Assembly: GCF_003355155.1 (NCBI RefSeq)
Contig: NZ_CP031320.1
Coordinates: forward strand, 1,784,369-1,848,368
Direction of reading: 5' to 3'
From: Streptomyces armeniacus
Lineage (GTDB): Bacteria; Actinomycetota; Actinomycetes; Streptomycetales; Streptomycetaceae
DNA: 64,000 nt
In this document: in pieces, positions 1 to 64,000 of the stretch
Numbering within the stretch: position 1 is the stretch's first letter
How the letters are laid out: every line of letters starts with the position of its first letter
Translations under genes and position numbers: made by a program
Notes under the pieces: model-generated
The model's input: the letters and a program-made list of their open reading frames with translations, nothing else
What the model was told of the DNA's origin: nothing
Database searches by the model: none

Positions 1-1233
1 GGAGATGAGTTCACCGGCGAGCTTGTCGGTCTCGCGGGAAGCGGTGCCGTTGCCGATCGCGATCAGCTCGACGCCGTGCCGCGCGGCGAGCGCCGCCAGC
101 GTCTCCAGCGACTGGTCCCACTGCTTCTGCGGCGCGTGCGGATAGATCGTGCTGGTCTCCGCCACCTTGCCGGTGGCGTCCACGACGGCGACCTTGACGC
201 CCGTACGCAGCCCGGGGTCCAGGCCCATCGTGGCGCGGGTGCCCGCGGGCGCGGCGAGCAGCAGGTCGCGGAGGTTGGCGGCGAAGACCCGTACGGCCTC
301 GTCCTCGGCGTTCGTACGCAGCCGCAGCCGCAGGTCGATGCCGAGGTGCACGAGGATGCGGGTGCGCCACGCCCAGCGGACGGTGTCCGCGAGCCACTTG
401 TCGCCGGGGCGGCCGCGGTTGGCGACCCCGAAGCGGTGCGCGATCGCCCGCTCGTACGCGCTCGGCTCGGCGGCCGCGGGCCCGGCGGCGGCTTCCGCTT
501 CCGCCTCCGGTTCGGGCTCCAGAGCGAGGTCGAGGACCTCCTCCTTCTCGCCGCGCAGCATCGCCAGCACGCGGTGCGAGGGCAGCTCGGTGAACGCCTC
601 CGAGTAGTCGAAGTAGTCCTTGAACTTCGCGCCCTGCTCCTCCTTGCCCTCCCGCACCTTCGAGCCGAGCCTGCCGCGCGCCCACATGCGCTCGCGCAGC
701 TCGCCGATGAGGTCGGCGTCCTCGCCGAACCGCTCGGCGAGGATCGCCCGCGCGCCGTCGAGCGCGGCGGCCACGTCCGCGACGCCCTTCTCCGCGTCGA
801 CGAACGCCGCCGCCGCGGCCTCCGGGTCCACGTCCGGATCGGCCAACAGGCCGTCCGCGAGCGGCTCCAGCCCGGCCTCGTGGGCGATCTGCGCCTTGGT
901 GCGCCGCTTCGGCTTGTACGGCAGGTAGATGTCCTCGAGTCGCGCCTTGGTCTCCGCGGCGCGGATCCGGGCCTCCAGCTCGTCGTCGAGCTTGCCCTGG
1001 GACCGTACGGACTCGAGGATCGCCTCGCGCCGCTCCTCGAGCTCGCGCAGATAGCGCAGCCGCTCCTCGAGCGAGCGCAGTTGGGCGTCGTCGAGCAGCT
1101 CCGTCGCCTCTTTGCGGTACCGGGCGATGAACGGGACGGTCGAACCGCCGTCGAGCAGCTCCACCGCGGCCTTGACCTGCCGCTCCCGTACGCCGAGCTC
1201 CTCGGCGATCCTGCCTTCGATGGTGGTCGTCAC
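1..1233 (-). CDS. tex: Tex family RNA-binding transcription accessory protein (3' end beyond window)
   Basis: Only the first 411 codons are present; the gene runs off the left edge. The translation opens MTTTIEGRIAEELGV and contains the Tex N-terminal hallmarks VPFIARYRKEAT (about residues 32-43) and DIYLPYKPKRRT (about 106-117). The last part begins the YqgF-like RNase H fold (TMGLDPGLRTGVKVAVVD). The S1 RNA-binding domain expected at the C terminus would lie outside the window. The GTG at 1233 is the only start codon between the domain and an in-frame stop at 1276-1278. Tex is a nucleic-acid-binding protein linked to transcription and stress tolerance in other bacteria. An Arg-rich 432-codon frame over the same bases is a shadow. 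Confidence 0.93.
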   Translation of the reverse strand, partial: MTTTIEGRIAEELGVRERQVKAAVELLDGGSTVPFIARYRKEATELLDDAQLRSLEERLRYLRELEERREAILESVRSQGKLDDELEARIRAAETKARLEDIYLPYKPKRRTKAQIAHEAGLEPLADGLLADPDVDPEAAAAAFVDAEKGVADVAAALDGARAILAERFGEDADLIGELRERMWARGRLGSKVREGKEEQGAKFKDYFDYSEAFTELPSHRVLAMLRGEKEEVLDLALEPEPEAEAEAAAGPAAAEPSAYERAIAHRFGVANRGRPGDKWLADTVRWAWRTRILVHLGIDLRLRLRTNAEDEAVRVFAANLRDLLLAAPAGTRATMGLDPGLRTGVKVAVVDATGKVAETSTIYPHAPQKQWDQSLETLAALAARHGVELIAIGNGTASRETDKLAGELIS

Positions 1234-1363
1234 GTTGATCCGTTCCGCCTTGTCGCTGCTGATTGCTCCCGGATGTCACCCGGTGAGCCTGCATTGTGGC
1301 AGGTGGCACCGACAGGCGGACGGTGGGACGCGCCTCGCCCCGGCCGTACGGTGGTCGTACGGC

Positions 1364-1504
1364 TCAGATACGCGGGCCCGTGCGCGGGCGGCGTACCGTC
1401 CGCGAGGCACCGCTGAACAGCCGCGCGAGCGCGCGGAACGGCAGGGTCACGATGGTGGCGAGCGCGCCACCGATCATGCGGAGAATGTCAGCTATGGCTT
1501 TCAT
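1364..1504 (-). CDS. LPFR-motif small protein
   Basis: A 46-codon frame, ATG at 1504 to TGA at 1364-1366, reads MKAIADILRMIGGALATIV then TLPFRALARLFSGAS and ends in a basic tail RRPRTGPRI. The LPFRALARLF core matches a family of very short actinobacterial proteins named for this motif; their function is unknown to me. The N-terminal half is a hydrophobic amphipathic helix and the C terminus is strongly cationic, which suggests a membrane-associated peptide. It lies alone between tex and the SCO6745-family gene on the same strand. Confidence 0.72.
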   Translation of the reverse strand: MKAIADILRMIGGALATIVTLPFRALARLFSGASRTVRRPRTGPRI

Positions 1505-1589
1505 GCACCCCGTGTAGCCGCCGCTCCCGCACTCAAACCCGCGCGCGCACGGCCCGTCCGACCCGCACGGCCCGTCCGGCCCGTCCGGT

Positions 1590-2453
1590 TCAGCCCTTCC
1601 CGAAGAGGTCGGCCGGGAACGCGCCGTTGGCGAGCGCGGCCTTGGTGAAGCCGGTGGCCAGCTCCGTCAGCCGGGCCGTGCCGTCCGCGCCGAGCTGCTC
1701 GTACGGCCCGCGGTCCAGCTCGTCGGTCTCGTCCTCCAGCTCCTTGCGCAGCGTGAGCCCGTCCTCGGTCAGGTCGCCGGTGGCGTCCAGCAGCCCGCGG
1801 TCGCGCAGCCGGTCCTGGGCCGCGGTCCAGTCCTGCTCGTTGTAGCCGCGGGTGCTCAGCACCCACTTCGGGGCCATGCCGCGCCCGCTGGCCGTATGGC
1901 TGACCAGCGCCTCCAGCGGGTCCAGGGCGGCGCGTTGGAGGACGGCGAGGTGGGCGTCGCCCCGGTGCTCGCGGAGCAGCGTGGCGGCGTGCCAGAGGGC
2001 GAGGTGCGGGGCGTCCGGTACGGGCAGGTCGGCGTGTGCCGCGTACAGCGGGCGGCCGGCCCGCGAGCAGCCGCGGGCGGCCTGCAGCGCCAGTTCGGCG
2101 GCCTCGCGGACCTCGTCCGAGGCGGCGGTCTCCTCGCCGAGCAGCCGGCGCAGCGTCGAGTCCACGGCGCGGAGCCGGGCGGCGAGCACGGTGTCGGGCG
2201 AGGCGAAATCCCATACTTCCGGAACGAAACGGGCGACGAGCGCGTGGTTGAAGTTGTAGAAGGTCGCTGTGACCGTCCCCGCGCCCACCGCGCCCATGGC
2301 CGCGGCACGTCCGGCCAGGTAGACCGCCGCGGGGTCCTCGATGCCGTACGGCGCCAGCTCCTTCGCCAGATCGGGTGCGAAGTACGCGGCGGAGTGCAGC
2401 GGATTCAGGACGTTGTGGCAGTGTCGCCCGGCGCGATCGGGGAGAGTCGTCAT
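1590..2453 (-). CDS. SCO6745-family protein, helix-turn-helix-like, function unknown
   Basis: A 287-residue protein beginning MTTLPDRAGRHCHNVLNPLHSA. It resembles the actinobacterial family named after S. coelicolor SCO6745. Features include the N-terminal CHNVLNPLHS motif, a mostly helical middle, and a C-terminal segment (RGYNEQDWTAAQDRL, then GLTEDGLTLRKELED-type sequence) that looks like a winged-helix region. No catalytic motif is evident. The family name and its closeness to idi and a CDF exporter agree with the gene order I remember around SCO6745-SCO6751, but that is recall, not a search. Function cannot be assigned. Confidence 0.7.
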   Translation of the reverse strand: MTTLPDRAGRHCHNVLNPLHSAAYFAPDLAKELAPYGIEDPAAVYLAGRAAAMGAVGAGTVTATFYNFNHALVARFVPEVWDFASPDTVLAARLRAVDSTLRRLLGEETAASDEVREAAELALQAARGCSRAGRPLYAAHADLPVPDAPHLALWHAATLLREHRGDAHLAVLQRAALDPLEALVSHTASGRGMAPKWVLSTRGYNEQDWTAAQDRLRDRGLLDATGDLTEDGLTLRKELEDETDELDRGPYEQLGADGTARLTELATGFTKAALANGAFPADLFGKG

Positions 2454-2560
2454 GACCTCACGTTACCGAGGGGTAATTGCGGGACGGAAGGGGATGGAAC
2501 GATTCCGTCCGGCCTGCGCGGGACCTGCGCGCGACCTCTGCGGGACCTGCACGCCGGCGG

Positions 2561-2590
2561 GCTCAAATCAAGCCCGTCCGGCGTTTGAGG
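2561..2590. repeat. Streptomyces-type intergenic palindromic repeat
   Basis: CTCAAA and TTTGAG arms flank the core AGCCCGTCCGGCG. This form (CTCAAnTCAAGCCCGTCCGGCG.TTGAGG) is a common intergenic element in Streptomyces genomes and may act as a terminator between the enoyl-CoA hydratase gene and the one upstream. Related partial copies occur near 40,143 and 40,229. Confidence 0.5.
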
Positions 2591-2694
2591 GCGGCCCTCG
2601 GCCACGGCGGGCGCGGGCTGCTCCACGCGCCTGCGGGCCCGCGACCCACAGGCGCGGTGGCCGCCGATGTCACTCCTCAGTCGTCGCGGCTCGC

Positions 2695-3486
2695 TCAGAG
2701 CGACCACGCGAAGCGCGGGGGACGCCGTTCCAGGAACGCGCCGACCCCCTCGGCCAGGTCGCCGCCCGCCGCCGACTCGCGGCGCCAGTGCGCGACGCGC
2801 GCCTCGTCACCGCGCCCGTCCGCGAACTCCTTCGCGGCCGCCTGCGTCAGCTGCGAACGGGACGCCAGCACCGCCGCGAAGTCCGCCACCTGCCGGTCCA
2901 GCTCGCCGCCGGGGTGCACCTCGTCGGCCAGGCCGCAGCGCAGTGCCCGTTCGCTGCCGATCAACTCGGCCGAGAACAGCAGATACTTGGCGGTCGACGG
3001 GCCCACCAGCCGTACGAGCCGCTCCGTCGACGTCGCCGGATACACGACGCCCAGCTTCGCCGGCGTGACCCCGAAGAGCGCGTCCTCGGCGGCGAACCGC
3101 AGGTCGCAGGCCGCCGCGAGCTGGCAGCCGCCGCCCACGCAGTGTCCGCGTACGACGGCGAGCGTCGGTTTGGGGAACGCCGCCAGCGCCTCCTCCGCCG
3201 CCACCGCCAGCCCCTGCGCGTCCGGTGCGTCCGGCGCGTCCCGAGGGGGCGTCCCGTCCGTCGCCGTACGGAGGGTGCTGATGTCCGCTCCCGCGCAGAA
3301 AGTACCGTCCGCGCCGGTCAGGAGCAGGACCCGAACGGACGTGTCAGCGGCAAGTGCCCCCAAAACCACGGGGAGTTGGCGCCACATGGCCGGTGTCATC
3401 GCGTTCCGCTTGGCGGTGTGACGGATGGTGACCGTGGCGACTCCGTTGTTCCGCTCCGTGTCCAGCGTGCCCTCGGCTGACTCCAT
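2695..3486 (-). CDS. enoyl-CoA hydratase/isomerase family protein
   Basis: A 263-residue crotonase-fold protein. Visible hallmarks are the oxyanion-hole segments KRNAMTPAMW (about residues 26-35) and GADGTFCAGADIS (about 59-71), and the second oxyanion loop GHCVGGGCQLAAACDLRFA (about 112-130). The glutamate usually found at the first catalytic position is not obvious, since the loop reads GVTPAKLGVV. Hydration of enoyl-CoA is therefore likely but not certain, and isomerase or dehalogenase-like chemistry is possible. ATG 3486 starts where homology begins; a longer in-frame start exists at 3549. It is monocistronic on the minus strand. Confidence 0.85.
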   Translation of the reverse strand: MESAEGTLDTERNNGVATVTIRHTAKRNAMTPAMWRQLPVVLGALAADTSVRVLLLTGADGTFCAGADISTLRTATDGTPPRDAPDAPDAQGLAVAAEEALAAFPKPTLAVVRGHCVGGGCQLAAACDLRFAAEDALFGVTPAKLGVVYPATSTERLVRLVGPSTAKYLLFSAELIGSERALRCGLADEVHPGGELDRQVADFAAVLASRSQLTQAAAKEFADGRGDEARVAHWRRESAAGGDLAEGVGAFLERRPPRFAWSL

Positions 3487-3645
3487 GGGCGTGATCGTAT
3501 CCGTCCGGCAGTCACGGAAAGTGGCATTCGCCCATGCAAGGTCGGTCACAGGTGACCTCGAACCGTAAGCACTTTGTCAAATGCCATCGATAAGTGCCGA
3601 CTTGCGTTCACTGCACCGGACTTCAGGTGTGAGATATCAACACTC

Positions 3646-3669
3646 GATGCAAGAACAGATGCAAGAACA
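3646..3669 (+). repeat. 12-bp tandem direct repeat in leader of anti-sigma-type gene
   Basis: GATGCAAGAACA occurs twice in tandem (3646-3657 and 3658-3669). The pair is flanked on both sides by CACTCGAT (3641-3648, 3668-3675). It sits 15 bases upstream of the proposed start codon, next to the AGGAG ribosome-binding site, and could be an operator or an RNA element. Confidence 0.5.
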
Positions 3670-3684
3670 CTCGATAGGAGCGGG

Positions 3685-4242
3685 GTGCGGGAGATGGAAA
3701 TCCGCGGGAGTCTGCCACCGGAGACGGGTGGTGGCCGTGCCCCGGTCGCGACGCCGGTTCAGGAGCGCGCCATGCCTCTCTGGTACGAGGGCACCTGGCG
3801 GTTCAGCGCCCCGCCGGTCGACTCCGCGGTGCCGCAGCTGCGGCATGCCGTCCGTGACCTGGTGCGCCGTCAGCGCGCGCCGCTGCCCGACGACCTGCTG
3901 CAGGGACTGCTGCTGATCGTCTCCGAACTGGTCACGAACTCCGTACGGCACGCCGCGCTGCTCTCGCCGGAGATCGGCGTGGAGGTCTCGCTCGGCGCCG
4001 CCTGGGTACGGGTCGCGGTCGAGGACTCCCACCCGTACCGGCCGAAGGCGCTGGAGGCCGATCCCGACCAGCAGCACACCGGCGGGCGCGGGCTTCTCCT
4101 GGTCAAGACGATCGCCGGCGAGGCGGGCGGGGTCTGCGACGTGGAGCAGACCGGGGCCGGCGGCAAGGTGATCTGGGCGGCGCTGCCGCTGCCCGGCGCC
4201 GCCCGCGGCGGCGAGCCGCTGCGGGGCGACCCGGCGGGCTGA
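3685..4242 (+). CDS. ATP-binding protein, RsbW-like anti-sigma factor type
   Basis: About 185 residues with a single HATPase_c domain (about residues 45-170). The N box reads SELVTNSVRHAA, the G1-like box VEDSHPYRP, and the G2 box GGRGLLLVKTIAGEAG. No phosphoacceptor histidine domain is present, as expected for the many Streptomyces RsbW/SpoIIAB-like kinases that phosphorylate anti-sigma antagonists. I place the start at GTG 3685 because AGGAG lies at 3676-3680; ATG 3694 or an earlier in-frame ATG at 3574 are alternatives. Its target sigma factor cannot be inferred from the neighbours. It is convergent with idi. Confidence 0.82.
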   Translation: MREMEIRGSLPPETGGGRAPVATPVQERAMPLWYEGTWRFSAPPVDSAVPQLRHAVRDLVRRQRAPLPDDLLQGLLLIVSELVTNSVRHAALLSPEIGVEVSLGAAWVRVAVEDSHPYRPKALEADPDQQHTGGRGLLLVKTIAGEAGGVCDVEQTGAGGKVIWAALPLPGAARGGEPLRGDPAG

Positions 4243-4276
4243 GCCGGGCCGCACACGGCGGCCCGGCCGCGTACGC

Positions 4277-4305
4277 CACCGGCCGGCGCGCACCGCCGGC
4301 CGGTG
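4277..4305. terminator. bidirectional hairpin between convergent genes
   Basis: A perfect 12-bp inverted repeat, CACCGGCCGGCG / CGCCGGCCGGTG, with a 5-base loop. It lies between the convergent ends of the RsbW-like gene and idi. There is no T run, which is usual in high-GC actinobacteria. Confidence 0.65.
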
Positions 4306-4348
4306 ACCGCCGCCCGCGTACGGGACCGGGCGGCCGACGGCGGCGCGG

Positions 4349-4915
4349 CTACCAGCCCGCCCCGGCCCCGTTCAGCTCCCTGACCACGGGCCGAGCCGCG
4401 TTCAGCACCGTCATGAACCACGCCGAGAACGGCCCGGCCTCGTGCCGCTTCTCCAGCTCACCGGGGGTGACGAAGACCGTCTCGGAGATCTCCTCGGCGT
4501 CCGGCCGCAGCGGCTCCCGTACGAAGCCCGCGAACAGGTGGTTGTACTCCCGCTCGACCAGCCCGGAGGACGGGTCCGGGTGGTGGTAGGTCACCGTGCC
4601 CGCCTCGCACAGCAGGGTCGGCGTGACGCCCAGCTCCTCGCCCACCCGCCGGGCGGCGGCCACGAAGGGCGGCTCGCCCGGATACGGGTGCCCACAGCAG
4701 GTGTTGGACCACACGCCGGGGGAGTGGTACTTGCCGGGAGCCCGGCGCTGGAGCAGGAGTCTGCCCTGGTCGTCGAAGAGGAAGACGGAGAACGCGCGGT
4801 GCAGCCGGCCCGGCGGGACGTGGGCGGCGAGCTTCTCCGCGGTGCCGGTCGTCCTGCCGTCCTCGTCGACCAGTTCGAGCATGATCGGCTCCGCCGAGCT
4901 GTCCGCCATATTCAT
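4349..4915 (-). CDS. idi: isopentenyl-diphosphate delta-isomerase, type 1
   Basis: A 188-residue Nudix-fold enzyme that interconverts isopentenyl and dimethylallyl diphosphate in the cytosol. The catalytic cysteine lies in WSNTCCGHPYPGE (about residues 69-81) and the catalytic glutamate in VEREYNHLFAG (about 119-129). The N-terminal HRAFSVFLFDDQGRLLLQRR strand is also typical. Length matches the family (about 180-200). ATG 4915 is used; a second ATG is two codons inside. The isomerase supplies the allylic starter for the prenyltransferases of the hopanoid operon 13 kb downstream, though it is transcribed separately. Confidence 0.95.
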   Translation of the reverse strand: MNMADSSAEPIMLELVDEDGRTTGTAEKLAAHVPPGRLHRAFSVFLFDDQGRLLLQRRAPGKYHSPGVWSNTCCGHPYPGEPPFVAAARRVGEELGVTPTLLCEAGTVTYHHPDPSSGLVEREYNHLFAGFVREPLRPDAEEISETVFVTPGELEKRHEAGPFSAWFMTVLNAARPVVRELNGAGAGW

Positions 4916-4959
4916 CCTTCTCTTGCGCTTGTCCGGTTACGTGCCCAGTGTGCCGTACG

Positions 4960-5895
4960 TCAGTGGCACAGCTTCGCTTCGTGCACCGCATGTCCCCGGG
5001 GCTCCAGCTGGAAGGTGCAGTGCTCGACGTCGAATCGTGCGCCCAGCCGGTCCTGGAGCTCGTGCAGGATCCGCTCGTGGCCCACCCCGTCCAGCGCGCT
5101 CTGGTCCACCACGACGTGCGCCGACAGCACCGGCATGCCCGAGGTGATCGTCCAGACGTGCAGATCGTGCAGGCCCTCCACGCCGGGCACGGTGAGGATG
5201 TGGTTCCGCACCTCGGCCATGTCGACGTCCTTCGGCGCCGCCTCCAGCAGCACCTCCAGTGCCTCGCGGGCCAGCCGGAGCGTACGGGGCACGATCATCA
5301 GGCCGATCAGCAGCGACGCGACGGGGTCGGCCGCCTGCCAGCCGGTGGTCATGATGACCAGCGCCGAGACGAGGACGGCGACCGAGCCGAGCGCGTCGGC
5401 CAGCACCTCGAGGAAGGCCCCGCGCACGTTCAGGCTCTCCTTCTGGCCGCGCATCAGCAGGGCCAGCGAGACCAGGTTGGCGAGCAGGCTGAACGCGCCG
5501 AACAGCAGCGTCAGGCCGCCGTCGGTGTCGGCGGGGTGCAGGAACCGGTCGGTGGCCTCGAAGAGGATGTAGCCGCCGACGCCCAGCAGCAGCAGGCAGT
5601 TCGCGAGGGCGGCCAGGATCTCCGCGCGGGCCAGGCCGAAGGTGCGGCGCGCGCTGCTGGGCCGGTTGGCGAAGTGGATCGCGAGCAGCGCCATGCCGAG
5701 GCCGAGCCCGTCCGTCGCCATGTGGCCCGCGTCGGCGAGCAGTGCCAGTGAGTCGGCGGCGAGGCCGCCAGCGATCTGGACCACCATCACGCTGAGCGTG
5801 ATCCCGAGCGCGATCCGGAGCCGTACGCGGTGCGCGGCGGCCGCCGTACCGGTGCTGCCCGCCGGGAGTGCTCCGTGATCGTGTCCCGCGCCCAT
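4960..5895 (-). CDS. cation diffusion facilitator (CzcD-like) metal exporter
   Basis: A 311-residue CDF protein with a His-rich start (MGAGHDHG), six predicted membrane segments and a cytosolic C-terminal domain. Metal-site motifs are LADAGHMATDG in TM2 and EVLADALGS in TM5. The TM5 site carries Glu where many zinc exporters have His. The C-terminal domain contains DLHVWTITSGMPVLSAHVVV and ends in a His-rich tail (HAVHEAKLCH). It probably exports Zn2+ or another divalent metal in exchange for protons. The gene is alone; the galE terminator separates it from the upstream gene. Confidence 0.92.
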   Translation of the reverse strand: MGAGHDHGALPAGSTGTAAAAHRVRLRIALGITLSVMVVQIAGGLAADSLALLADAGHMATDGLGLGMALLAIHFANRPSSARRTFGLARAEILAALANCLLLLGVGGYILFEATDRFLHPADTDGGLTLLFGAFSLLANLVSLALLMRGQKESLNVRGAFLEVLADALGSVAVLVSALVIMTTGWQAADPVASLLIGLMIVPRTLRLAREALEVLLEAAPKDVDMAEVRNHILTVPGVEGLHDLHVWTITSGMPVLSAHVVVDQSALDGVGHERILHELQDRLGARFDVEHCTFQLEPRGHAVHEAKLCH

Positions 5896-5993
5896 ACTGC
5901 CGCCTTCCGCGTCGCGTCGAACGTGCTGACGATCGCCAGTGAACTACGGCAGGGGGGTATCGGGCAACGCGGCACTGAAGACGGTTGTCATCT

Positions 5994-6028
5994 GCTCTGA
6001 CCTGGGCTTTTCCGTCCCAGGTCAGAGC
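5994..6028. terminator. hairpin downstream of galE
   Basis: A perfect 13-bp inverted repeat, GCTCTGACCTGGG / CCCAGGTCAGAGC, with a 9-base loop. It lies 29 bases past the galE stop codon on the minus strand and before the CDF gene start. Confidence 0.75.
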
Positions 6029-6056
6029 GTTGGCGGCGCCCCTGGAGGAGGCGAGG

Positions 6057-7052
6057 TCAGCGTGCCTCGGGGTGTCGCAGGCACCAGCCCTGCCAGGCCG
6101 ACGCGACCATCTCGGGTACCCCGAACCGGGGCGCCCAGCCCAGCTCCTTGCCGATCAGCTCGGCGGCGGCCACCACCCGCGCCGGGTCGCCCGCGCGGCG
6201 CGGCGCGACGCGTGCGGCGGGCTCGTGCCTGCCGGTGACATGGGCGACGAGCTCGGCCATCTCGCGTACGGACACGCCCTGCCCGGTGCCGATGTTCACG
6301 GTGAGGTCGCGGCCGGCGCCCGGTTCCGCCGGCGCCGTGGCGGCCAGCCGGCGGGCGGCGGCGAGATGGGCGTCGGCCAGGTCCTGTACGTGGATGTAGT
6401 CGCGGACGCAGGTGCCGTCGGGCGTCGGATAGTCGTCGCCGAAGATCCGCGGCGCCTCGCCCCGGGTCAGCGCGTCGAAGAACATCGGGATGATGTTGGA
6501 CACCCCGGTGTCCGCGAGTTCGGGCCGTGCCGCGCCCGCGACGTTGAAATACCGCAGACAGGCCGTGCCGATTCCGTGTGCACGCCCGGCGGCGCGGACC
6601 AGCCACTCGCCGGTGAGCTTCGTCTCGCCGTACGGGTTGATGGGCACGCACGGCGTGTCCTCCTGTACGAGATCCACGTCCGGGGTGCCGTAGACCGCGG
6701 CGGACGAGGAGAACACGAACCGGCGGACGCCCGCCGCGGCCACCGCCTCCAGCAGCACGGTCAGCCCGTGCACGTTCTCCCGGTAGTAGAGCAGCGGCTG
6801 CTCCACGGACTCGCCGACCTGCTTCTTGGCCGCGAGGTGCACCACCCCGCGTACGCCGTGCCCGGCGAGCGTACGGTCCAGGAGCGCGCGGTCCAGGATC
6901 GAGCCGCGGACCAGCGGGACCTCCGGCGGCAGCCGGTCCGGCACGCCGCTGGACAGGTCGTCGAGGACGACCACCGGCTCACCGGCTTCCGCCATCGCCC
7001 GCACCACGTGCGCCCCGATGTAGCCCGCACCACCTGTGATCAACCACGTCAT
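6057..7052 (-). CDS. galE: UDP-glucose 4-epimerase
   Basis: A 331-residue extended SDR enzyme. The NAD-binding motif TGGAGYIGAHV is at residues 6-16. The catalytic Ser appears in FSSSAAVYG and the Tyr-Lys pair in YGETKLTGE. The C-terminal part keeps VRDYIHVQDLADAH, typical of GalE. It interconverts UDP-glucose and UDP-galactose. It is divergent from the surface-polymer cluster starting at 7286, so it may supply UDP-galactose for the glycosyltransferase there (inference). Confidence 0.93.
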   Translation of the reverse strand: MTWLITGGAGYIGAHVVRAMAEAGEPVVVLDDLSSGVPDRLPPEVPLVRGSILDRALLDRTLAGHGVRGVVHLAAKKQVGESVEQPLLYYRENVHGLTVLLEAVAAAGVRRFVFSSSAAVYGTPDVDLVQEDTPCVPINPYGETKLTGEWLVRAAGRAHGIGTACLRYFNVAGAARPELADTGVSNIIPMFFDALTRGEAPRIFGDDYPTPDGTCVRDYIHVQDLADAHLAAARRLAATAPAEPGAGRDLTVNIGTGQGVSVREMAELVAHVTGRHEPAARVAPRRAGDPARVVAAAELIGKELGWAPRFGVPEMVASAWQGWCLRHPEAR

Positions 7053-7285
7053 ATCGGCACCCTATCCGGCGCCCCGAGGGGGCCCGTTTGGCGCCCGGGC
7101 CATGATCGAGCATGCTGTCCTCCGGCAGGGCAACCCCGCCCCGGTGAATGCGCGGTGAACGCCCGCTTCCGCCGATCCGATAACCTCTGCCGAATGCCGC
7201 CCTCCGGCAAACGGGTGAGGGCGCGTTCCCGACCGCTGCCCGGACGTGACGACGCCGGTGCCGCAGACGTGTCAGCCGCCAAGGA

Positions 7286-9232
7286 GTGAGTCCGCTGTCC
7301 ACCGCCATCCTCACCGGCCGCCCGCCAGCCGGGTCGCCGCTGGAGAGCGATCTGCGCTCGCTCGGCTTCGACGTGCGGACGGTGCCGGACGACGCCGGAG
7401 CGGGCTCCGGGGCGGCAGCCGGCACGGCAGCCGCTGTGGCGGCCGAACTCGACGCCGTGGCGCCCGGCCGGCGGGTCGCGCTCGTCGACCCGCGGTTCGT
7501 CGGCCACGTACACAGCCTGCGGCTCGCCCTGACCGACCCCCGCTTCCCGGCCGCCGCGGTGCCCGGCGCGGTGACCGTCCTGCCCGAGGCGCGTACGGCG
7601 CTGGCGGGCGCCCTGACGGCGGCCGCGGCTGACGGGGGGCCCGCGGCGGACGACGCGCCCGCGCCGGACCCGGCGTCCGGCACGCGCACCGCCACGCAGG
7701 CGGACGCCCCCGCGTCCCTCCGTACGCTCCCCACGCTGCCCGACTCGGTGGCCGGGGCCCTGGACTCCGCGGGCGTCGGCGTGCACCGGCCCGAACTCGG
7801 CGTCCTCGTGGCCGCCGTGCCCGCCGACGACGAGGCGCGGCGCGCGGCCTCCGACGCGGTCGACGGCACGGACGACGAGGCCGTACGGCTGCGCAGCGCC
7901 GTGAAGTCACGCGACGGCTTCTTCACGACCTTCTGCATCAGCCCGTACTCCCGCTACCTCGCCCGCTGGTGCGCCCGGCGCGGCTTCACCCCGAACCAGG
8001 TCACCACGGCCTCGCTGCTCACCGCGCTGATCGCGGCGGCCGCGGCGGCGACCGGCACGCGCGGCGGGTTCGTGGCGGCCGGCGTGCTGCTGCTCGCGTC
8101 GTTCGTACTGGACTGCACGGACGGGCAGTTGGCCCGTTACGCGCTGCGGTACTCGACCATGGGCGCCTGGCTGGACGCGACCTTCGACCGGGCCAAGGAG
8201 TACGCCTACTACGCGGGCCTCGCGCTGGGCGCCGCACGCGGCGGCGACGACGTGTGGGCGCTCGCGCTGGGCGCGATGGTGCTGCAGACCGCGCGGCACG
8301 TCGTCGACTTCGCCTTCACCGAGGCCAACCACGACGCCACCGCCAACACCAGCCCGACCGCGGCCCTTTCGGACCGGCTGGACAGCGCGGGCTGGACGGT
8401 CTGGGTCCGCCGCATGATCGTGCTGCCCATCGGGGAACGCTGGGCGCTGATCGCCGTCCTGACGGCCTGCACCACACCGCGTATCACCCTGTGGGTGCTG
8501 ATCATCGGCTGCGCGTTCGCCGCCTGCTACACGACGGCCGGGCGCGTGCTGCGCTCGGTCACCCGCAAGGCGCGCCGTACGGACCGTGCCGCGCGCGCCC
8601 TCGCCGACCTCGCGGACAGCGGCCCCGCCGCCGAACTCGTCGCGGGCGGTGCCCGCCGGCTGGGGAGCCTGCCCGGCGCCGCCGCCCTGCTCGTCGCGCC
8701 CCTCGCCGCCGCGCTCGGCGCGGCCGCCGTCACGGGCGCCGCGCTGTGGGCACCGGCCGGGAGCTGGTGGCCGGTGCCGGCCGCGCTGGCGTACGTGCTC
8801 GCCTCCGGCGTCGCCGTCGCCGCGCCCCTCAAGGGCCCGCTCGACTGGCTGGTTCCGCCCCTCTTCCGTATCGCGGAATACTGCACCATTCTGGTGCTCG
8901 CGGCCCGTTCCGAGGTGAACGGTGCCTTGCCCGCCGCTTTCGGGCTGGTGGCCGCGGTCGCCTACCATCACTACGACACGGTGTACCGCATCCGCGGCGG
9001 CACCGGAGCGCCTCCGCACCGGCTGGTGCGGGCGATCGGGGGGCACGAAGGACGGACCGTGGTGGTCACGGCCGCCGCCGCTCTCTGGGCGGGTGGTTCA
9101 GAGCAAGGCTTCACCATCGCGTTGACCGCGCTCGCAGCGGTCATCGCGGCCGCGGTGCTCAGCGAGAGCATCCGCTTCTGGGTGTCCTCCGGAGCACCCG
9201 CCGTACACGACGAAACAGGAGAACCCGCATGA
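7286..9232 (+). CDS. DUF5941 / CDP-alcohol phosphatidyltransferase fusion protein
   Basis: A 648-residue membrane protein in three parts. Residues 1-200 form a soluble domain that looks like a worn nucleotidyltransferase-type fold with an Ala/Asp-rich linker. Residues about 215-420 are a CDP-alcohol phosphotransferase domain with the full motif DCTDGQLAR...GAWLDATFD (all four metal/catalytic Asp present). The C-terminal multi-spanning part corresponds to DUF5941. It is expected to displace CMP from a CDP-alcohol, joining a phospho-alcohol to an acceptor in the membrane. The start is unusual: AAGGAG directly abuts GTG 7286, whereas a CTG eight bases further on (STAILTG) would have ideal spacing. 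It overlaps the next gene by 4 bases. Confidence 0.85.
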   Translation: MSPLSTAILTGRPPAGSPLESDLRSLGFDVRTVPDDAGAGSGAAAGTAAAVAAELDAVAPGRRVALVDPRFVGHVHSLRLALTDPRFPAAAVPGAVTVLPEARTALAGALTAAAADGGPAADDAPAPDPASGTRTATQADAPASLRTLPTLPDSVAGALDSAGVGVHRPELGVLVAAVPADDEARRAASDAVDGTDDEAVRLRSAVKSRDGFFTTFCISPYSRYLARWCARRGFTPNQVTTASLLTALIAAAAAATGTRGGFVAAGVLLLASFVLDCTDGQLARYALRYSTMGAWLDATFDRAKEYAYYAGLALGAARGGDDVWALALGAMVLQTARHVVDFAFTEANHDATANTSPTAALSDRLDSAGWTVWVRRMIVLPIGERWALIAVLTACTTPRITLWVLIIGCAFAACYTTAGRVLRSVTRKARRTDRAARALADLADSGPAAELVAGGARRLGSLPGAAALLVAPLAAALGAAAVTGAALWAPAGSWWPVPAALAYVLASGVAVAAPLKGPLDWLVPPLFRIAEYCTILVLAARSEVNGALPAAFGLVAAVAYHHYDTVYRIRGGTGAPPHRLVRAIGGHEGRTVVVTAAAALWAGGSEQGFTIALTALAAVIAAAVLSESIRFWVSSGAPAVHDETGEPA

Positions 9233-9990
9233 TCGGCCTCGTGCTGGCTGCCGGCGCCGGACGGCGTCTGCGCCCCTACACCGACACCCTGCCGAAGGCC
9301 CTGGTGCCGGTGGGCCCTGAAGAGGAAGGGTCGGGCAGAGCGGCGAAGACCGTCCTCGACCTGACCCTCGCCAACTTCGCCGAGGTCGGACTCACCGATG
9401 TCGCCGTGGTCGTCGGGTACCGCAAGGAGGCGGTGTACGAGCGCAAGGCCGAACTGGAGCGCACGTACGGCGTCAGCCTCACCCTGATCGACAACGACAA
9501 GGCCGAGGAGTGGAACAACGCCTACTCCCTCTGGTGCGCCCGTGACGTCCTGAAGGAGGGCGCGCTGCTCGCCAACGGCGACACCGTGCACCCCGTTTCG
9601 GTCGAGAAGACCCTCCTCGCCGCCCGCGGCCAGGGCCAGCGGATCATCCTCGCCCTCGACACGGTGAAGCAGCTCGCCGAGGAGGAGATGAAGGTCGTCA
9701 CCGACCCGGAGAAGGGCCTTCAGCGGATCACCAAGCTGATGGACCCGGCGGACGCGACCGGCGAGTACATCGGGCTCACCCTCATCGAGGGCGACGCGGC
9801 GGAGGAGCTGGCCGACGCGCTCAAGACCACCTTCGAGCGGGACCCCGACCTCTACTACGAGGACGGCTACCAGGAGTTGGCCAACCGCGGCTTCAAGGTC
9901 GACGTCGCGCCCATCGGCGACGTCTCGTGGGTCGAGATCGACAACCACGACGACCTCGCCAAGGGACGGGAGATCGCATGCCGGTACTGA
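9229..9990 (+). CDS. sugar/polyol-phosphate nucleotidyltransferase (LicC or IPCT-like)
   Basis: 253 residues with the nucleotidyltransferase signature GLVLAAGAGRRLRPYTD and the sugar-phosphate loop LPKALVPVG. The middle holds NNAYSLWCARDV and ANGDTVHP (metal-binding Asp), and the end has SWVEIDNHDDLAKGREI. This pattern is close to CTP-dependent enzymes such as LicC (phosphocholine) and inositol-1-phosphate cytidylyltransferase. Next to a glycerol-1-phosphate-dehydrogenase-like gene and two CDP-alcohol phosphotransferases, I infer CTP activation of a polyol phosphate. The substrate is not known. It overlaps the gene before by ATGA and the gene after by 13 bases. Confidence 0.85.
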   Translation: MIGLVLAAGAGRRLRPYTDTLPKALVPVGPEEEGSGRAAKTVLDLTLANFAEVGLTDVAVVVGYRKEAVYERKAELERTYGVSLTLIDNDKAEEWNNAYSLWCARDVLKEGALLANGDTVHPVSVEKTLLAARGQGQRIILALDTVKQLAEEEMKVVTDPEKGLQRITKLMDPADATGEYIGLTLIEGDAAEELADALKTTFERDPDLYYEDGYQELANRGFKVDVAPIGDVSWVEIDNHDDLAKGREIACRY

Positions 9991-11042
9991 CCCGACTGAT
10001 CCCGTCCCCGCTGACGGTCGACATCCGGGCCGGTGCACTCAACGATCTCGGGACCCTCCTGGCCGACCAGCGCATCTCGCCCGGCGGCAAGCTCGCGGTC
10101 GCCATCAGCCCCCGCTCCGGGCAGGCGCTGCGGGACCGGATCGCCCCGGCGCTGCCGGGCGCGGAGTGGTTCGACGCCGCCGACGGCACGATCGACGGCG
10201 CGGTGCGGCTGGCCGACGAGATCAAGAAGTCCGGGCGCTACGACGCGGTCGTGGGCCTCGGCGGCGGCAAGGTCATCGACTCCGCGAAGTACGCCGCCGC
10301 GCGCATCGGCCTGCCGATGGTCGCGGTCGCCACCAACCTGGCGAACGACGGCCTCTGCTCGCCCGTCTCCACCCTGGACAACGACGCGGGCCGCGGCTCG
10401 TACGGCGTGCCCAACCCGATCGCCATCGTCATCGACCTCGACGTGATCCGCGAGGCGCCGGTGCGGTACGTACGCGCCGGGATCGGCGACGCCCTCAGCA
10501 ACATCTCCGCCGTCGCCGACTGGGAGCTGTCCCACCGCGTGACCGGTGAGGCGTTCGAGGGCCTGGCCGCCGCGATGGCGCGCAGCGCGGGCGACTCCGT
10601 GCTGCGCAACCCGGGCGGCATCGGCGACGACGACTTCCTCGTCATCTACGCCGAGGCACTCGTGCTCACCGGCATCTCGATGTCCATCGCAGGGGACAGC
10701 CGGCCCGCCTCCGGGGCGTGCCACGAGATCTGCCACGCGCTGGACCTGATGTACCCCAAGCGCTCCGCGCTCCACGGCGAACAGTGCGGTCTCGGCGCGG
10801 CGTTCGCGATGCACCTGCGCGGCGCGCACGAGGACGCCGGGCTCATCGCGAGCGTCCTGCGGCGGCACGGCCTGCCCGTACTGCCCGGCGAAATCGGCTT
10901 CGACGTCGACGAGTTCGTCGCCGCCGTCGAGTACGCACCGCAGACCCGCCCCGGGCGCTACACGATCCTCGAGCACCTCGACCTGTCAGCCGACCAGATC
11001 AGGGACGCGTACGCCGACTATGCACAAGCCATCGGTAGCTGA
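9978..11042 (+). CDS. iron-containing alcohol dehydrogenase family, sn-glycerol-1-phosphate dehydrogenase-like
   Basis: 354 residues. The NAD(P) domain carries GLGGGKVIDSAKYAA (about residues 94-108). The catalytic domain shows NLANDGLCSPVS, GDSRPASGACHEICHAL and HGEQCGLGAAFA, where the second and third His-containing motifs match the metal ligands of the AraM/EgsA G1P dehydrogenase group. These enzymes reduce dihydroxyacetone phosphate to sn-glycerol-1-phosphate. Here G1P would feed the adjacent nucleotidyltransferase (inference). The first ATG in the overlap (9978) gives an N terminus MPVLTRLIPSPLTV that fits the family; an in-frame upstream ATG at 9927 would add 17 Arg-rich residues. Related 3-dehydroquinate-synthase-like activity is an alternative. 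Confidence 0.85.
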   Translation: MPVLTRLIPSPLTVDIRAGALNDLGTLLADQRISPGGKLAVAISPRSGQALRDRIAPALPGAEWFDAADGTIDGAVRLADEIKKSGRYDAVVGLGGGKVIDSAKYAAARIGLPMVAVATNLANDGLCSPVSTLDNDAGRGSYGVPNPIAIVIDLDVIREAPVRYVRAGIGDALSNISAVADWELSHRVTGEAFEGLAAAMARSAGDSVLRNPGGIGDDDFLVIYAEALVLTGISMSIAGDSRPASGACHEICHALDLMYPKRSALHGEQCGLGAAFAMHLRGAHEDAGLIASVLRRHGLPVLPGEIGFDVDEFVAAVEYAPQTRPGRYTILEHLDLSADQIRDAYADYAQAIGS

Positions 11043-11802
11043 ACTCAGGCCGGTCGTACACCCCGACGGGGTGAAGGACCGCCGCAGCGGTGAGCACTGG
11101 GCCGGGCGCCTGTACATGCGGGAGCTCTCGCTGCGCTGCGACCCGTACCTGGTGAACACCAGGATCACGCCCAACCAGCTCACCCATCTGATGGTCGTCG
11201 CGGGCGTCCTGGCGGGCGCGGCACTGCTGGTGCCGGGCCTGACCGGGGCGCTCGTCGGCGCCCTGCTCATCCAGCTCTACCTGCTGCTGGACTGCGTCGA
11301 CGGCGAGGTCGCGCGCTGGCGCGGCCAGACCTCGATAACCGGCGTGTACCTCGACCGCGTCGGCCACTACCTGTCCGAGGCCGCCCTGCTCGTCGGCTTC
11401 GGCGTACGGGCGGCCGACGTCTTCCAGTCCGAGGGCGGCACGAACTGGCTCTGGGCCTTCATCGGCACGGTCGCCGCGCTCGGCGCGATCCTCATCAAGG
11501 CCGAGACCGACCTGGTCGACGTGGCCCGCGCGCGCAGCGGCCTCGCGGCCGTCAAGGACGAGGCGGCGACGCCGCGTTCGTCCGGGCTCGCGCTGGCCCG
11601 CAGGGCCGCCGCGGCGCTCAAGTTCCACCGCCTGGTGGGCGGCGTCGAGGCGTCGCTGCTGATCCTCTTCGTGGCCGTACTGGACATGGTGCGCGGCGAC
11701 CTCTTCTTCACCCGGCTCGGGGTCGCGGTGCTGGCGGCCATCGCCGTACTGCAGACGCTGCTGCACCTGGTGTCCATCCTCGCCTCGAGCAGGCTGAAAT
11801 GA
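11020..11802 (+). CDS. CDP-alcohol phosphatidyltransferase family protein with altered motif
   Basis: 260 residues with about six membrane segments. The family motif reads DCVDGEVAR then G-VYLD-RVGH (about residues 90-115). The first three conserved Asp are present, but the last, normally the catalytic base in DxxxD, is replaced by His. It may use His as the base, or may be a non-canonical partner of the DUF5941 fusion enzyme. The gene overlaps the dehydrogenase by 23 bases and the glycosyltransferase by 4, so it belongs to the same transcription unit. Confidence 0.85.
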   Translation: MHKPSVAELRPVVHPDGVKDRRSGEHWAGRLYMRELSLRCDPYLVNTRITPNQLTHLMVVAGVLAGAALLVPGLTGALVGALLIQLYLLLDCVDGEVARWRGQTSITGVYLDRVGHYLSEAALLVGFGVRAADVFQSEGGTNWLWAFIGTVAALGAILIKAETDLVDVARARSGLAAVKDEAATPRSSGLALARRAAAALKFHRLVGGVEASLLILFVAVLDMVRGDLFFTRLGVAVLAAIAVLQTLLHLVSILASSRLK

Positions 11803-12686
11803 GCGGGCCCGCGATGCGTCTCGGCGCGGTCGTCCTCACGATGGGCAACCGGCCGGAGGAACTGCGCGCGCTGCTCGACTCGGTGGCCAAGCAGGACGGC
11901 GATCCGATCGAGGTCGTGGTCGTGGGTAACGGCGCGCCGTTGCCCGAGTTGCCGCCAGGTGTACGGACGGTCGAGCTTCCGGAAAATCTCGGGATCCCCG
12001 GCGGGCGGAATGTCGGAATCGAGGCCTTCGGTCCCGGCGGCAGTGACGTGGACGCGCTCCTCTTCCTGGACGACGACGGGCTGCTGCCGCAGAACGACAC
12101 CGCCGAGCTGTGCCGCGCCGCGTTCGAGGCCGACCCCGGGCTGGGGATCATCAGCTTCCGCATCGCCGACCCGGACACGGGCGAGACCCAGCGCCGCCAC
12201 GTGCCCCGGCTGCGCGCCTCCGACCCGCTGCGTTCCTCCCGCGTCACCACCTTCCTGGGCGGCGCCAACGCCGTCCGTACGAAGGTGCTGGAGCAGGTCG
12301 GCGGGCTGCCGGACGAGTTCTTCTACGCGCACGAGGAGACCGATCTGGCCTGGCGCGCCCAGGATGCCGGCTGGGCGATCGACTACCGCGCCGACATGGT
12401 GCTGCACCATCCCACCACCGCACCGAGCCGGCACGCGGTCTACCACCGCATGGTCGCCCGTAACCGCGTCTGGCTGGCCCGCCGCAACCTGCCGGTCCTG
12501 CTCATCCCGGCCTACCTGGGCGTATGGCTCCTGCTCACCCTGGCCCGGCGGCCCTCGCGGCCCGCGCTCCGCGCGTGGCTGGGCGGCTTCCGGGAGGGCT
12601 GGAGCAGCCCGTGCGGACCGCGCAGGCCGATGAAGTGGAGCACGGTCTGGAGGCTCACCCGGCTGGGCCGACCTCCCGTGATCTGA
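11799..12686 (+). CDS. family 2 glycosyltransferase
   Basis: 295 residues of GT-A fold. It starts RLGAVVLTMGNRPEELRALLDS and has the nucleotide-sugar metal motif LLFLDDDGLL (about residues 86-95). The acceptor motif EETDLAWRAQDAGW matches the ED-type catalytic region of rhamnosyl or galactosyl GT2 enzymes. A C-terminal hydrophobic stretch (LPVLLIPAYLGVWLLLTLA) probably anchors it to the inner membrane face. It would add sugar units to the lipid-linked polymer made by the preceding genes. It overlaps the preceding gene by ATGA. Confidence 0.88.
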   Translation: MSGPAMRLGAVVLTMGNRPEELRALLDSVAKQDGDPIEVVVVGNGAPLPELPPGVRTVELPENLGIPGGRNVGIEAFGPGGSDVDALLFLDDDGLLPQNDTAELCRAAFEADPGLGIISFRIADPDTGETQRRHVPRLRASDPLRSSRVTTFLGGANAVRTKVLEQVGGLPDEFFYAHEETDLAWRAQDAGWAIDYRADMVLHHPTTAPSRHAVYHRMVARNRVWLARRNLPVLLIPAYLGVWLLLTLARRPSRPALRAWLGGFREGWSSPCGPRRPMKWSTVWRLTRLGRPPVI

Positions 12687-12748
12687 CAAGCTCGGGTCTG
12701 AGAACATCGGGGGCTCAGTCACTGCAGAGTGAGGACGAAAGTTTCAAC

Positions 12749-13684
12749 GTGAGCGAGACAACGCACAATGGTGCGGTCGCCGTGAATTCCCCGCCGTCAC
12801 CCGATCAGGGCCTGTCTCCGGCAGCGCTCGCGGAGAAGTACGGCCTGACCGTCAGCGGAGCCAGGCCCTCGCTGCCGGAGTACGTCCGGCAGTTGTGGGA
12901 GCGGCGCCATTTCATCCTCGCCTTCTCCCGGGCGAAGCTGCACGCGCAGTACAGCCAGGCGAAGCTGGGCCAGGTGTGGCAGGTGCTCACGCCGCTGCTG
13001 AACGCCACGGTCTTCTTCTTCATCTTCGGCGTCCTCATGGGCGGCCGCGGCGGGATGAAGAACGACGAGTACATCCCGTTCCTGGTGACCGGCGTCTTCG
13101 TGTGGACCTTCACCCAGCAGTCGGTGATGTCGGGGGTCCGGGCCATATCCGGGAACCTCGGTCTCGTACGGGCGCTGCATTTCCCGCGTGCCTCGCTGCC
13201 GGTCTCCTTCTCGCTGCAGCAGCTCCAGCAGCTGCTGTACTCGATGCTCGTGCTCGCCGTGATCCTGATCGGCTTCCAGCACTTCCCGACCGTGCTGTGG
13301 CCGCTGATCATCCCGGCGCTGGTGCTGCAGCTCATCTTCAACACCGGGCTGGCGCTGGTGATGGCGCGGCTGGGCGCGCAGACCCCGGACCTCGCGCAGC
13401 TCATGCCGTTCATCCTGCGCACCTGGATGTACGCGTCGGGCGTGATCTTCCCGCTCGAGCACATGCTGGAGAAGCGCGACGTGCCGACATGGGTCACCGA
13501 GACCCTGCTGGCGAACCCGATCTCCGTCTATCTGGAGCTCATGCGCTACGCCCTGATCGACGGGCCGCACCATCAGAGTCTCCCCGGGCACGTCTGGCTG
13601 CTCGCGGCAGGCTGGGCGCTCCTCGCGGGAATCGGCGGATTTGTATACTTCTGGAAGGCGGAGGAGCGTTATGGCCGTGGCTGA
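12749..13684 (+). CDS. ABC-2 type transporter permease, TagG-like polysaccharide exporter
   Basis: 311 residues. After a soluble N terminus come LWERRHFILAFSRAKLHAQY and GQVWQVLTPLLNATVFFFIF, both characteristic of teichoic-acid and O-antigen export permeases. Six membrane segments follow, and the late segment ANPISVYLELMRYALIDG matches the TagG C-terminal region. The GTG at 12749 is chosen because it opens the family-length protein; upstream in-frame sequence runs through the preceding gene. It would form the channel with the ATPase encoded next, and overlaps it by 14 bases. Confidence 0.9.
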   Translation: MSETTHNGAVAVNSPPSPDQGLSPAALAEKYGLTVSGARPSLPEYVRQLWERRHFILAFSRAKLHAQYSQAKLGQVWQVLTPLLNATVFFFIFGVLMGGRGGMKNDEYIPFLVTGVFVWTFTQQSVMSGVRAISGNLGLVRALHFPRASLPVSFSLQQLQQLLYSMLVLAVILIGFQHFPTVLWPLIIPALVLQLIFNTGLALVMARLGAQTPDLAQLMPFILRTWMYASGVIFPLEHMLEKRDVPTWVTETLLANPISVYLELMRYALIDGPHHQSLPGHVWLLAAGWALLAGIGGFVYFWKAEERYGRG

Positions 13685-14495
13685 GAAGTCGAGCGACGCG
13701 AAGCCCGCCGGCGCCCCGGCGCAGGCGGCCGCGGACGCGTGGGTGCCCACGGTCATCGCCGAGGAGCTGCACATCGTCTACCGCGTCAACGGCGGCCCGC
13801 GCGGCAAGGGCAGCGCCACCGCCGCGCTGAACCGGATGATCCGCCGCAGCGCCGACAAGGGCGTACGCACGGTGCACGCGGTCAAGGGCGTCAGCTTCAC
13901 CGCGTACCGCGGCGAGGCCATCGGCCTCATCGGGTCCAACGGCTCCGGCAAGTCCACGCTGCTCAAGGCCGTCGCGGGGCTGATCCCCGCCGAGCGCGGC
14001 AAGGTCTACACCGACGGCCAGCCGTCCCTGCTCGGCGTCAACGCCGCCCTGATGAACGACCTGACGGGGGAGCGGAACGTCATCCTCGGCGGGCTCGCGA
14101 TGGGCATGAGCCGCGAGCAGATCCGCGAGCGGTACCAGAGCATCGTCGACTTCTCCGGGATCAACGACAAGGGCGACTTCATCACGCTGCCCATGCGCAC
14201 GTACTCCTCCGGCATGGCCGCCCGGCTCCGGTTCTCCATCGCGGCGGCCAAGGACCACGACGTGCTGATGATCGACGAGGCGCTGGCCACCGGCGACAAG
14301 AAGTTCCAGAAGCGGTCCGAGGCCCGTATCCGCGAACTGCGCAAGGAGGCCGGGACGGTGTTCCTGGTCAGCCACAACAACAAGTCCATCCGGGACACCT
14401 GCGACCGGGTGCTCTGGCTGGAGCACGGCGAGCTGCGGCTCGACGGGCCGACGGACGAAGTCCTCAAGGAATACGAGAAGTTCACCGGCAAGTAG
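13671..14495 (+). CDS. ABC transporter ATP-binding protein, TagH-like
   Basis: 274 residues. Walker A is GSNGSGKST, the signature loop is YSSGMAARLRFSIA, Walker B is VLMIDEALATGD and the H loop is VSHNN. The TagH/Wzt-like insertion GVNAALMNDLTGERNVIL is clear. There is no long C-terminal carbohydrate-binding domain, so it resembles TagH of the minimal type. ATG 13671 follows GGAGGAG. It powers export of the glycoconjugate assembled by this cluster and ends the transcription unit before a strong hairpin. Confidence 0.92.
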   Translation: MAVAEKSSDAKPAGAPAQAAADAWVPTVIAEELHIVYRVNGGPRGKGSATAALNRMIRRSADKGVRTVHAVKGVSFTAYRGEAIGLIGSNGSGKSTLLKAVAGLIPAERGKVYTDGQPSLLGVNAALMNDLTGERNVILGGLAMGMSREQIRERYQSIVDFSGINDKGDFITLPMRTYSSGMAARLRFSIAAAKDHDVLMIDEALATGDKKFQKRSEARIRELRKEAGTVFLVSHNNKSIRDTCDRVLWLEHGELRLDGPTDEVLKEYEKFTGK

Positions 14496-14545
14496 CGGAC
14501 GGCACCCAGGGCCGCCCGGCCCGGCCCGCCTCCCGCGAGCACGTA

Positions 14546-14586
14546 GCGAAGACCCCCGCGCCTCCCTCCCGCGCGGGGGTCTTCGC
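14546..14586. terminator. strong bidirectional terminator hairpin
   Basis: A perfect 15-bp inverted repeat, GCGAAGACCCCCGCG / CGCGGGGGTCTTCGC, with an 11-base loop. It lies between the convergent ends of the ABC ATPase gene and the MMPL gene. Confidence 0.85.
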
Positions 14587-14609
14587 CGTCCGGGGGACGG
14601 TGCCGGGTG

Positions 14610-16817
14610 TCAGACCCCGGCAGGCGTACGGTCCGGCTCCTGCACCCGCTCCGGGCCGCCGCCCTCGTCCAGGCCGACCTTGCGGTGCAGCCGCCGCAGC
14701 GCCTTCGGCGCGTACCACGCGTGCCGCCCCAGCAGCCGCATCGCCGCCGGCACCAGCACACCCCGTACGGCGACGGCGTCGATCAGGATGGCCAGGCCGC
14801 TGCCGAGCCCGAACATCTGCAGGAAGCTGACGCTGCTCGTGCCGAAGGCGAAGAAGCTCACGGCGAGCAGCCCCGCGGCCATCGTCACGATCCGGCCGGT
14901 GCGGGACAGGCCGCGGGTGACGGCGGTGACGTTGTCGGCGCCCGCGTCGTTCAGCTCCTTGATCCGGCTGGTGACGAAGACCTCGTAGTCCATGGACAGC
15001 CCGAAGACGATGCAGAACAGCAGCACGGTCATCGAGGTGTCCATCGGCATCGGCGTGAAGCCGAGCAGGTCCGCCAGGTGGCCGTCCTGGAAGAGCCACA
15101 CCATGACGCCGATCGACGCGGTCAGGCTGATCGCGTTGAGCACCAGCGCCCGCAGCGGCTGGATCACGCTCCCGGTGAAGAGGAACAGCAGGATGAAGGT
15201 CGAGAACACCACCATGGCCGCCGCCAGCGGCAGCTGGTCGCCGATCGCCTTCTTGGAGTCGACGAGCCGCGCGTCCGTGCCGCCCACCAGCGTTTCCGTA
15301 CCGCCGGGACCGGCGGTCCCGCGCACCTCGCGGACCAGGTCCTGGGCGGCCGCGGACTTCGACTCGAGGTCGCTGGTGACCGTGATCCGCTGGGCGTCGG
15401 GGCGGCCGAGCGCGGCGTTGGCCGGGCCGGGCCCGGTGGAGCCGGTCGCGGTGTACGTGCCGGTGCTGGCCTGCACCCGTACGACGCCGTCCAGGCCGGC
15501 GAGCGTCTCGGCGTACGGCGCCAGCTGCTCCTTCGCGACCGGGCCGCGGGTGACGACCTGGACCGCGTTCGCGTCGTTGCCGGGGAAGTGGTCCCGTACG
15601 GCGGTCGACACCTCGCGGCTCTGCGCGTCCTCGGGCAGCACCCGCTCGTCCGGGGTGCCGAAGGTGACGCCGAGCAGCGGGCTCGCCGCGAGCAGCAGCA
15701 CGGCCAGCACGGGCAGCGCGGTGAGCGCGGGACGGCGCATCACGACGCCGGCCAGCCGGCCCCAGACGGGCGCGTCGGGCTTCCGTACGGCCTGCGCCCA
15801 GGGCAGCCGCCCGCTGTTGACCCGGTGCCCGAGCACGGCGAGCAGGGCGGGAACGACGATCAGGGCGGCGAGCGCGGCGATGGCGACGACGCCGATCCCG
15901 GCGTAGGCGAAGGAGCGCAGGAAGAACGGGGGGAAGAGCAGCAGCGCGGACAGCGCGGCCACGACAGTGGCGGCGGAGAACGCGATGGTGCGCCCGGCCG
16001 TCCGTACGGTCGTCCGCAGTGCCTCGGCGACCTCGTCGCCCTCGCCGAGGCGTTCGCGGAAGCGGCTGACGAGCAGCAGGCCGTAGTCGATGCCGAGGCC
16101 GAGGCCGAGCGCGGTGGTGAGGTTGATGGCGAAGACGGAGACGTCGGTGATGCTGCCGAGCACGTACAGCTCGGCGAACGTGCCGAGGATCGCGATCAGC
16201 CCGATGGCGAGGGGCAGCAGCGCGGCGACGACGCTGCCGAAGGCGAGGATGAGCAGGATCAGCGTGACGGGCACGGCGATCGTCTCGGCGAGCGCGAGGT
16301 CGCCGGACACCTGGGTGGTGACGTCCTTGTCGAGCGCGGCGGTGCCGCCCGCCTTCACCGTGACGGCGCCGCGGTCGCCGCTCCACTCGTCGATGACGCT
16401 CTCGGCGCGTTCGGCGAGGTTCGTGCTGCCGCCCTCGACATGGGCCATGACGAGGGCCTGGTTCCCGTCCTCGGAGGTGAGGGCGGAGCCGCCGGCGTCC
16501 CAGTAGGACACGACGTTCGTCACGTGCGGCGTGTCCTTGACCCCCGCGGTGAGCTCCCGGCCGGCCTGTTCGGCGCCGGGGGAGTCGAGGCCGTTGTCGG
16601 CGCGTACGAGGAGTACGAGGTTGGTGTCGCCGCCGAACTTGTCGTCGATGAGCTTCTGGGCGCGGCTGGAGGGTGCGTCGGGGTCCTCGAAGCCCCCGGC
16701 CTGGAGTTTTCCGAAGGCACCGAAGCCGACGGCGCCCATGGCGACCACGGCGACGAGAGTGAGGAGCAGCAGTGCTCGGGCGCGGCGCAGGGCCAGCTCG
16801 GCTATGCGGTGCAACAT
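14610..16817 (-). CDS. MMPL/RND family transporter
   Basis: 735 residues with the MMPL layout: TM1, a large extracytoplasmic loop (about 35-165), TM2-6, a second loop (about 395-540), then TM7-12. Conserved inner-membrane motifs include GLGLGIDYGLLLVSRFRE (TM4-5) and VFGLSMDYEVFVTSRIKEL (late TM block), where GxxxDY and SMDYE carry the proton-relay residues. Likely substrates are lipids or hydrophobic toxins. It is divergent from a TetR regulator, with two operators in the gap, so expression is probably de-repressed by a ligand. A frame-shifted 790-codon reading over the same bases is a shadow. Confidence 0.93.
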   Translation of the reverse strand: MLHRIAELALRRARALLLLTLVAVVAMGAVGFGAFGKLQAGGFEDPDAPSSRAQKLIDDKFGGDTNLVLLVRADNGLDSPGAEQAGRELTAGVKDTPHVTNVVSYWDAGGSALTSEDGNQALVMAHVEGGSTNLAERAESVIDEWSGDRGAVTVKAGGTAALDKDVTTQVSGDLALAETIAVPVTLILLILAFGSVVAALLPLAIGLIAILGTFAELYVLGSITDVSVFAINLTTALGLGLGIDYGLLLVSRFRERLGEGDEVAEALRTTVRTAGRTIAFSAATVVAALSALLLFPPFFLRSFAYAGIGVVAIAALAALIVVPALLAVLGHRVNSGRLPWAQAVRKPDAPVWGRLAGVVMRRPALTALPVLAVLLLAASPLLGVTFGTPDERVLPEDAQSREVSTAVRDHFPGNDANAVQVVTRGPVAKEQLAPYAETLAGLDGVVRVQASTGTYTATGSTGPGPANAALGRPDAQRITVTSDLESKSAAAQDLVREVRGTAGPGGTETLVGGTDARLVDSKKAIGDQLPLAAAMVVFSTFILLFLFTGSVIQPLRALVLNAISLTASIGVMVWLFQDGHLADLLGFTPMPMDTSMTVLLFCIVFGLSMDYEVFVTSRIKELNDAGADNVTAVTRGLSRTGRIVTMAAGLLAVSFFAFGTSSVSFLQMFGLGSGLAILIDAVAVRGVLVPAAMRLLGRHAWYAPKALRRLHRKVGLDEGGGPERVQEPDRTPAGV

Positions 16818-16830
16818 GGCGATCCCCTTG

Positions 16831-16851
16831 GATGTTTACAGCGTCAACATC
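16831..16851. promoter_or_regulatory. TetR operator 1 (proximal to MMPL gene)
   Basis: Half-sites GATGTTTAC and GTCAACATC are inverted around a 3-base AGC spacer, 8 of 9 positions symmetric. It lies 14 bases upstream of the MMPL start codon, where bound repressor would block transcription. Confidence 0.7.
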
Positions 16852-16865
16852 CAACGTAAGCGGGG

Positions 16866-16886
16866 AATGTTAATAGTGTCAACATC
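16866..16886. promoter_or_regulatory. TetR operator 2 (proximal to tetR)
   Basis: A second copy, AATGTTAAT and GTCAACATC around AGT, 35 bases centre to centre from the first. It lies 16 bases upstream of the tetR ATG, suggesting autoregulation as well as control of the MMPL gene. Confidence 0.68.
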
Positions 16887-16901
16887 GGGCAGGATAGAGG
16901 C

Positions 16902-17564
16902 ATGGAGGACATCTCTGCGCCCACGGCAGGCAAGGGCCGCTACCACCACGGCGACCTGCGCAACGCACTCATCGACGCCGCCGTCGGACTGGCACGGGCC
17001 GGCGGCCCGGACGCGGTGGTGCTGCGCGCCGCCGCCCGCCAGGTCGGCGTCTCGCCCACCGCGGCGTACCGGCACTTCGCCGGGCAGAGCGACCTGCTGT
17101 TCGCCGTCAAGACCGTCGGCCAGCAGATGCTCGCCGAGCGGATGGAGGGCGCGGCCGGCTCGGTGCCCGGTGAGCCCGACGAGGGCGTGGAGGAGCGCGT
17201 GCTGGCCATGGGCAAGGGCTACATCGGCTTCGCGCTGGACGAACCCGGCCTGTTCCGGTCGGCGTTCTGCAACACCCCGGACCTCGCGATGGGGCTCAGC
17301 GACGAGGGTGTGCCGCAGCCCGCGTCCGGCGAGCACCAGTTCCGCTCCTTCGAACTGCTCATCGGGATCCTGGACGGCCTGGTCGCCTCGGGGCTCATGC
17401 CGCCCGCCCGCCGACCGGGTGCCGAGGTCGCCGCCTGGTCGCTGGTGCACGGGCTGGCCATGCTGATCCTGGACGGCCCGTTCTCGCTGCTGCCGGACGA
17501 TCAGCGGGACGCCGCGGTCGACCGCGCGCTGCGCACGCTCGTCGCCGGATTCACCGCGCCCTGA
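16902..17564 (+). CDS. TetR/AcrR family transcriptional repressor
   Basis: 220 residues. The N-terminal helix-turn-helix (about 15-65) includes YHHGDLRNALIDAAV and VGVSPTAAYRHFAGQSDLL, the usual recognition helix. The C-terminal ligand domain resembles the TetR_C_33-like group (YIGFALDEPGLFRSAF). It most likely represses the divergent MMPL transporter and itself through the paired operators in the 84-base gap. The inducing ligand is unknown. Confidence 0.92.
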   Translation: MEDISAPTAGKGRYHHGDLRNALIDAAVGLARAGGPDAVVLRAAARQVGVSPTAAYRHFAGQSDLLFAVKTVGQQMLAERMEGAAGSVPGEPDEGVEERVLAMGKGYIGFALDEPGLFRSAFCNTPDLAMGLSDEGVPQPASGEHQFRSFELLIGILDGLVASGLMPPARRPGAEVAAWSLVHGLAMLILDGPFSLLPDDQRDAAVDRALRTLVAGFTAP

Positions 17565-17786
17565 CGGGCCGCCAAGTGCCCGCACTCCGCCCGTACTCGC
17601 ACATGAAGTCGATGTACGGCGTAAGCTGTAGCGGTGCCGATGAGCGGCAATTCGGGCGCCAAGCGGGCCCGCCCGGGCCCGTCAGCACCCAGCCGCGCAG
17701 GTCAGCCCGCGCGGCGTGTCCGAAATCTCTGTCCCGGGGCAACGGTGTAGAAACGGAGATGTGACGGCAATGGCTCCTGGCAGCAC

Positions 17787-18704
17787 GTGGTGACCGCGGA
17801 CGCGGACGCGCACGCGCATACGGTGCTCGCCAAGGCCGCCGGCGAGAACTTCCCGGTGGCCCCCCGCTTTCTGCCGCGCGCATGGCGGGACGATCTGATG
17901 GCCGTCTACGGCTTCGCGCGCCTCGTCGACGACATCGGCGACGGCGATCTCGCCCCCGGCGGCCGCGACGCCGCGTACCTCGGCGTCGGCCCGGGCCAGG
18001 CCGCCGACCGGCTCGCCCTGCTCGACGCCTTCGAGGCCGATCTCCACCGCGCCTTCCGTGTCGCCGAGGGCAGCGGGCCCAGCGCCGCGCCCGGCCACCC
18101 GCTGCTGGCCGCGCTCGTGCCCGCCGTACGGCGGCACCGGCTCGGCCCGGCGCCGTTCCTCGGCCTGATCGAGGCCAACCGCCAGGACCAGAAGGTGCTC
18201 CGCTACGCGACGTACGAGCAGCTCGCCGGATACTGCGAGCTGTCCGCCAACCCCGTCGGCCGGCTCGTGCTGTCCGTCACCGGCACCGCCACCCCCGAAC
18301 GCGTACGCCGCTCCGACGCCGTCTGCACCGGGCTGCAGATCGTCGAGCACCTCCAGGACGTGGCCGAGGACCTGGCGCGCGGCCGCGTCTATCTGCCCGC
18401 GCAGGACATGGCGCGCTTCTCCGTCCGCGAGTCCGACCTCGCCGCGCCCACCGCCAACGCCTCCGTGCGCACCCTGATCGCCTTCGAGTCCGAACGCGCG
18501 CACCGCCTGCTGGACGAGGGCCTGCCCCTCGTACGCAGCGTCGGCGGCCGGCTCCGGCTGCTGCTCGCCGGGTTCGTCGGCGGCGGGCGCGCCGCGCTGA
18601 GGGCCATCCGCGCCGCGGGGTACGACGTACTGCCCGGACCTCCCGAACCCACCAAGCGCGGGCTGCTGCGCGAGGCGGGCATGGCACTGCGAAGAGAGGG
18701 GTGA
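17787..18704 (+). CDS. hpnC: squalene synthase HpnC
   Basis: 305 residues of the trans-isoprenyl diphosphate synthase (squalene/phytoene synthase) fold. First aspartate motif VDDIGDGD (about 47-54) and second motif EHLQDVAEDLARGRVYLP (about 187-204). HpnC works with HpnD and HpnE to make squalene from farnesyl diphosphate through presqualene diphosphate and hydroxysqualene; HpnC performs the rearrangement to hydroxysqualene. It starts at GTG 17787, opens the hopanoid operon, and overlaps hpnD by GTGA. The 222-base gap upstream should hold the operon promoter, but I could not fix a convincing -10/-35 pair. Confidence 0.93.
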   Translation: MVTADADAHAHTVLAKAAGENFPVAPRFLPRAWRDDLMAVYGFARLVDDIGDGDLAPGGRDAAYLGVGPGQAADRLALLDAFEADLHRAFRVAEGSGPSAAPGHPLLAALVPAVRRHRLGPAPFLGLIEANRQDQKVLRYATYEQLAGYCELSANPVGRLVLSVTGTATPERVRRSDAVCTGLQIVEHLQDVAEDLARGRVYLPAQDMARFSVRESDLAAPTANASVRTLIAFESERAHRLLDEGLPLVRSVGGRLRLLLAGFVGGGRAALRAIRAAGYDVLPGPPEPTKRGLLREAGMALRREG

Positions 18705-19681
18705 CCCCGACCGTGGTCAGAACCCGGCCCGAGCGGCAGGTGTCCCCGCCGGTACTCGCCGCCTACGGCTACTGCGAGACCGTCACGGGACAGCAGGCCC
18801 GCAACTTCGCCTACGGCATCCGCCTGCTCCCGGCCGGCAAGCGCCGCGCGATGAGCGCGCTCTACGCCTTCTCGCGGCGCGTCGACGACATCGGGGACGG
18901 GGATCTGGGGCCCGCGGACAAGGAGGCCCGGCTCGCGGACACCAGGGAACTGCTCGCACGCGTACGGGACGGCCAGGTGTCCGAGGAGGACACCGACCCC
19001 GTCGCCGTGGCCCTCAGCCATGCCGCGCGCCGCTTTCCGATCCCGCTCGGCGCCCTCGACGAGGTCATCGACGGGGTGCTGATGGACGTGCACGGGCAGC
19101 GCTACGAGACCTGGGCGGAGCTGCGCGCGTACTGCCGCTGCGTCGCCGGCGCGATCGGACGGCTGTCGCTCGGCGTCTTCGGGACCGCCGGGAGCGCGGG
19201 CGCGCGGGACACCACCCGCGCCGCCGAGTACGCCGATACTCTCGGCCTCGCGCTCCAACTCACCAATATCCTCCGGGATGTCCGGGAAGACGCAGGCAAC
19301 GGACGCGTCTATCTGCCCACCGAGGATCTCGACAAGTTCGGCTGCTCCGCCGGCTTCCACCACGAGACCCCGCCACCCGGCGCCGACTTCGCCGGCCTGG
19401 TGCACTTCGAGGCGCGGCGTGCCCGCGCCCTGTTCGAGGAGGGGTTCACGCTGCTGCCCATGCTCGACCGCCGGTCCGGCGCCTGTGTCGCCGCCATGGC
19501 CGGGATCTACCGAAGGCTGCTCGAACGGATCGCCCACGACCCGCAGGCGGTGCTGCGCGGCCGCGTGTCGCTGCCCGTCCGCGAGAAGGCGTACGTCGCG
19601 GCGCGCGGGCTCGCCGGACTGGACGCGCGGCACGCCGCCCGGCGCACCGCGCGCCGCGCCCCGCGCGGGAGGACCGCGTGA
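18701..19681 (+). CDS. hpnD: presqualene diphosphate synthase HpnD
   Basis: 326 residues. Two aspartate-rich motifs are clear: RRVDDIGDGD (about 58-67) and LTNILRDVREDAGNGRVYLP (about 186-205). The substrate-binding YCRCVAGAIGRLSLGVFG lies between them. It condenses two farnesyl diphosphates to presqualene diphosphate. GTG 18701 follows GAGAGGG and overlaps the hpnC stop. The C terminus is Arg-rich. A longer frame reaching back to 17,882 is an out-of-frame reading through hpnC. Confidence 0.93.
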   Translation: MTPTVVRTRPERQVSPPVLAAYGYCETVTGQQARNFAYGIRLLPAGKRRAMSALYAFSRRVDDIGDGDLGPADKEARLADTRELLARVRDGQVSEEDTDPVAVALSHAARRFPIPLGALDEVIDGVLMDVHGQRYETWAELRAYCRCVAGAIGRLSLGVFGTAGSAGARDTTRAAEYADTLGLALQLTNILRDVREDAGNGRVYLPTEDLDKFGCSAGFHHETPPPGADFAGLVHFEARRARALFEEGFTLLPMLDRRSGACVAAMAGIYRRLLERIAHDPQAVLRGRVSLPVREKAYVAARGLAGLDARHAARRTARRAPRGRTA

Positions 19682-21138
19682 CGGCCCCGGAGACGCGGCC
19701 CGCGCGGACGCGGCGCGCCGCACGCCCCGTCGTCGTGATCGGCGGCGGGCTGGCGGGCACCACCGCGGCGCTGCGGCTGGCCGACGCCGGGCTGGAGGTG
19801 ACGCTTCTGGAGTCGCGCCCGCGGCTGGGCGGCCTTGCGTTCTCCTTCCGCCGCGACTCGCCGGCCGGCGCGCTCACCGTCGACAACGGGCAGCACGTAC
19901 ACCTGCGCTGCTGCACCGCGTACCAGTGGTTCCTGCGCCGTGTCGGTGCCACCGAACTGGCGCCGCTGCAGCGCCGGCTGGACGTGCCAGTCCTGGACGC
20001 GGCGGCGGGCCGGCTCGGCCGGCTGCGGCGTACGGGGCTGCCCGTGCCGCTGCACCTGGCCGCCGGGCTCGCCACGTACCCGCACCTGTCGCTCGCCGAA
20101 CGCGCCGCCGTCGGGCGCGCCGCGCTCGCCATGAAACGGCTCGACCCGGCCGACCCGGCCCTGGACGGCACCGACTTCGCGAGCTGGCTGCACCGGCACG
20201 GCCAGTCCGCCCGTTCCGTCGAGGCGCTGTGGGAGCTCGTCGGCGTGCCCACGCTCAACGCCCGCGCCGCCGACTCCTCCATGGGCCTCGCCGCCAAGGT
20301 CTTCAAGACCGGGCTGCTCACCACCCCCGGCGGCGCCGACATCGGCGTGTCCCATGCCCCGCTCGGCGACCTGCACGACATCCTCGCCCGCGCCGAACTG
20401 GAGCGGGCGGGCGTACGCACCATGCTGCAGACCCGTGCCCGCGGCATCGCGCCCGCACCGTACGGCGGCTGGCGCGTGACCGCAGACCGCCGTACGGCAC
20501 AGACGCGCGAACAGCCCGAGGAACTGGACGCCGGCACCGTCGTGCTGGCCGTCCCGCAGGGCGAGGCGCACCGGCTGGTGCCGGACGGCGCGCTGCCCGA
20601 CAAGGACCGGCTGCTGCGGATCGGCGACGCGCCGATCCTCAACATCCACGTCGTGTACGACCGCAGGGTGCTGCGCCGCCCCTTCTTCACCGCGTTGGGC
20701 TCCCCGGTGCAGTGGGTCTTCGACCGTACGGTCCCCTCCGGGCTCACCGGCGGCGGCCAGTACCTCGCGCTGTCCCAGTCCGCCGCGGCCGGCGAGATCG
20801 ACACGCCGGTCGCCGAGCTGCGCCGCCGCTACCTCCGCGAGCTGGCGCGGCTCCTGCCCGCCGCGCGCGGCGCGAACGTGGTGGACTTCTTCGTGACCAG
20901 GGAGCGGACAGCGACGTTCGCTCCCGACCCGGGGGTGGGGCGGCTCCGGCCGCCCGCCCGCACCGGGCTGCCGGGTGTCCTCCTCGCCGGGGCGTGGACC
21001 GACACCGGCTGGCCCGCGACCATGGAGAGCGCTGTGCGCAGTGGCATCACCGCCGCCAGGGAAGCGCTCGGCAGTACAGGCCGTGCGCATGACGACGAAC
21101 CACCGCACGGTACGGAAAGAAGGGCAGCGGCGGCATGA
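19678..21138 (+). CDS. hpnE: hydroxysqualene dehydroxylase HpnE
   Basis: A 486-residue FAD-dependent amine-oxidase-fold enzyme. The dinucleotide-binding motif VVIGGGLAGTTAALRLADAG is at about residues 19-38. The FAD-contact end is LPGVLLAGAWTDTGWPATMESAV. It reductively removes the hydroxyl of hydroxysqualene to give squalene, the last step of the HpnCDE route. GTG 19678 overlaps the hpnD stop by 4 bases. Confidence 0.93.
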   Translation: MTAPETRPARTRRAARPVVVIGGGLAGTTAALRLADAGLEVTLLESRPRLGGLAFSFRRDSPAGALTVDNGQHVHLRCCTAYQWFLRRVGATELAPLQRRLDVPVLDAAAGRLGRLRRTGLPVPLHLAAGLATYPHLSLAERAAVGRAALAMKRLDPADPALDGTDFASWLHRHGQSARSVEALWELVGVPTLNARAADSSMGLAAKVFKTGLLTTPGGADIGVSHAPLGDLHDILARAELERAGVRTMLQTRARGIAPAPYGGWRVTADRRTAQTREQPEELDAGTVVLAVPQGEAHRLVPDGALPDKDRLLRIGDAPILNIHVVYDRRVLRRPFFTALGSPVQWVFDRTVPSGLTGGGQYLALSQSAAAGEIDTPVAELRRRYLRELARLLPAARGANVVDFFVTRERTATFAPDPGVGRLRPPARTGLPGVLLAGAWTDTGWPATMESAVRSGITAAREALGSTGRAHDDEPPHGTERRAAAA

Positions 21139-22244
21139 ACGGCAGCACAGAACGAGGAGCTCCGGTGAACACGGCAAGTCCGGCGCGGCAGCGCCCCGCG
21201 AGCGACTCCGCGCGCGTCACCGCCCTGCTGGAGCGGGGCCGTACGCTCGCCACCCCGGTGCTCCGCGCCGCCGTGGACCGGCTCGCGCCGCCCATGGACA
21301 CGGTCGCCGCGTACCACTTCGGCTGGATCGACGCCGAGGGCCGGCCCTCCGACGCGGACGGCGGCAAGGCCGTACGCCCCGCGCTCGCCCTGGTCTCCGC
21401 GGAGGCCGCCGGCGCGGCGCCCGAGACGGGCGTGCCGGGGGCCGTCGCCGTCGAACTCGTACACAACTTCTCGCTCCTGCACGACGACCTGATGGACGGC
21501 GACGAGCAGCGCCGCCACCGCGACACCGTGTGGAAGGTGCACGGGCCCGCGCAGGCCATCCTCGTCGGCGACGCCCTGTTCGCCCTCGCCAACGAAATAC
21601 TCCTCGAACTCGGCACCGCCGACGCCGGACGCGCCACCCGCCGCCTCACCGCCGCCACCCGCAAGCTGATCGACGGGCAGGCGCAGGACATCAGCTACGA
21701 GCACCGCGAGCGCGTCACCGTCGACGAGTGCCTGGAGATGGAGGGCAACAAGACGGGCGCGCTACTCGCCTGCGCCACCTCCATCGGCGCGGTGCTCGGC
21801 GGCGCGGACGAGCGTACGGCCGACGCGCTGGAGGCGTACGGCTTCCATCTGGGCCTGTCGTTCCAGGCGGTGGACGACCTGCTCGGCGTGTGGGGCGACC
21901 CGGAGTCCACCGGCAAGCCGACGTGGAGCGACCTGCGGCAGCGTAAAAAGTCGCTGCCCGTCGTCGCCGCGCTCGCCGCGGGCGGCCCGGCCGCCGAACG
22001 CCTCGCCGACCTGATGGCGGCGGACGTGAAGAAGACCCAGCGGGAGTTCGAGGACTTCGACGAGACGGAGTTCGCGGCACGCGCCGCGCTCATCGAGGAG
22101 GCGGGCGGCCGGGAGGCCACCTCCGGCATCGCCCGCGTACAGCACAACAAGGCACTGGAGGCGCTCGACGGGATCGACATGCCCGGCACGGTGCGCGACG
22201 AGCTGGTCGCGCTCGCGGACTTCGTCGTCGTACGGCAGCGGTGA
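21135..22244 (+). CDS. polyprenyl (farnesyl/geranylgeranyl) diphosphate synthase
   Basis: 369 residues. First aspartate-rich motif LLHDDLMDGDEQRR (about 115-128) and second AVDDLLGVWGDP (about 245-256), with GKAVRPALAL for the diphosphate-binding Arg. In the hopanoid operon it presumably makes farnesyl diphosphate for HpnD; chain length cannot be settled from sequence alone. ATG 21135 overlaps the hpnE stop, while GTG 21165 has a better ribosome-binding site (GAGGAG, 6-base spacing), so the true N terminus may be ten residues shorter. Confidence 0.9.
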   Translation: MNGSTERGAPVNTASPARQRPASDSARVTALLERGRTLATPVLRAAVDRLAPPMDTVAAYHFGWIDAEGRPSDADGGKAVRPALALVSAEAAGAAPETGVPGAVAVELVHNFSLLHDDLMDGDEQRRHRDTVWKVHGPAQAILVGDALFALANEILLELGTADAGRATRRLTAATRKLIDGQAQDISYEHRERVTVDECLEMEGNKTGALLACATSIGAVLGGADERTADALEAYGFHLGLSFQAVDDLLGVWGDPESTGKPTWSDLRQRKKSLPVVAALAAGGPAAERLADLMAADVKKTQREFEDFDETEFAARAALIEEAGGREATSGIARVQHNKALEALDGIDMPGTVRDELVALADFVVVRQR

Positions 22245-22316
22245 CGTAACGCATACGGCGCTGCTGCCGTTACGGCGGTGCACGGCTCGCACAGCGGACA
22301 CGCGGAAGGGGAAGCG

Positions 22317-24320
22317 ATGACAGCCACAGCCGACGGCAGCACCGGGGCGGTTCCGCCCCGTGTACGCGCCGAGGAACGGGACGGCGCCCCCGGCATCCGG
22401 ACCGGCACCGGAGAGCAGGACGGCCCCCGCGCGCTCGCCGAGCGCACCAGCGCCCGCGCGGTGGAGCACCTGCTCGTGCGCCAGCACGACGAGGGCTGGT
22501 GGAAGGGCGACCTGGAGACGAACGTCACCATGGACGCCGAGGACCTGCTGCTGCGCGAGTTCCTGGGCATCCGGGACGAGCACACCACCGCGGCCGCCGC
22601 CCGCTTCATCCGCTCCGAACAGCGCCCGGACGGCACCTGGGCCACCTTCCACGGCGGGCCCGGCGAACTGTCCACGACCATCGAGGCGTACGTCGCCCTC
22701 CGGCTCGCCGGCGACGAGCCGGACGCGCCGCACATGGCGGCGGCCTCCGCCTGGGTACGGGAGCACGGCGGGGTCGCCGGGAGCCGGGTGTTCACCCGGA
22801 TCTGGCTCGCGCTGTTCGGCTGGTGGCGCTGGGCGGACCTGCCGGAACTCCCGCCGGAGATCATCTACTTCCCGAAGTGGTTCCCGCTCAACATCTACGA
22901 CTTCGGCTGCTGGGCCCGCCAGACCATCGTCCCGCTCACCGTGGTCTCCGCCCACCGCCCGGTGCATCCGGCGCCGTTCGCCCTCGAAGAGCTGCACCGC
23001 GACCCGGCGTGCCCCAATCCGCCGCGCCCCCGGGCCGCGGCGAACACCTGGGACGGCGTGTTCCAGCGGCTGGACGCGGCGCTGCACACGTACCGGAGGT
23101 TCGCCGTACGCCGCCTGCGCCGCGCCGCGCTGCGGGACGCCTCCCGCTGGATCATCGAACGGCAGGAGAACGACGGCTGCTGGGGCGGAATCCAGCCACC
23201 CGCCGTCTACTCGATCATCGCCCTGTGGCTCCTCGGCTACGACCTGGACCACCCCGTCATCCGCGCCGGCCTGGAGTCCCTGGACCGCTTCGCGGTCTGG
23301 CGCGACGACGGAAGCAGGATGATCGAGGCGTGCCAGTCCCCGGTCTGGGACACCTGCCTGGCCACCATCGCCCTCGCCGACGCCGGCCTGCCCGAGGACC
23401 ACCCGGCGCTCGTCAAGGCCGCCGACTGGATGCTCGGCGAGCAGGTCGTACGGCCCGGCGACTGGTCCGTACGGCGGCCCGGACTGCCGCCGGGCGGCTG
23501 GGCGTTCGAGTTCCACAACGACAACTACCCCGACATCGACGACACCGCCGAGGTCGTCCTCGCCCTGAACCGGGTGCGGCACGCCGACCCCGTACGCGTG
23601 GACGGGGCGCTGCGGCGGGCCATCCGCTGGACCCTGGGCATGCAGTCCAGGAACGGGGCGTGGGGCGCGTTCGACGTCGACAACACCAGCCCGTTCCCCA
23701 ACCGGCTGCCGTTCTGCGACTTCGGCGAGGTCATCGACCCGCCCTCGGCCGACGTCACCGCCCACGTGGTGGAGATGCTGTCTCACAACGGCCACCGCAA
23801 CCACCCGGCGAACCGGCGCGCCCTCGCCTGGCTGCTGTCCGAACAGGAGGAGAACGGCGCCTGGTTCGGCCGCTGGGGCGTCAACTACCTGTACGGCACC
23901 GGCTCGGTGGTCCCCGCGCTCGTGGCGGCCGGGCTGCCCGCGTCGCACTCGTCCGTACGGCGCGCGGTGAGCTGGCTGGAGAGCGTCCAGAACGAGGACG
24001 GCGGCTGGGGCGAGGACCTGCGCTCGTACCGCGACCCGGAGTGGATCGCCCGCGGCGAGTCCACGGCCTCGCAGACCGCGTGGGCGCTGCTCGCGCTGCT
24101 GGCGGCGGGGGAGCGGAACACCAAGGCCGTCGAGCGCGGCATCGGCTTCCTCGCGCGCACGCAGCGCGAGGACGGCGCATGGGACGAGCCGTACTTCACC
24201 GGCACCGGCTTCCCCTGGGACTTCTCCATCAACTACCACCTGTACCGGATGGTCTTCCCCGTCACCGCGCTCGGCCGCTACCTGCGGGACGGCGTCGGGC
24301 GCGGCGGCCGGGACAGCTGA
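22317..24320 (+). CDS. shc: squalene-hopene cyclase
   Basis: A 667-residue class II triterpene cyclase. The proton-donating aspartate motif is DIDD, in NDNYPDIDDTAEVVLALN. Several QW repeats are visible: RQENDGCWG, QSRNGAWGAFD, EQEENGAWFGRWG, QNEDGGWGEDL and TQREDGAWDEPYFTG. It cyclises squalene to hop-22(29)-ene and hopanol at the membrane. Length fits bacterial SHCs (about 630-680). ATG 22317 follows GGAAGGGGAAG. Its stop overlaps the hpnG start by one base. Confidence 0.96.
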   Translation: MTATADGSTGAVPPRVRAEERDGAPGIRTGTGEQDGPRALAERTSARAVEHLLVRQHDEGWWKGDLETNVTMDAEDLLLREFLGIRDEHTTAAAARFIRSEQRPDGTWATFHGGPGELSTTIEAYVALRLAGDEPDAPHMAAASAWVREHGGVAGSRVFTRIWLALFGWWRWADLPELPPEIIYFPKWFPLNIYDFGCWARQTIVPLTVVSAHRPVHPAPFALEELHRDPACPNPPRPRAAANTWDGVFQRLDAALHTYRRFAVRRLRRAALRDASRWIIERQENDGCWGGIQPPAVYSIIALWLLGYDLDHPVIRAGLESLDRFAVWRDDGSRMIEACQSPVWDTCLATIALADAGLPEDHPALVKAADWMLGEQVVRPGDWSVRRPGLPPGGWAFEFHNDNYPDIDDTAEVVLALNRVRHADPVRVDGALRRAIRWTLGMQSRNGAWGAFDVDNTSPFPNRLPFCDFGEVIDPPSADVTAHVVEMLSHNGHRNHPANRRALAWLLSEQEENGAWFGRWGVNYLYGTGSVVPALVAAGLPASHSSVRRAVSWLESVQNEDGGWGEDLRSYRDPEWIARGESTASQTAWALLALLAAGERNTKAVERGIGFLARTQREDGAWDEPYFTGTGFPWDFSINYHLYRMVFPVTALGRYLRDGVGRGGRDS

Positions 24321-24961
24321 TGGCGCCGACGCCCCCCGCGTCCGCGGCCGACGGCGCCCCGCTGCTGATCGCCTGCGCGCTCGGCATCGAGCGGCTGGCG
24401 CTGCGCCGCGGCGCGGGCGGGCCGGCCACCGTACTCCGTACGGGCATGGGCCCGGACGCGGCGGCGAGCGCCGTCACGCGCGCGCTGCGCGACGAGCCCG
24501 TGCCGGGCCGTACGGCGGTCGTCGCCACCGGCTTCTGCGCCGGCCTGGCCTCCGGGATGCACCCCGGGGACCTGGTGCTGGCGGACGCCGCACACGACGG
24601 CGACGGCCGTACGGCATGCGTGGGCACCGAGCGCCTCGCCGAGGCGCTCGCCCCGCTGGGCACACTCCACACCGGCCCGCTCGCGGGCTCCGACCACGTG
24701 GTACGGGGCGCCGAGCGGGCGGAACTGCGCGCGACGGGCGCCATCGCCGTAGACATGGAGTCCGCCGCCACACTCCGCGCCGCCGTACGCAGCGCCCCGG
24801 ACCGTCCGGTTGCCGCCGTACGGGTGGTGGTGGACGCCCCCGAGCACGAACTGATCAGGGTCGGGACGCTGAAGGGAGGAATATCGGCATTCCGCGTCCT
24901 GCGCGCGGTCCTGCCCGCGTTCCTCGAATGGCACCGATCCTTGCTGCTACCCCGGAGGTGA
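24320..24961 (+). CDS. hpnG: hopanoid nucleosidase/phosphorylase HpnG
   Basis: A 213-residue protein of the purine nucleoside phosphorylase / MTA-SAH nucleosidase fold. Motifs include LRTGMGPDAAASAV, VVATGFCAGLASGMHPGDLVLADA and the ribose-binding VDMESAATLRAA. In hopanoid producers HpnG removes adenine from adenosylhopane to give (phospho)ribosylhopane. Its place directly between shc and hpnH supports that role over a general salvage function. Confidence 0.88.
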   Translation: MAPTPPASAADGAPLLIACALGIERLALRRGAGGPATVLRTGMGPDAAASAVTRALRDEPVPGRTAVVATGFCAGLASGMHPGDLVLADAAHDGDGRTACVGTERLAEALAPLGTLHTGPLAGSDHVVRGAERAELRATGAIAVDMESAATLRAAVRSAPDRPVAAVRVVVDAPEHELIRVGTLKGGISAFRVLRAVLPAFLEWHRSLLLPRR

Positions 24962-24968
24962 GCGAGAA

Positions 24969-25991
24969 ATGGCCATGCCGCTCCGCCAGTCCATCCGCGT
25001 CGGTACGTATCTCTTCGAACAGAAACTCCGCAAGAAGGAGAAGTTCCCGCTGATCGTGGAGCTGGAGCCGCTTTTCGCCTGCAATCTCAAATGCGAGGGC
25101 TGCGGCAAGATCCAGCATCCGGCGGGCGTGCTCAAGCAGCGCATGCCGGTCGCCCAGGCGGTGGGCGCGGTCCTCGAGTCGGGCGCCCCCATGGTGTCCA
25201 TCGCGGGCGGCGAACCGCTGATGCACCCGCAGATCGACGAGATCGTACGGCAGTTGGTGGCGCGGAAGAAGTACGTCTTCCTGTGCACCAACGCGATGCT
25301 CATGCGCAAACACCTCGACAAGTTCACGCCCTCGCGCTATTTCGCCTTCGCCGTCCACATCGACGGACTGCGCGAGCGGCACGACGAATCGGTCGCCAAA
25401 GAAGGGGTGTTCGACGAGGCCGTGGCGGCGATGAAGGAGGCCAAGGCGCGCGGCTTCCGTGTCACCACCAATTCCACCTTCTTCAACACCGACACCCCGC
25501 AGACCGTCATCGAGGTGCTCGACTACCTCAACGACGACCTGAAGGTGGACGAGATGATGATCTCGCCCGCGTACGCCTACGAGAAGGCGCCCGACCAGGA
25601 GCACTTCCTCGGCGTCGACCAGACCCGTGAGCTGTTCCGGAAGGCGTTCGCGGGCGGCAACCGCGGCCGCTGGCGGCTCAACCACAGCCCGCTCTTCCTC
25701 GACTTCCTCGAGGGCAAGGCCGACTTCCCGTGTACGGCCTGGGCGATCCCCAACTACTCGCTGTTCGGCTGGCAGCGCCCCTGCTACCTGATGAGCGACG
25801 GCTACGTGCCGACGTACCGGGAGCTCATTGAAGAGACCGACTGGGACGCGTACGGCCGGGGCAAGGACCCGCGCTGCGCCAACTGCATGGCGCACTGCGG
25901 CTACGAGCCGACCGCCGTCCTGGCCACCATGGGTTCGCTGAAGGAATCGCTGCGCGCGGCACGGGAGACCGTACGCGGAAACCGCAGCTAA
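24969..25991 (+). CDS. hpnH: adenosyl-hopene transferase HpnH (radical SAM)
   Basis: A 340-residue radical SAM enzyme. The cluster-binding CxxxCxxC motif is CNLKCEGC (about residues 38-45). Near the C terminus further Cys residues (CANCMAHCGYEP) match the HpnH auxiliary region. It joins the 5'-deoxyadenosyl radical to hopene to form adenosylhopane, the first step of side-chain extension. ATG 24969 follows GGAGG; a Met two codons on is an alternative. Confidence 0.94.
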   Translation: MAMPLRQSIRVGTYLFEQKLRKKEKFPLIVELEPLFACNLKCEGCGKIQHPAGVLKQRMPVAQAVGAVLESGAPMVSIAGGEPLMHPQIDEIVRQLVARKKYVFLCTNAMLMRKHLDKFTPSRYFAFAVHIDGLRERHDESVAKEGVFDEAVAAMKEAKARGFRVTTNSTFFNTDTPQTVIEVLDYLNDDLKVDEMMISPAYAYEKAPDQEHFLGVDQTRELFRKAFAGGNRGRWRLNHSPLFLDFLEGKADFPCTAWAIPNYSLFGWQRPCYLMSDGYVPTYRELIEETDWDAYGRGKDPRCANCMAHCGYEPTAVLATMGSLKESLRAARETVRGNRS

Positions 25992-26012
25992 GCCGCGGAA
26001 GGGGGGCTCATC

Positions 26013-28013
26013 ATGCCTCTGCTCGAAGACATCGGGGGACCGGACGACCTCAAACGGCTCACCGGGTCGGAGCTCGACGAACTCGCCGAGGAAATCCGGC
26101 AGTTCCTGATCCACGCGGTGGCCCGCACCGGCGGCCACCTCGGTCCGAACCTGGGCGTGGTCGAGCTGACCATCGCCCTCCACCGCGTGTTCGACTCGCC
26201 CGCGGACCGCGTCCTGTGGGACACCGGGCACCAGGCGTACGTGCACAAGCTGCTGACCGGCCGGCAGGACTTCTCGAAGCTCAAGGGCAAGGGCGGGCTG
26301 TCGGGCTACCCGTCGCGCGCGGAGTCCGAGCACGACGTCATCGAGAACTCGCACGCCTCCACCGTCCTCGGCTGGGCCGACGGCCTGGCCAAGGCCAACC
26401 AGGTGCGGGGCCGCCCGCACCACGTGGCCGCCGTCATCGGTGACGGCGCGCTGACCGGCGGGATGGCCTGGGAGGCGCTGAACAACATCGCGGCAGCGAA
26501 GGACCGCCCGCTGGTCATCGTCGTCAACGACAACGAGCGCTCGTACGCGCCGACCATCGGCGGCCTCGCCAACCACCTGGCCACGCTGCGTACGACGGAC
26601 GAGTACGAGCGCGTACTGGCCTGGGGGAAGGGCGTGCTCCAGCAGACGCCGGTCGTCGGCAAGCCGCTGTACGAGTCGCTGCACGGCGCGAAGAAGGGCT
26701 TCAAGGACGCCGTCGCGCCACAGGGCATGTTCGAGGACCTGGGGCTGAAGTACGTCGGCCCGATCGACGGCCACGACATCGGCGCGGTGGAGTCCGCGCT
26801 GCAGCGGGCAAAACGGTTCGGCGGGCCGGTCATCGTGCACTGCCGTACGCAGAAGGGCCGCGGCTACGAGCCGGCGCTGGCCGACGAGGCGGACCACTTC
26901 CACACCGTCGGGCGGATCGACCCGCTCACCGCCGAGCCCGTCGCGCCGGCCGCCGGGCCGTCCTGGACCTCGGTGTTCCGCGACGAGATGGTACGGATCG
27001 GGGCCGAGCGGGAGGACGTCGTCGCGGTGACCGCGGCGATGCTCGAACCGGTCGGGCTCGGGCCGTTCGCGGCGGCGTACCCGGACCGGATCTTCGACGT
27101 CGGCATCGCCGAGCAGCACGCCACCGTCTCCGCGGCCGGCATGGCCACCGGCGGGCTGCACCCGGTCGTCGCCGTCTACGCCACGTTCCTGGGGCGGGCC
27201 TTCGACCAGCTGCTGATGGACGTGGCGCTGCACCGGTGCGGCGTCACGTTCGTACTGGACCGGGCCGGGATCACCGGGCCCGACGGCGCCTCGCACCACG
27301 GGATGTGGGACATGTCCGTACTGCAGGCGGTACCGGGGCTGCGTATCGCCGCGCCCCGCGACGCCGAGCAGCTGCGGGCGGAGCTGCGGGAGGCGCTGGA
27401 CGTGGACGACGCGCCCACCGTGGTGCGCTTCCCGAAGGAGACCGTCGCCGAACCGCTGCCCGCGGTGCGCCGCGTGGGCGGACTCGACGTGCTCCGGGAG
27501 CACCCGGAGCCCGCCACGGCCGGGCCGGACGGGGCCGGCGGCGCCGAACGGCCCGCCCGCGACGTGCTCCTCGTCGCCGTCGGCGTGATGGCGCCGGTGT
27601 GCCTGGAGGCCGCGGAGCTGCTGGCGGGCCGCGGCATCGACTGTACGGTCGTGGACCCGCGCTGGGTCAAGCCCGTCGACGAGGCCCTGCCGCCGCTGGC
27701 CGCGCAGCACCGGGCGGTGGCGGTGGTGGAGGACAACTGCCGCGCCGGAGGCGTCGGTTCGGCCGTCGACCAGGCGCTGCGCGACGCCGGTGTGGACCGG
27801 CCGCTGTGCGGCATCGGCCTGCCGCCGGAGTTCCTGGCGCACGGCAAGCGCGCGGAGCTGCTGGCCGACGTCGGGCTGACACCGGCCGAGATCGCCGGAC
27901 GTATCGCCGCCACCGTGCTGCGCGCCCGCGGCGAACCGGGCGCGGCTGCCGGCGGGGAGGGGCGAGCCGGGGGTGCGGGAGTGGGGGCGGCGAGCGAGGA
28001 GACCGCCGGGTGA
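26013..28013 (+). CDS. dxs: 1-deoxy-D-xylulose-5-phosphate synthase
   Basis: 666 residues. The thiamine-diphosphate-binding motif is [16 protein letters not shown] (about 147-162). Other family marks are [10 protein letters not shown] and [20 protein letters not shown] (about 416-435). It condenses pyruvate and glyceraldehyde-3-phosphate in the first MEP-pathway step, feeding isoprenoid supply for the hopanoid operon. Streptomyces usually carry a second dxs elsewhere. It starts only 21 bases after hpnH; in the S. coelicolor arrangement I remember, an ispG gene lies in this gap. It overlaps hpnO by GTGA. Confidence 0.95.
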
Positions 28014-29404
28014 GCCACTTCGATCTGGCCAAGCTGCTGGCCGAACGCGGCGGCGAGGGCCACGCCCTGCACTCCCGGCATCTCAACCACCAACTCCCGC
28101 GCATGCTCCGGACCATCGGCTTCGACCAGGTCTACCAGCGGGCCGAGGGCGCGTACTTCTACGACACCGAGGGCCGCGACTACCTCGACATGCTCGCGGG
28201 CTTCGGCGTGATGGCCCTCGGCCGGCACCACCCCGTCGTACGGCAGGCCCTGCACGACGTGCTCGACGCGTCGCTGCCGGACCTCACCCGCTTCGACTGC
28301 GCGCCGCTGCCCGGGCTGCTGGCCGAGCGGCTCCTCGGCCACGCACCGGGAATGGAGCGGGTGTTCTTCGGGAACAGCGGCACCGAGGCGGTGGAGACCG
28401 CGCTGAAATTCGCCCGCTACGCCACACGGAAACCACGAATTCTCCACTGTCATCACTCTTTTCACGGTCTCACCACAGGATCTCTGTCGGTGAACGGCGA
28501 AGATGGATTCCGTGAAGGTTTTGCGCCCTTGCTACCCGATACGCCCGTTCCGCTAGGGGACCTCGGTGCGCTGGAACGCGAGTTGGCACGGGGTGACGTG
28601 GCCGCGCTCGTCGTCGAGCCGATTCAGGGCAAGGGCGTGCACGCGGCGCCCTCCGGATATCTGCGCGCGGCCCGCGAGGCGCTGCACCGGCGGGGCGGGC
28701 TGCTGATCGTCGACGAGGTGCAGACGGGCCTGGGGCGTACCGGCGACTTCTTCGCGTACCAGCACGAGGACGGCGTGGCCCCCGACCTCGTGTGCGTCGC
28801 GAAGGCGCTGTCCGGCGGCTACGTGCCGGTGGGCGCGACGCTGGGCAAGGAGTGGATCTTCAAGAAGGTCTACTCCTCGATGGACCGCGTACTGGTCCAC
28901 TCCGCCAGCTTCGGGGCGAACGCGCAGGCCATGGCCGCCGGCCTGGCGACGCTGCAGGTCATCGCGGACGACAGGCTGACGGAGAACGCCCGGCGCACCG
29001 GGGATCTGCTGCGCGGGCGGCTCGCCGAGCTCGTCGGCCGCTACGAGCTGCTGCACGACGTACGCGGCCGGGGCCTGATGATCGGCATCGAGTTCGGCAG
29101 GCCGTCCTCGCTGCGGCTGCGCAGCCGGTGGACGATGCTCCAGACCGCCCGCAAGGGACTGTTCGCGCAAATGGTCGTCGCGCCGCTGCTGCGTCGGCAC
29201 AGAATCCTCACCCAGGTCTCCGGCGACCATCTGGAGGTCATCAAGCTGATTCCGCCGCTGATCGTCGGGGAACGGGAGGCGGATCGATTTGTCGACGCGT
29301 TCACACAGGTCATGGACGAGGCGCACACGGGCGGCGGACTCATGTGGGATTTCGGCCGTACGCTGATGAAACAGGCGGTGACGTCCGGGCACCGCGGCGA
29401 CTGA
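28010..29404 (+). CDS. hpnO: hopanoid aminotransferase HpnO (class III, PLP-dependent)
   Basis: 464 residues. The PLP-binding region shows [20 protein letters not shown], the cofactor aspartate motif [15 protein letters not shown], and the Schiff-base lysine in [15 protein letters not shown]. In hopanoid producers HpnO converts ribosylhopane-derived aldehyde to 35-aminobacteriohopanetriol. It is the last gene of the operon. A patch at about 28,430-28,560 falls to roughly 55 percent GC, well below its surroundings, but keeps the reading frame and the conserved residues. Confidence 0.92.
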
Positions 29405-29435
29405 GCCGTACCGCGCCGGTGCCCGGCCCGGTCGA

Positions 29436-30227
29436 CTAGTCGACAAGGCGCTCACGCAGCCGTTCCCGGGTGCCCGCGCTCAGCTTCAGGCCCTCCGTGA
29501 GGTACGCCTCGACGTCGCCCCACTCCTCGTCGATCGTGTCGAAGGCGGCGGCGAGGTAGCCGGGGCGCGCGTCGAAGAGCGGCGCGAGCAGCTCCAGCAC
29601 CTCGGCGGACAGGCCGCCCTCGGCGCCCTCCGCGCGGTGCACCTTGTACCGGCGGTGCGGGGAGTTCGACTCGAGGTAGTCGGCCTCGATCGCGTCCCGC
29701 CGTACGCCGACGGCCAGCAGCGTCACGGCTATGGACAGCCCCGCCCGGTCCTTGCCCGCCGCGCAGTGCAGCAGCGCGGGCACGCTGTCCCCGGCGATGT
29801 CGTGCAGCACACGGCTGTGCTCGGCGGTGCGGCCCAGGACCATGGCGCGGTACGAGGCGGTCATCCGGTCCGCCGCCTGCCCGTCGGAGAGCGCCGCCCG
29901 CAGCTGGGCGAGGTCGCCCTTGCGCACCATCCGCCAGAAGTCGGCGCCGTCGGCCGGGTCGGTCAGCGGGATGTTCACGTTGCGGGTGCCCGGCAGCGCC
30001 GCGTCCGGGCCCTCCAGCGCCTGGTCGGCGGAGTTGCGGAAGTCGAACACCGTGTGCAGCCCGAGACCGCTCAGATACGCCACGTCCTCGGAGGTGGCGT
30101 GCGCCAGGTGCCCGCTGCGGAACAGCACTCCGTGCCGCAGCCGGCGCCCGTCGGCCGTGGGCAGTCCGCCGACATCGCGGAAGTTGCGCACCCCGGTCAG
30201 GGTGGGCTCGGCGGGCTGCGTGGTCAC
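29436..30227 (-). CDS. tyrosine-protein phosphatase, PtpB/DSP-like
   Basis: 263 residues with the cysteine phosphatase loop HCAAGKDRAG (CX5R, about 155-164), the actinobacterial lipid/tyrosine phosphatase form. The N terminus has GVRNFRDVGGLPTADGR, typical of this family. It removes phosphate from phosphotyrosine and possibly phosphoinositides. GTG 30227 is chosen because GGAG lies upstream and homology begins there; longer in-frame starts add unrelated residues. It is convergent with hpnO. Substrates are not known. Confidence 0.88.
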   Translation of the reverse strand: MTTQPAEPTLTGVRNFRDVGGLPTADGRRLRHGVLFRSGHLAHATSEDVAYLSGLGLHTVFDFRNSADQALEGPDAALPGTRNVNIPLTDPADGADFWRMVRKGDLAQLRAALSDGQAADRMTASYRAMVLGRTAEHSRVLHDIAGDSVPALLHCAAGKDRAGLSIAVTLLAVGVRRDAIEADYLESNSPHRRYKVHRAEGAEGGLSAEVLELLAPLFDARPGYLAAAFDTIDEEWGDVEAYLTEGLKLSAGTRERLRERLVD

Positions 30228-30768
30228 GGGCGCTCCTCTGCTCGGGGTGTGCTCCGGGTCCGCCGCGAATCCGCTCCGGCGTGTTCCGCTCCGGTGCTGA
30301 CGAGGGTGTGGCGGATGGTTTCTGCCGACCATACGACATTGGGTGCCAGGGGTAATCAGCCGTGCGATCCGGTCTGTGCGGAAGGAGGTGCGGCGGGCGC
30401 GCATATGCCCTTGTCGACATTCCGACTACGGCCCTGTACGGTCCCGATCCCGCTGTCCAGCCCTGCCGTACGGCATGCTCACGCACATTCCGCTTCGCGG
30501 CTCCAACATGGCGGGAATTGGTCGTGTCCGGCCTTCACAGTCGGGCAGACCAGGTAACTTCCGCATTCCGCAAGCGAGTTATGATCTGTGCGCCCGGTCA
30601 ATCGTGTGCCCGACGAGTTCACCCGTTAGGAGCTGGCGAGGGGTGGCGAATATGTCATCAGCGCCCGCTCGGCGCCGTAGTGACAGCTAGCGTAGCCACG
30701 GCGCTGTGAGCGTCCGGCGTGCCTCGAGCAGGCCCTTCAGACAGACCTCAAGCCAACCGAGGAAACCG
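30228..30768. other. 541-base intergenic leader region
   Basis: Between the divergent phosphatase and sensor-ATPase genes. A possible sigma-70 -10 box TATGAT occurs at 30,580-30,585, but its -35 partner is weak. A 15-codon frame (GTG at about 30,643 to 30,690, MANMSSAPARRRSDS) with GAGGGG upstream could be a leader peptide. A long 5' leader is therefore likely. Nothing else was recognised. Confidence 0.3.
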
Positions 30769-32721
30769 ATGCCTGAACCCCCGAGCCATTCGGTGCAGAC
30801 AGGAAGGGGAACGTCCGCTCCCGTAGGTGCCGCGGCCGTCCCCTCCAGCTCGAACGGGCCCCGTGCGCGGCACGGCAGGATTCCGGTGCGCGAGAGCGCC
30901 GGTGACGCCGCGATGCGGCACCGCATGGTCCGGCTCGCCGTCCTCCCCGCCGCGATCGTGGCCGTCACCGCGAGCGCCGTGATCGCCTTCGTCATGCGCG
31001 ACCAGGGAGGCGTCGACGCCACCGGTGCGCCCGCGTCGGCCACCCTCTGGGGCGTGCTCGCCGGATCGCTGCTGCTCACCTGCGCGGTGGTGGTGGGGGC
31101 CGCGCTGTTCGCCTCGACCGAGGCCCGTACGACCGTCGAGCGGTACGGCCAGCTGCGCCGGTCCTCCGAGCGCGGCCAGACCGAAGTACGGGCCCAGCTG
31201 CGCAGGTTGGAGCAGGGCGAGCGGCCGCGCATCCCCGGGCCGCCCCCGGAGCTCGAGCCCGCCGGCGACGCGCTGGACCGGCTCGGGCACGAGCTGACGC
31301 TCGCCCAGCACACCGCCGAGGCGGCGGTCGCGGAGGCCGCGGCGCTCGTACGCGCGGGCAGCAGCGGCAGTGACGAGAAGGTCGAGGTGTTCGTGAACCT
31401 CGCGCGCAGGCTCCAGTCGCTGGTGCACCGCGAGATCGAACTCCTGGATGAACTGGAGAACGAGGTCGAGGACCCGGATCTGCTCAAGGGACTGTTCCAC
31501 GTCGACCACCTCGCCACCCGCATCCGGCGGCACGCGGAGAACCTTGCCGTGCTCGGCGGCGCGGTCTCCCGGCGGCAGTGGACCCGGCCCGTGACGATGA
31601 CCGAGGTGCTGCGCTCCTCGATCGCCGAGGTCGAGCAGTACTCCCGGGTGAAGCTGGTCCCGCCGATTGAGGGCACGCTACGCGGCCACGCCGTCGCCGA
31701 CGTCATCCACCTGCTCGCCGAGCTGGTGGAGAACGCGACCATCTTCTCCGCCCCGCAGACCACCGTTCTGCTGCGCGCCCAGCACGTGACCGCCGGCCTC
31801 GCCGTCGAGGTGGAGGACCGCGGCCTGGGCATGGACGCGAACGAGCAGAACCGGATGAACGCGCTCCTGGCCGACCCCGAGCAGTTCGACGTCGGCGAAC
31901 TGCTCTCCGACGGCCGGATCGGCCTGTTCGTCGTCTCCGCGCTCGCGCGCAGGCACGGCATCGTCGTCCAGCTGCAGAGCAACATCTACGGCGGCATCCA
32001 GGCGGTCCTGGTGCTGCCGCGGCCCGTGCTCGGTGACACGGCGGACACTTCCAAGCAGTCCGCCGCACAGCCCGCACAGCCCGCACAGCCCGTGCCGGCC
32101 GCCGTGCCGCAGCGTACGGGCGTACCGCAGGGCCAGCTCCAGAGCGCGCAGCACGGCTACCCGCTGGGCCACCCCCAGGGTCAGGAGCACCAGCGCGCGG
32201 CGGCGCCGAACGGCGTGCCGCAGCAGCAGCCCGGCCAGCCCCCGCAGCCGGTCCACCACGGCCAGCCGCAGAGTCCCGCGCCGCAGATCCCGGCGCAGAC
32301 GCACGGCCGGGCACGGCCCCAGGAAGCGGAGCACGTACGGGCGCCCGCGCCCGAGAGCGTACGGGCCGGCGGCCCGCCCCCCGGTCCGCCGCAGCAGCCG
32401 CCGCCACGGGCGCAGCAGCCCGCGCCCCCGCCGGCGGCCGCACCCGGCGAGCGCCCGCAGCTGCCCAAGCGGCGCCGTCAGGAACACCTCGTGCCCGAGC
32501 TGCGCGACGGCCCGCGGGCGCAGGTGACCACGGATGAGCCGGACGCAGGTCACGACCCAGGTCTGATGGCCGCGTTCCGCCGGGGCACCAGCCTCGCGGA
32601 CGAGTCCGACGGCACCGACGAGACCCACCCGACCCACACCGCCCCCAAGACCCGTCCGCCACCGCCGCAGCCCGCATACGCATATGACTCGTTGATCCTC
32701 ACCACACCTACACACTATTGA
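30769..32721 (+). CDS. conservon-type sensor histidine-kinase-like ATPase (CvnA-like)
   Basis: 650 residues. Two membrane segments lie in the N-terminal quarter (LAVLPAAIVAVTASAVIAFV and WGVLAGSLLLTCAVVVGAAL). A helical region follows, then an HATPase_c domain at about 310-430 with LLAELVENATIFSAP and EDRGLGMDANEQ, and DGRIGLFVVSALARRHGI. The C-terminal 220 residues are Pro/Gln/Ala-rich and disordered. This is the layout of CvnA proteins, which normally head an operon with a roadblock protein (CvnB), a DUF742 protein (CvnC) and a small GTPase (CvnD). None of those follow here, because an adapter-like junction begins 36 bases after the stop. ATG 30769 follows GAGGAAA. Confidence 0.85.
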   Translation: MPEPPSHSVQTGRGTSAPVGAAAVPSSSNGPRARHGRIPVRESAGDAAMRHRMVRLAVLPAAIVAVTASAVIAFVMRDQGGVDATGAPASATLWGVLAGSLLLTCAVVVGAALFASTEARTTVERYGQLRRSSERGQTEVRAQLRRLEQGERPRIPGPPPELEPAGDALDRLGHELTLAQHTAEAAVAEAAALVRAGSSGSDEKVEVFVNLARRLQSLVHREIELLDELENEVEDPDLLKGLFHVDHLATRIRRHAENLAVLGGAVSRRQWTRPVTMTEVLRSSIAEVEQYSRVKLVPPIEGTLRGHAVADVIHLLAELVENATIFSAPQTTVLLRAQHVTAGLAVEVEDRGLGMDANEQNRMNALLADPEQFDVGELLSDGRIGLFVVSALARRHGIVVQLQSNIYGGIQAVLVLPRPVLGDTADTSKQSAAQPAQPAQPVPAAVPQRTGVPQGQLQSAQHGYPLGHPQGQEHQRAAAPNGVPQQQPGQPPQPVHHGQPQSPAPQIPAQTHGRARPQEAEHVRAPAPESVRAGGPPPGPPQQPPPRAQQPAPPPAAAPGERPQLPKRRRQEHLVPELRDGPRAQVTTDEPDAGHDPGLMAAFRRGTSLADESDGTDETHPTHTAPKTRPPPPQPAYAYDSLILTTPTHY

Positions 32722-32757
32722 ATGAGCCGGCGACCCCGGGGATCTCACCTGAGGCCA

Positions 32758-32790
32758 CGGTCGGCGGCGTCAGGAGTGTATAAGGGACAG
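32758..32790. other. Nextera/Tn5 adapter-like sequence, probable assembly chimera junction
   Basis: The 33 bases match the synthetic Nextera read-1 transposase adapter at 27 positions. The last 19 bases (32,772-32,790) match the Tn5 mosaic end at 16 of 19. On the minus strand it encodes CPLYTPDAADRG, close to the well-known adapter peptide CLLYTSDAADE. The sequence directly after it is the middle of a gene. Substitutions are mostly towards G/C, as if a consensus had been pulled towards the genome's composition. Confidence 0.8.
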
Positions 32791-32792
32791 GG

Positions 32793-33122
32793 GTGTGCCT
32801 CGGGCACGAGCTGATCGCCGCCGAACTGGGCCTGGAACTCGTCCGCAAGGCACGCCCGTACCAGGGCGCGCAGGAGCGGATCGACCTCTTCGGACGCGCC
32901 GAGACGGTCGGCTTCTACAACTCGTACGCCGCGCACTGCCCGGACCGGACCGCCGACCGGCTCGCCCTGCGCCACGTCGAGGTGAGCCGGGACGGCGGCA
33001 GCGGCGAGGTGCACGCGCTGCGCGGACCGGGCTTCGCGGGCGTGCAGTTCCACCCGGAGTCCGTGCTGAGCCTGAACGGCGCGGAGATCACGGCGGAGCT
33101 GCTGGCCGCCGTCCACGTCTGA
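32793..33122 (+). pseudogene. anthranilate synthase, C-terminal glutamine amidotransferase fragment
   Basis: Only the last ~109 residues remain. They start with the class I amidotransferase nucleophile CLGHE and contain the HPE motif (VQFHPESVLS) that completes the Cys-His-Glu triad. This is the C-terminal end of a fused anthranilate synthase (TrpE-TrpG or PhzE type), which normally exceeds 600 residues. The chorismate-binding domain and the start of the amidotransferase domain are missing because homology begins at the base after the adapter-like stretch. The real gene is probably intact in the organism and broken only in this assembly. Confidence 0.85.
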
Positions 33123-33142
33123 ACGGACTCCGGTACGAGCGC

Positions 33143-33179
33143 GGTGCCCGGGGCACGGGGCTGGTCGGCCCCGGGCACC
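33143..33179. terminator. bidirectional hairpin between anthranilate synthase end and pfkA
   Basis: A perfect 12-bp inverted repeat, GGTGCCCGGGGC / GCCCCGGGCACC, with a 13-base loop, between convergent gene ends. Confidence 0.65.
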
Positions 33180-33190
33180 TCGCACGCCGG

Positions 33191-34219
33191 TCAGCCGAAG
33201 AACACGCCCGCCTCCTCGTACAGTTCGGGCGAAACCGTCTTCAGCTTGGCCGTCGCTTCCGCGAGCGGCACCCGCACGATGTCGGTGCCGCGCAGCGCCA
33301 CCATGGTGCCCCAGTCGCCGTCCCGCACCGCGTCGATCGCGTGCAGCCCGAAGCGGGTGGCGAGCCAGCGGTCGAAGGCGCTGGGCGTGCCGCCGCGCTG
33401 GATGTGCCCCAGCACGGTCGTACGCGCCTCCTTGCCCGTACGCGCCTCGATCTCCTTGGCGAGCCACTCGCCGACGCCGGACAGCCGGACGTGCCCGAAC
33501 GAGTCCTTCGACCCGTCCTTCAGCACCATCTGGCCGTCCTTGGGCATCGCGCCCTCCGCGACGACCACGATCGGCGCGTAACTCGCCTTGAACCGCGACT
33601 CCACCCAGCCGCAGACCTGCTCGACGTCGAAGCGCTGCTCGGGGATGAGGATGCAGTTGGCGCCGCCCGCGAGGCCGGAGTGCAGGGCGATCCAGCCCGC
33701 GTGCCGGCCCATGACCTCCACCACCAGCACCCGCATGTGGGACTCGGCGGTGGTGTGCAGCCGGTCGATGGCCTCGGTGGCCACATGGACGGCGGTGTCG
33801 AAGCCGAAGGTGTAGTCGGTGGCGGACAGGTCGTTGTCGATGGTCTTGGGCACGCCGACGCAGTGGATGCCGAACTCGTCGGTGAGCCGGGCCGCCACAC
33901 CGAGCGTGTCCTCACCACCGATCGCGATCAGCGCGTCGACCTCGTGCTTGGCGAGGTTCTCCCGGATCCGGCGGACGCCGTTCTCCTCGTTGAACGGGTT
34001 GGTACGCGAGGAGCCCAGGATCGTGCCGCCGCGCGGCAGCGTGCCGCGGACGGCGGGGATGTCGAGCGGCACGGTGTCCCCCTCCAGCGGACCGCGCCAT
34101 CCGTCCCGGAACCCGAGGAAGCCATAGTCGTACTGCTGAACTCCTTTACGGACCACGGCCCGCATGACCGCATTGAGCCCGGGGCAGTCTCCGCCACCGG
34201 TCAGCACTCCGACCCGCAT
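33191..34219 (-). CDS. pfkA: 6-phosphofructokinase
   Basis: 342 residues. Motifs are GVLTGGGDCPGLNAV (N terminus), GGEDTLGVAARL (about 100-111), VPKTIDNDLSATDYTFGFDT and MGRHAGWIALHSGLA (fructose-6-phosphate binding). GGEDT is the actinobacterial ATP-type form rather than the GGDDT of pyrophosphate-dependent enzymes. It phosphorylates fructose-6-phosphate in glycolysis. ATG 34219 follows GAGAAGGGAA. It is monocistronic and convergent with the anthranilate synthase fragment. Confidence 0.95.
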   Translation of the reverse strand: MRVGVLTGGGDCPGLNAVMRAVVRKGVQQYDYGFLGFRDGWRGPLEGDTVPLDIPAVRGTLPRGGTILGSSRTNPFNEENGVRRIRENLAKHEVDALIAIGGEDTLGVAARLTDEFGIHCVGVPKTIDNDLSATDYTFGFDTAVHVATEAIDRLHTTAESHMRVLVVEVMGRHAGWIALHSGLAGGANCILIPEQRFDVEQVCGWVESRFKASYAPIVVVAEGAMPKDGQMVLKDGSKDSFGHVRLSGVGEWLAKEIEARTGKEARTTVLGHIQRGGTPSAFDRWLATRFGLHAIDAVRDGDWGTMVALRGTDIVRVPLAEATAKLKTVSPELYEEAGVFFG

Positions 34220-34479
34220 GGGAATGTTCCCTTCTCACGTGGACGCGACAGCCGCCACGCTAGCGGTGATCCAGATCACAGGGGATGGGGCGTACGGCAC
34301 GGATTCCGCGTCATGACGCCCCGAACCGGCCATCCGCGTCCCTGCCCGCTCACTCGTACGAGGGACCGCTCAGCCGCGTACGTCAGCGCCGCGCGCCGAG
34401 GGCGTGCGCGAGGGGCGCCGGGGGAGCGTCTCCGGTCAGTCCGCGGTCGGTTCCCGGCCAGTCCGCAGTCAGTGCCCGG

Positions 34480-35220
34480 TCAGTCCTCGCCGTCCAGGCC
34501 GCGCTCGATCGCGTACCGCACCAGCTCGACGCGGTTGTGCAACTGCAGCTTGCCCAGGGTGTTCTGCACGTGGTTCTGCACGGTCCGGTGCGATATCACC
34601 AGCCGTTCGGCGATCTGCCGGTAGCTGAGCCCCTTCGCGACCAGCCGCAGCACCTCGGTCTCGCGCTCCGTCAGCTGCGGAACGCCGGAGTCCGCGGGCG
34701 TCGCCGCGGACGCCGCCGGCTCGGTGGCCAGCCTCCGGTACTCGCCCAGCACCAGTCCGGCCAGTCCGGGCGTGAACACCGGGTCGCCGTCGGCCGTACG
34801 GCGCACCGCGTCCACCAGCTCCTCGGTGCTCGCCGACTTCACCAGGTAGCCGGTCGCGCCGGACTTCACGGCCTCCAGCACGTCCGCGTGCTCGCCGCTC
34901 GCCGAGAGCACCAGCACCCGCAACTTCTGGTCGGCGCCGGCCAGTTCGCGGCAGACCTCGACGCCCGGCCTGCCGGGCAGGTTGAGGTCCAGCACCAGCA
35001 CGTCGGGTGCGGCGGCCAGCGCGCGGCGTACGGCCTGCTCGCCGTCGCCCGCCGTGGCCACCACCTCGAAGCCGGCCTCGCCCAGGTCGCGGGCGACCGC
35101 GTCGCGCCACATCGGGTGGTCGTCGACGACCATCACCCGCAGCGCCGGCTCGCGCCGCGCCTCCGCACCTTCCCCGTCCGCGGCCCGCGCCTGGTCCTCG
35201 TACCGGTCCTGGTCAGACAT
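34480..35220 (-). CDS. LuxR-family response regulator (MacR-like)
   Basis: 246 residues. An N-terminal acidic extension precedes a receiver domain (about 28-145) with the acidic pair VVDDH, phosphoacceptor VLVLDLNLPG and Lys in GYLVKSAS. A C-terminal LuxR helix-turn-helix (about 180-240) includes LTERETEVLRLVAKGLSYRQ. It overlaps the kinase gene by 8 bases, so the pair is cotranslated. Its position beside pfkA agrees with MacR (SCO2120), a regulator of morphogenesis and antibiotic production, but the orthology is from memory. Confidence 0.92.
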   Translation of the reverse strand: MSDQDRYEDQARAADGEGAEARREPALRVMVVDDHPMWRDAVARDLGEAGFEVVATAGDGEQAVRRALAAAPDVLVLDLNLPGRPGVEVCRELAGADQKLRVLVLSASGEHADVLEAVKSGATGYLVKSASTEELVDAVRRTADGDPVFTPGLAGLVLGEYRRLATEPAASAATPADSGVPQLTERETEVLRLVAKGLSYRQIAERLVISHRTVQNHVQNTLGKLQLHNRVELVRYAIERGLDGED

Positions 35221-36418
35221 GCTTCGGCATCCTCAATTCCACTTCGGTTCCCTGCCCCGGCACGGACACCAGCTCCGCCGTGCCGCCCAGCTCCCGCAGC
35301 CGTCCGCGTATGGACAGCGCGACCCCCATACGGCCCTCGGCCTCCGCGTCCTCCAGCCGCCCGGCCGGGATGCCGGGCCCGTCGTCGCGCACGCTCACCA
35401 GCACCGAGTCCGGCTCGTCCTCCAGCAGGATCCACGCGCGCGCGTGCTCCCCGGCGTGCCGGCGCACGTTGTCCAGGGCGGCCGCGACGGCCGCCGCCAG
35501 TTCGCGTGCGGCCTCCGCGGCCAGCCGTACGGGAGTGCCGGGTCCCGAGAACGTCACCCGCGCCCCCGCCTCGCCCGCCAGCAGCCGGTGCAGGTCGACT
35601 GTGCGCTCCGCGCCGTCTTCCGCTCCGGGCGCGGGGCCGCCGGGTGCGGAACCCGCGCGTGAACCGGCCGCGGCCGTCGCGTGCTCCTCCGCCGCGTCCC
35701 GTGCCGGAGAGCGCGCCGAGACCAGCGCCCGCAGCGCCACCTCCTGCTCGCCCGCGAGCCGCCCGAGTTCGGCCGCGTCACCGCCGAGCTTCGCGCCGCG
35801 CCGCTGCACCATTGCCAGCACCTGCAGCACGCTGTCGTGGATGTCGCGCGCGAGCCGCTCCCGTTCGCGGGTGGCCGCCTCGATACGGAGGGCGCGGGCC
35901 AGCGTACGTTCACTGGCGCGCGCGACCTCCACCACGTAGCCGATGGCGATGCTGGCCACACAGACCAGCAGCACGTTGTGCACGGTGTCGCGGGTCGCGC
36001 CGCCGCGTTCCAGGAGGCTGGCGATGCCGACGAGTGCCGAGGCCGCCGCGCCCCAGCGCCAGCCGCCCTTGATGGCGCAGCCGAGCACGGCGCCGGCGGT
36101 CCAGATCGACGGCAGGGTGGTGACGCCCTCCGCCAGCTGCGTGGACGACGCCACGTAGCGCGTGAGGACGATGCCGGTCAGCGCCATCGTCAGGTCGCCG
36201 GCGAGGAAGGGGACCGTGCAGCGCTCCGCCGACAGGGCCTTCCCGGCCGTGCACGCCGTCCACACGGTGAGCGCGCCGATGTAGACACTCGCGACGACCG
36301 GGTGCGCGTACTCGCCGCGCACGAGGAGATGCAGGCCGATCGCGTAGAGGAGCGTCGCCACCCGGTACCCGGTCAGCGCGCGCCACAGCGGCTGCTCGAC
36401 CGACATCTTCGCGGCCAT
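35213..36418 (-). CDS. sensor histidine kinase (MacS-like)
   Basis: 401 residues. The N-terminal half has about five hydrophobic segments. The HisKA_3 dimerisation helix contains the phosphorylated His in RERLARDIHDSVLQVLAMVQ (about 192-211). The HATPase_c domain ends with VSVRDDGPGIPAGRLE and GRMGVALSIRGRLRELGG. It is the membrane partner of the downstream response regulator. A Gly/Ala/Pro-rich insertion of about 30 residues sits between the dimerisation helix and the ATPase domain. Confidence 0.92.
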   Translation of the reverse strand: MAAKMSVEQPLWRALTGYRVATLLYAIGLHLLVRGEYAHPVVASVYIGALTVWTACTAGKALSAERCTVPFLAGDLTMALTGIVLTRYVASSTQLAEGVTTLPSIWTAGAVLGCAIKGGWRWGAAASALVGIASLLERGGATRDTVHNVLLVCVASIAIGYVVEVARASERTLARALRIEAATRERERLARDIHDSVLQVLAMVQRRGAKLGGDAAELGRLAGEQEVALRALVSARSPARDAAEEHATAAAGSRAGSAPGGPAPGAEDGAERTVDLHRLLAGEAGARVTFSGPGTPVRLAAEAARELAAAVAAALDNVRRHAGEHARAWILLEDEPDSVLVSVRDDGPGIPAGRLEDAEAEGRMGVALSIRGRLRELGGTAELVSVPGQGTEVELRMPKHV

Positions 36419-36450
36419 TCCGCCCCCCCGTCCGTGCTCGTACGGTGCCG

Positions 36451-37251
36451 CTAAGCGGCTCTCCGGTGATCGTCCCCGCGGGTGCTCCCCGGCCGCCCGC
36501 CCTTCCCCTGCTTCCCGGCCTTCTCCGCCTGCTCGCGCTCCGCCTTCTCGGCCTTCTCGGCCTTGTCGGCGTCGGCGATACGGCGCTTGGCGGCGGTGGC
36601 GTAGATGTCCACGTACTCCTGGCCGGACAGCCTCATGATCTCGTACATGACCTCGTCCGTCACCGAGCGCTGGATGAAGCGGTCCGCGTCCATGCCCTGG
36701 TAGCGGCTGAAGTCCAGCGGCTTGCCGATCCGGATGCCCGGCCGCATCAGCTTCGGGACCACCTGGCCCGGCGGCTGGATCTTCTCCGTGTCGATCATCG
36801 CGACCGGGATCACCGGGGCGCCGGAACGCAGCGCCAGCCGCGGCAGCCCGCCGGGCTTGCCGCGGTACAGCCTGCCGTCGGGGGAACGCGTGCCCTCGGG
36901 GTAGATGCCGAACAGCTCACCCCGCTCCAGCACCTCCATGCCGCTCTGGATGGCCGCCTCGCCCGCGCCCCGTACGCCGGAGCGGTCCACCGGAAGCTGC
37001 CCGACGCCCTTGAAGAACGCGGCCGTCAGCCGCCCCTTCACACCGGGCGAGGTGAAGTACTCGGCCTTGGCGATGAACGTGACCTTCCGGTCCAGCACCG
37101 CGGGCAGGAAGAAGGAGTCCGAGAACGACAGATGGTTGCTCGCCAGGATGGCGGGGCCGCTTTCGGGAATGTTCTCCAGGCCCTCCACCCAGGGGCGGAA
37201 GACCAGTTTGAGCGAGCTGCCGACCGACAGCTTCATCGCGCCGTAGAACAA
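36451..37251 (-). CDS. 1-acyl-sn-glycerol-3-phosphate acyltransferase
   Basis: 266 residues of the PlsC fold. The catalytic HX4D motif is NHLSFSDS (about 39-46) and the substrate-binding motif is YPEGTRSPDGRLYRGKPG (about 117-134). It acylates lysophosphatidic acid to phosphatidic acid at the membrane. The C-terminal 40 residues are a Lys/Glu/Ala-rich charged tail (DKAEKAEKAEREQAEKAGKQ). The gene stands upstream of the MacS-like gene on the same strand, 32 bases away. Confidence 0.9.
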   Translation of the reverse strand: MFYGAMKLSVGSSLKLVFRPWVEGLENIPESGPAILASNHLSFSDSFFLPAVLDRKVTFIAKAEYFTSPGVKGRLTAAFFKGVGQLPVDRSGVRGAGEAAIQSGMEVLERGELFGIYPEGTRSPDGRLYRGKPGGLPRLALRSGAPVIPVAMIDTEKIQPPGQVVPKLMRPGIRIGKPLDFSRYQGMDADRFIQRSVTDEVMYEIMRLSGQEYVDIYATAAKRRIADADKAEKAEKAEREQAEKAGKQGKGGRPGSTRGDDHRRAA

Positions 37252-37406
37252 CCGGGACCTCCTGTGTCCGACGCTCCGAGCCTATCCCGCCGTACGGCCC
37301 TCTGTTCCGGATCAGATGTGCGGGCGCACCCGGGCACTGCCGGACCCGCGTACGACGAATTAGAGTGGCAGCACTGCCGCCTGCCCGCCGCGAACGGAGT
37401 CCCACG

Positions 37407-38177
37407 GTGCCGCTCATTCCAGGAGCCGAACCGATGCGCCACGACGGCTCACAGGTCGGAGTGCTCCTCTGCCACGGCTTCACCGGCTCTCCGCAGTCAC
37501 TCCGCCCCTGGGCCCTGCACCTCGCCGACGCGGGGTACACGGTGTCCCTGCCGCTCCTGCCCGGCCACGGCACCCGCTGGCAGGACCTGGAGGTGACCGG
37601 CTGGCAGGACTGGTACGCCACCGTGGACCGCGAGCTGCGCGTCCTGCGGGACAGCTGCGAGCAGGTCTTCGTGGGCGGCCTGTCCATGGGTGGCGCGCTG
37701 GCGCTGCGGCTCGCGGCCCGGCACGGCGACGCGGTGAGCGGCGTCGTGGTGGTCAACCCGGCGTGCAGCTTCCCGCGGCTGGAGGGGTACGCGCTGCCGG
37801 TCGTACGCCACCTGGTGCGGTCGACGAAGGGCATCGCCGACGACATCGCCAAGGAGGGCAGCCACGAGCTCGGCTACGACCGGGTGCCGCTGCGCGCCGC
37901 GCACTCGCTGCGGGACCTCTTCCGCGTCGCCTGCGGTGAACTCGCCCAGGTGACCCAGCCGCTGCTCGTCCTGCACAGCCGGACGGACCACGTGGTGCCG
38001 CCCGCGGACTCCGCGCACATCCTCGCCTCGGTGTCGTCCGAGGACGTCACCGAGACGCTGCTGGAGCGGAGTTACCACGTCGCGACACTCGACCACGACG
38101 CGGAGCGCATCTTCGCGGACAGCGAGGGCTTCATCTCCCGTATCGCAGCAGGGAAGCAGGCACGTGACAGGGCGTAA
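37407..38177 (+). CDS. alpha/beta hydrolase, carboxylesterase or monoacylglycerol lipase type
   Basis: 256 residues. The oxyanion region is VGVLLCHGFTGSP, the nucleophile elbow is VGGLSMGGAL (GxSxG), the acid is in LVLHSRTDHVVPP and the catalytic His in YHVATLDHD. This matches the Est30-like carboxylesterases. GTG 37407 lies 7 bases after GGAG and matches the start of homology (VPLIPGAEPMRHDG). It overlaps the next gene by 14 bases. Confidence 0.88.
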   Translation: MPLIPGAEPMRHDGSQVGVLLCHGFTGSPQSLRPWALHLADAGYTVSLPLLPGHGTRWQDLEVTGWQDWYATVDRELRVLRDSCEQVFVGGLSMGGALALRLAARHGDAVSGVVVVNPACSFPRLEGYALPVVRHLVRSTKGIADDIAKEGSHELGYDRVPLRAAHSLRDLFRVACGELAQVTQPLLVLHSRTDHVVPPADSAHILASVSSEDVTETLLERSYHVATLDHDAERIFADSEGFISRIAAGKQARDRA

Positions 38178-38832
38178 CGCCGACTCAGGCAAGGGCGGCG
38201 ACGAGCCGGAGCCCGTGCTGCCCCCGGACGAGGAGGCGGCCTGGGCGGAGATCGTCGCCGCGTACGGAGAGGTGCCGGACGTCGGGCAGGCGGACGCCGG
38301 GCTCCGTACGGACGACGACGGTCCCGGCGGTTCCGGGGACGCGCGCGAGGACGACGGCGCCGACGCGCCGGACGAGGCGCGTGAGGACGACGGCGACGGC
38401 GGTCACGGCGACGGACACGACCGGCGCGAGCCGGACGGCGACACCCTCACGCGGCCCGCCGACGACGACCGCGACCGCGATCCGGAGGACGCGGGCGACC
38501 CGCCCGTGCGCAGCGTCACCGTCTACGCGGCGGGCACCGGGCCGCGGGACTGGGACGCCGCCGAGGAGGACGAGGACGAGGGCCACTTCGTGCCCCCCGA
38601 GCCGCCGCCGCTCCCGGAGACCGACCCGACCACCAGGTTCGCGTGGTTCGCGGTGCTCGGCGGCCCGCTGCTGCTGCTCGCCGCGGTGCTGTTCCGCCTC
38701 GACATGACCTGGTGGATCATCACGCTGGGCGTCGGCGGCTTCCTCGGCGGCTTCGGCACGCTGGTGGCCCGCATGCGGGACGACTCGGACGACGACGACT
38801 TCGAGGACCCGGGCCGCGGAGCGGTCGTCTAG
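38164..38832 (+). CDS. acidic hypothetical membrane protein
   Basis: 222 residues. The first 155 are extremely acidic and low in complexity (runs of Asp, Glu and Gly). Two closely spaced membrane helices follow (FAVLGGPLLLLAAVLF and WWIITLGVGGFLGGFGTLVA), then an acidic tail. No catalytic motif is visible. GTG 38164 overlaps the esterase gene, so the two are probably cotranslated. I do not know its function. Confidence 0.75.
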   Translation: MTGRNADSGKGGDEPEPVLPPDEEAAWAEIVAAYGEVPDVGQADAGLRTDDDGPGGSGDAREDDGADAPDEAREDDGDGGHGDGHDRREPDGDTLTRPADDDRDRDPEDAGDPPVRSVTVYAAGTGPRDWDAAEEDEDEGHFVPPEPPPLPETDPTTRFAWFAVLGGPLLLLAAVLFRLDMTWWIITLGVGGFLGGFGTLVARMRDDSDDDDFEDPGRGAVV

Positions 38833-39078
38833 CCGGTCCGGTCCGGTCACCGGTCGCGGCCAGCGGTCACCGGTCACGGTCCGCGGCCTTTCCGGCGGTC
38901 CGGCCACGGGTCCGGCACCCGCTGCCGGGTCTGCGCACGATCCGGCAGCGTGCGCCCCGCGAACTCTGCCCGAATCGGGCAGTGCGCCCCGTACCGCCCC
39001 CGCGCGACCATCGAGGGGCCGGCACACCCGGCCCGTCCGGCGACTCGGGACGGCCGGGGCGACGAAAGGGGGCCGATC

Positions 39079-39195
39079 GTGCTGACTCTGCTGATGGTGT
39101 TCACCCTGGTGACACTGCTGACCGGCTGGCTGATCTCCATCGAGCTGCGCCGCGAACGCGAGCGCGCCGAAGTGAAGCCGAACGGCGCGCGCTGA
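39079..39195 (+). CDS. putative single-pass membrane microprotein
   Basis: A 38-residue frame, GTG 39079 to TGA 39195, preceded by GAAAGGGGG. It reads LTLLMVFTLVTLLTGWLIS (one hydrophobic helix) followed by a strongly charged tail IELRRERERAEVKPN. This looks like a genuine small membrane protein rather than noise, because the helix is well formed and the charge distribution follows the positive-inside rule. There is no homology I recognise. Confidence 0.42.
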   Translation: MLTLLMVFTLVTLLTGWLISIELRRERERAEVKPNGAR

Positions 39196-39243
39196 CGCGT
39201 CGGTTTCCGGCGCCCGCTGGGCCCAACGGCGCCCGCTGAGCCC

Positions 39244-40020
39244 TCACCCGGCCGGCGCCGCCGGGGGAATCCGCAGCGCCGCCAGTACGGGCAGGTGGTC
39301 GCTCGCCGCCCGCAGGTCGCGGTCTGTGACGCCCGCGAGCCCGGCGGGGACGCCGCAGCCCAGCACCTCGATGCCGTCCGACGCCAGCACGGCGTCGATG
39401 CGCTGGTGCGGATCGTCCGGTGTCGACGTGTGCTCGCCGCCCCACGGCTTCGCCGCCCAGCAGTCCTGCAACGAGTCCGCCAGCCGGCGGAAGGCCCGGC
39501 CGCCGGGCCGGTCGTTCAGGTCGCCCGCCACCACCGAGTGGGGCGTCTCCGCGCGCGGCAGCCGGTCCAGCAGCATCCCCGCCTGCGCGTGGCGTTCGGC
39601 GGCCTGCAGGCTGAGGTGGCAGCTGACGACGGACAGCCGCGCCGAGGAGCCGAACCGGAGGACGGCCGTGGCCAGTCCGCGCCGGTGCAGTCCGGGCGTA
39701 CGGGGCAGCAGCACGTCCTCGGTGTGCTCGACGTACGCGCGCAGCGACGCCAGGATCATCGGGCCGCTGGCCGTCGCGCCGCCCGTGACGTAGCAGAGCT
39801 CGGTCTGACGGGCGAGCCACGAGGCGTACTTGCGCCAGCGGAAGAACCGCGGCGCCTCCTGCACGCAGACGACGTCGGGGGCGCACGCCCGGATCACCCG
39901 GGCGAGCGCCCCCTTGTCGTCGCGCATGGAGCGGATGTTGTAGCTGAGCAGGCGGATCACGGCAGAGCCTTCGGGCTCGGACTTCGACTCGGGGAGATCC
40001 GCAAGATCCGCAAGTGTCAT
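39244..40020 (-). CDS. endonuclease/exonuclease/phosphatase family protein
   Basis: 258 residues of the EEP fold. Motifs are LLSYNIRSM, VVCVQEAP (metal-binding Glu), SCHLSL, VAGDLNDRPGG (catalytic Asp and Asn) and the final ASDHLPVLA (catalytic His pair). It may act on DNA, on lipids or on nucleotides; substrate is not inferable. I use ATG 40020, but GTG 39960 at VIRLLSYNIR, with AAGG upstream, matches where the fold begins and may be the true start. Confidence 0.85.
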   Translation of the reverse strand: MTLADLADLPESKSEPEGSAVIRLLSYNIRSMRDDKGALARVIRACAPDVVCVQEAPRFFRWRKYASWLARQTELCYVTGGATASGPMILASLRAYVEHTEDVLLPRTPGLHRRGLATAVLRFGSSARLSVVSCHLSLQAAERHAQAGMLLDRLPRAETPHSVVAGDLNDRPGGRAFRRLADSLQDCWAAKPWGGEHTSTPDDPHQRIDAVLASDGIEVLGCGVPAGLAGVTDRDLRAASDHLPVLAALRIPPAAPAG

Positions 40021-40142
40021 GTCACCGAAGCGTAGTACGTGTCCTGTGCCTGGTCCGTACGTGGTCTCTGCGACGCCTTTACGTGCCCAACGCGCGTGCG
40101 GCGCGCCGCGCGTGCGTCGTGGCCGAGGGCGTTCCTCAAACC

Positions 40143-40250
40143 CGGACGGGCTGGTTTTGCCCGGCTGAGCGCCGTGGCCGGGCTCAGGGTCCGGTGGGCG
40201 GTCCCTGGCCCCGGGCGGTGTCCACGGGCCGGACGGGCTGGTTTGCCCGT
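40143..40250. repeat. two copies of a GGACGGGCTGGTTT intergenic repeat
   Basis: CGGACGGGCTGGTTTTGCCCG at 40,143-40,163 and a near copy at 40,229-40,249. They look like pieces of the same Streptomyces intergenic element seen at 2,561-2,590. The 236-base gap between the EEP gene and glkA otherwise holds nothing recognisable. Confidence 0.4.
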
Positions 40251-40256
40251 GCGGTG

Positions 40257-41198
40257 TCAGCCCTGGCGGGCCAGGTCCGCCGCGCCCACCAGCCCGGCCT
40301 CGCCGCCGAGTTGGGCGGCAAGCACCTGGGCGTGCGGCCGCCACTGGCCGCCGACCAGCCAGCGCCGGAACGACTTGCGGATCGGGTCCAGGACCAGATC
40401 GCCCTCGTCCGAGACGCCGCCGCCCACGATGAACGCCGACGGGTCGAACAGCGAGGCCAGGTCGGCCAGTCCGGCGCCCGCCCAGCGCGCCAGCTCGCGG
40501 AACGCGTCGACCGCCACCGGGTCGCCCGCCCGCGCCGCCTGGCTGATGTGCCGGCCCTCGATGTTCTCCGCCGTGCCGTCGCCGAGGCCGAGCAGCACCT
40601 CGGCGTTCTCGGGCGTCGCGGCGGCACGCTGCTGCGCGTACCGTACGAGGGCGCGCCCCGAGGCGTACTGCTCCCAGCAGCCCTGGCTGCCGCAGCCGCA
40701 CAGCAGGCCGTCCGGGACGACGCGGATGTGGCCGAACTCCGCCGCCACTCCGAAGCGTCCGCGGTGCAGCTTGCCGCCGATGACGATGCCGCCGCCGAGG
40801 CCCGTGCCGAGCGTGATGCACACGACGTCGTCGTGGCCCTGCCCGGCGCCGAAGCGGTACTCGCCCCAGGCCGCCGCGTTCGCGTCGTTCTCGACCACGA
40901 CGGGCAGCCCGACGCGCTGCTCGACCTTGTCCTTGAGCGCCTCGTGACGCCAGGCGATGTTCGGGGCGAAGAGCACGGTGGCGCGCTTGTCGTCCACGTA
41001 CCCCGCGGCTCCGATGCCGACGGCCTCCACCGGGTGCTGGGCGCTGACCGTACGGACCGCGCCTCCGATGGCGTCCACGACGCCCTCCGCGGTCGGCGGG
41101 GTCGCCACCTTGCACGTCTCGAGGATCGTGCCCTCTTCGTCGACCACGCCGGCCGCGATCTTGGTGCCGCCGATGTCGACGCCGATGGTGAGTCCCAT
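40257..41198 (-). CDS. glkA: ROK-family glucokinase
   Basis: 313 residues. The ATP-binding phosphate loop is GVDIGGTKIAAGVVD. The sugar-binding ENDANAAAWGE and GTGLGGGIV motifs follow. The ROK zinc site CGCGSQGCWEQYASG is complete. It phosphorylates glucose to glucose-6-phosphate; its Streptomyces orthologue also mediates carbon catabolite repression. ATG 41198 follows GAGGGAC; earlier in-frame starts add 18 unrelated residues. Confidence 0.94.
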   Translation of the reverse strand: MGLTIGVDIGGTKIAAGVVDEEGTILETCKVATPPTAEGVVDAIGGAVRTVSAQHPVEAVGIGAAGYVDDKRATVLFAPNIAWRHEALKDKVEQRVGLPVVVENDANAAAWGEYRFGAGQGHDDVVCITLGTGLGGGIVIGGKLHRGRFGVAAEFGHIRVVPDGLLCGCGSQGCWEQYASGRALVRYAQQRAAATPENAEVLLGLGDGTAENIEGRHISQAARAGDPVAVDAFRELARWAGAGLADLASLFDPSAFIVGGGVSDEGDLVLDPIRKSFRRWLVGGQWRPHAQVLAAQLGGEAGLVGAADLARQG

Positions 41199-41306
41199 GT
41201 GTCCCTCAGTTTTCGGTCGATCCCCGCTGCGCATGAGGGTACCGGAGCGCACGGGGAGGCTCGGGCCGCGTCCGGTACGGGCGGACGGCCCGCGGGGCGA
41301 CGGGTC

Positions 41307-41855
41307 TCAGTCCAGGTCGATCTGCTGCGGTCCGCCGGGGTCGTCGCCGTCGCGCCGCCCCTCGCCGCTGCCACGGTCGCCGCCGCTGTCCGTGCCGTCC
41401 TTCGTGCCGTCCGTGCCGTCCTTCGTGAGGTCCGCCGGACGCTGCGCGTCCTCCGGCCGCACCGTCGCCGACCAGCGGCGCTCCTCGCCCTGCACCGCGG
41501 AGCGGTACGCCGCGAGCAGCTCGCTGCCCGCCGTGGCGAGGTGGTCGAAGACCTGCGGGTTCCGCTCGACGACCGGCTCCACGACGGCCCGCGCCTGCTG
41601 GAACAGCTGCTGGGCGACGCCCTGCGCGGCGGCCTGCCCGGCCGGTCCGGCGAGCGGCTTGCCGAGCTGCCCGACCTTGTCGGCCACGGCGTCCGCCAGC
41701 CGCCGCAGCTCCTCGGCCGCGCTGACCGGCTGCGGCCCGTACTCCGCGCGGCGGCGGGCCTTCTCCGCGGCGAGGTCCTCTTCGCAGGCGGCCGCCCAGG
41801 CGTCGGCGTCGGCGTCGGGCTCGGCTGCGGGGCGCTCGGCGGCGGCATCGCTCAT
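41307..41855 (-). CDS. DUF5304 family protein
   Basis: 182 residues, highly acidic at both ends. A central helical part (about 45-125) reads ELRRLADAVADKVGQLGKPL and QVFDHLATAGSELLAAYRS. The C-terminal third is disordered with a TKDGTDGTKDGTDSGG repeat. It resembles actinobacterial DUF5304 proteins located beside the ArsA-like gene. Function is unknown to me. Confidence 0.72.
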   Translation of the reverse strand: MSDAAAERPAAEPDADADAWAAACEEDLAAEKARRRAEYGPQPVSAAEELRRLADAVADKVGQLGKPLAGPAGQAAAQGVAQQLFQQARAVVEPVVERNPQVFDHLATAGSELLAAYRSAVQGEERRWSATVRPEDAQRPADLTKDGTDGTKDGTDSGGDRGSGEGRRDGDDPGGPQQIDLD

Positions 41856-41946
41856 GACGGCTCCTACGGGACGGGCGACTTGTGGTCGTACGGGCTCACT
41901 CTCGACGTTACCCGAACAGCCGCACGGCGTGGGCCGCCGCGCGCCC

Positions 41947-43305
41947 TCAGCCCCCGTCCTGACCGCTTTCCGCCCGTGGCCACAGCCCCGGCTCCGGCGC
42001 GAAACGCACCCGCAGCTCCCCGTCCGCCAGCGCCGCCCCCGTGACCCGGCACCTGCGCAGCACGGAGGGCAACGGCAGCGTACGGCGGTACGGGCCGACG
42101 CCGACGGTCAGCTCGTCCCCGCGCCGTACGAGCCCCAACGCGTCCCGGCCCGCGCCCGGCAGGGGCAGCCGCCAGTGCAGCAGGCCCTCCTCGGCCAGCC
42201 GGTCCTCGACGGCGGCGGCACTGCCGGGCTCCGCGTCCATGCCGCGGACGGCCGGTGCCGGCAGCGCCGCCAGGTCGTGCGGGCCGCGCGGTTCCCGCCC
42301 CAGGTGCGGGAGTTCGGTCAGCGGCGCGTCGCCGGCGGCCTCGCGCAGTTCCTTGAGTACGGCCTGCTGCCGCCCGGAGAGTGCGGCCAGCCACTCGTCG
42401 GGGGAGCCGGTGGGCAGGACGCGGTTCGCGACGACCGCGTCGACGCGCAGGCCGTACAGCGCCAGGGCGGGCCGTACGGCACGGAGTGCCGCGACGGCGA
42501 GCGCGCCGCCGGGCTCGGTGACCAGCCGTACGGAGGTGCCCGCGGCGTCGATCACCCGCTGTACACCGGCGAGTTCGCGCTCCCAGCGCGCGGTGGCGCC
42601 GTACAGCCACTCCGCGGGCATCGGCACCCCGGCGAGCTGCGCGAGGACCGGGCGGAGCGCCCGCGCGGCCTGCTTCTCGGGCGGCAGCAGGCGCCGCAGG
42701 TAGCGGCGCAGCTGCTCGGGCAGCGCGAGGGCGGCGAGGGCCTCGGGCGCGGGCGGCAGGTCGGCGACGACCACGTCCCATGCGGGCCCGGTGGAGCCGT
42801 CCGTGCCGCCGGCCGCGCGCAGGGCGCGGAGCAGCGCGAAGGTGCCGGCGCCGGGCAGCGTGGTGAGTTCGTCCTCGGCGAGCGGCTCGGAGCCGGTGAA
42901 CTCCAGCGCGGCGCGTGCGTGCCGCTGGACGGCCAGGGCCTGCGCGCGGAAGTCCTCGTCGGGGTCGACGCGGGCCGCCCACAGCCCGGGTACGCCGTCC
43001 ACGGCGGCGGGCCGCAGCGGCCCGTACGCGTCCTCCGCCCCGTACGCCGGAGCGAGCGGCGCGTCCAGCACCGCCTCCAGCACCCCGTCCGGCGCGGTGC
43101 TCAGCAGCAGCGTGCGTGCGCCGCCCCGCGCGGCGCGCAGCGCGGTCGCGGCCGCGACGGTCGTACGGCCGCTGCCTCCCGCGCCGGTGACGAGCACCGT
43201 ACGGACGGCCGGTGCGGCCTCCGTACGGTCGTCGCCATCCGTACGGGCCTCTTCGGCCTCCGTACGGTCGTCGCCATCCGTGCGGTCCGGACCGTCGTCC
43301 GGCAT
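41947..43305 (-). CDS. ArsA-like ATPase with altered P loop
   Basis: 452 residues of the anion-transporting ATPase / SIMIBI fold. The phosphate-binding loop reads GAGGSGRTT, where the usual Walker lysine is Arg and the signature lysine (GKGG) is Ala, so ATP hydrolysis is doubtful. The switch region DVVVADLPPAPE and the C-terminal small-beta domain (LRVRFAPEPGLW) resemble ArsA/Get3 homologues of actinobacteria. The first 35 residues contain a tandem TDGDDRTEA repeat. It ends 92 bases before the DUF5304 gene and begins one base from the SRPBCC gene. Confidence 0.82.
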   Translation of the reverse strand: MPDDGPDRTDGDDRTEAEEARTDGDDRTEAAPAVRTVLVTGAGGSGRTTVAAATALRAARGGARTLLLSTAPDGVLEAVLDAPLAPAYGAEDAYGPLRPAAVDGVPGLWAARVDPDEDFRAQALAVQRHARAALEFTGSEPLAEDELTTLPGAGTFALLRALRAAGGTDGSTGPAWDVVVADLPPAPEALAALALPEQLRRYLRRLLPPEKQAARALRPVLAQLAGVPMPAEWLYGATARWERELAGVQRVIDAAGTSVRLVTEPGGALAVAALRAVRPALALYGLRVDAVVANRVLPTGSPDEWLAALSGRQQAVLKELREAAGDAPLTELPHLGREPRGPHDLAALPAPAVRGMDAEPGSAAAVEDRLAEEGLLHWRLPLPGAGRDALGLVRRGDELTVGVGPYRRTLPLPSVLRRCRVTGAALADGELRVRFAPEPGLWPRAESGQDGG

Positions 43306-43306
43306 C

Positions 43307-43795
43307 TCAGGGACGGTCGCCTTTCGACGCGTCCGGCCCGCCCTCCGGGCCGCCCGCGCCCGACTCGACGCGCTTCTTCAGCCCGTCCAGCGCGCGGTCG
43401 ATGATGACCTTCTCCGCCTTGCGCTTGATCATCCCGAGCATGGGGATCTTGACGTCCACGGTCAGCTGGTACGTGACCTTCGTGCTCGCGCCGCCGGACA
43501 GCGGCGCCAGCACGTACGAGCCGTCCAGCGCGCGCAGCATCTGCGACTTGACCAGGTGCCAGCGCACCTCGTGCTCGCCGGCCCACTCGTACTCGAGCGT
43601 GTGCTCGTCCTTGATCGCGCCGGCGTCCAGCAGGAGGCGTACCTGTTCGGCGCGCCCGTCGGAGTCAGAGGAGAGCACCTCGGCCTCCTTGACCTCGCCG
43701 GTCCACTCGGGATAGCGCCCGAAGTCCGAGATCACACCCATGACTTCGGTGGGTGCCGCTTCGATGGTGATGCTCGAGCTGGTGTGTTCCGCCAT
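43307..43795 (-). CDS. SRPBCC (START-like) family protein
   Basis: 162 residues of the polyketide cyclase / lipid-binding fold. It opens SSSITIEAAPTEVMGVISDF, has GRYPEWTGEVKEAEVLSSD, and ends with an amphipathic helix KVIIDRALDGLKKRVESG. It probably binds a hydrophobic ligand. ATG 43795 lies 8 bases after GGAG. It sits one base upstream of the ArsA-like gene in the same direction, so the two are likely cotranscribed. Confidence 0.85.
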   Translation of the reverse strand: MAEHTSSSITIEAAPTEVMGVISDFGRYPEWTGEVKEAEVLSSDSDGRAEQVRLLLDAGAIKDEHTLEYEWAGEHEVRWHLVKSQMLRALDGSYVLAPLSGGASTKVTYQLTVDVKIPMLGMIKRKAEKVIIDRALDGLKKRVESGAGGPEGGPDASKGDRP

Positions 43796-43903
43796 CGCCG
43801 TGGCTCCTCCGCTTGCCCGTGCCGCTGCTGCCGTGTGCGCTGGAAGGCTACCGCGCGGTTGGGGTGCCGCCGTCATCTGCCGTCCGGCAGCTGCCCGGTG
43901 GCC

Positions 43904-44665
43904 TCACCACTCCAGTACCCACGGCGTACCGGTGTGGTTGAAGTGCCCCACGTTCACGCACTCCGTGCGCCCGATCCGCATCCGCCGCTCCAGCGGCTGG
44001 TGCACGTGCCCGAAGAGGTGGAACCGCGGCCGTATGGTGCGCACCGCCTCCAGCAGCGCCGCGCTGCCGCGCTCGAAGCGGCGGGCGACGGTGTCGTAGC
44101 ACAGCTCCGGGACCTCGGGCGGAATGTGCGAGCACAGCACGTCGACCTCGCCGAGCGCGGCGATCTTCGCGGCGTACGTCTCCTCGTCGATCTCGTACGG
44201 GGTGCGCATCGGGCTGGGCAGCCCGCCGCCCACGAAGCCGAACCGGAGCCCGCCTATGTCGGCGGTCTCGCCGTCCAGCACGGTCGTGCCGTCGCCGGCG
44301 TACTCGGGCCACAGCGGCGGCATGTCGACATTGCCGTACGTCGCGTACGTAGGGGTCGGGAAGGCCGCGAACAGCTCGGCGTACTGCCTGCGTACGGCGG
44401 CCTCCACGGTCGCCTTCCGGTCCACGCCCGCCCACAGCCGCGCCGACAGCTCGCGGGCCTCGGTGAAGCGGCGTGCGGTGCGCAGCTCGACGATCAGGTC
44501 CGCGTTCTCCACGCCGAACAGCTCGGGGAAGATGCCGCGCGAGTGGTCGGCGTAGTCGAGGAACAGCAGGAGGTCGCCGAGGCAGACGAGCGCGTCCGCG
44601 CCGTCACCCGCCCTGGCGAGGTCGCGGCTGTTGCCGTGTACGTCGCTCACCACATGCACTCGCAT
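43904..44665 (-). CDS. metallophosphoesterase
   Basis: 253 residues of the calcineurin-like fold. Metal-binding motifs are VVSDVHGNS, VCLGDLLLF, TYGNVDMPP (the GN[HD] position), CSHIPPE and FGHVHQPLERR. It hydrolyses phosphoesters; the substrate is unknown. ATG 44665 starts at the fold (MRVHVVSDVHGN). It is divergent from the acyl-CoA ligase gene across 264 bases in which I see no clear promoter. Confidence 0.88.
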   Translation of the reverse strand: MRVHVVSDVHGNSRDLARAGDGADALVCLGDLLLFLDYADHSRGIFPELFGVENADLIVELRTARRFTEARELSARLWAGVDRKATVEAAVRRQYAELFAAFPTPTYATYGNVDMPPLWPEYAGDGTTVLDGETADIGGLRFGFVGGGLPSPMRTPYEIDEETYAAKIAALGEVDVLCSHIPPEVPELCYDTVARRFERGSAALLEAVRTIRPRFHLFGHVHQPLERRMRIGRTECVNVGHFNHTGTPWVLEW

Positions 44666-44929
44666 GGGCTCACCTTAGATGTGCTGTCCAGTCACACGAT
44701 GTCCACCTGCGGCGATTCCCGGCCCCTCGGGGTGTGCACTAACCTTTCGGCAAGGCGTGTCCGGGCGCGCGTGTGACGGAGCGAACATCTCACCGCCGCC
44801 CCCTATCCCCATGGCTTTACCAGTGGGTAACGTCCGGGCCGTCATCCTTCAGGATCCCCGGAGATCTTGGACCGAGTCCACGGAGGCCGCCCCGCAAGGT
44901 CCCCGTCCGGCGCCGACGAGGAGCAGCAG

Positions 44930-46747
44930 TTGCGCGAGTTCAGCCTTCCGGCCCTTTACGAGGTCCCCGCGGACGGAAATCTGACCGACCTCATCCGTCG
45001 TAACGCCGCTCAGCATCCCGACGTTCCCGTGATCGCCCGGAAGCGCGGTGGTGTCTGGGAGGACGTCACCGCGGCCGGCTTCCTCGCCGAGGTGCACGCC
45101 GCCGCGCGCGGCCTGATCGCCGCCGGTGTGCAGGTCGGGGACCGCGTGGCGCTGATGTCCCGCACCCGCTACGAGTGGACGCTGCTGGACTTCGCGATCT
45201 GGAGCGCGGGCGCCGTCACGGTGCCGGTGTACGAGACCAGCTCGCCGGAGCAGCTCGCCTGGATCCTGGGCGACTCGGGCGCGGTCGCCGCGGTGGTCGA
45301 GACGGAGGCGCACGCCAAGGCGCTGGACGCCGTACGGGACCGGCTGCCCGCGCTGACCGACGTATGGCAGATCGAGTCCTCGCCCCGCGACCCCGAGGGG
45401 CGGGGCGCCGTCGCCGAGCTGACCGCGGCCGGCGACGGTGTCCCCGACGCGACCGTGGACGCGCGTAGCTCCGCGCCGAACGCCGACTCGCCCGCCACCA
45501 TCGTCTACACCTCCGGCACCACCGGCCGCCCCAAGGGCTGCGTCCTCACCCACCGCAGCTTCTTCGCCGAGTGCGGGAACGTGGTGGAACGTCTCGGCGC
45601 CCTCTTCCGCACCGGCGAGTCGTCCGTCCTCCTCTTCCTTCCCGTCGCGCACGTCTTCGGGCGGCTCGTCCAGGTCGCCGCGGTGATGGCACCGGTCAAG
45701 CTCGGCCACGTGTCCGACGTGAAGACACTGACCGACGAACTGGCCGCGTTCCGCCCGACCATGGTCCTGGGCGTGCCCCGCGTCTTCGAGAAGGTCTACA
45801 ACTCCGCGCGTGCGCAGGCCCAGGCGGGCGGCAAGGGCCGGATCTTCGACAAGGCGGCGGACACGGCCATCGCGTACAGCCGCGCGCTGGACACCCGCGA
45901 GGGCCCGTCGCTCCGGCTGCGGCTCCGGCACAAGGTCTTCGACCGGCTGGTCTACGGCAAGCTGCGCGCGGTGCTCGGCGGCCGCGCCACCCACGCCATC
46001 TCCGGCGGCGCACCGCTCGGCGAGCGGCTGGGCCACTTCTACCGCGGCATCGGCTTCACCGTGCTGGAGGGCTACGGCCTCACTGAGTCCTGTGCCGCCA
46101 CCGCCTTCAACCCGTACGACCGGCAGAAGACCGGCACCGTGGGGCAGCCGCTGCCCGGCTCCGTGATCCGGATCGCCGACGACGGCGAGGTGATGCTGCA
46201 CGGCGAGCACCTCTTCACCGGTTACTGGAACAACGAGCAGGCCACCGAGGACGCCCTCGCCGACGGCTGGTTCCACACAGGCGACATCGGCTCCCTGGAC
46301 GCGGACGGCTACCTCACGATCACCGGCCGCAAGAAGGAGATCCTGGTGACGGCGGGCGGCAAGAACGTCGCCCCGGCCGTCATCGAGGACCGCATCCGCG
46401 CGCACGCCCTGGTCGCGGAGTGCATCGTCGTCGGCGACGGCAGGCCGTTCGTCGGGGCGCTGCTCACCGTGGACGAGGAGTTCCTGCCGCGCTGGGCCGA
46501 GGAGCACGGCAAGGCCGCGCTCACGCACTCGGAGCTGCTGGCCGATCCGGAACTGCTGGCGGAGCTGCAGCAGGCGGTGGACCACGGGAACGCGGCGGTG
46601 TCCAAGGCGGAGTCGGTACGGAAGTTCCGCGTGCTGGCGGCCCAGTTCAGCGAGGAGTCGGGGCACCTCACCCCGTCGCTGAAGCTGAAGCGGAACGTGG
46701 TCGCGAAGGACTTCGCGGGCGACATCGAGGCCCTCTACGGGGGGTGA
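44930..46747 (+). CDS. long-chain fatty acid-CoA ligase / AMP-dependent synthetase
   Basis: 605 residues of the ANL superfamily. The AMP-binding P loop is TIVYTSGTTGRPKGC (about 185-199), A5 is VLEGYGLTESCA, A7 is GWFHTGDIG and A8 is DGYLTITGRKKEILVTAGGKN (partly quoted motif, Lys present). It activates a fatty acid to acyl-AMP and then acyl-CoA. I place the start at TTG 44930 (MREFSLPALYEV) because GAGGAG lies 6 bases upstream and homology begins there; an ATG-initiated extension from 44867 is less likely. Confidence 0.92.
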   Translation: MREFSLPALYEVPADGNLTDLIRRNAAQHPDVPVIARKRGGVWEDVTAAGFLAEVHAAARGLIAAGVQVGDRVALMSRTRYEWTLLDFAIWSAGAVTVPVYETSSPEQLAWILGDSGAVAAVVETEAHAKALDAVRDRLPALTDVWQIESSPRDPEGRGAVAELTAAGDGVPDATVDARSSAPNADSPATIVYTSGTTGRPKGCVLTHRSFFAECGNVVERLGALFRTGESSVLLFLPVAHVFGRLVQVAAVMAPVKLGHVSDVKTLTDELAAFRPTMVLGVPRVFEKVYNSARAQAQAGGKGRIFDKAADTAIAYSRALDTREGPSLRLRLRHKVFDRLVYGKLRAVLGGRATHAISGGAPLGERLGHFYRGIGFTVLEGYGLTESCAATAFNPYDRQKTGTVGQPLPGSVIRIADDGEVMLHGEHLFTGYWNNEQATEDALADGWFHTGDIGSLDADGYLTITGRKKEILVTAGGKNVAPAVIEDRIRAHALVAECIVVGDGRPFVGALLTVDEEFLPRWAEEHGKAALTHSELLADPELLAELQQAVDHGNAAVSKAESVRKFRVLAAQFSEESGHLTPSLKLKRNVVAKDFAGDIEALYGG

Positions 46748-46906
46748 CCCGCGACACGTGCGCGGAGCCCGTACGCGGGGGCGCGCGGGAGCCCGTACGG
46801 CGGGCGGCCGGTTCCGTACGACGGGTGCGCGCCGTGCCGCCGTACACTGACCCGTCTCATTCACCGGTCCGGCGTAATGTCCGCGCCCGCGACCACGTAA
46901 CCTGGG

Positions 46907-48259
46907 GTGGTGACCGTGAACGCCAATTCCGACGCCGGTGTCCGCACCTGGCGAGACCTGCCCGCGGCGCAGCAGCCTGACTGGCCGGACCGCGAGGCTC
47001 TGCGCGCAGCCACCGCCGAGCTCGAGTCGTATCCGCCGCTCGTCTTCGCCGGCGAGTGCGACCTGCTCACGGAGCGGCTGGGCGCCGTCGCCAGGGGCGA
47101 GGCTTTCCTGCTGCAGGGCGGTGACTGCGCGGAGGCGTTCGACGCCGTCTCGGCGGAGCACATCCGGAACAAGATGAAGACCCTGCTCCAGATGGGCGCG
47201 GTCCTCACGTACGCCGGCTCCGTGCCCGTGGTGAAGGTCGGCCGCATCGCCGGGCAGTACAGCAAGCCGCGCTCCAAGCCGACCGAGACCCGCGACGGCG
47301 TGACCCTGCCGACGTACCGCGGTGACTCGGTGAACGGCTTCGAGTTCACCGCCGAGGCCCGCACGCCCGACCCGGAGCGGCTCAAGCGGATGTACCACGC
47401 GTCCGCCTCCACGCTGAACCTCGTGCGCGCCTTCGCCACGGGCGGCTACGCCGACCTGCGCCAGGTGCACGCCTGGAACCAGGACTTCGTCAAGAGCTCG
47501 CCGTCCGGGCAGCGCTACGAAGCGCTGGCGCGCGAGATCGACCAGGCGATGAAGTTCATGCACGCCTGCGGCACCGACCCGGAGGAGCTCAAGACGGTCG
47601 AGTTCTACGCCTCGCACGAGGCGCTGCTGCTCGACTACGAGAGCGCGCTGACCCGTACGGACTCGCGCAGCGGCAACCTCTACGACGTGTCCGGGCACAT
47701 GCTCTGGATCGGCGAGCGCACCCGGCAACTGGACGGCGCGCACATCGAGTTCGCGTCCCAGGTGCGGAACCCGATCGGCGTCAAGCTCGGCCCGAACAGC
47801 ACGCCCGAGGACGCGCTGACGCTCATCGACCGGCTCGACCCGGACCGCGTACCGGGCCGGCTCACGTTCATCACCAGGATGGGCGCGGACAAGATCCGCG
47901 ACCGGCTGCCGACGCTGGTGGAGAAGGTCACCGCGTCCGGTGCGCGGGTGGCGTGGGTGTGCGACCCGATGCACGGCAACACCTTCGAGGCCGCCAGCGG
48001 GCACAAGACGCGGCGCTTCGACGACGTGCTGGACGAGGTCAAGGGCTTCTTCGAGGTGCACAAGGGCCTGGGCACGCACCCCGGCGGCATCCACGTGGAG
48101 CTCACCGGGGACGACGTGACGGAGTGCGTGGGCGGCGGCGACGAGATCTTCGTCGACGACCTGCACCAGCGGTACGAGACGGCGTGCGACCCGCGGCTCA
48201 ACCGCAGCCAGTCGCTGGACCTGGCCTTCCTGGTGGCGGAGATGTACCGCGACCAGTGA
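46907..48259 (+). CDS. class II 3-deoxy-7-phosphoheptulonate synthase
   Basis: 450 residues. Motifs include LLQGGDCAEAF, VGRIAGQYSKPRS, the phosphate site ASQVRNPIGVKLGPN and WVCDPMHGNTFEA near the metal ligands. It joins phosphoenolpyruvate and erythrose-4-phosphate in the first shikimate step. Starts at GTG 46907, with another GTG at the next codon. The product of this pathway (chorismate) is the substrate of the anthranilate synthase whose fragment lies at 32.8 kb. Confidence 0.95.
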   Translation: MVTVNANSDAGVRTWRDLPAAQQPDWPDREALRAATAELESYPPLVFAGECDLLTERLGAVARGEAFLLQGGDCAEAFDAVSAEHIRNKMKTLLQMGAVLTYAGSVPVVKVGRIAGQYSKPRSKPTETRDGVTLPTYRGDSVNGFEFTAEARTPDPERLKRMYHASASTLNLVRAFATGGYADLRQVHAWNQDFVKSSPSGQRYEALAREIDQAMKFMHACGTDPEELKTVEFYASHEALLLDYESALTRTDSRSGNLYDVSGHMLWIGERTRQLDGAHIEFASQVRNPIGVKLGPNSTPEDALTLIDRLDPDRVPGRLTFITRMGADKIRDRLPTLVEKVTASGARVAWVCDPMHGNTFEAASGHKTRRFDDVLDEVKGFFEVHKGLGTHPGGIHVELTGDDVTECVGGGDEIFVDDLHQRYETACDPRLNRSQSLDLAFLVAEMYRDQ

Positions 48260-48317
48260 GCCGCGACGAGCGAGCGCGCGACGAGCGAGCCGCGGCGAGT
48301 GAGCGCTGAGCGCCGGC

Positions 48318-48360
48318 CCGTGGGGTCCGTGTCACCTGCGGTGTGACCCGGGCCCCACGG
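48318..48360. terminator. terminator after DAHP synthase
   Basis: An 18-bp stem with two mismatches, CCGTGGGG...GTGTCAC pairing with GTGACCCG...CCCCACGG, and a 7-base loop. It lies 58 bases past the stop codon and before the iron box of the next gene. Confidence 0.75.
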
Positions 48361-48385
48361 CGTTTGGTGGACGGCGCGGGCCGGG

Positions 48386-48404
48386 TAAGGTTAGGGTTAC
48401 CTCA
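48386..48404. promoter_or_regulatory. iron box (DmdR/IdeR-type operator)
   Basis: TAAGGTTAGGGTTACCTCA matches 15 of 19 positions of the actinobacterial iron-box consensus TTAGGTTAGGCTAACCTAA. It is centred 56 bases upstream of the bfd start, so the gene is probably repressed by DmdR1 when iron is plentiful. Confidence 0.7.
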
Positions 48405-48450
48405 CTGTCAACGGGCTCCGGGAGAGCCGTGCCGAGCTGGAGGTGACCGC

Positions 48451-48792
48451 GTGTACGTCTGCTCGTGCTTCGGCATCACCGAAGAGCAGGTCCGTGAGCA
48501 CGCGGAGGCCGGAGCCTGCACCCCGCGCCAGATGGCCTCCGCCAGCAAGGCGGGCACCGACTGCGGCTCGTGCGTCCGCCGCATCCAGGGCCTCCTCGGA
48601 CGCGGCAGCTGCCCGCGCCGCGCGGGCATCGAGCAGAGCGAGCCCGCACTCCCGCCCTCGGCGGCGCCCCAGCCGGGCGTACGCGAACCGGGCGCCCACG
48701 AACCCGCCGTACGCGAACCGGGCGTCCTCGAGCCCGCGGCCGTACAGCGTGCCGCCGCTCAGTCTCCTGCCGTTCAGCCCGCCGCCGCCTGA
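48451..48792 (+). CDS. bfd: bacterioferritin-associated ferredoxin
   Basis: 113 residues. The first ~55 form a BFD-like [2Fe-2S] domain with four Cys in VCSCFGIT and TDCGSCVRR. The remaining half is an Ala/Pro/Glu-rich tail with repeats of PxVREPG, longer than the usual ~65-75-residue protein. It donates electrons to bacterioferritin to release stored iron. GTG 48451 follows GGAGG. The iron box upstream fits induction under iron starvation. Confidence 0.88.
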   Translation: MYVCSCFGITEEQVREHAEAGACTPRQMASASKAGTDCGSCVRRIQGLLGRGSCPRRAGIEQSEPALPPSAAPQPGVREPGAHEPAVREPGVLEPAAVQRAAAQSPAVQPAAA

Positions 48793-48867
48793 CACCGTCT
48801 GAGGTGCGGGCCCGCTTCCCCGGGCGGATAATCCCTGCCAGGGCGACAGCGCGGGAGGCCGAGCGAC

Positions 48868-49320
48868 ATGGCACACACCGTCCGGCATCAGCCGGTCCAC
48901 CAGGGATTCGCCGGGGGGATCGTGGTCTTCGGGGCGGTGATGCTGCTCATCGCCGGCGTCCTCGACGTCTTCCGCGGCATCGTGGCCATCGCCAAGGACG
49001 ATCTGATCGTGGCGACGCCCGACTACACCTTCGAGTTCGACACGGCGGGCTGGGGCTGGGTGCATCTGATCCTGGGCGCCGCCACCGTGCTCGTCGCGTT
49101 CGGTCTGTTCTCCGGCAGCCTCTGGGCCCGCGTCGTCGGCGTGGTGATGGCGGGGCTGCTCATCGTGTCGAGCTTCCTGTCGCTGCCGTACTACCCGGTG
49201 TGGTCCATCGTGCTGATGGCCATGTCCGCGCTCGTCATCTGGGCGCTGTGCACGATGCCTTCGGGCGCGGGCGCGGGCGCGGGCGCGGGGGAGGCGGGCG
49301 GCGACCGTACCGCCCCCTGA
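48868..49320 (+). CDS. DUF7144-family membrane protein
   Basis: 150 residues with four membrane helices. It starts with a soluble FAGGIVVFGAVMLLIAGVLD segment, continues through FEFDTAGWGWVHLILGAATV and ends in a Gly/Ala-rich tail. The layout matches the small actinobacterial DUF7144 family. Function is unknown to me. It is convergent with bfr across 53 bases of G/C-rich inverted repeat. Confidence 0.75.
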   Translation: MAHTVRHQPVHQGFAGGIVVFGAVMLLIAGVLDVFRGIVAIAKDDLIVATPDYTFEFDTAGWGWVHLILGAATVLVAFGLFSGSLWARVVGVVMAGLLIVSSFLSLPYYPVWSIVLMAMSALVIWALCTMPSGAGAGAGAGEAGGDRTAP

Positions 49321-49373
49321 CGGCGGCGGCCGGGCGGGACCGGCCCCGCGCCCGCCGCCGCCCGCGGCCGGGC

Positions 49374-49853
49374 TCAGCTGTCGGGCTGCTCGATCAGCTG
49401 CGAGATGTAGAGCGGCTCGCCGAGCTTCTCGATGAGTTCCAGCTGCGTGTCGAGGTAGTCGATGTGGTGCTCCTCGTCCGCGAGAATCTCCTCGAAGATG
49501 TTCGCCGAGGTGATGTCACCCTTGGCGCGCATGACCTCGATCCCGCGGCGCAGCCTGTCGATCGCCTCCACCTCGATCTGCCGGTCGGCCTGGAACATCT
49601 CGGTGACCGTCTGGCCGACACGTACGTGGAACAGCCGCTGGTAGTTGGGCAGGCCCTCGAGGAAGAGAATGCGGTCGGTGAGCCGTTCCGCATGGCGCAT
49701 CTCGTCGAACGATTCGGAACGCGTGTACTTGGCGAGCTTGGGCCAGCCGAAGTTCTCCTGCATCTTGGCGTGCAGGAAGTACTGGTTGATCGCCGTCAGC
49801 TCGGCGGTCAGCTGCTCGTTGAGGAATTCGATGACCTCGGGATCGCCCTGCAT
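49374..49853 (-). CDS. bfr: bacterioferritin
   Basis: 159 residues of the ferritin fold. Ferroxidase ligands occur in NEQLTAELTAINQYF (Glu), SFDEMRHAERL (Glu, His), VEAIDRL (Glu) and ADEEHHIDYL (Glu, His). The haem-binding Met is in DEMRHAE. It forms a 24-mer that oxidises and stores iron. ATG 49853 follows GGAAGGAG. Its partner Bfd is on the other strand about 1 kb to the left. Confidence 0.94.
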   Translation of the reverse strand: MQGDPEVIEFLNEQLTAELTAINQYFLHAKMQENFGWPKLAKYTRSESFDEMRHAERLTDRILFLEGLPNYQRLFHVRVGQTVTEMFQADRQIEVEAIDRLRRGIEVMRAKGDITSANIFEEILADEEHHIDYLDTQLELIEKLGEPLYISQLIEQPDS

Positions 49854-50037
49854 GGCAGCGGGCTCCTTCCACACGTGAATCGGAGGATGTGCGCGCGCAT
49901 CCTCGCACCGCTGTGGCGAGCCGGTCCAGTAAGTGCAGGCTTAGCAAAGTTACCGGAATTGCCCGGATTTAAGGATTGTGTAGGTTGCAGGCGGGGGGCG
50001 GTCAGGGGCACCCGGGGTGGTCTGTCACCATGGACGT

Positions 50038-50661
50038 ATGGGTCAGCCGGAAAGCCGCGAATCGGAGCAAGCGCAGCTTCCGCCGGGACAGCGACTGCAG
50101 CGAGGCTGGCCGGTGACCCACTACGGGCCGGTGCCGAAATTCCGGCCGGAGCGCTGGGAATTCCGGGTGTTCGGCGTGACCGCCGACGCGGACAAGCACT
50201 GCTGGTCGCACGAGGAGTTCAGTGCGCTGCCTTACGAGACCGCGGTGGCGGATCTGCACTGCGTCACCAAGTTCAGCATGCTGGGCGCCGAATGGGGCGG
50301 AGTGAGCACCCGTACGATCCTGGAGCTGGCGCCGCCGGGCCCGGAGGCCACGCACGTCATGGTGTGGGCGGAGTACGGCTTCAGCTCGAATCTGCGGCTT
50401 TCCGATTTCACCGCGGAGAACGCCCTCTTCGCCACCCACCGCGACGGCGAACTGCTGACGGCCGAGCACGGATTCCCCGTACGGCTGATCGTGCCGCACC
50501 TGTATGCCTGGAAAGGGCCGAAGTGGGTGCGCGGCATCGAGTACATGTCGGCGGACCGGCGCGGCTTCTGGGAGGAGCGGGGCTACCACAACATCGGCGA
50601 CCCCTGGCAGGAGCAGCGCTACTCCTACCAGGAGGAGCCGGGGGACGGGCCCGGGCTCTAG
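50038..50661 (+). CDS. sulfite-oxidase-like molybdopterin oxidoreductase
   Basis: 207 residues, a single molybdopterin-binding domain of the sulfite oxidase/MsrP type. The molybdenum-ligating Cys is in DLHCVTKFS (about 75-83), followed by WGGVSTRTILEL and AYGFSSN-like substrate-loop sequence. There is no dimerisation domain and no Tat signal. It is probably a cytoplasmic oxidase of unknown substrate. ATG 50038 is used; an upstream in-frame ATG adds seven residues. Confidence 0.85.
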   Translation: MGQPESRESEQAQLPPGQRLQRGWPVTHYGPVPKFRPERWEFRVFGVTADADKHCWSHEEFSALPYETAVADLHCVTKFSMLGAEWGGVSTRTILELAPPGPEATHVMVWAEYGFSSNLRLSDFTAENALFATHRDGELLTAEHGFPVRLIVPHLYAWKGPKWVRGIEYMSADRRGFWEERGYHNIGDPWQEQRYSYQEEPGDGPGL

Positions 50662-50695
50662 CCGCCGCCCCTGCCGTCCCCCGTACTCCCGGCGG

Positions 50696-51292
50696 TCAGT
50701 GGTACTGGTGCACCACCGCGTGGCCCTTGCCCTTGCCGATCAGCCAGCGGTTCACCGGGGTGGTCACCACGAAGGCGACCGCGAACGCCACCGCCAGGGT
50801 GCCCCAGAACAGCCACTCGGAGAGATGGGCGTCCATCGCGCCCGGCGTCATCAGGATCACGCCGTTGTCGACCAGCTCCATCACGGCGATCGACACCGTG
50901 TCGGCGGCCAGGGCGACCTTCAGGGCCGACCGGACGCTCAGGCCGGCGCGGAGCACGGCGTAGATCGTGAAGGTGTAGCCGAAGAGGAACGCGAGGACGA
51001 TCGCGAGGGCCATGGTCGGCGCGTTGTGCCAGGCCAGGGCGGTGCCGATGGCCATGCCCAGCACCTCGCCGACGGCGCAGCCGGTCAGGCAGTGGAGCGT
51101 GGCCCTGGCGGCCATGGACCACGAGGCGGGGGCGTGGCCGGTGTGGTCCATGTGGCCCGCGTGTGCGGTGTGGTCTGCGTGCTCGGCGTGGTCTGCGTGC
51201 TCTGTGTGGTCCGCGTGCGCGCCGTGCTCGTGTCCGTCGTGATCGTGCGTGCCGTGCCCGGTGCGGGAGGGCGGCTGCTGCATCATCAACAC
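50696..51292 (-). CDS. DUF4396 membrane protein with His-rich N terminus
   Basis: 198 residues. The first 55 hold about 16 His, many spaced as HxxH (HADHTEHADHAEHADHTAH), with Met residues nearby. Four membrane helices follow, including CLTGCAVGEVLGMAIG and the conserved DTVSIAVMELVDNGVI. A perfect copper-repressor-like palindrome lies 45 bases upstream, so a role in copper handling is plausible (inference). No transport motif is recognised, so it could be a metal sink or a partner of another transporter. Confidence 0.8.
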   Translation of the reverse strand: MLMMQQPPSRTGHGTHDHDGHEHGAHADHTEHADHAEHADHTAHAGHMDHTGHAPASWSMAARATLHCLTGCAVGEVLGMAIGTALAWHNAPTMALAIVLAFLFGYTFTIYAVLRAGLSVRSALKVALAADTVSIAVMELVDNGVILMTPGAMDAHLSEWLFWGTLAVAFAVAFVVTTPVNRWLIGKGKGHAVVHQYH

Positions 51293-51336
51293 CTCGTAGG
51301 GAAAGCGGAACGGTGGCTGCCGACACGGGCAACCAT

Positions 51337-51353
51337 ATACCCCTGAGGGGTAT
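51337..51353. promoter_or_regulatory. CsoR-like operator palindrome
   Basis: ATACCCCTGAGGGGTAT, a perfect 17-bp palindrome with a single central G. It matches the TACCCC...GGGGTA form of Streptomyces copper-sensing CsoR operators. It lies 45 bases upstream of the DUF4396 start on the minus strand, where a repressor could block the promoter. Confidence 0.62.
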
Positions 51354-51403
51354 TCCGCCTCCCGGTGCGTGTCCGCACCGCCCGCCCGCCCGGCCTGGGG
51401 TGC

Positions 51404-52273
51404 TCAGTGCGGCCGCAGCTCCTTCAGCCGCGCCACGTCCGCCGCGTGCCCCTCCTTGCCGCCGGGTGTCTCGATCACCAGCGGCACCCCGGCGGTCGCC
51501 GGGTGGCTCATCAGCTCGGCGAACGGCTCCGCACCGATGTGCCCGGCGCCGATGTTCGCGTGCCGGTCCTTGTGCGCGCCGGCGACGTCCTTCGAGTCGT
51601 TCGCGTGGATCAGCCTGAGCCGCCCGGAGCCGACGACGGCCTCCAGCGTGTCGAGCATCTGCTTCATGCCGCCGGGTACGGACAGGTCGTGGCCCGCCGC
51701 GTGCAGATGGCAGGTGTCGAGGCAGACCCCGAGCTTCGGGTGCCGGTCCAGCGCCTCGAAGTACGGCTCCAGGTCGGGGACTTGGGAGCAGAGCGAGGCG
51801 CCCTGTCCGGCCGTCGGCTCCAGCAGCAGCCACGGGTCGTCCTCGTGCGTCAGCTCGTCCAGCAGTGGCAGCATCCGCTCGCGCACCTGCGCCAGCGCGA
51901 TGTCAGGGGGCCGGCCGCCGGTCGCCGCGCCCGTATGGACGACGACGCCTGCCACGCCGATCCGGCGGCCGCGGCGCAGTGAATGGCGGAGCGAGGAAAC
52001 GGAATTGCGGGCGGTTGCCTCGGTGTGCGAACCGAAATTGATCAGGTACGGCGCGTGGACGAACGCGGGAATCCGCCCGGCCGCGCAGCCGGCCAGGAAT
52101 TCCTCGTCCTGCGTCGCGCGGCCGGGCGTTGTCGCCCAGCCGCGCGGATTCGCGACGAACACCTGGACGGCCTCCGCCCCGATTTCGTTCGCGTAGGAAA
52201 GGCCATTGGCGGCCAGGCCCCGGGCTACCGGGACATGACCGCCGATGGGATTGCGTTCTCGCGGAGTCGTCAC
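51404..52273 (-). CDS. nfo: endonuclease IV (deoxyribonuclease IV)
   Basis: 289 residues of the TIM-barrel AP-endonuclease family. Zinc ligands appear in VHAPYLINFGS, VVHTGA, LLEPTAGQG, CLDTCHLHAAGHD, HANDSKD, DRHANIG and VIETPGG, a complete set. It cleaves DNA at abasic sites in base-excision repair. ATG 52273 is used. It is on the minus strand, 5 bases after the end of the transglycosylase gene. Confidence 0.93.
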   Translation of the reverse strand: MTTPRERNPIGGHVPVARGLAANGLSYANEIGAEAVQVFVANPRGWATTPGRATQDEEFLAGCAAGRIPAFVHAPYLINFGSHTEATARNSVSSLRHSLRRGRRIGVAGVVVHTGAATGGRPPDIALAQVRERMLPLLDELTHEDDPWLLLEPTAGQGASLCSQVPDLEPYFEALDRHPKLGVCLDTCHLHAAGHDLSVPGGMKQMLDTLEAVVGSGRLRLIHANDSKDVAGAHKDRHANIGAGHIGAEPFAELMSHPATAGVPLVIETPGGKEGHAADVARLKELRPH

Positions 52274-52278
52274 ACAGC

Positions 52279-53001
52279 TCAGTATGCCGAGTCGACGTTG
52301 TCCATCGAACCGTAGCGGTCGGCCGCGTAGTTGCAGGCGGCGACGATGTTCGCGACCGGGTCGGTGAGGTTCTTCGGGGTGCCCTTGACGTGGTACGCCT
52401 CGAAGGTCGGCTTGATCACCTGGAGCAGGCCCTTGGAGGGCACGCCGTTCTGGGCGTTGATGTCCCAGTCGTTGATGGCGTTCGGGTCGCCGCCGGACTC
52501 ACGGATGATGTTGCGGTGAATGCCCTCGTAGGAGCCGGGTATGCCCTTCTCCTTCATGATCGAGCGGGCCTCGCGGATCCAGCCGTCCAGGTTGTTGGGG
52601 AAGTTCGGCTTCGCGGCCTTCTTCACCTGCGGGCGCTCGGCCGAGCGGCTCGCCGGCTGCTTGGCCTCGCGCTTCTTCGCGGCCTCGGCGGCCTCGGCCT
52701 TCGCGGCGGCCTGCCGCTTCGCCTCGGCGGCCTTCTTCTTCGCCGCCGCCTTCGCCTGTGCCCGCTCGACGGCGTCGACCTGCTGGGCGATGCCGTCCTG
52801 CTGGGACTCCGGGTGCTTGACCTTCCCGGTGAAGGCCACCGGCATGGTGTCGGCCTTCGCGGCGGTGCTCTGGCTGCTGTCGCCGCTGTCGGCGGAACCG
52901 GGCACAACGGCCAGGGAAAGTGCGGCGGCTCCGGCCACGACGCCGGCGGTCGAGTGCTTGGCGGTCTTGGACATACGCGTGAAGCGGTTGATGCTGAGCA
53001 T
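52279..53001 (-). CDS. secreted lytic transglycosylase (SLT domain)
   Basis: 240 residues. An N-terminal signal sequence (VVAGAAALSLAVVPGSA) is followed by a long Ala/Lys coiled-coil (about 85-120) and a C-terminal SLT domain with the catalytic Glu in RNIIRESGGDPNAINDWD and the conserved SKGLLQVIKPTFEAYHV. It cleaves peptidoglycan outside the cell. ATG 53001 is used; ATG 52974 is an alternative. The gene lies downstream of a PASTA kinase, which also senses cell-wall material. Confidence 0.9.
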   Translation of the reverse strand: MLSINRFTRMSKTAKHSTAGVVAGAAALSLAVVPGSADSGDSSQSTAAKADTMPVAFTGKVKHPESQQDGIAQQVDAVERAQAKAAAKKKAAEAKRQAAAKAEAAEAAKKREAKQPASRSAERPQVKKAAKPNFPNNLDGWIREARSIMKEKGIPGSYEGIHRNIIRESGGDPNAINDWDINAQNGVPSKGLLQVIKPTFEAYHVKGTPKNLTDPVANIVAACNYAADRYGSMDNVDSAY

Positions 53002-53398
53002 GGAAAGAGCGGCCTTTCGATTGCTTGCGTCGCAGAGGCAGGGGACAGGCAGAAGGGCCGCGATCTGTTCACGGCACCGTGCGACGTCGGCAATTGTTAG
53101 GGCCTGGAAATTCGCGGATCAAAAGTGTGACGTACTACCCGCTTTCGTGAGAAGGGGACAGAGCGGATGTCTCACTCGCAGGTCAACGCCATCAGGAGTC
53201 CGAAATATCCGCACTAATCCTGGTCGTAAGTGATCTGTGTCCTATGTGCGGGCTCACAGAGCGCCCGGGGTCGCATCACCAGGAGTGTTCGCAGAAGCAC
53301 ATGAGGTGAGTGGTTTGGGGGGTTTCGACACGCCAAAGGGCGGCGCCGTCCGGCGCCGCCCCTGTGGGGTTCGGCAGTGGGAGTGTGAGCCCGGCGGC
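53002..53398. other. 397-base intergenic region upstream of transglycosylase
   Basis: Contains the kinase terminator and an unusually A/T-rich 5' leader for the transglycosylase gene on the minus strand. Genes for cell-wall hydrolases in Streptomyces are often preceded by a c-di-AMP (ydaO) riboswitch. I looked for its conserved GGGGA/GACCC and GGGGTGAA blocks and did not find them. Nothing else was recognised. Confidence 0.3.
53338..53361. terminator. kinase-gene terminator hairpin
   Basis: GGGCGGCGCC and GGCGCCGCCC form a perfect 10-bp stem with a 4-base loop, 38 bases past the kinase stop codon on the minus strand, followed by CTTTGG. Confidence 0.65.
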
Positions 53399-55669
53399 TC
53401 AGCGCACCCAGATGGTGATCTCGGACCCGCGCGGCGCGTTGTCGCCGGCGTCCGGGGCCTGGTTGAACACGCGGTCGGAGACGAACACCTTCCGCACGTC
53501 CACGGTGAAGCCCGCGCCCTCCAGGGTCTGGCGCGCCTTGTCGGCGGTCATGTCCCCGACGTCCGGGACGGCCACCATGTCCTGCCCCTTGGACAGTGTG
53601 AGCGTGATGGTGTCGCCCTTGGCCACGGGCGCGCCCTCGCTGGAGGACTGCTTGGCGATGGTGCCGGCCTCCTCGTCGGAGAAGACCCGCTCCTTGGCGA
53701 TGCGTACCTTCAGGCCGAGGGCCTCCAGCACGTCCCGCGCCGACTTCTCCTCGTCCCCGATCAGGTCCGGGACCTGGATCGCCTGTCCCTTGGAGACCGT
53801 GAGGGCGACGGCCGAGCCGGGGCGCTTCCCGGTGCCCGTGTCCGGCTCGGTGCGGATCACCGAGCCCTGGGCGGTCTGCGCGTCGAACTCGCGCGAGATC
53901 AGCCCCGGCTCCAGCCCCACGTCCCTGAGCTTCGCGCGCGCCTTCGCCAGCGGCTGGTCCGACAGATCCGGCACCTTGACGATCTCCGGGCCGCGCGAGA
54001 CGACGATGGTGACCGCGTCGGTGCCGCCGACCCGCTCGCCCGGCCCGGGGGAGCTCTCGATGACGCGGCCGCGCTTGACCCGCAGGCTGTAGTCCCGCTG
54101 GACGTCCACGTCGAGGCCGGCCTTCTCGAGCGTGTCCCGCGCCTTGGCCTCGGTCATGTCGAGCACGGCGGGGGTCTTGGTGTACTGCCCGGCGGCGAAG
54201 TACCAGGCGCCGCCGCCCGCCAGCAGTACGAGCAGCACGGCGGCCAGGATCAGCAGGGTGCGGCGCGGCAGCCACCGCCGCAGCCCCGTCGCGTCCCGGG
54301 TCCCGCCGGCCCCGTCCGCCGGGGAGTCCGCGTCGGCGTCCGTACGGGGCTCCGCGTCCGGGTCCGGGAGGGCGTGGGCGCGGGCGTACGGGCTGGGGGT
54401 GTACGGGATGCCGGAAGCCGCCCCGGGGGCAGCGTTCGCGCCCGGGGGAGCGTGCTCGGCGGGTGCGGACCCGGCGGGCGGCTCCGCGGCCTCCGCGTGC
54501 GGTAGGGCGGCGAGCTGCGTGGTGTCGCGGTCGGGCGTCTCGGCCCGTACCGGCGGCGCCCCGGCCTGCGCGGGGATCCCGTCCCGTACGGGCGGCTCCG
54601 GCTCCGCCGCGGGTGCCCGGCCCTCCGGCACCCGGCCCGGCACGGCGTCCTGGGGCGTATCCGAGGACGCGCCAGCGCCCGCGCCTGCCCCCGCCGCCGC
54701 TCCGGCCGCCGGCGGCGCCACGGCGCCCTGGCTCACGCGGCGCGAGAGCACGCTCGTGAGGTGCTCGGCGCCCTCGTCCGCGTCCGTACGGGCCCGGGGC
54801 GGCACCGCGTCGAGCTCCTCGTCGCTGAGCGTCGCCCGCATCGTACGGACCTCCGCCAGCAGCGCCACCGCGTCGTCCGGGCGGTCCCCGGGGGCGCGTG
54901 CTGTGGCCCGCGCGACCAGCTCGTCCAGCTGCCGGGCCAGCCCGGGTACGGAGCGGGACGGCGTCGGGATGCCCTCGTGCAGGTGCTGGTAGATCACCTG
55001 GGCCGGGGTGCCGGGCGCGTGCGGCTTGGCGCCGGTCAGCATCTCGTAGAGCAGCACGCCGCACGCGTACAGGTCGGCGCGCGCGTCGGCCGTGCCCTCC
55101 TCGATCTGCTCGGGCGCGAGATACGAGACGGTACCCATGATGCTGCCGGTGCTGGACGTGGTCTGCCCGTCCGCCGTGCGCACCAGCCCGAAGTCGGCGA
55201 CCTTGACGCTGCCGTCGTCGCCGATCAGGACGTTCTCCGGTTTCATGTCCCGGTGGACGAGCCCGGCGCGGTGTGCGGCGCCGAGCGCGGCGAGCATCGG
55301 CTCCAGCACGTCGAGCGCGACGCGGGGGCGCAGGGCACCGCGGTCGCGGAGGACGTCGCGGAGCGTGCACCCGGCGACGTACTCCATCGCGAGGTAGACG
55401 TACGTGCCATCGGTGCCCTGGTCGAAGACTGCGACCACGTTCGGGTGGGCGAGCTTGGCCGCGGACTTGGCCTCGCGGATGAAGCGTTCGACGAAGACGC
55501 CGTCGGCGGCGAGCGAGGTGTGCATCACCTTCAGCGCGAGCACGCGGTCCAGGCGGGTGTCCACGGCGCGGTACACCGTGGCCATCCCGCCGACTGCGAT
55601 GCGCGCGTCGACGCGGTAGCGCCCGTCGAGCCGCTGCCCGACGAGTGGGTCGTGAAGGGTCGTATCCAC
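53399..55669 (-). CDS. Ser/Thr protein kinase with four PASTA domains (PknB-like)
   Basis: 756 residues. The kinase domain (about 15-275) has the glycine loop IAVGGMATVYRAV, the catalytic HRDMKPENVL, ADFGL and the activation-loop TGSIMGTVSYLAPEQI. A Pro/Ala-rich linker is followed by a membrane helix (about 462-487) and four PASTA repeats to the C terminus, each about 65 residues. PASTA domains bind peptidoglycan fragments outside the cell. GTG 55669 fits the family N terminus. It is expected to link wall status to cytoplasmic signalling. Confidence 0.93.
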   Translation of the reverse strand: MDTTLHDPLVGQRLDGRYRVDARIAVGGMATVYRAVDTRLDRVLALKVMHTSLAADGVFVERFIREAKSAAKLAHPNVVAVFDQGTDGTYVYLAMEYVAGCTLRDVLRDRGALRPRVALDVLEPMLAALGAAHRAGLVHRDMKPENVLIGDDGSVKVADFGLVRTADGQTTSSTGSIMGTVSYLAPEQIEEGTADARADLYACGVLLYEMLTGAKPHAPGTPAQVIYQHLHEGIPTPSRSVPGLARQLDELVARATARAPGDRPDDAVALLAEVRTMRATLSDEELDAVPPRARTDADEGAEHLTSVLSRRVSQGAVAPPAAGAAAGAGAGAGASSDTPQDAVPGRVPEGRAPAAEPEPPVRDGIPAQAGAPPVRAETPDRDTTQLAALPHAEAAEPPAGSAPAEHAPPGANAAPGAASGIPYTPSPYARAHALPDPDAEPRTDADADSPADGAGGTRDATGLRRWLPRRTLLILAAVLLVLLAGGGAWYFAAGQYTKTPAVLDMTEAKARDTLEKAGLDVDVQRDYSLRVKRGRVIESSPGPGERVGGTDAVTIVVSRGPEIVKVPDLSDQPLAKARAKLRDVGLEPGLISREFDAQTAQGSVIRTEPDTGTGKRPGSAVALTVSKGQAIQVPDLIGDEEKSARDVLEALGLKVRIAKERVFSDEEAGTIAKQSSSEGAPVAKGDTITLTLSKGQDMVAVPDVGDMTADKARQTLEGAGFTVDVRKVFVSDRVFNQAPDAGDNAPRGSEITIWVR

Positions 55670-55778
55670 GGCGCAGAGTCTACGAGGCGGCCCTGTCGGC
55701 CCACTCCACCCTGTGCACCGGGCGGAAGGCACTGAAGCGGAAGTGTGACAACCCTCCTATCCCGCCATGACGTTTCGC

Positions 55779-56711
<933 letters not shown>

Positions 56712-56930
56712 TCAGCCTCCCTGGACTGCGGTGAGGATCTCGACCCGGTCGCCGTCCGCGAGTGTGGTGCGGGGCCACTGGCCGCGCGGTACGACGGCCT
56801 CGTTGAGCGCCGCCGCCACGCCGGACGGTGCGGTGGTGAACGTCGCCACCAGCCGGTCGAGGGTGAATCCGGCGGAGATTTCGAGGGGTTCGCCGTTGAC
56901 GGTGATGTGTCCGTGTGCGGTGACGGTCAT
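56712..56930 (-). CDS. thiS: sulfur carrier protein ThiS
   Basis: 72 residues of the ubiquitin-like fold ending in the Gly-Gly tail needed for thiocarboxylation (EILTAVQGG). The middle VNGEPLEISAGFTLDRLV matches the family. It starts at ATG 56930, which overlaps the thiO stop by one base, and ends 6 bases before thiG, so the three are cotranslated. Confidence 0.93.
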   Translation of the reverse strand: MTVTAHGHITVNGEPLEISAGFTLDRLVATFTTAPSGVAAALNEAVVPRGQWPRTTLADGDRVEILTAVQGG

Positions 56931-58252
56931 CAGGGCTGCTCCTGCTGTGTCGCCTGCTCGGTCCCGGCCGGCGTCGTCCCGGCCGGGCGCGCTGCGGATA
57001 CGGGTCCGGGTGGCCCCGCGGGTTCTGGCGCCTCCGCGGGTGCGTCCGCGCGCGCGGACGCACCGGTGCGGAACCGGCGCGGGCTGAAGGGGCGCGCGTA
57101 CGCGGGCAGTTCGTCCGTGGCCAGCAGCTCGCCCATGGCGTCGCCGGTCACCGGGGTGAGCAGCACACCGTTGCGGTAGTGCCCGGTGGCCGCGTACAGC
57201 CCGGGCAGTCCGGTCGGTCCGAGCAGCGGCGCGTTGTCGGGCGTGGCGGGGCGCAGCCCGGCGCCGGTCTCGGCCAGCGGGAGTTCGGTGATGCCGGGCA
57301 CCAGTTCGTGCGCGTCGCGCAGCAGCTCGTACACGCCGCCCGCCGTGACCGTCGTGTCCCAGCCCAGCTCCTCGCTGGTGGCGCCGACGACCAGCTCGCC
57401 GTTGGTGCGCGGCACCAGGTACACGTGCGCGCCGCGCACGACGGCGCGCACCGTACGGGAGAGGAACGGCGCGTACGCGGACGGCACCCGCAGCCGCAGC
57501 ACCTGCCCCTTCACCGGCCGTACGGGCGGCAGCAGTTCGTCCGGCACACCCGCCAGGCCGCCGCTGTACGGGCCGGTCGCGAGCACCGTACGGTGCGCGG
57601 CGCGCTCCGTACCGTCGTCCAGGACGGCGCCCGTGGCGCGGTCCCGTACGACCGACAGCCGCGCCGCGGAGGCGCGCAGGAAGCGGACACCGGCGCGTTC
57701 GCAGGCGGTGACGAGGGCGGCGGCGAGCCGGCGCGGATCGACCTGGTGGTCGCCGTCGACGCGCAGGCCGCCCCGTACGGAGGGGGCGAGCATCGGTTCC
57801 AGACGGCGGCACTCGCGCCCGGACAGCCACTCCGAGTCGAGCCCGTGGCGGAGCTGGAGGGCGTGCAGCTCCCGGAGGAACGCGCGGTCGTCGGCGTCGA
57901 GTGCGGCGGCGAGGGTGCCGCAGGCGCGGTAGCCGACGTCCTGGCCGCTCGCCTCCTCCAGTTCGGCGACGAACGCCGGATAGCCGCGGGCGGAGGCCAG
58001 GTTGAGGCGGAGCAGCGCCTCCTCGCCGTAGTGCAGCTCGGTGACCGCCGCCAGCATCCCGGCCGCGACCTGTGCGGCGCCGCCGCCCGGCGCCGGGTCG
58101 GCCACCTCCGTACGGAGCCCGCGCTGCGCCGCGCGCCAGGCCGTGACGAGGCCGATGACGCCCCCGCCGAGAACGAGGACGTCGGGGTGTCCGTGCGTGT
58201 ACGGGTCGTCGCGCCGCTGCGTGCTGTCGTTGTTGCCGCTGCTGTCGCCCAT
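56930..58252 (-). CDS. thiO: glycine oxidase ThiO
   Basis: 440 residues of the DAAO-like FAD fold. The FAD site is VLVLGGGVIGLVTAWRAAQRG and the substrate-region motif is GATSEELGWDTTVT. It oxidises glycine to the imine needed by ThiG. The C terminus carries a disordered Pro/Ala tail. ATG 58252 follows the riboswitch and fits the family; an upstream in-frame ATG at 58411 would translate riboswitch RNA and is rejected. Confidence 0.92.
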   Translation of the reverse strand: MGDSSGNNDSTQRRDDPYTHGHPDVLVLGGGVIGLVTAWRAAQRGLRTEVADPAPGGGAAQVAAGMLAAVTELHYGEEALLRLNLASARGYPAFVAELEEASGQDVGYRACGTLAAALDADDRAFLRELHALQLRHGLDSEWLSGRECRRLEPMLAPSVRGGLRVDGDHQVDPRRLAAALVTACERAGVRFLRASAARLSVVRDRATGAVLDDGTERAAHRTVLATGPYSGGLAGVPDELLPPVRPVKGQVLRLRVPSAYAPFLSRTVRAVVRGAHVYLVPRTNGELVVGATSEELGWDTTVTAGGVYELLRDAHELVPGITELPLAETGAGLRPATPDNAPLLGPTGLPGLYAATGHYRNGVLLTPVTGDAMGELLATDELPAYARPFSPRRFRTGASARADAPAEAPEPAGPPGPVSAARPAGTTPAGTEQATQQEQP

Positions 58253-58264
58253 GGTGGGTCGGCT

Positions 58265-58355
58265 CCTCCCTTCGCCGGTATGACCCGGATCAGGTTCGTA
58301 CGGTCGGAGGCCGGCCAGCCTCCCTCTCAGCCCGGTCCGTCCGGGCTCCCGCGGT
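58265..58355 (-). promoter_or_regulatory. TPP riboswitch (THI element)
   Basis: On the minus strand the RNA contains GCGGGAGCCCGG, CTGAGAGGGAGG (positions 58,319-58,330) and GAACCTGATCCGGGTCATAC (58,278-58,297), then GGCGAAGGGA. These are the conserved THI-box blocks. Bound thiamine pyrophosphate should hide the thiO ribosome-binding site, 13 bases downstream. Confidence 0.88.
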
Positions 58356-58475
58356 ATGTGCTGCTGCGGCCAGCCTACTGCGCCTCCTGCGGGGGCGTTA
58401 AGGCCCGCCAAAGCGGCTCCCCTACGGTGCGCTCCCGGCTGCCGCGCGCGCGGCGCACACGGTTAGGGTGACCGC

Positions 58476-59726
58476 GTGAACGACAGTCAGACGCAGCAGC
58501 GGGCCGTGATCGCCGGAGCGGGGATGGCCGGTGTACAGACCGCCGTCCAACTCCGTGAGCAGGGCTGGACCGGCCCCGTCACGCTGATCGGGGCAGAGCC
58601 GCACCAGCCGTACGACCGGCCGCCGTTGTCCAAGGCGGTGCTGCTGGGCAAGGCGGAGGGCTCGGCGTTCGACATCGACTTCGACGCGCTCGGCGTCGAG
58701 TTGGCGCTCGGCCGCAGCGTCACCGGCCTGCGCCCGGAGGCACACGAGCTGGACACGGACGACGGCCCGGTGCCGTACGACCGGCTCATCCTCGCCACCG
58801 GCGCCGAGCCCCTCGCGCTGCCCGGCAGCGAGGGCGTGCCCGGCGTGCACCTGCTGCGCACGCTGGACGACGCCGAACGCCTCCGTACGGTGCTCGACGA
58901 GCGCCGTACGGTGGTCGTGGTCGGCGCGGGCTGGATCGGCGCGGAGTTCGCGACCGCCGCCCGCGACGTCGGCTGCGACGTGACCGTGGTGGAGGCGGCC
59001 GATCGGCCGCTCCCCGGGGCGCTGCCCGCGGAGGTCACGGAGCCGATGCGCGCCTGGTACGAGGAGTGCGGCGCACGGCTCCGTACGGGCGTCGCGGTGG
59101 CCGCCGTCGAGCCGGGCGCCGTCGTGCTCGCGGACGGCGAGCGGCTGCCCGCCGACGCGGTGGTCGTCGGCATCGGCGCCCGTCCCGCGACCGGCTGGCT
59201 GGCGGGCTCCGGTGTGGAACTGTGCCCGGACGGCTCCGTACGGGCGGACGAGACGCTGCGTACGACGGCGCCGGACGTGTACGCCGTCGGCGACTGCGCG
59301 TCGTTCCCCTCCGCCCGCTACGGCAGGCGGCTGCTGGTGCACCACTGGGACAACGCGATGCAGGGGCCGCGTGTCGTCGCCGCGAACGTCCTGGCCGACG
59401 CGCGTACAGGCGGCGAGGCCCGCGGCGAGGGGGCCGCGGAGGGCGCCGCGTACGACCCCGTGCCGTACTTCTGGTCGGAGCAGTTCGGGCGCTTCGTGCA
59501 GTACATCGGGCAGCACTCGGACGGCGACGAACTGGTGCGCCGCGGCGACCCGCACAGCGCCGCGTGGTCGGTGTGCTGGCTGCGGGACGGCGCGCTCACC
59601 GCGCTGCTCACCGTGGGCCGCCCGCGCGACCTGGCGCAGGCGCGCAAGCTGATGGGCCAGGACGCACGCGTGGATCCGGAGCTGCTCGCCGACCCGGAAG
59701 TGCCGCTGAAGAACACGGTGCGGTAG
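58476..59726 (+). CDS. FAD-dependent pyridine nucleotide-disulphide oxidoreductase (ferredoxin reductase type)
   Basis: 416 residues. FAD-binding AVIAGAGMAGVQTAVQLR, a central NAD(P) site VVVVGAGWIGAEFATA, and the FAD-exit motif DVYAVGDCASF. There is no CxxC redox pair, so it is of the rubredoxin/ferredoxin-reductase type rather than a thioredoxin or lipoamide reductase. GTG 58476 is used. It is divergent from thiO. Physiological partner unknown. Confidence 0.88.
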   Translation: MNDSQTQQRAVIAGAGMAGVQTAVQLREQGWTGPVTLIGAEPHQPYDRPPLSKAVLLGKAEGSAFDIDFDALGVELALGRSVTGLRPEAHELDTDDGPVPYDRLILATGAEPLALPGSEGVPGVHLLRTLDDAERLRTVLDERRTVVVVGAGWIGAEFATAARDVGCDVTVVEAADRPLPGALPAEVTEPMRAWYEECGARLRTGVAVAAVEPGAVVLADGERLPADAVVVGIGARPATGWLAGSGVELCPDGSVRADETLRTTAPDVYAVGDCASFPSARYGRRLLVHHWDNAMQGPRVVAANVLADARTGGEARGEGAAEGAAYDPVPYFWSEQFGRFVQYIGQHSDGDELVRRGDPHSAAWSVCWLRDGALTALLTVGRPRDLAQARKLMGQDARVDPELLADPEVPLKNTVR

Positions 59727-59805
59727 GGGGTACGGCAGGCGGCGGGACGCAGTACGTGCCGACGCTGCGGTAGTGACTGTCAGTGCGGGATGGCACTCTG
59801 GGTAT

Positions 59806-60171
59806 GTGACCGAGATTGACGCAAAGACCGATGCTCTCGTCCCCGCGTGGCTCACCCTCCCCGACGTCGCCGAGCGGCTCGACGTCGAGGTGACCCGCAT
59901 CCGCCAGCTGGTCAAGGAGGGCCAGCTGATCGCGGTGCGGCGGGGGGAGAACCGCGTGCTGCAGGTGCCGGCCGACTTCATCGGCGACGGCCGGGTCGTG
60001 AAGGGCCTGGTCGGCACCATCACGCTGCTCAAGGACGACGGCTTCACCGACGAGGAGATGCTGGAATGGCTGTTCACCCCGGATGACACGCTGCCCGGCA
60101 CCCCCGCACAGGCCCTGCGGGAGAATCGCGGGACCGAAGTGAAGCGGCGGGCCCAGGCGCTCGCCGTCTGA
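59806..60171 (+). CDS. Rv2175c-family DNA-binding protein
   Basis: 121 residues. A winged helix-turn-helix covers about 20-75 ([36 protein letters not shown]). The rest ([36 protein letters not shown]) matches the actinobacterial Rv2175c family, which in mycobacteria binds DNA and is phosphorylated by PknL. A kinase gene is found 4 kb away, but a direct link is only inference. GTG 59806 matches the family start. Confidence 0.82.
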
Positions 60172-60203
60172 GACCGCCGACCGACACACACCACTCAACC
60201 ACC

Positions 60204-60238
60204 GGGTGTACGGACCGCCGCGCGCGGTCCGTACACCC
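60204..60238. terminator. hairpin between Rv2175c-type gene and thiE
   Basis: A perfect 14-bp inverted repeat, GGGTGTACGGACCG / CGGTCCGTACACCC, with a 7-base loop, 32 bases past the stop codon. It may terminate the upstream gene or act on thiE, whose ATG is 19 bases further on. Confidence 0.6.
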
Positions 60239-60256
60239 CCTTCTGGGGGCACCCCT

Positions 60257-60928
60257 ATGTTCCGAACCGCCCGTGAGCGGCTGGCCGACGCCCGGCTGTA
60301 TCTGTGCACCGACGCCCGTAAGGAGCAGGGCGACCTGCGCGAGTTCGCGGACGAGGTGCTCAGTTCCGGCGTGGACGTCATCCAGCTCCGGGACAAGGGC
60401 ATGGAGGCGGGGGAGGAGCTGGAGCACCTCGGCGTCCTCGCCGAGAGCTGCCGCCGGCACCGCACGCTGCTCGCCGTCAACGACCGCGCGGACATCGCGC
60501 ACACCATCGGCGCCGACGTGCTGCACCTGGGCCAGGGCGACCTGCCGGTGCCGGCGGCCCGCGACATCCTCGGGTACCGCACCGACAACGTCCTGATCGG
60601 CCGTTCCACGCACAGCGAGGCGCAGGTGGACGAGGCGATCTCCGCGTCCGGCGTCGACTACTTCTGCACCGGCCCCGTCTGGCCCACCCCCACCAAGCCC
60701 GGACGGTCCGCGCCCGGCCTGCCGCTGGTGCGGTACGCCGCGTCGCTGGTGCCCGTCCGCCCCTGGTTCGCGATCGGCGGCATCGACCTGACGAACCTGG
60801 AAGAGGTGCTGGACGCGGGCGCGCGCCGCGTGGTGGTCGTCCGCGCGGTCACCGAGGCGTCCGACCCCGGCGCGGCGGCGGCGCAGCTGGCGAAGCGGCT
60901 GCGTGAGCGTCCCGTACGGGGAGAGTGA
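60257..60928 (+). CDS. thiE: thiamine-phosphate synthase ThiE
   Basis: 223 residues of the TIM-barrel family. Motifs are [47 protein letters not shown] (IGRSTHS) and [11 protein letters not shown]. It couples the pyrimidine and thiazole moieties to thiamine phosphate. It is on the opposite strand from thiO-thiS-thiG and has no TPP riboswitch of its own. ATG 60257 fits the family; a longer in-frame frame from 60206 runs through the hairpin. Confidence 0.93.
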
Positions 60929-61168
60929 GCCCCGTACGGTCGCCGGTGCGCGCTCCGTACGGTGACGCCGCGCGCTCCGTACGGTGGTTGCACGCACACG
61001 GTCCGTACGGTCACGCCGTACGCACGGTCCGTACGCGGGACCTACGCCTCCCGTATCCCTTCCGTGCACGTCCCGTACGCGCTTCCGTACCGGTCGGGAG
61101 CCGGACGGACGGGACATAGCGCCCCAGCGGATGTGATGCGCACTTGCGGCGCCGGTTAACCTGCACGC
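60929..61168. other. GTAC-palindrome-rich intergenic region (thiE to metF)
   Basis: In 240 bases the GTACGG/CCGTAC hexamer family occurs about eight times (near 60,932, 60,955, 60,978, 61,002, 61,014, 61,028, 61,072 and 61,084), several within the palindrome CCGTACGG. No ORF longer than about 60 codons with a plausible start was recognised. No metF promoter could be fixed. Confidence 0.55.
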
Positions 61169-62092
61169 ATGGCCCTTGGTACCCCTATCACCAGGACAGA
61201 CCGCACGCCGACCGTACGAGAGCTGCTCGCCTCCGGTGAACAGTCGTACTCCTTCGAGTTCTTCGCGCCCAAGACGGAGAAGGGCGAACGCACCCTCTGG
61301 AACGCCCTGCGGCGCATCGAGGCCGTCTCACCGACCTTCGTGTCGGTGACCTACGGAGCCGGCGGCTCGTCCCGCGAGGGGACGGTCAAGAACACCGAAC
61401 GGATCGCGAACGAGACCACCCTGACGCCCGTCGCGCACCTGACCGCGGTCAACCACTCGCGGACCGAACTGCGCAACGTCATCGGCCAGTACGCCGACGC
61501 GGGAATCCGGAACGTCCTCGCGATCCGCGGTGACCCTCCCGGCGACCCGATGGGGGAGTGGGTGCGGCATCCGGAGGGTGTCACATACGCCTCGGAGCTG
61601 GTCGAACTCATCAAGGAGGCCGGGGACTTCTGCGTCGGCGTCGCGGCGTTCCCGGAGATGCACCCGCGTTCGACGGACTGGGACACGGACGTACGGCACT
61701 TCGTCAACAAGTGCCGCGCGGGCGCCGACTACGCGATCACCCAGATGTTCTTCCGCGCGGAGGACTATCTGCGGCTGCGTGACAGCGCGGCCGCGCAGGG
61801 CTGCCAGACGCCGATCATTCCGGAGATCATGCCGGTCACGAGCGTGGCGCAGATCGAGCGGCTGGCCGAACTGAGCAACGCCAGCTTCCCCAGTGGGCTG
61901 ACGGACCGCATCCACGCGGCCAAAGACGACCCGGCGGCTGTACGCTCGATCGGAATCGAGTACGCCACGGAGCTGTGCGCGAGGCTGCTGTCCGAGGACA
62001 TCCCCGGACTGCACTTCATCACGCTCAACCACTCCACAGCGACCCTCGAGATCTACGAGAATCTGGGACTCCACAGGCAGTCCCAGGGCTGA
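61169..62092 (+). CDS. metF: 5,10-methylenetetrahydrofolate reductase
   Basis: 307 residues of the MTHFR barrel. The flavin and substrate glutamate are in [13 protein letters not shown]. Other marks are [42 protein letters not shown] and [12 protein letters not shown]. It makes 5-methyltetrahydrofolate for methionine synthesis. ATG 61169 gives a family-length protein. Confidence 0.94.
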
Positions 62093-62145
62093 ACTGTACT
62101 GACGTGAGCTGAGCTGAGCTGGGCGGCAGCGGGAAGAGGGCGTAC

Positions 62146-63369
62146 ATGGGCTGGACGGTCCTCTACATAGCGTTCGGAATCGTCGCACTGTGGCTGCTCG
62201 GCGAGGTGCTGCTGCAGTACAAGGCGCGATTGCGCTGGCGGCTGCTGGCCTTCGCGGGCTTCGCGGCCGTGGTGGTCGGCGTGGTGGTCATGTCGTCGAT
62301 CGTCGTGATCACGGTGGGCGCGATGGCCTTCGCCGTCGGCCAGACCTTCGTGACCCTCTCGTACCGCCGAGGCTTCTCCACCGGCTGGGCACTCGGCGGC
62401 AAACCGGGCTCCAGCCGCCGCCGTCGCGACGGCGGCGGCATGGAGCCGCTGCCGCCGGTGGACGCCGAACCGGTGCTGGAGGTCTCCGAGCTGGAGACGT
62501 ACCAGCCGCAGCCGCTGAGCGACGACACCGGCGAGTACGGCGTCTACGACCGCGGCGACCAGCTCGGCAGCGCGCCCGGCGGCTACCCCGGATACGCGCC
62601 GGGGCAGGACCCGTACCAGGGCCAGGACGCCTACCAGGCGCAGGACCAGACGCAGATGCAGCCCCAGATGGCCGCGGCCGGCGGCCCGCCGCCCGTACCG
62701 CCGCAAGCGCCGGCGATGCCTCCGCAGGATCCGTACGCCCCGGCGTACGCGGACGCGTACGGCGGTTACGGCGCGGACGGGTACCCGGCTGACGGTGCCG
62801 ACGTGTTCGGCAACGGCGGTTACGACACGGGCCAGTACGCCACCACCGCGGCGTACGGCGACGGGGGCGGCTACGACGGGCTGAACGGGTACGACGGCGC
62901 GGGCGGCGCGTACGACGGCGCGGGGGCGTACGACCCGGCCAACGGCTATGCCCCGCAGACCGGTTACCCGCCGGAGGCGCCCGCGTACGCGCCCGCGCCC
63001 GGCGCGGGCCAGCCGTCCGACGGCTACGGCACGCAGTATGTGACGGACGGTCAGTACGCGCCCCAGCAGGGCTACTATCCCGACTCCCCGTATCCCGACG
63101 GCGGTTACCAGCAGACGCCGCCCGGCGGCGTGTGGGTGCCGCAGCAGCGCGACCCCGGCTCCCCGCCGCCCGATCCCGCGGGGTACCCGTACCAGAACGG
63201 CTACGACAGCAACGGCTACGGGTACGACACGTCCGGCAACGGCTATGACAGCAACGGCTATGGCTACGACACCTCGGGCAACGGCTACGACAGCAACGGC
63301 TACGACAGCAACGGCTACGACAGCAACGGGTACGGCTACGACTACGGCGAGCAGCGCGGCGGCTACTGA
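62146..63369 (+). CDS. membrane protein with Tyr/Gly/Asn-rich disordered tail
   Basis: 407 residues. The first ~85 hold two or three membrane helices (VLYIAFGIVALWLLGEVLLQ and FAAVVVGVVVMSSIVVITVG). The rest is low-complexity, rich in Gly, Tyr, Pro, Gln and Asp. It ends with tandem GYDSNGYGYDTSGN units (about 63,199-63,354). Such Tyr/Gly-rich tails resemble phase-separating or extracytoplasmic coat sequences. I do not recognise a family function. It is 53 bases downstream of metF. Confidence 0.72.
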   Translation: MGWTVLYIAFGIVALWLLGEVLLQYKARLRWRLLAFAGFAAVVVGVVVMSSIVVITVGAMAFAVGQTFVTLSYRRGFSTGWALGGKPGSSRRRRDGGGMEPLPPVDAEPVLEVSELETYQPQPLSDDTGEYGVYDRGDQLGSAPGGYPGYAPGQDPYQGQDAYQAQDQTQMQPQMAAAGGPPPVPPQAPAMPPQDPYAPAYADAYGGYGADGYPADGADVFGNGGYDTGQYATTAAYGDGGGYDGLNGYDGAGGAYDGAGAYDPANGYAPQTGYPPEAPAYAPAPGAGQPSDGYGTQYVTDGQYAPQQGYYPDSPYPDGGYQQTPPGGVWVPQQRDPGSPPPDPAGYPYQNGYDSNGYGYDTSGNGYDSNGYGYDTSGNGYDSNGYDSNGYDSNGYGYDYGEQRGGY

Positions 63370-63445
63370 GCCCGGCCGGTCCCCTGTTCGTACGCGCTGA
63401 TCCGCCCGCTGTTCCGCCTGCTGATCCGCCCGCCGGGGGCTGGTG

Positions 63446-64000
63446 CTACTGCGAGCCGCGCCAGTCGTCGCCCTCCACGATCAGCCCGGCCGCCAGCGCC
63501 CCCGACATGCCCGAGTGCGCGAGCCCGCCGCCCGGGTGCGACCAGCCGCCCGCCACGTACAGACCGTCCAGCGGCGCCCGGTTCGGCGCCCGCAGGAACG
63601 CCCCGTCCGCGCCAGCCAGCGCGGGCGCCGGGACCACGCCGCCGGGGGAGCCGGTCTCCGCCTCGTAGTCCGGTGGCGTGCGGTGTTCGCGCCACAACAC
63701 CCTTTCGCCCAGGCCGAGTCCGGCCGCGTCGGCCGCGGCCACGAGCTCGTCCGCCAGCCGCTCCGGCGCCTCCAGCGGGCCGCCCGGGACGGCCGTGGTG
63801 AGGACGGCGGACTCGTGCGCGCCGTCCGGGCGCAGCGCCGGATCGTCGGGCCGCAGGACGGTCACCATGCGCTCCGGCGTGTGAACGACGGTGCGGTGTA
63901 CGGCATCACGCGGGCGTGCGCCGCGCAGCGCGAGCAGCACGGTGAAGCGCGCGCTCCCCGACTCGCTCCCGCGCCCCGCTTCCGCGCCCGCGCCCGGCAC
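63446..64000 (-). CDS. phytoene desaturase-like FAD oxidoreductase (5' part beyond window)
   Basis: Only the C-terminal 184 residues are in the window; the frame is open to the right edge. They hold the FAD-binding C-terminal motif NRAPLDGLYVAGGWSHPGGGLAHSGMSG (quoted in part), typical of CrtI/CrtN-type desaturases and related carotenoid/retinol oxidoreductases. A preceding stretch rich in Pro/Gly/Ala suits a cytosolic domain. Product and substrate cannot be set from a fragment. Confidence 0.82.
   Translation of the reverse strand: MPGAGAEAGRGSESGSARFTVLLALRGARPRDAVHRTVVHTPERMVTVLRPDDPALRPDGAHESAVLTTAVPGGPLEAPERLADELVAAADAAGLGLGERVLWREHRTPPDYEAETGSPGGVVPAPALAGADGAFLRAPNRAPLDGLYVAGGWSHPGGGLAHSGMSGALAAGLIVEGDDWRGSQ

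Follow-up and report, generated by a model that had tools for sequence, protein, structure and literature searches.

The window (the whole stretch of 64,000 nucleotides that was analysed, bases 1784369-1848368 of the 8,083,249-base single contig of the Streptomyces armeniacus genome, G000) carries an assembly artefact and not biology. The gene content is in keeping with Streptomyces. A run of 33 odd bases in the window is the last part of an Illumina Nextera adapter, blurred but present at full length. This adapter almost certainly marks a false join, in a record where noisy, adapter-bearing contig starts and ends were fused into one pseudo-chromosome.

The sequence-only reading of this DNA had reported 27 matches in 33 between positions 32758-32790 and the 33-base Nextera Read-1 transposase adapter, and 16 in 19 for the 19-base Tn5 mosaic end (32772-32790). 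Both counts were reproduced. At ≤3 mismatches the mosaic end occurs at this one site only in the 64 kb window, and in none of 100 dinucleotide-shuffled windows. The 33 bases stand as adapter, but the proposed left limit at 32758 does not, as the match runs on leftwards through a barcode and P5 to 32721. In local alignment, 32721-32790 pairs with the entire Nextera i5 oligo, i.e. P5, barcode and Read-1, with a score of 78, while the top score of 60 shuffled adapters on both strands of the whole window is 38. P5 plus barcode alone, aligned with the 157 bases preceding Read-1, scores 38, which none of 1000 shuffles equalled (largest 34), and P5 is found at the correct distance from Read-1 (alignment 32721-32748). 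The letters of P5, Read-1 and eight i5 indices were taken from the oligo table of PMC5861650. Among these indices, CTAAGCCT fits the window copy best (78 vs. 74 for GTAAGGAG), a small lead seen in a single copy. The minus-strand peptide CPLYTPDAADRG, which had been likened to an adapter translation, is present in the ORF at 32745-33467; the adapter peptide LLYTSDAADE was not found in our literature search. It should be noted that the window copy is imperfect, with 6 mismatches in 33 bases as well as indels in P5 and barcode. It is too degraded for a clean adapter, and its adapter origin therefore had to be shown via the family of copies described below.

Table 1. Features at the join (window positions) and best matches of the two flanks in five single-contig relatives.
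Feature	Position	Strand	Basis
HATPase_c ORF, 671 aa, left of the join	30706..32721	+	Pfam domain
AT-richer stretch outside P5	32674..32720	.	32674-32719: 21 of 46 bases G/C (manual count)
Degraded Illumina P5, one base absent	32721..32748	+	Local alignment
Degraded i5 barcode, best fit CTAAGCCT, one surplus base	32749..32757	+	Alignment; 45-copy index consensus
Degraded Nextera Read-1 transposase adapter, mosaic end 32772-32790	32758..32790	+	27/33, 16/19
C-terminal fragment of chorismate-binding/GATase class I fusion, truncated by the adapter	32790..33122	+	Pfam, tblastn with L090
Best flank matches in G005	left 6.71 Mb, right 1.66 Mb		
Best flank matches in G007	left 6.28 Mb, right 2.48 Mb		
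Best flank matches in G009	left 8.44 Mb, right 2.62 Mb		
Best flank matches in G013	left 7.61 Mb, right 2.52 Mb		
Best flank matches in G015	left 7.06 Mb, right 1.99 Mb		

The right flank opens inside a gene. The last G of the adapter (32790) doubles as part of the first codon of the GATase fragment and, among the matches listed, homology to relatives starts at this very base in at least 22 other genomes, with eight further rows starting 2 to 54 bases later. In the numbering of a homologue of 667 aa from a relative (L090), the window holds residues 558-667 (tblastn). Residues 1-549 of the same protein match the S. armeniacus genome at 2030622-2032358 on the minus strand, 213 kb from the window fragment (tblastn), where an adapter at 2030561-2030628 (alignment score 80) cuts this far part of the fusion, such that the last two of the matched residues already translate adapter. 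Since residues 1-549 and 558-667 each end in adapter, they are one gene split over two contig ends, with about ten codons missing between the two parts. No second match to the window fragment was reported in the genome besides the fragment itself. The far part has an in-frame stop near its upstream end, and the true start is thus nearer the ATG at 2032202. In addition, the truncated synthase bears a false, adapter-derived C-terminus, CLCYTLHIGRCRR, at G000:C1:2030561-2030628, a peptide that could enter protein databases.

The left flank ends in an ORF with a HATPase_c domain, whose product we take to be sensor-kinase-like, of the conservon type. Across 23 loci of relatives, the best tblastn alignment of this protein stops at residue 632-657 in 19, at about 470 in L060 and L082 (468 and 471), at 665 in L081 and at 670 in L069; these ends are rough because the tail is proline-rich and the filter was off. 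At the nucleotide level, blastn homology with the relative L092 stops at window 32607. Roughly the final 14-39 codons before 32721 are therefore probably not the gene's own but noise, and the AT-richer stretch outside P5 (Table 1) is probably read noise from past the end of the molecule. Judging from the sequence, the last true base of the left contig would be somewhere within about 32608-32720. A search of 32601-32725 for a reverse Read-1, Read-2 or P7 adapter found none above shuffles.

The expected neighbour of this kinase gene is found elsewhere in the record. In the one relative examined (L093), a roadblock/LC7 gene directly follows the HATPase_c homologue. The best match to that roadblock gene in the S. 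armeniacus genome, by which our roadblock gene is named (not by Pfam), is at 7645712-7646125 with 78% identity, the next best having 47%, and it sits 5.8 Mb from the left-hand kinase gene. Beside it, at 7646179-7646240, is another adapter (alignment score 56). The mosaic end of this adapter points away from the roadblock gene, and hence the adapter is part of the next contig, beyond the junction; like the end of the kinase contig, the roadblock contig's own end shows no recognisable adapter.

Alignment of each side separately to relatives, which had been proposed as a check on the join, gave a consistent picture. In all five adapter-free single-contig relatives of the same genus, the best matches of the left and right flanks lie 3.8-5.8 Mb apart (Table 1), and weaker paralogue matches occur in several of the five. 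The suspicion that two separate regions were joined is thus borne out by the right gene being cut at the adapter, by the partners of both flanks being elsewhere and by the relatives' flanks being megabases apart. If adapter bases had instead slipped into a correct stretch, the flanks would be true neighbours, in line with the window being free of any N. This is highly improbable, as the remainder of the GATase gene and the gene expected downstream of the kinase are both elsewhere, each at an adapter, and no match outside the S. armeniacus genome spans both flanks among the matches listed. Streptomycete-type chromosomes do rearrange, and a true rearrangement in this strain might have coincided by chance with a contig break carrying an adapter. 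Such a coincidence is very unlikely, since the adapter is the very point where the right gene breaks off, its two adapter-ended parts add up to almost all 667 residues of the relative's protein, and an adapter would be needed at the partner site too. Because the join is false, gene order is not to be read across the window adapter, and the earlier warning against synteny inference at this point is upheld by the false adjacency.

The adapter recurs throughout the record. At ≤3 mismatches, the genome has 92 mosaic-end-like sites (51 forward and 41 reverse), 53 of them beyond 7.0 Mb, and the reversed pattern used as a control has 0. Likewise, 15 sites match a 20-base stretch of the Read-2 adapter, and none match its reversed control. 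Ten pairs of neighbouring mosaic-end-like sites are less than 200 bp apart, and all ten are oriented minus then plus, the arrangement that arises when two contigs are fused with their adapters meeting outer end to outer end. The last 400 kb contains six N runs (47, 59, 47, 3033, 4334 and 1328 bases), so that gaps are present inside the ‘single contig’ as well as direct joins. The three longest of these runs are at G000:C1:7956667, 7990915 and 8032086, respectively.

We then surveyed 45 distinct Read-1 copies with ≤8 mismatches (loci L001-L058, the window copy included). As the copies were chosen on Read-1, the Read-1 agreement is inflated, while P5 and barcode played no part in the choice. P5 agreement over ungapped positions is 0.55, compared with 0.23 for reversed P5. 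The barcode consensus of the 45 copies is CTAGGCCT, which agrees with CTAAGCCT at 0.65; for the seven other i5 indices the agreement is 0.13 to 0.34. The lower agreement of barcode and P5 than of Read-1 fits read-through of the insert into late cycles, to which the selection of copies and uncounted indels contribute. The previously noted drift towards G/C holds for the family, with 134 of 216 Read-1 substitutions going from A/T to G/C. Outside P5, the adjoining 40 bases average 55% GC, vs. 77% on the insert side, and 11 of the 20 printed copies have a run of at least four T within 20 bases (manual count). A T run is expected where reads pass the end of the molecule. One mosaic-end copy, L046 (G000:C1:7836327-7836360), has a long G run in place of the remaining adapter and lies 154 bases away from a copy in the opposite orientation; here the assembly has taken up the low-quality tail of a read.

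Mosaic-end-like sites are present in 12 of 41 genomes, S. armeniacus included, and absent from the other 29. Eight draft relatives (G008, G017, G027, G028, G030, G032, G035 and G037) have 4-16 sites each, and G011 and G020 have one each. Contig positions were listed for six of the draft relatives, the sites of G008, G011, G017 and G020 being counted without positions. In these six, none of the 39 plus-strand sites listed starts further than 112 bases into its contig, and all 17 minus-strand sites fetched (of 33 listed) end ≤65 bases from the contig end. The pattern in the draft relatives is that of untrimmed adapters on contig ends before fusion. Nine of the 41 genomes are single contigs, and only two of these nine have sites: S. 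armeniacus and G012, a contig of about 9.0 Mb with 162 sites. In G012, sampled as 20 Read-1 copies of 22 sites at ≤3 mismatches, the barcode consensus is GGGGTAGA and the best-fitting index is AGAGTAGA (agreement 0.65, others at most 0.33). P5 agreement there is 0.38, weaker than in S. armeniacus and given without a reversed control, and two of the 20 copies run into N. The sequence that differs between the copies of the two genomes sits at the position of the sample barcode. G012 is probably a second falsely complete genome of the same genus, to be treated as a draft.

These observations bear on two natural origins for the 33 bases, both of which have a negligible probability. The first is the end of Tn5/IS50 or of another transposon, as the mosaic end would suggest. 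Here the match continues into the synthetic Read-1, barcode and P5, and there are 92 sites with a best-fitting barcode that differs between genomes; furthermore, the N-terminal domain of Tn5-type transposases (PF14706) has no match in the S. armeniacus genome, with the control positive in 1 of 14 genomes, that of E. coli. A Tn5/IS50 end, already doubted in the sequence-only reading, is ruled out by the P5 and barcode beside the mosaic end. The second, a natural dispersed repeat family of the genus, would explain why one genome holds many diverged copies, as expected of an old repeat, and is ruled out by the barcode and the contig-end pattern: 29 of 41 genomes lack sites, the examined sites of draft relatives are at contig ends, the difference between the two single-contig genomes falls at the sample barcode, which a natural element would not imitate, and the letters are those of a commercial oligo listed in the PMC5861650 table.

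For the false join between adapter-bearing contigs, we infer the following course of events. Short Nextera fragments may have been read through into the i5-side adapter, and trimming may have missed those copies that were rich in base-calling errors. Where coverage gave out, the assembler would have extended contig ends into noisy adapter reads, and hence a contig would begin with P5-barcode-Read1 before its genomic bases, or end in the reverse complement. The contigs would then have been laid end to end into the 8.08 Mb pseudo-chromosome, with N gaps at some joins only, whether by software (the assembler or a scaffolder) or by hand. Window 32721-32790 is one of these contig starts, with a contig on its left that comes from another part of the genome; reads clipped at 32790 would be expected to show CTGTCTCTTATACACATCT.

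To what had been read from the window, the analysis adds how far the oligo extends, which barcode it probably carries, where the partners of its two flanks lie and evidence that the whole record is a chain of contigs. At the window join, it is unsafe to rely on gene order, on operon or cluster boundaries, on truncated genes or on predicted proteins; this probably applies to most of the record's 92 similar sites as well, and the 8.08 Mb single contig is to be regarded as a draft. Among the records that a literature search on adapter contamination of assemblies listed, none could be tied to this genome. Two of the nine single-contig genomes searched look like such fused drafts, with differing best-fitting barcodes. 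It is rather likely that falsely complete actinomycete genomes form a class in species-representative sets, namely fused short-read drafts whose adapters are too blurred for exact screens. Scanning for the mosaic end at ≤3 mismatches, controlled by the reversed pattern, picks out such records at once.

Among known sequences, the window site shares 16 of 19 bases with the Tn5/IS50 mosaic end; unlike Tn5/IS50, its mosaic end runs into a synthetic oligo, in a genome where a PF14706-type transposase was not found. It resembles the Illumina Nextera i5 adapter (P5, i5 index and Tn5-A/Read 1) in the order, length and letters of all three parts. It differs from the clean adapter in many substitutions and some indels, Read-1, on which the copies were selected, being less affected than P5 and barcode. 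The oligos in the PMC5861650 table additionally carry a 10-base UMI, which the window adapter lacks. A further parallel is with adapter-contaminated contig ends of draft assemblies, where the orientation is the same as here, plus at the start and minus at the end; unlike in those drafts, the contigs here have been fused, and the adapters are buried within a chromosome that looks complete.
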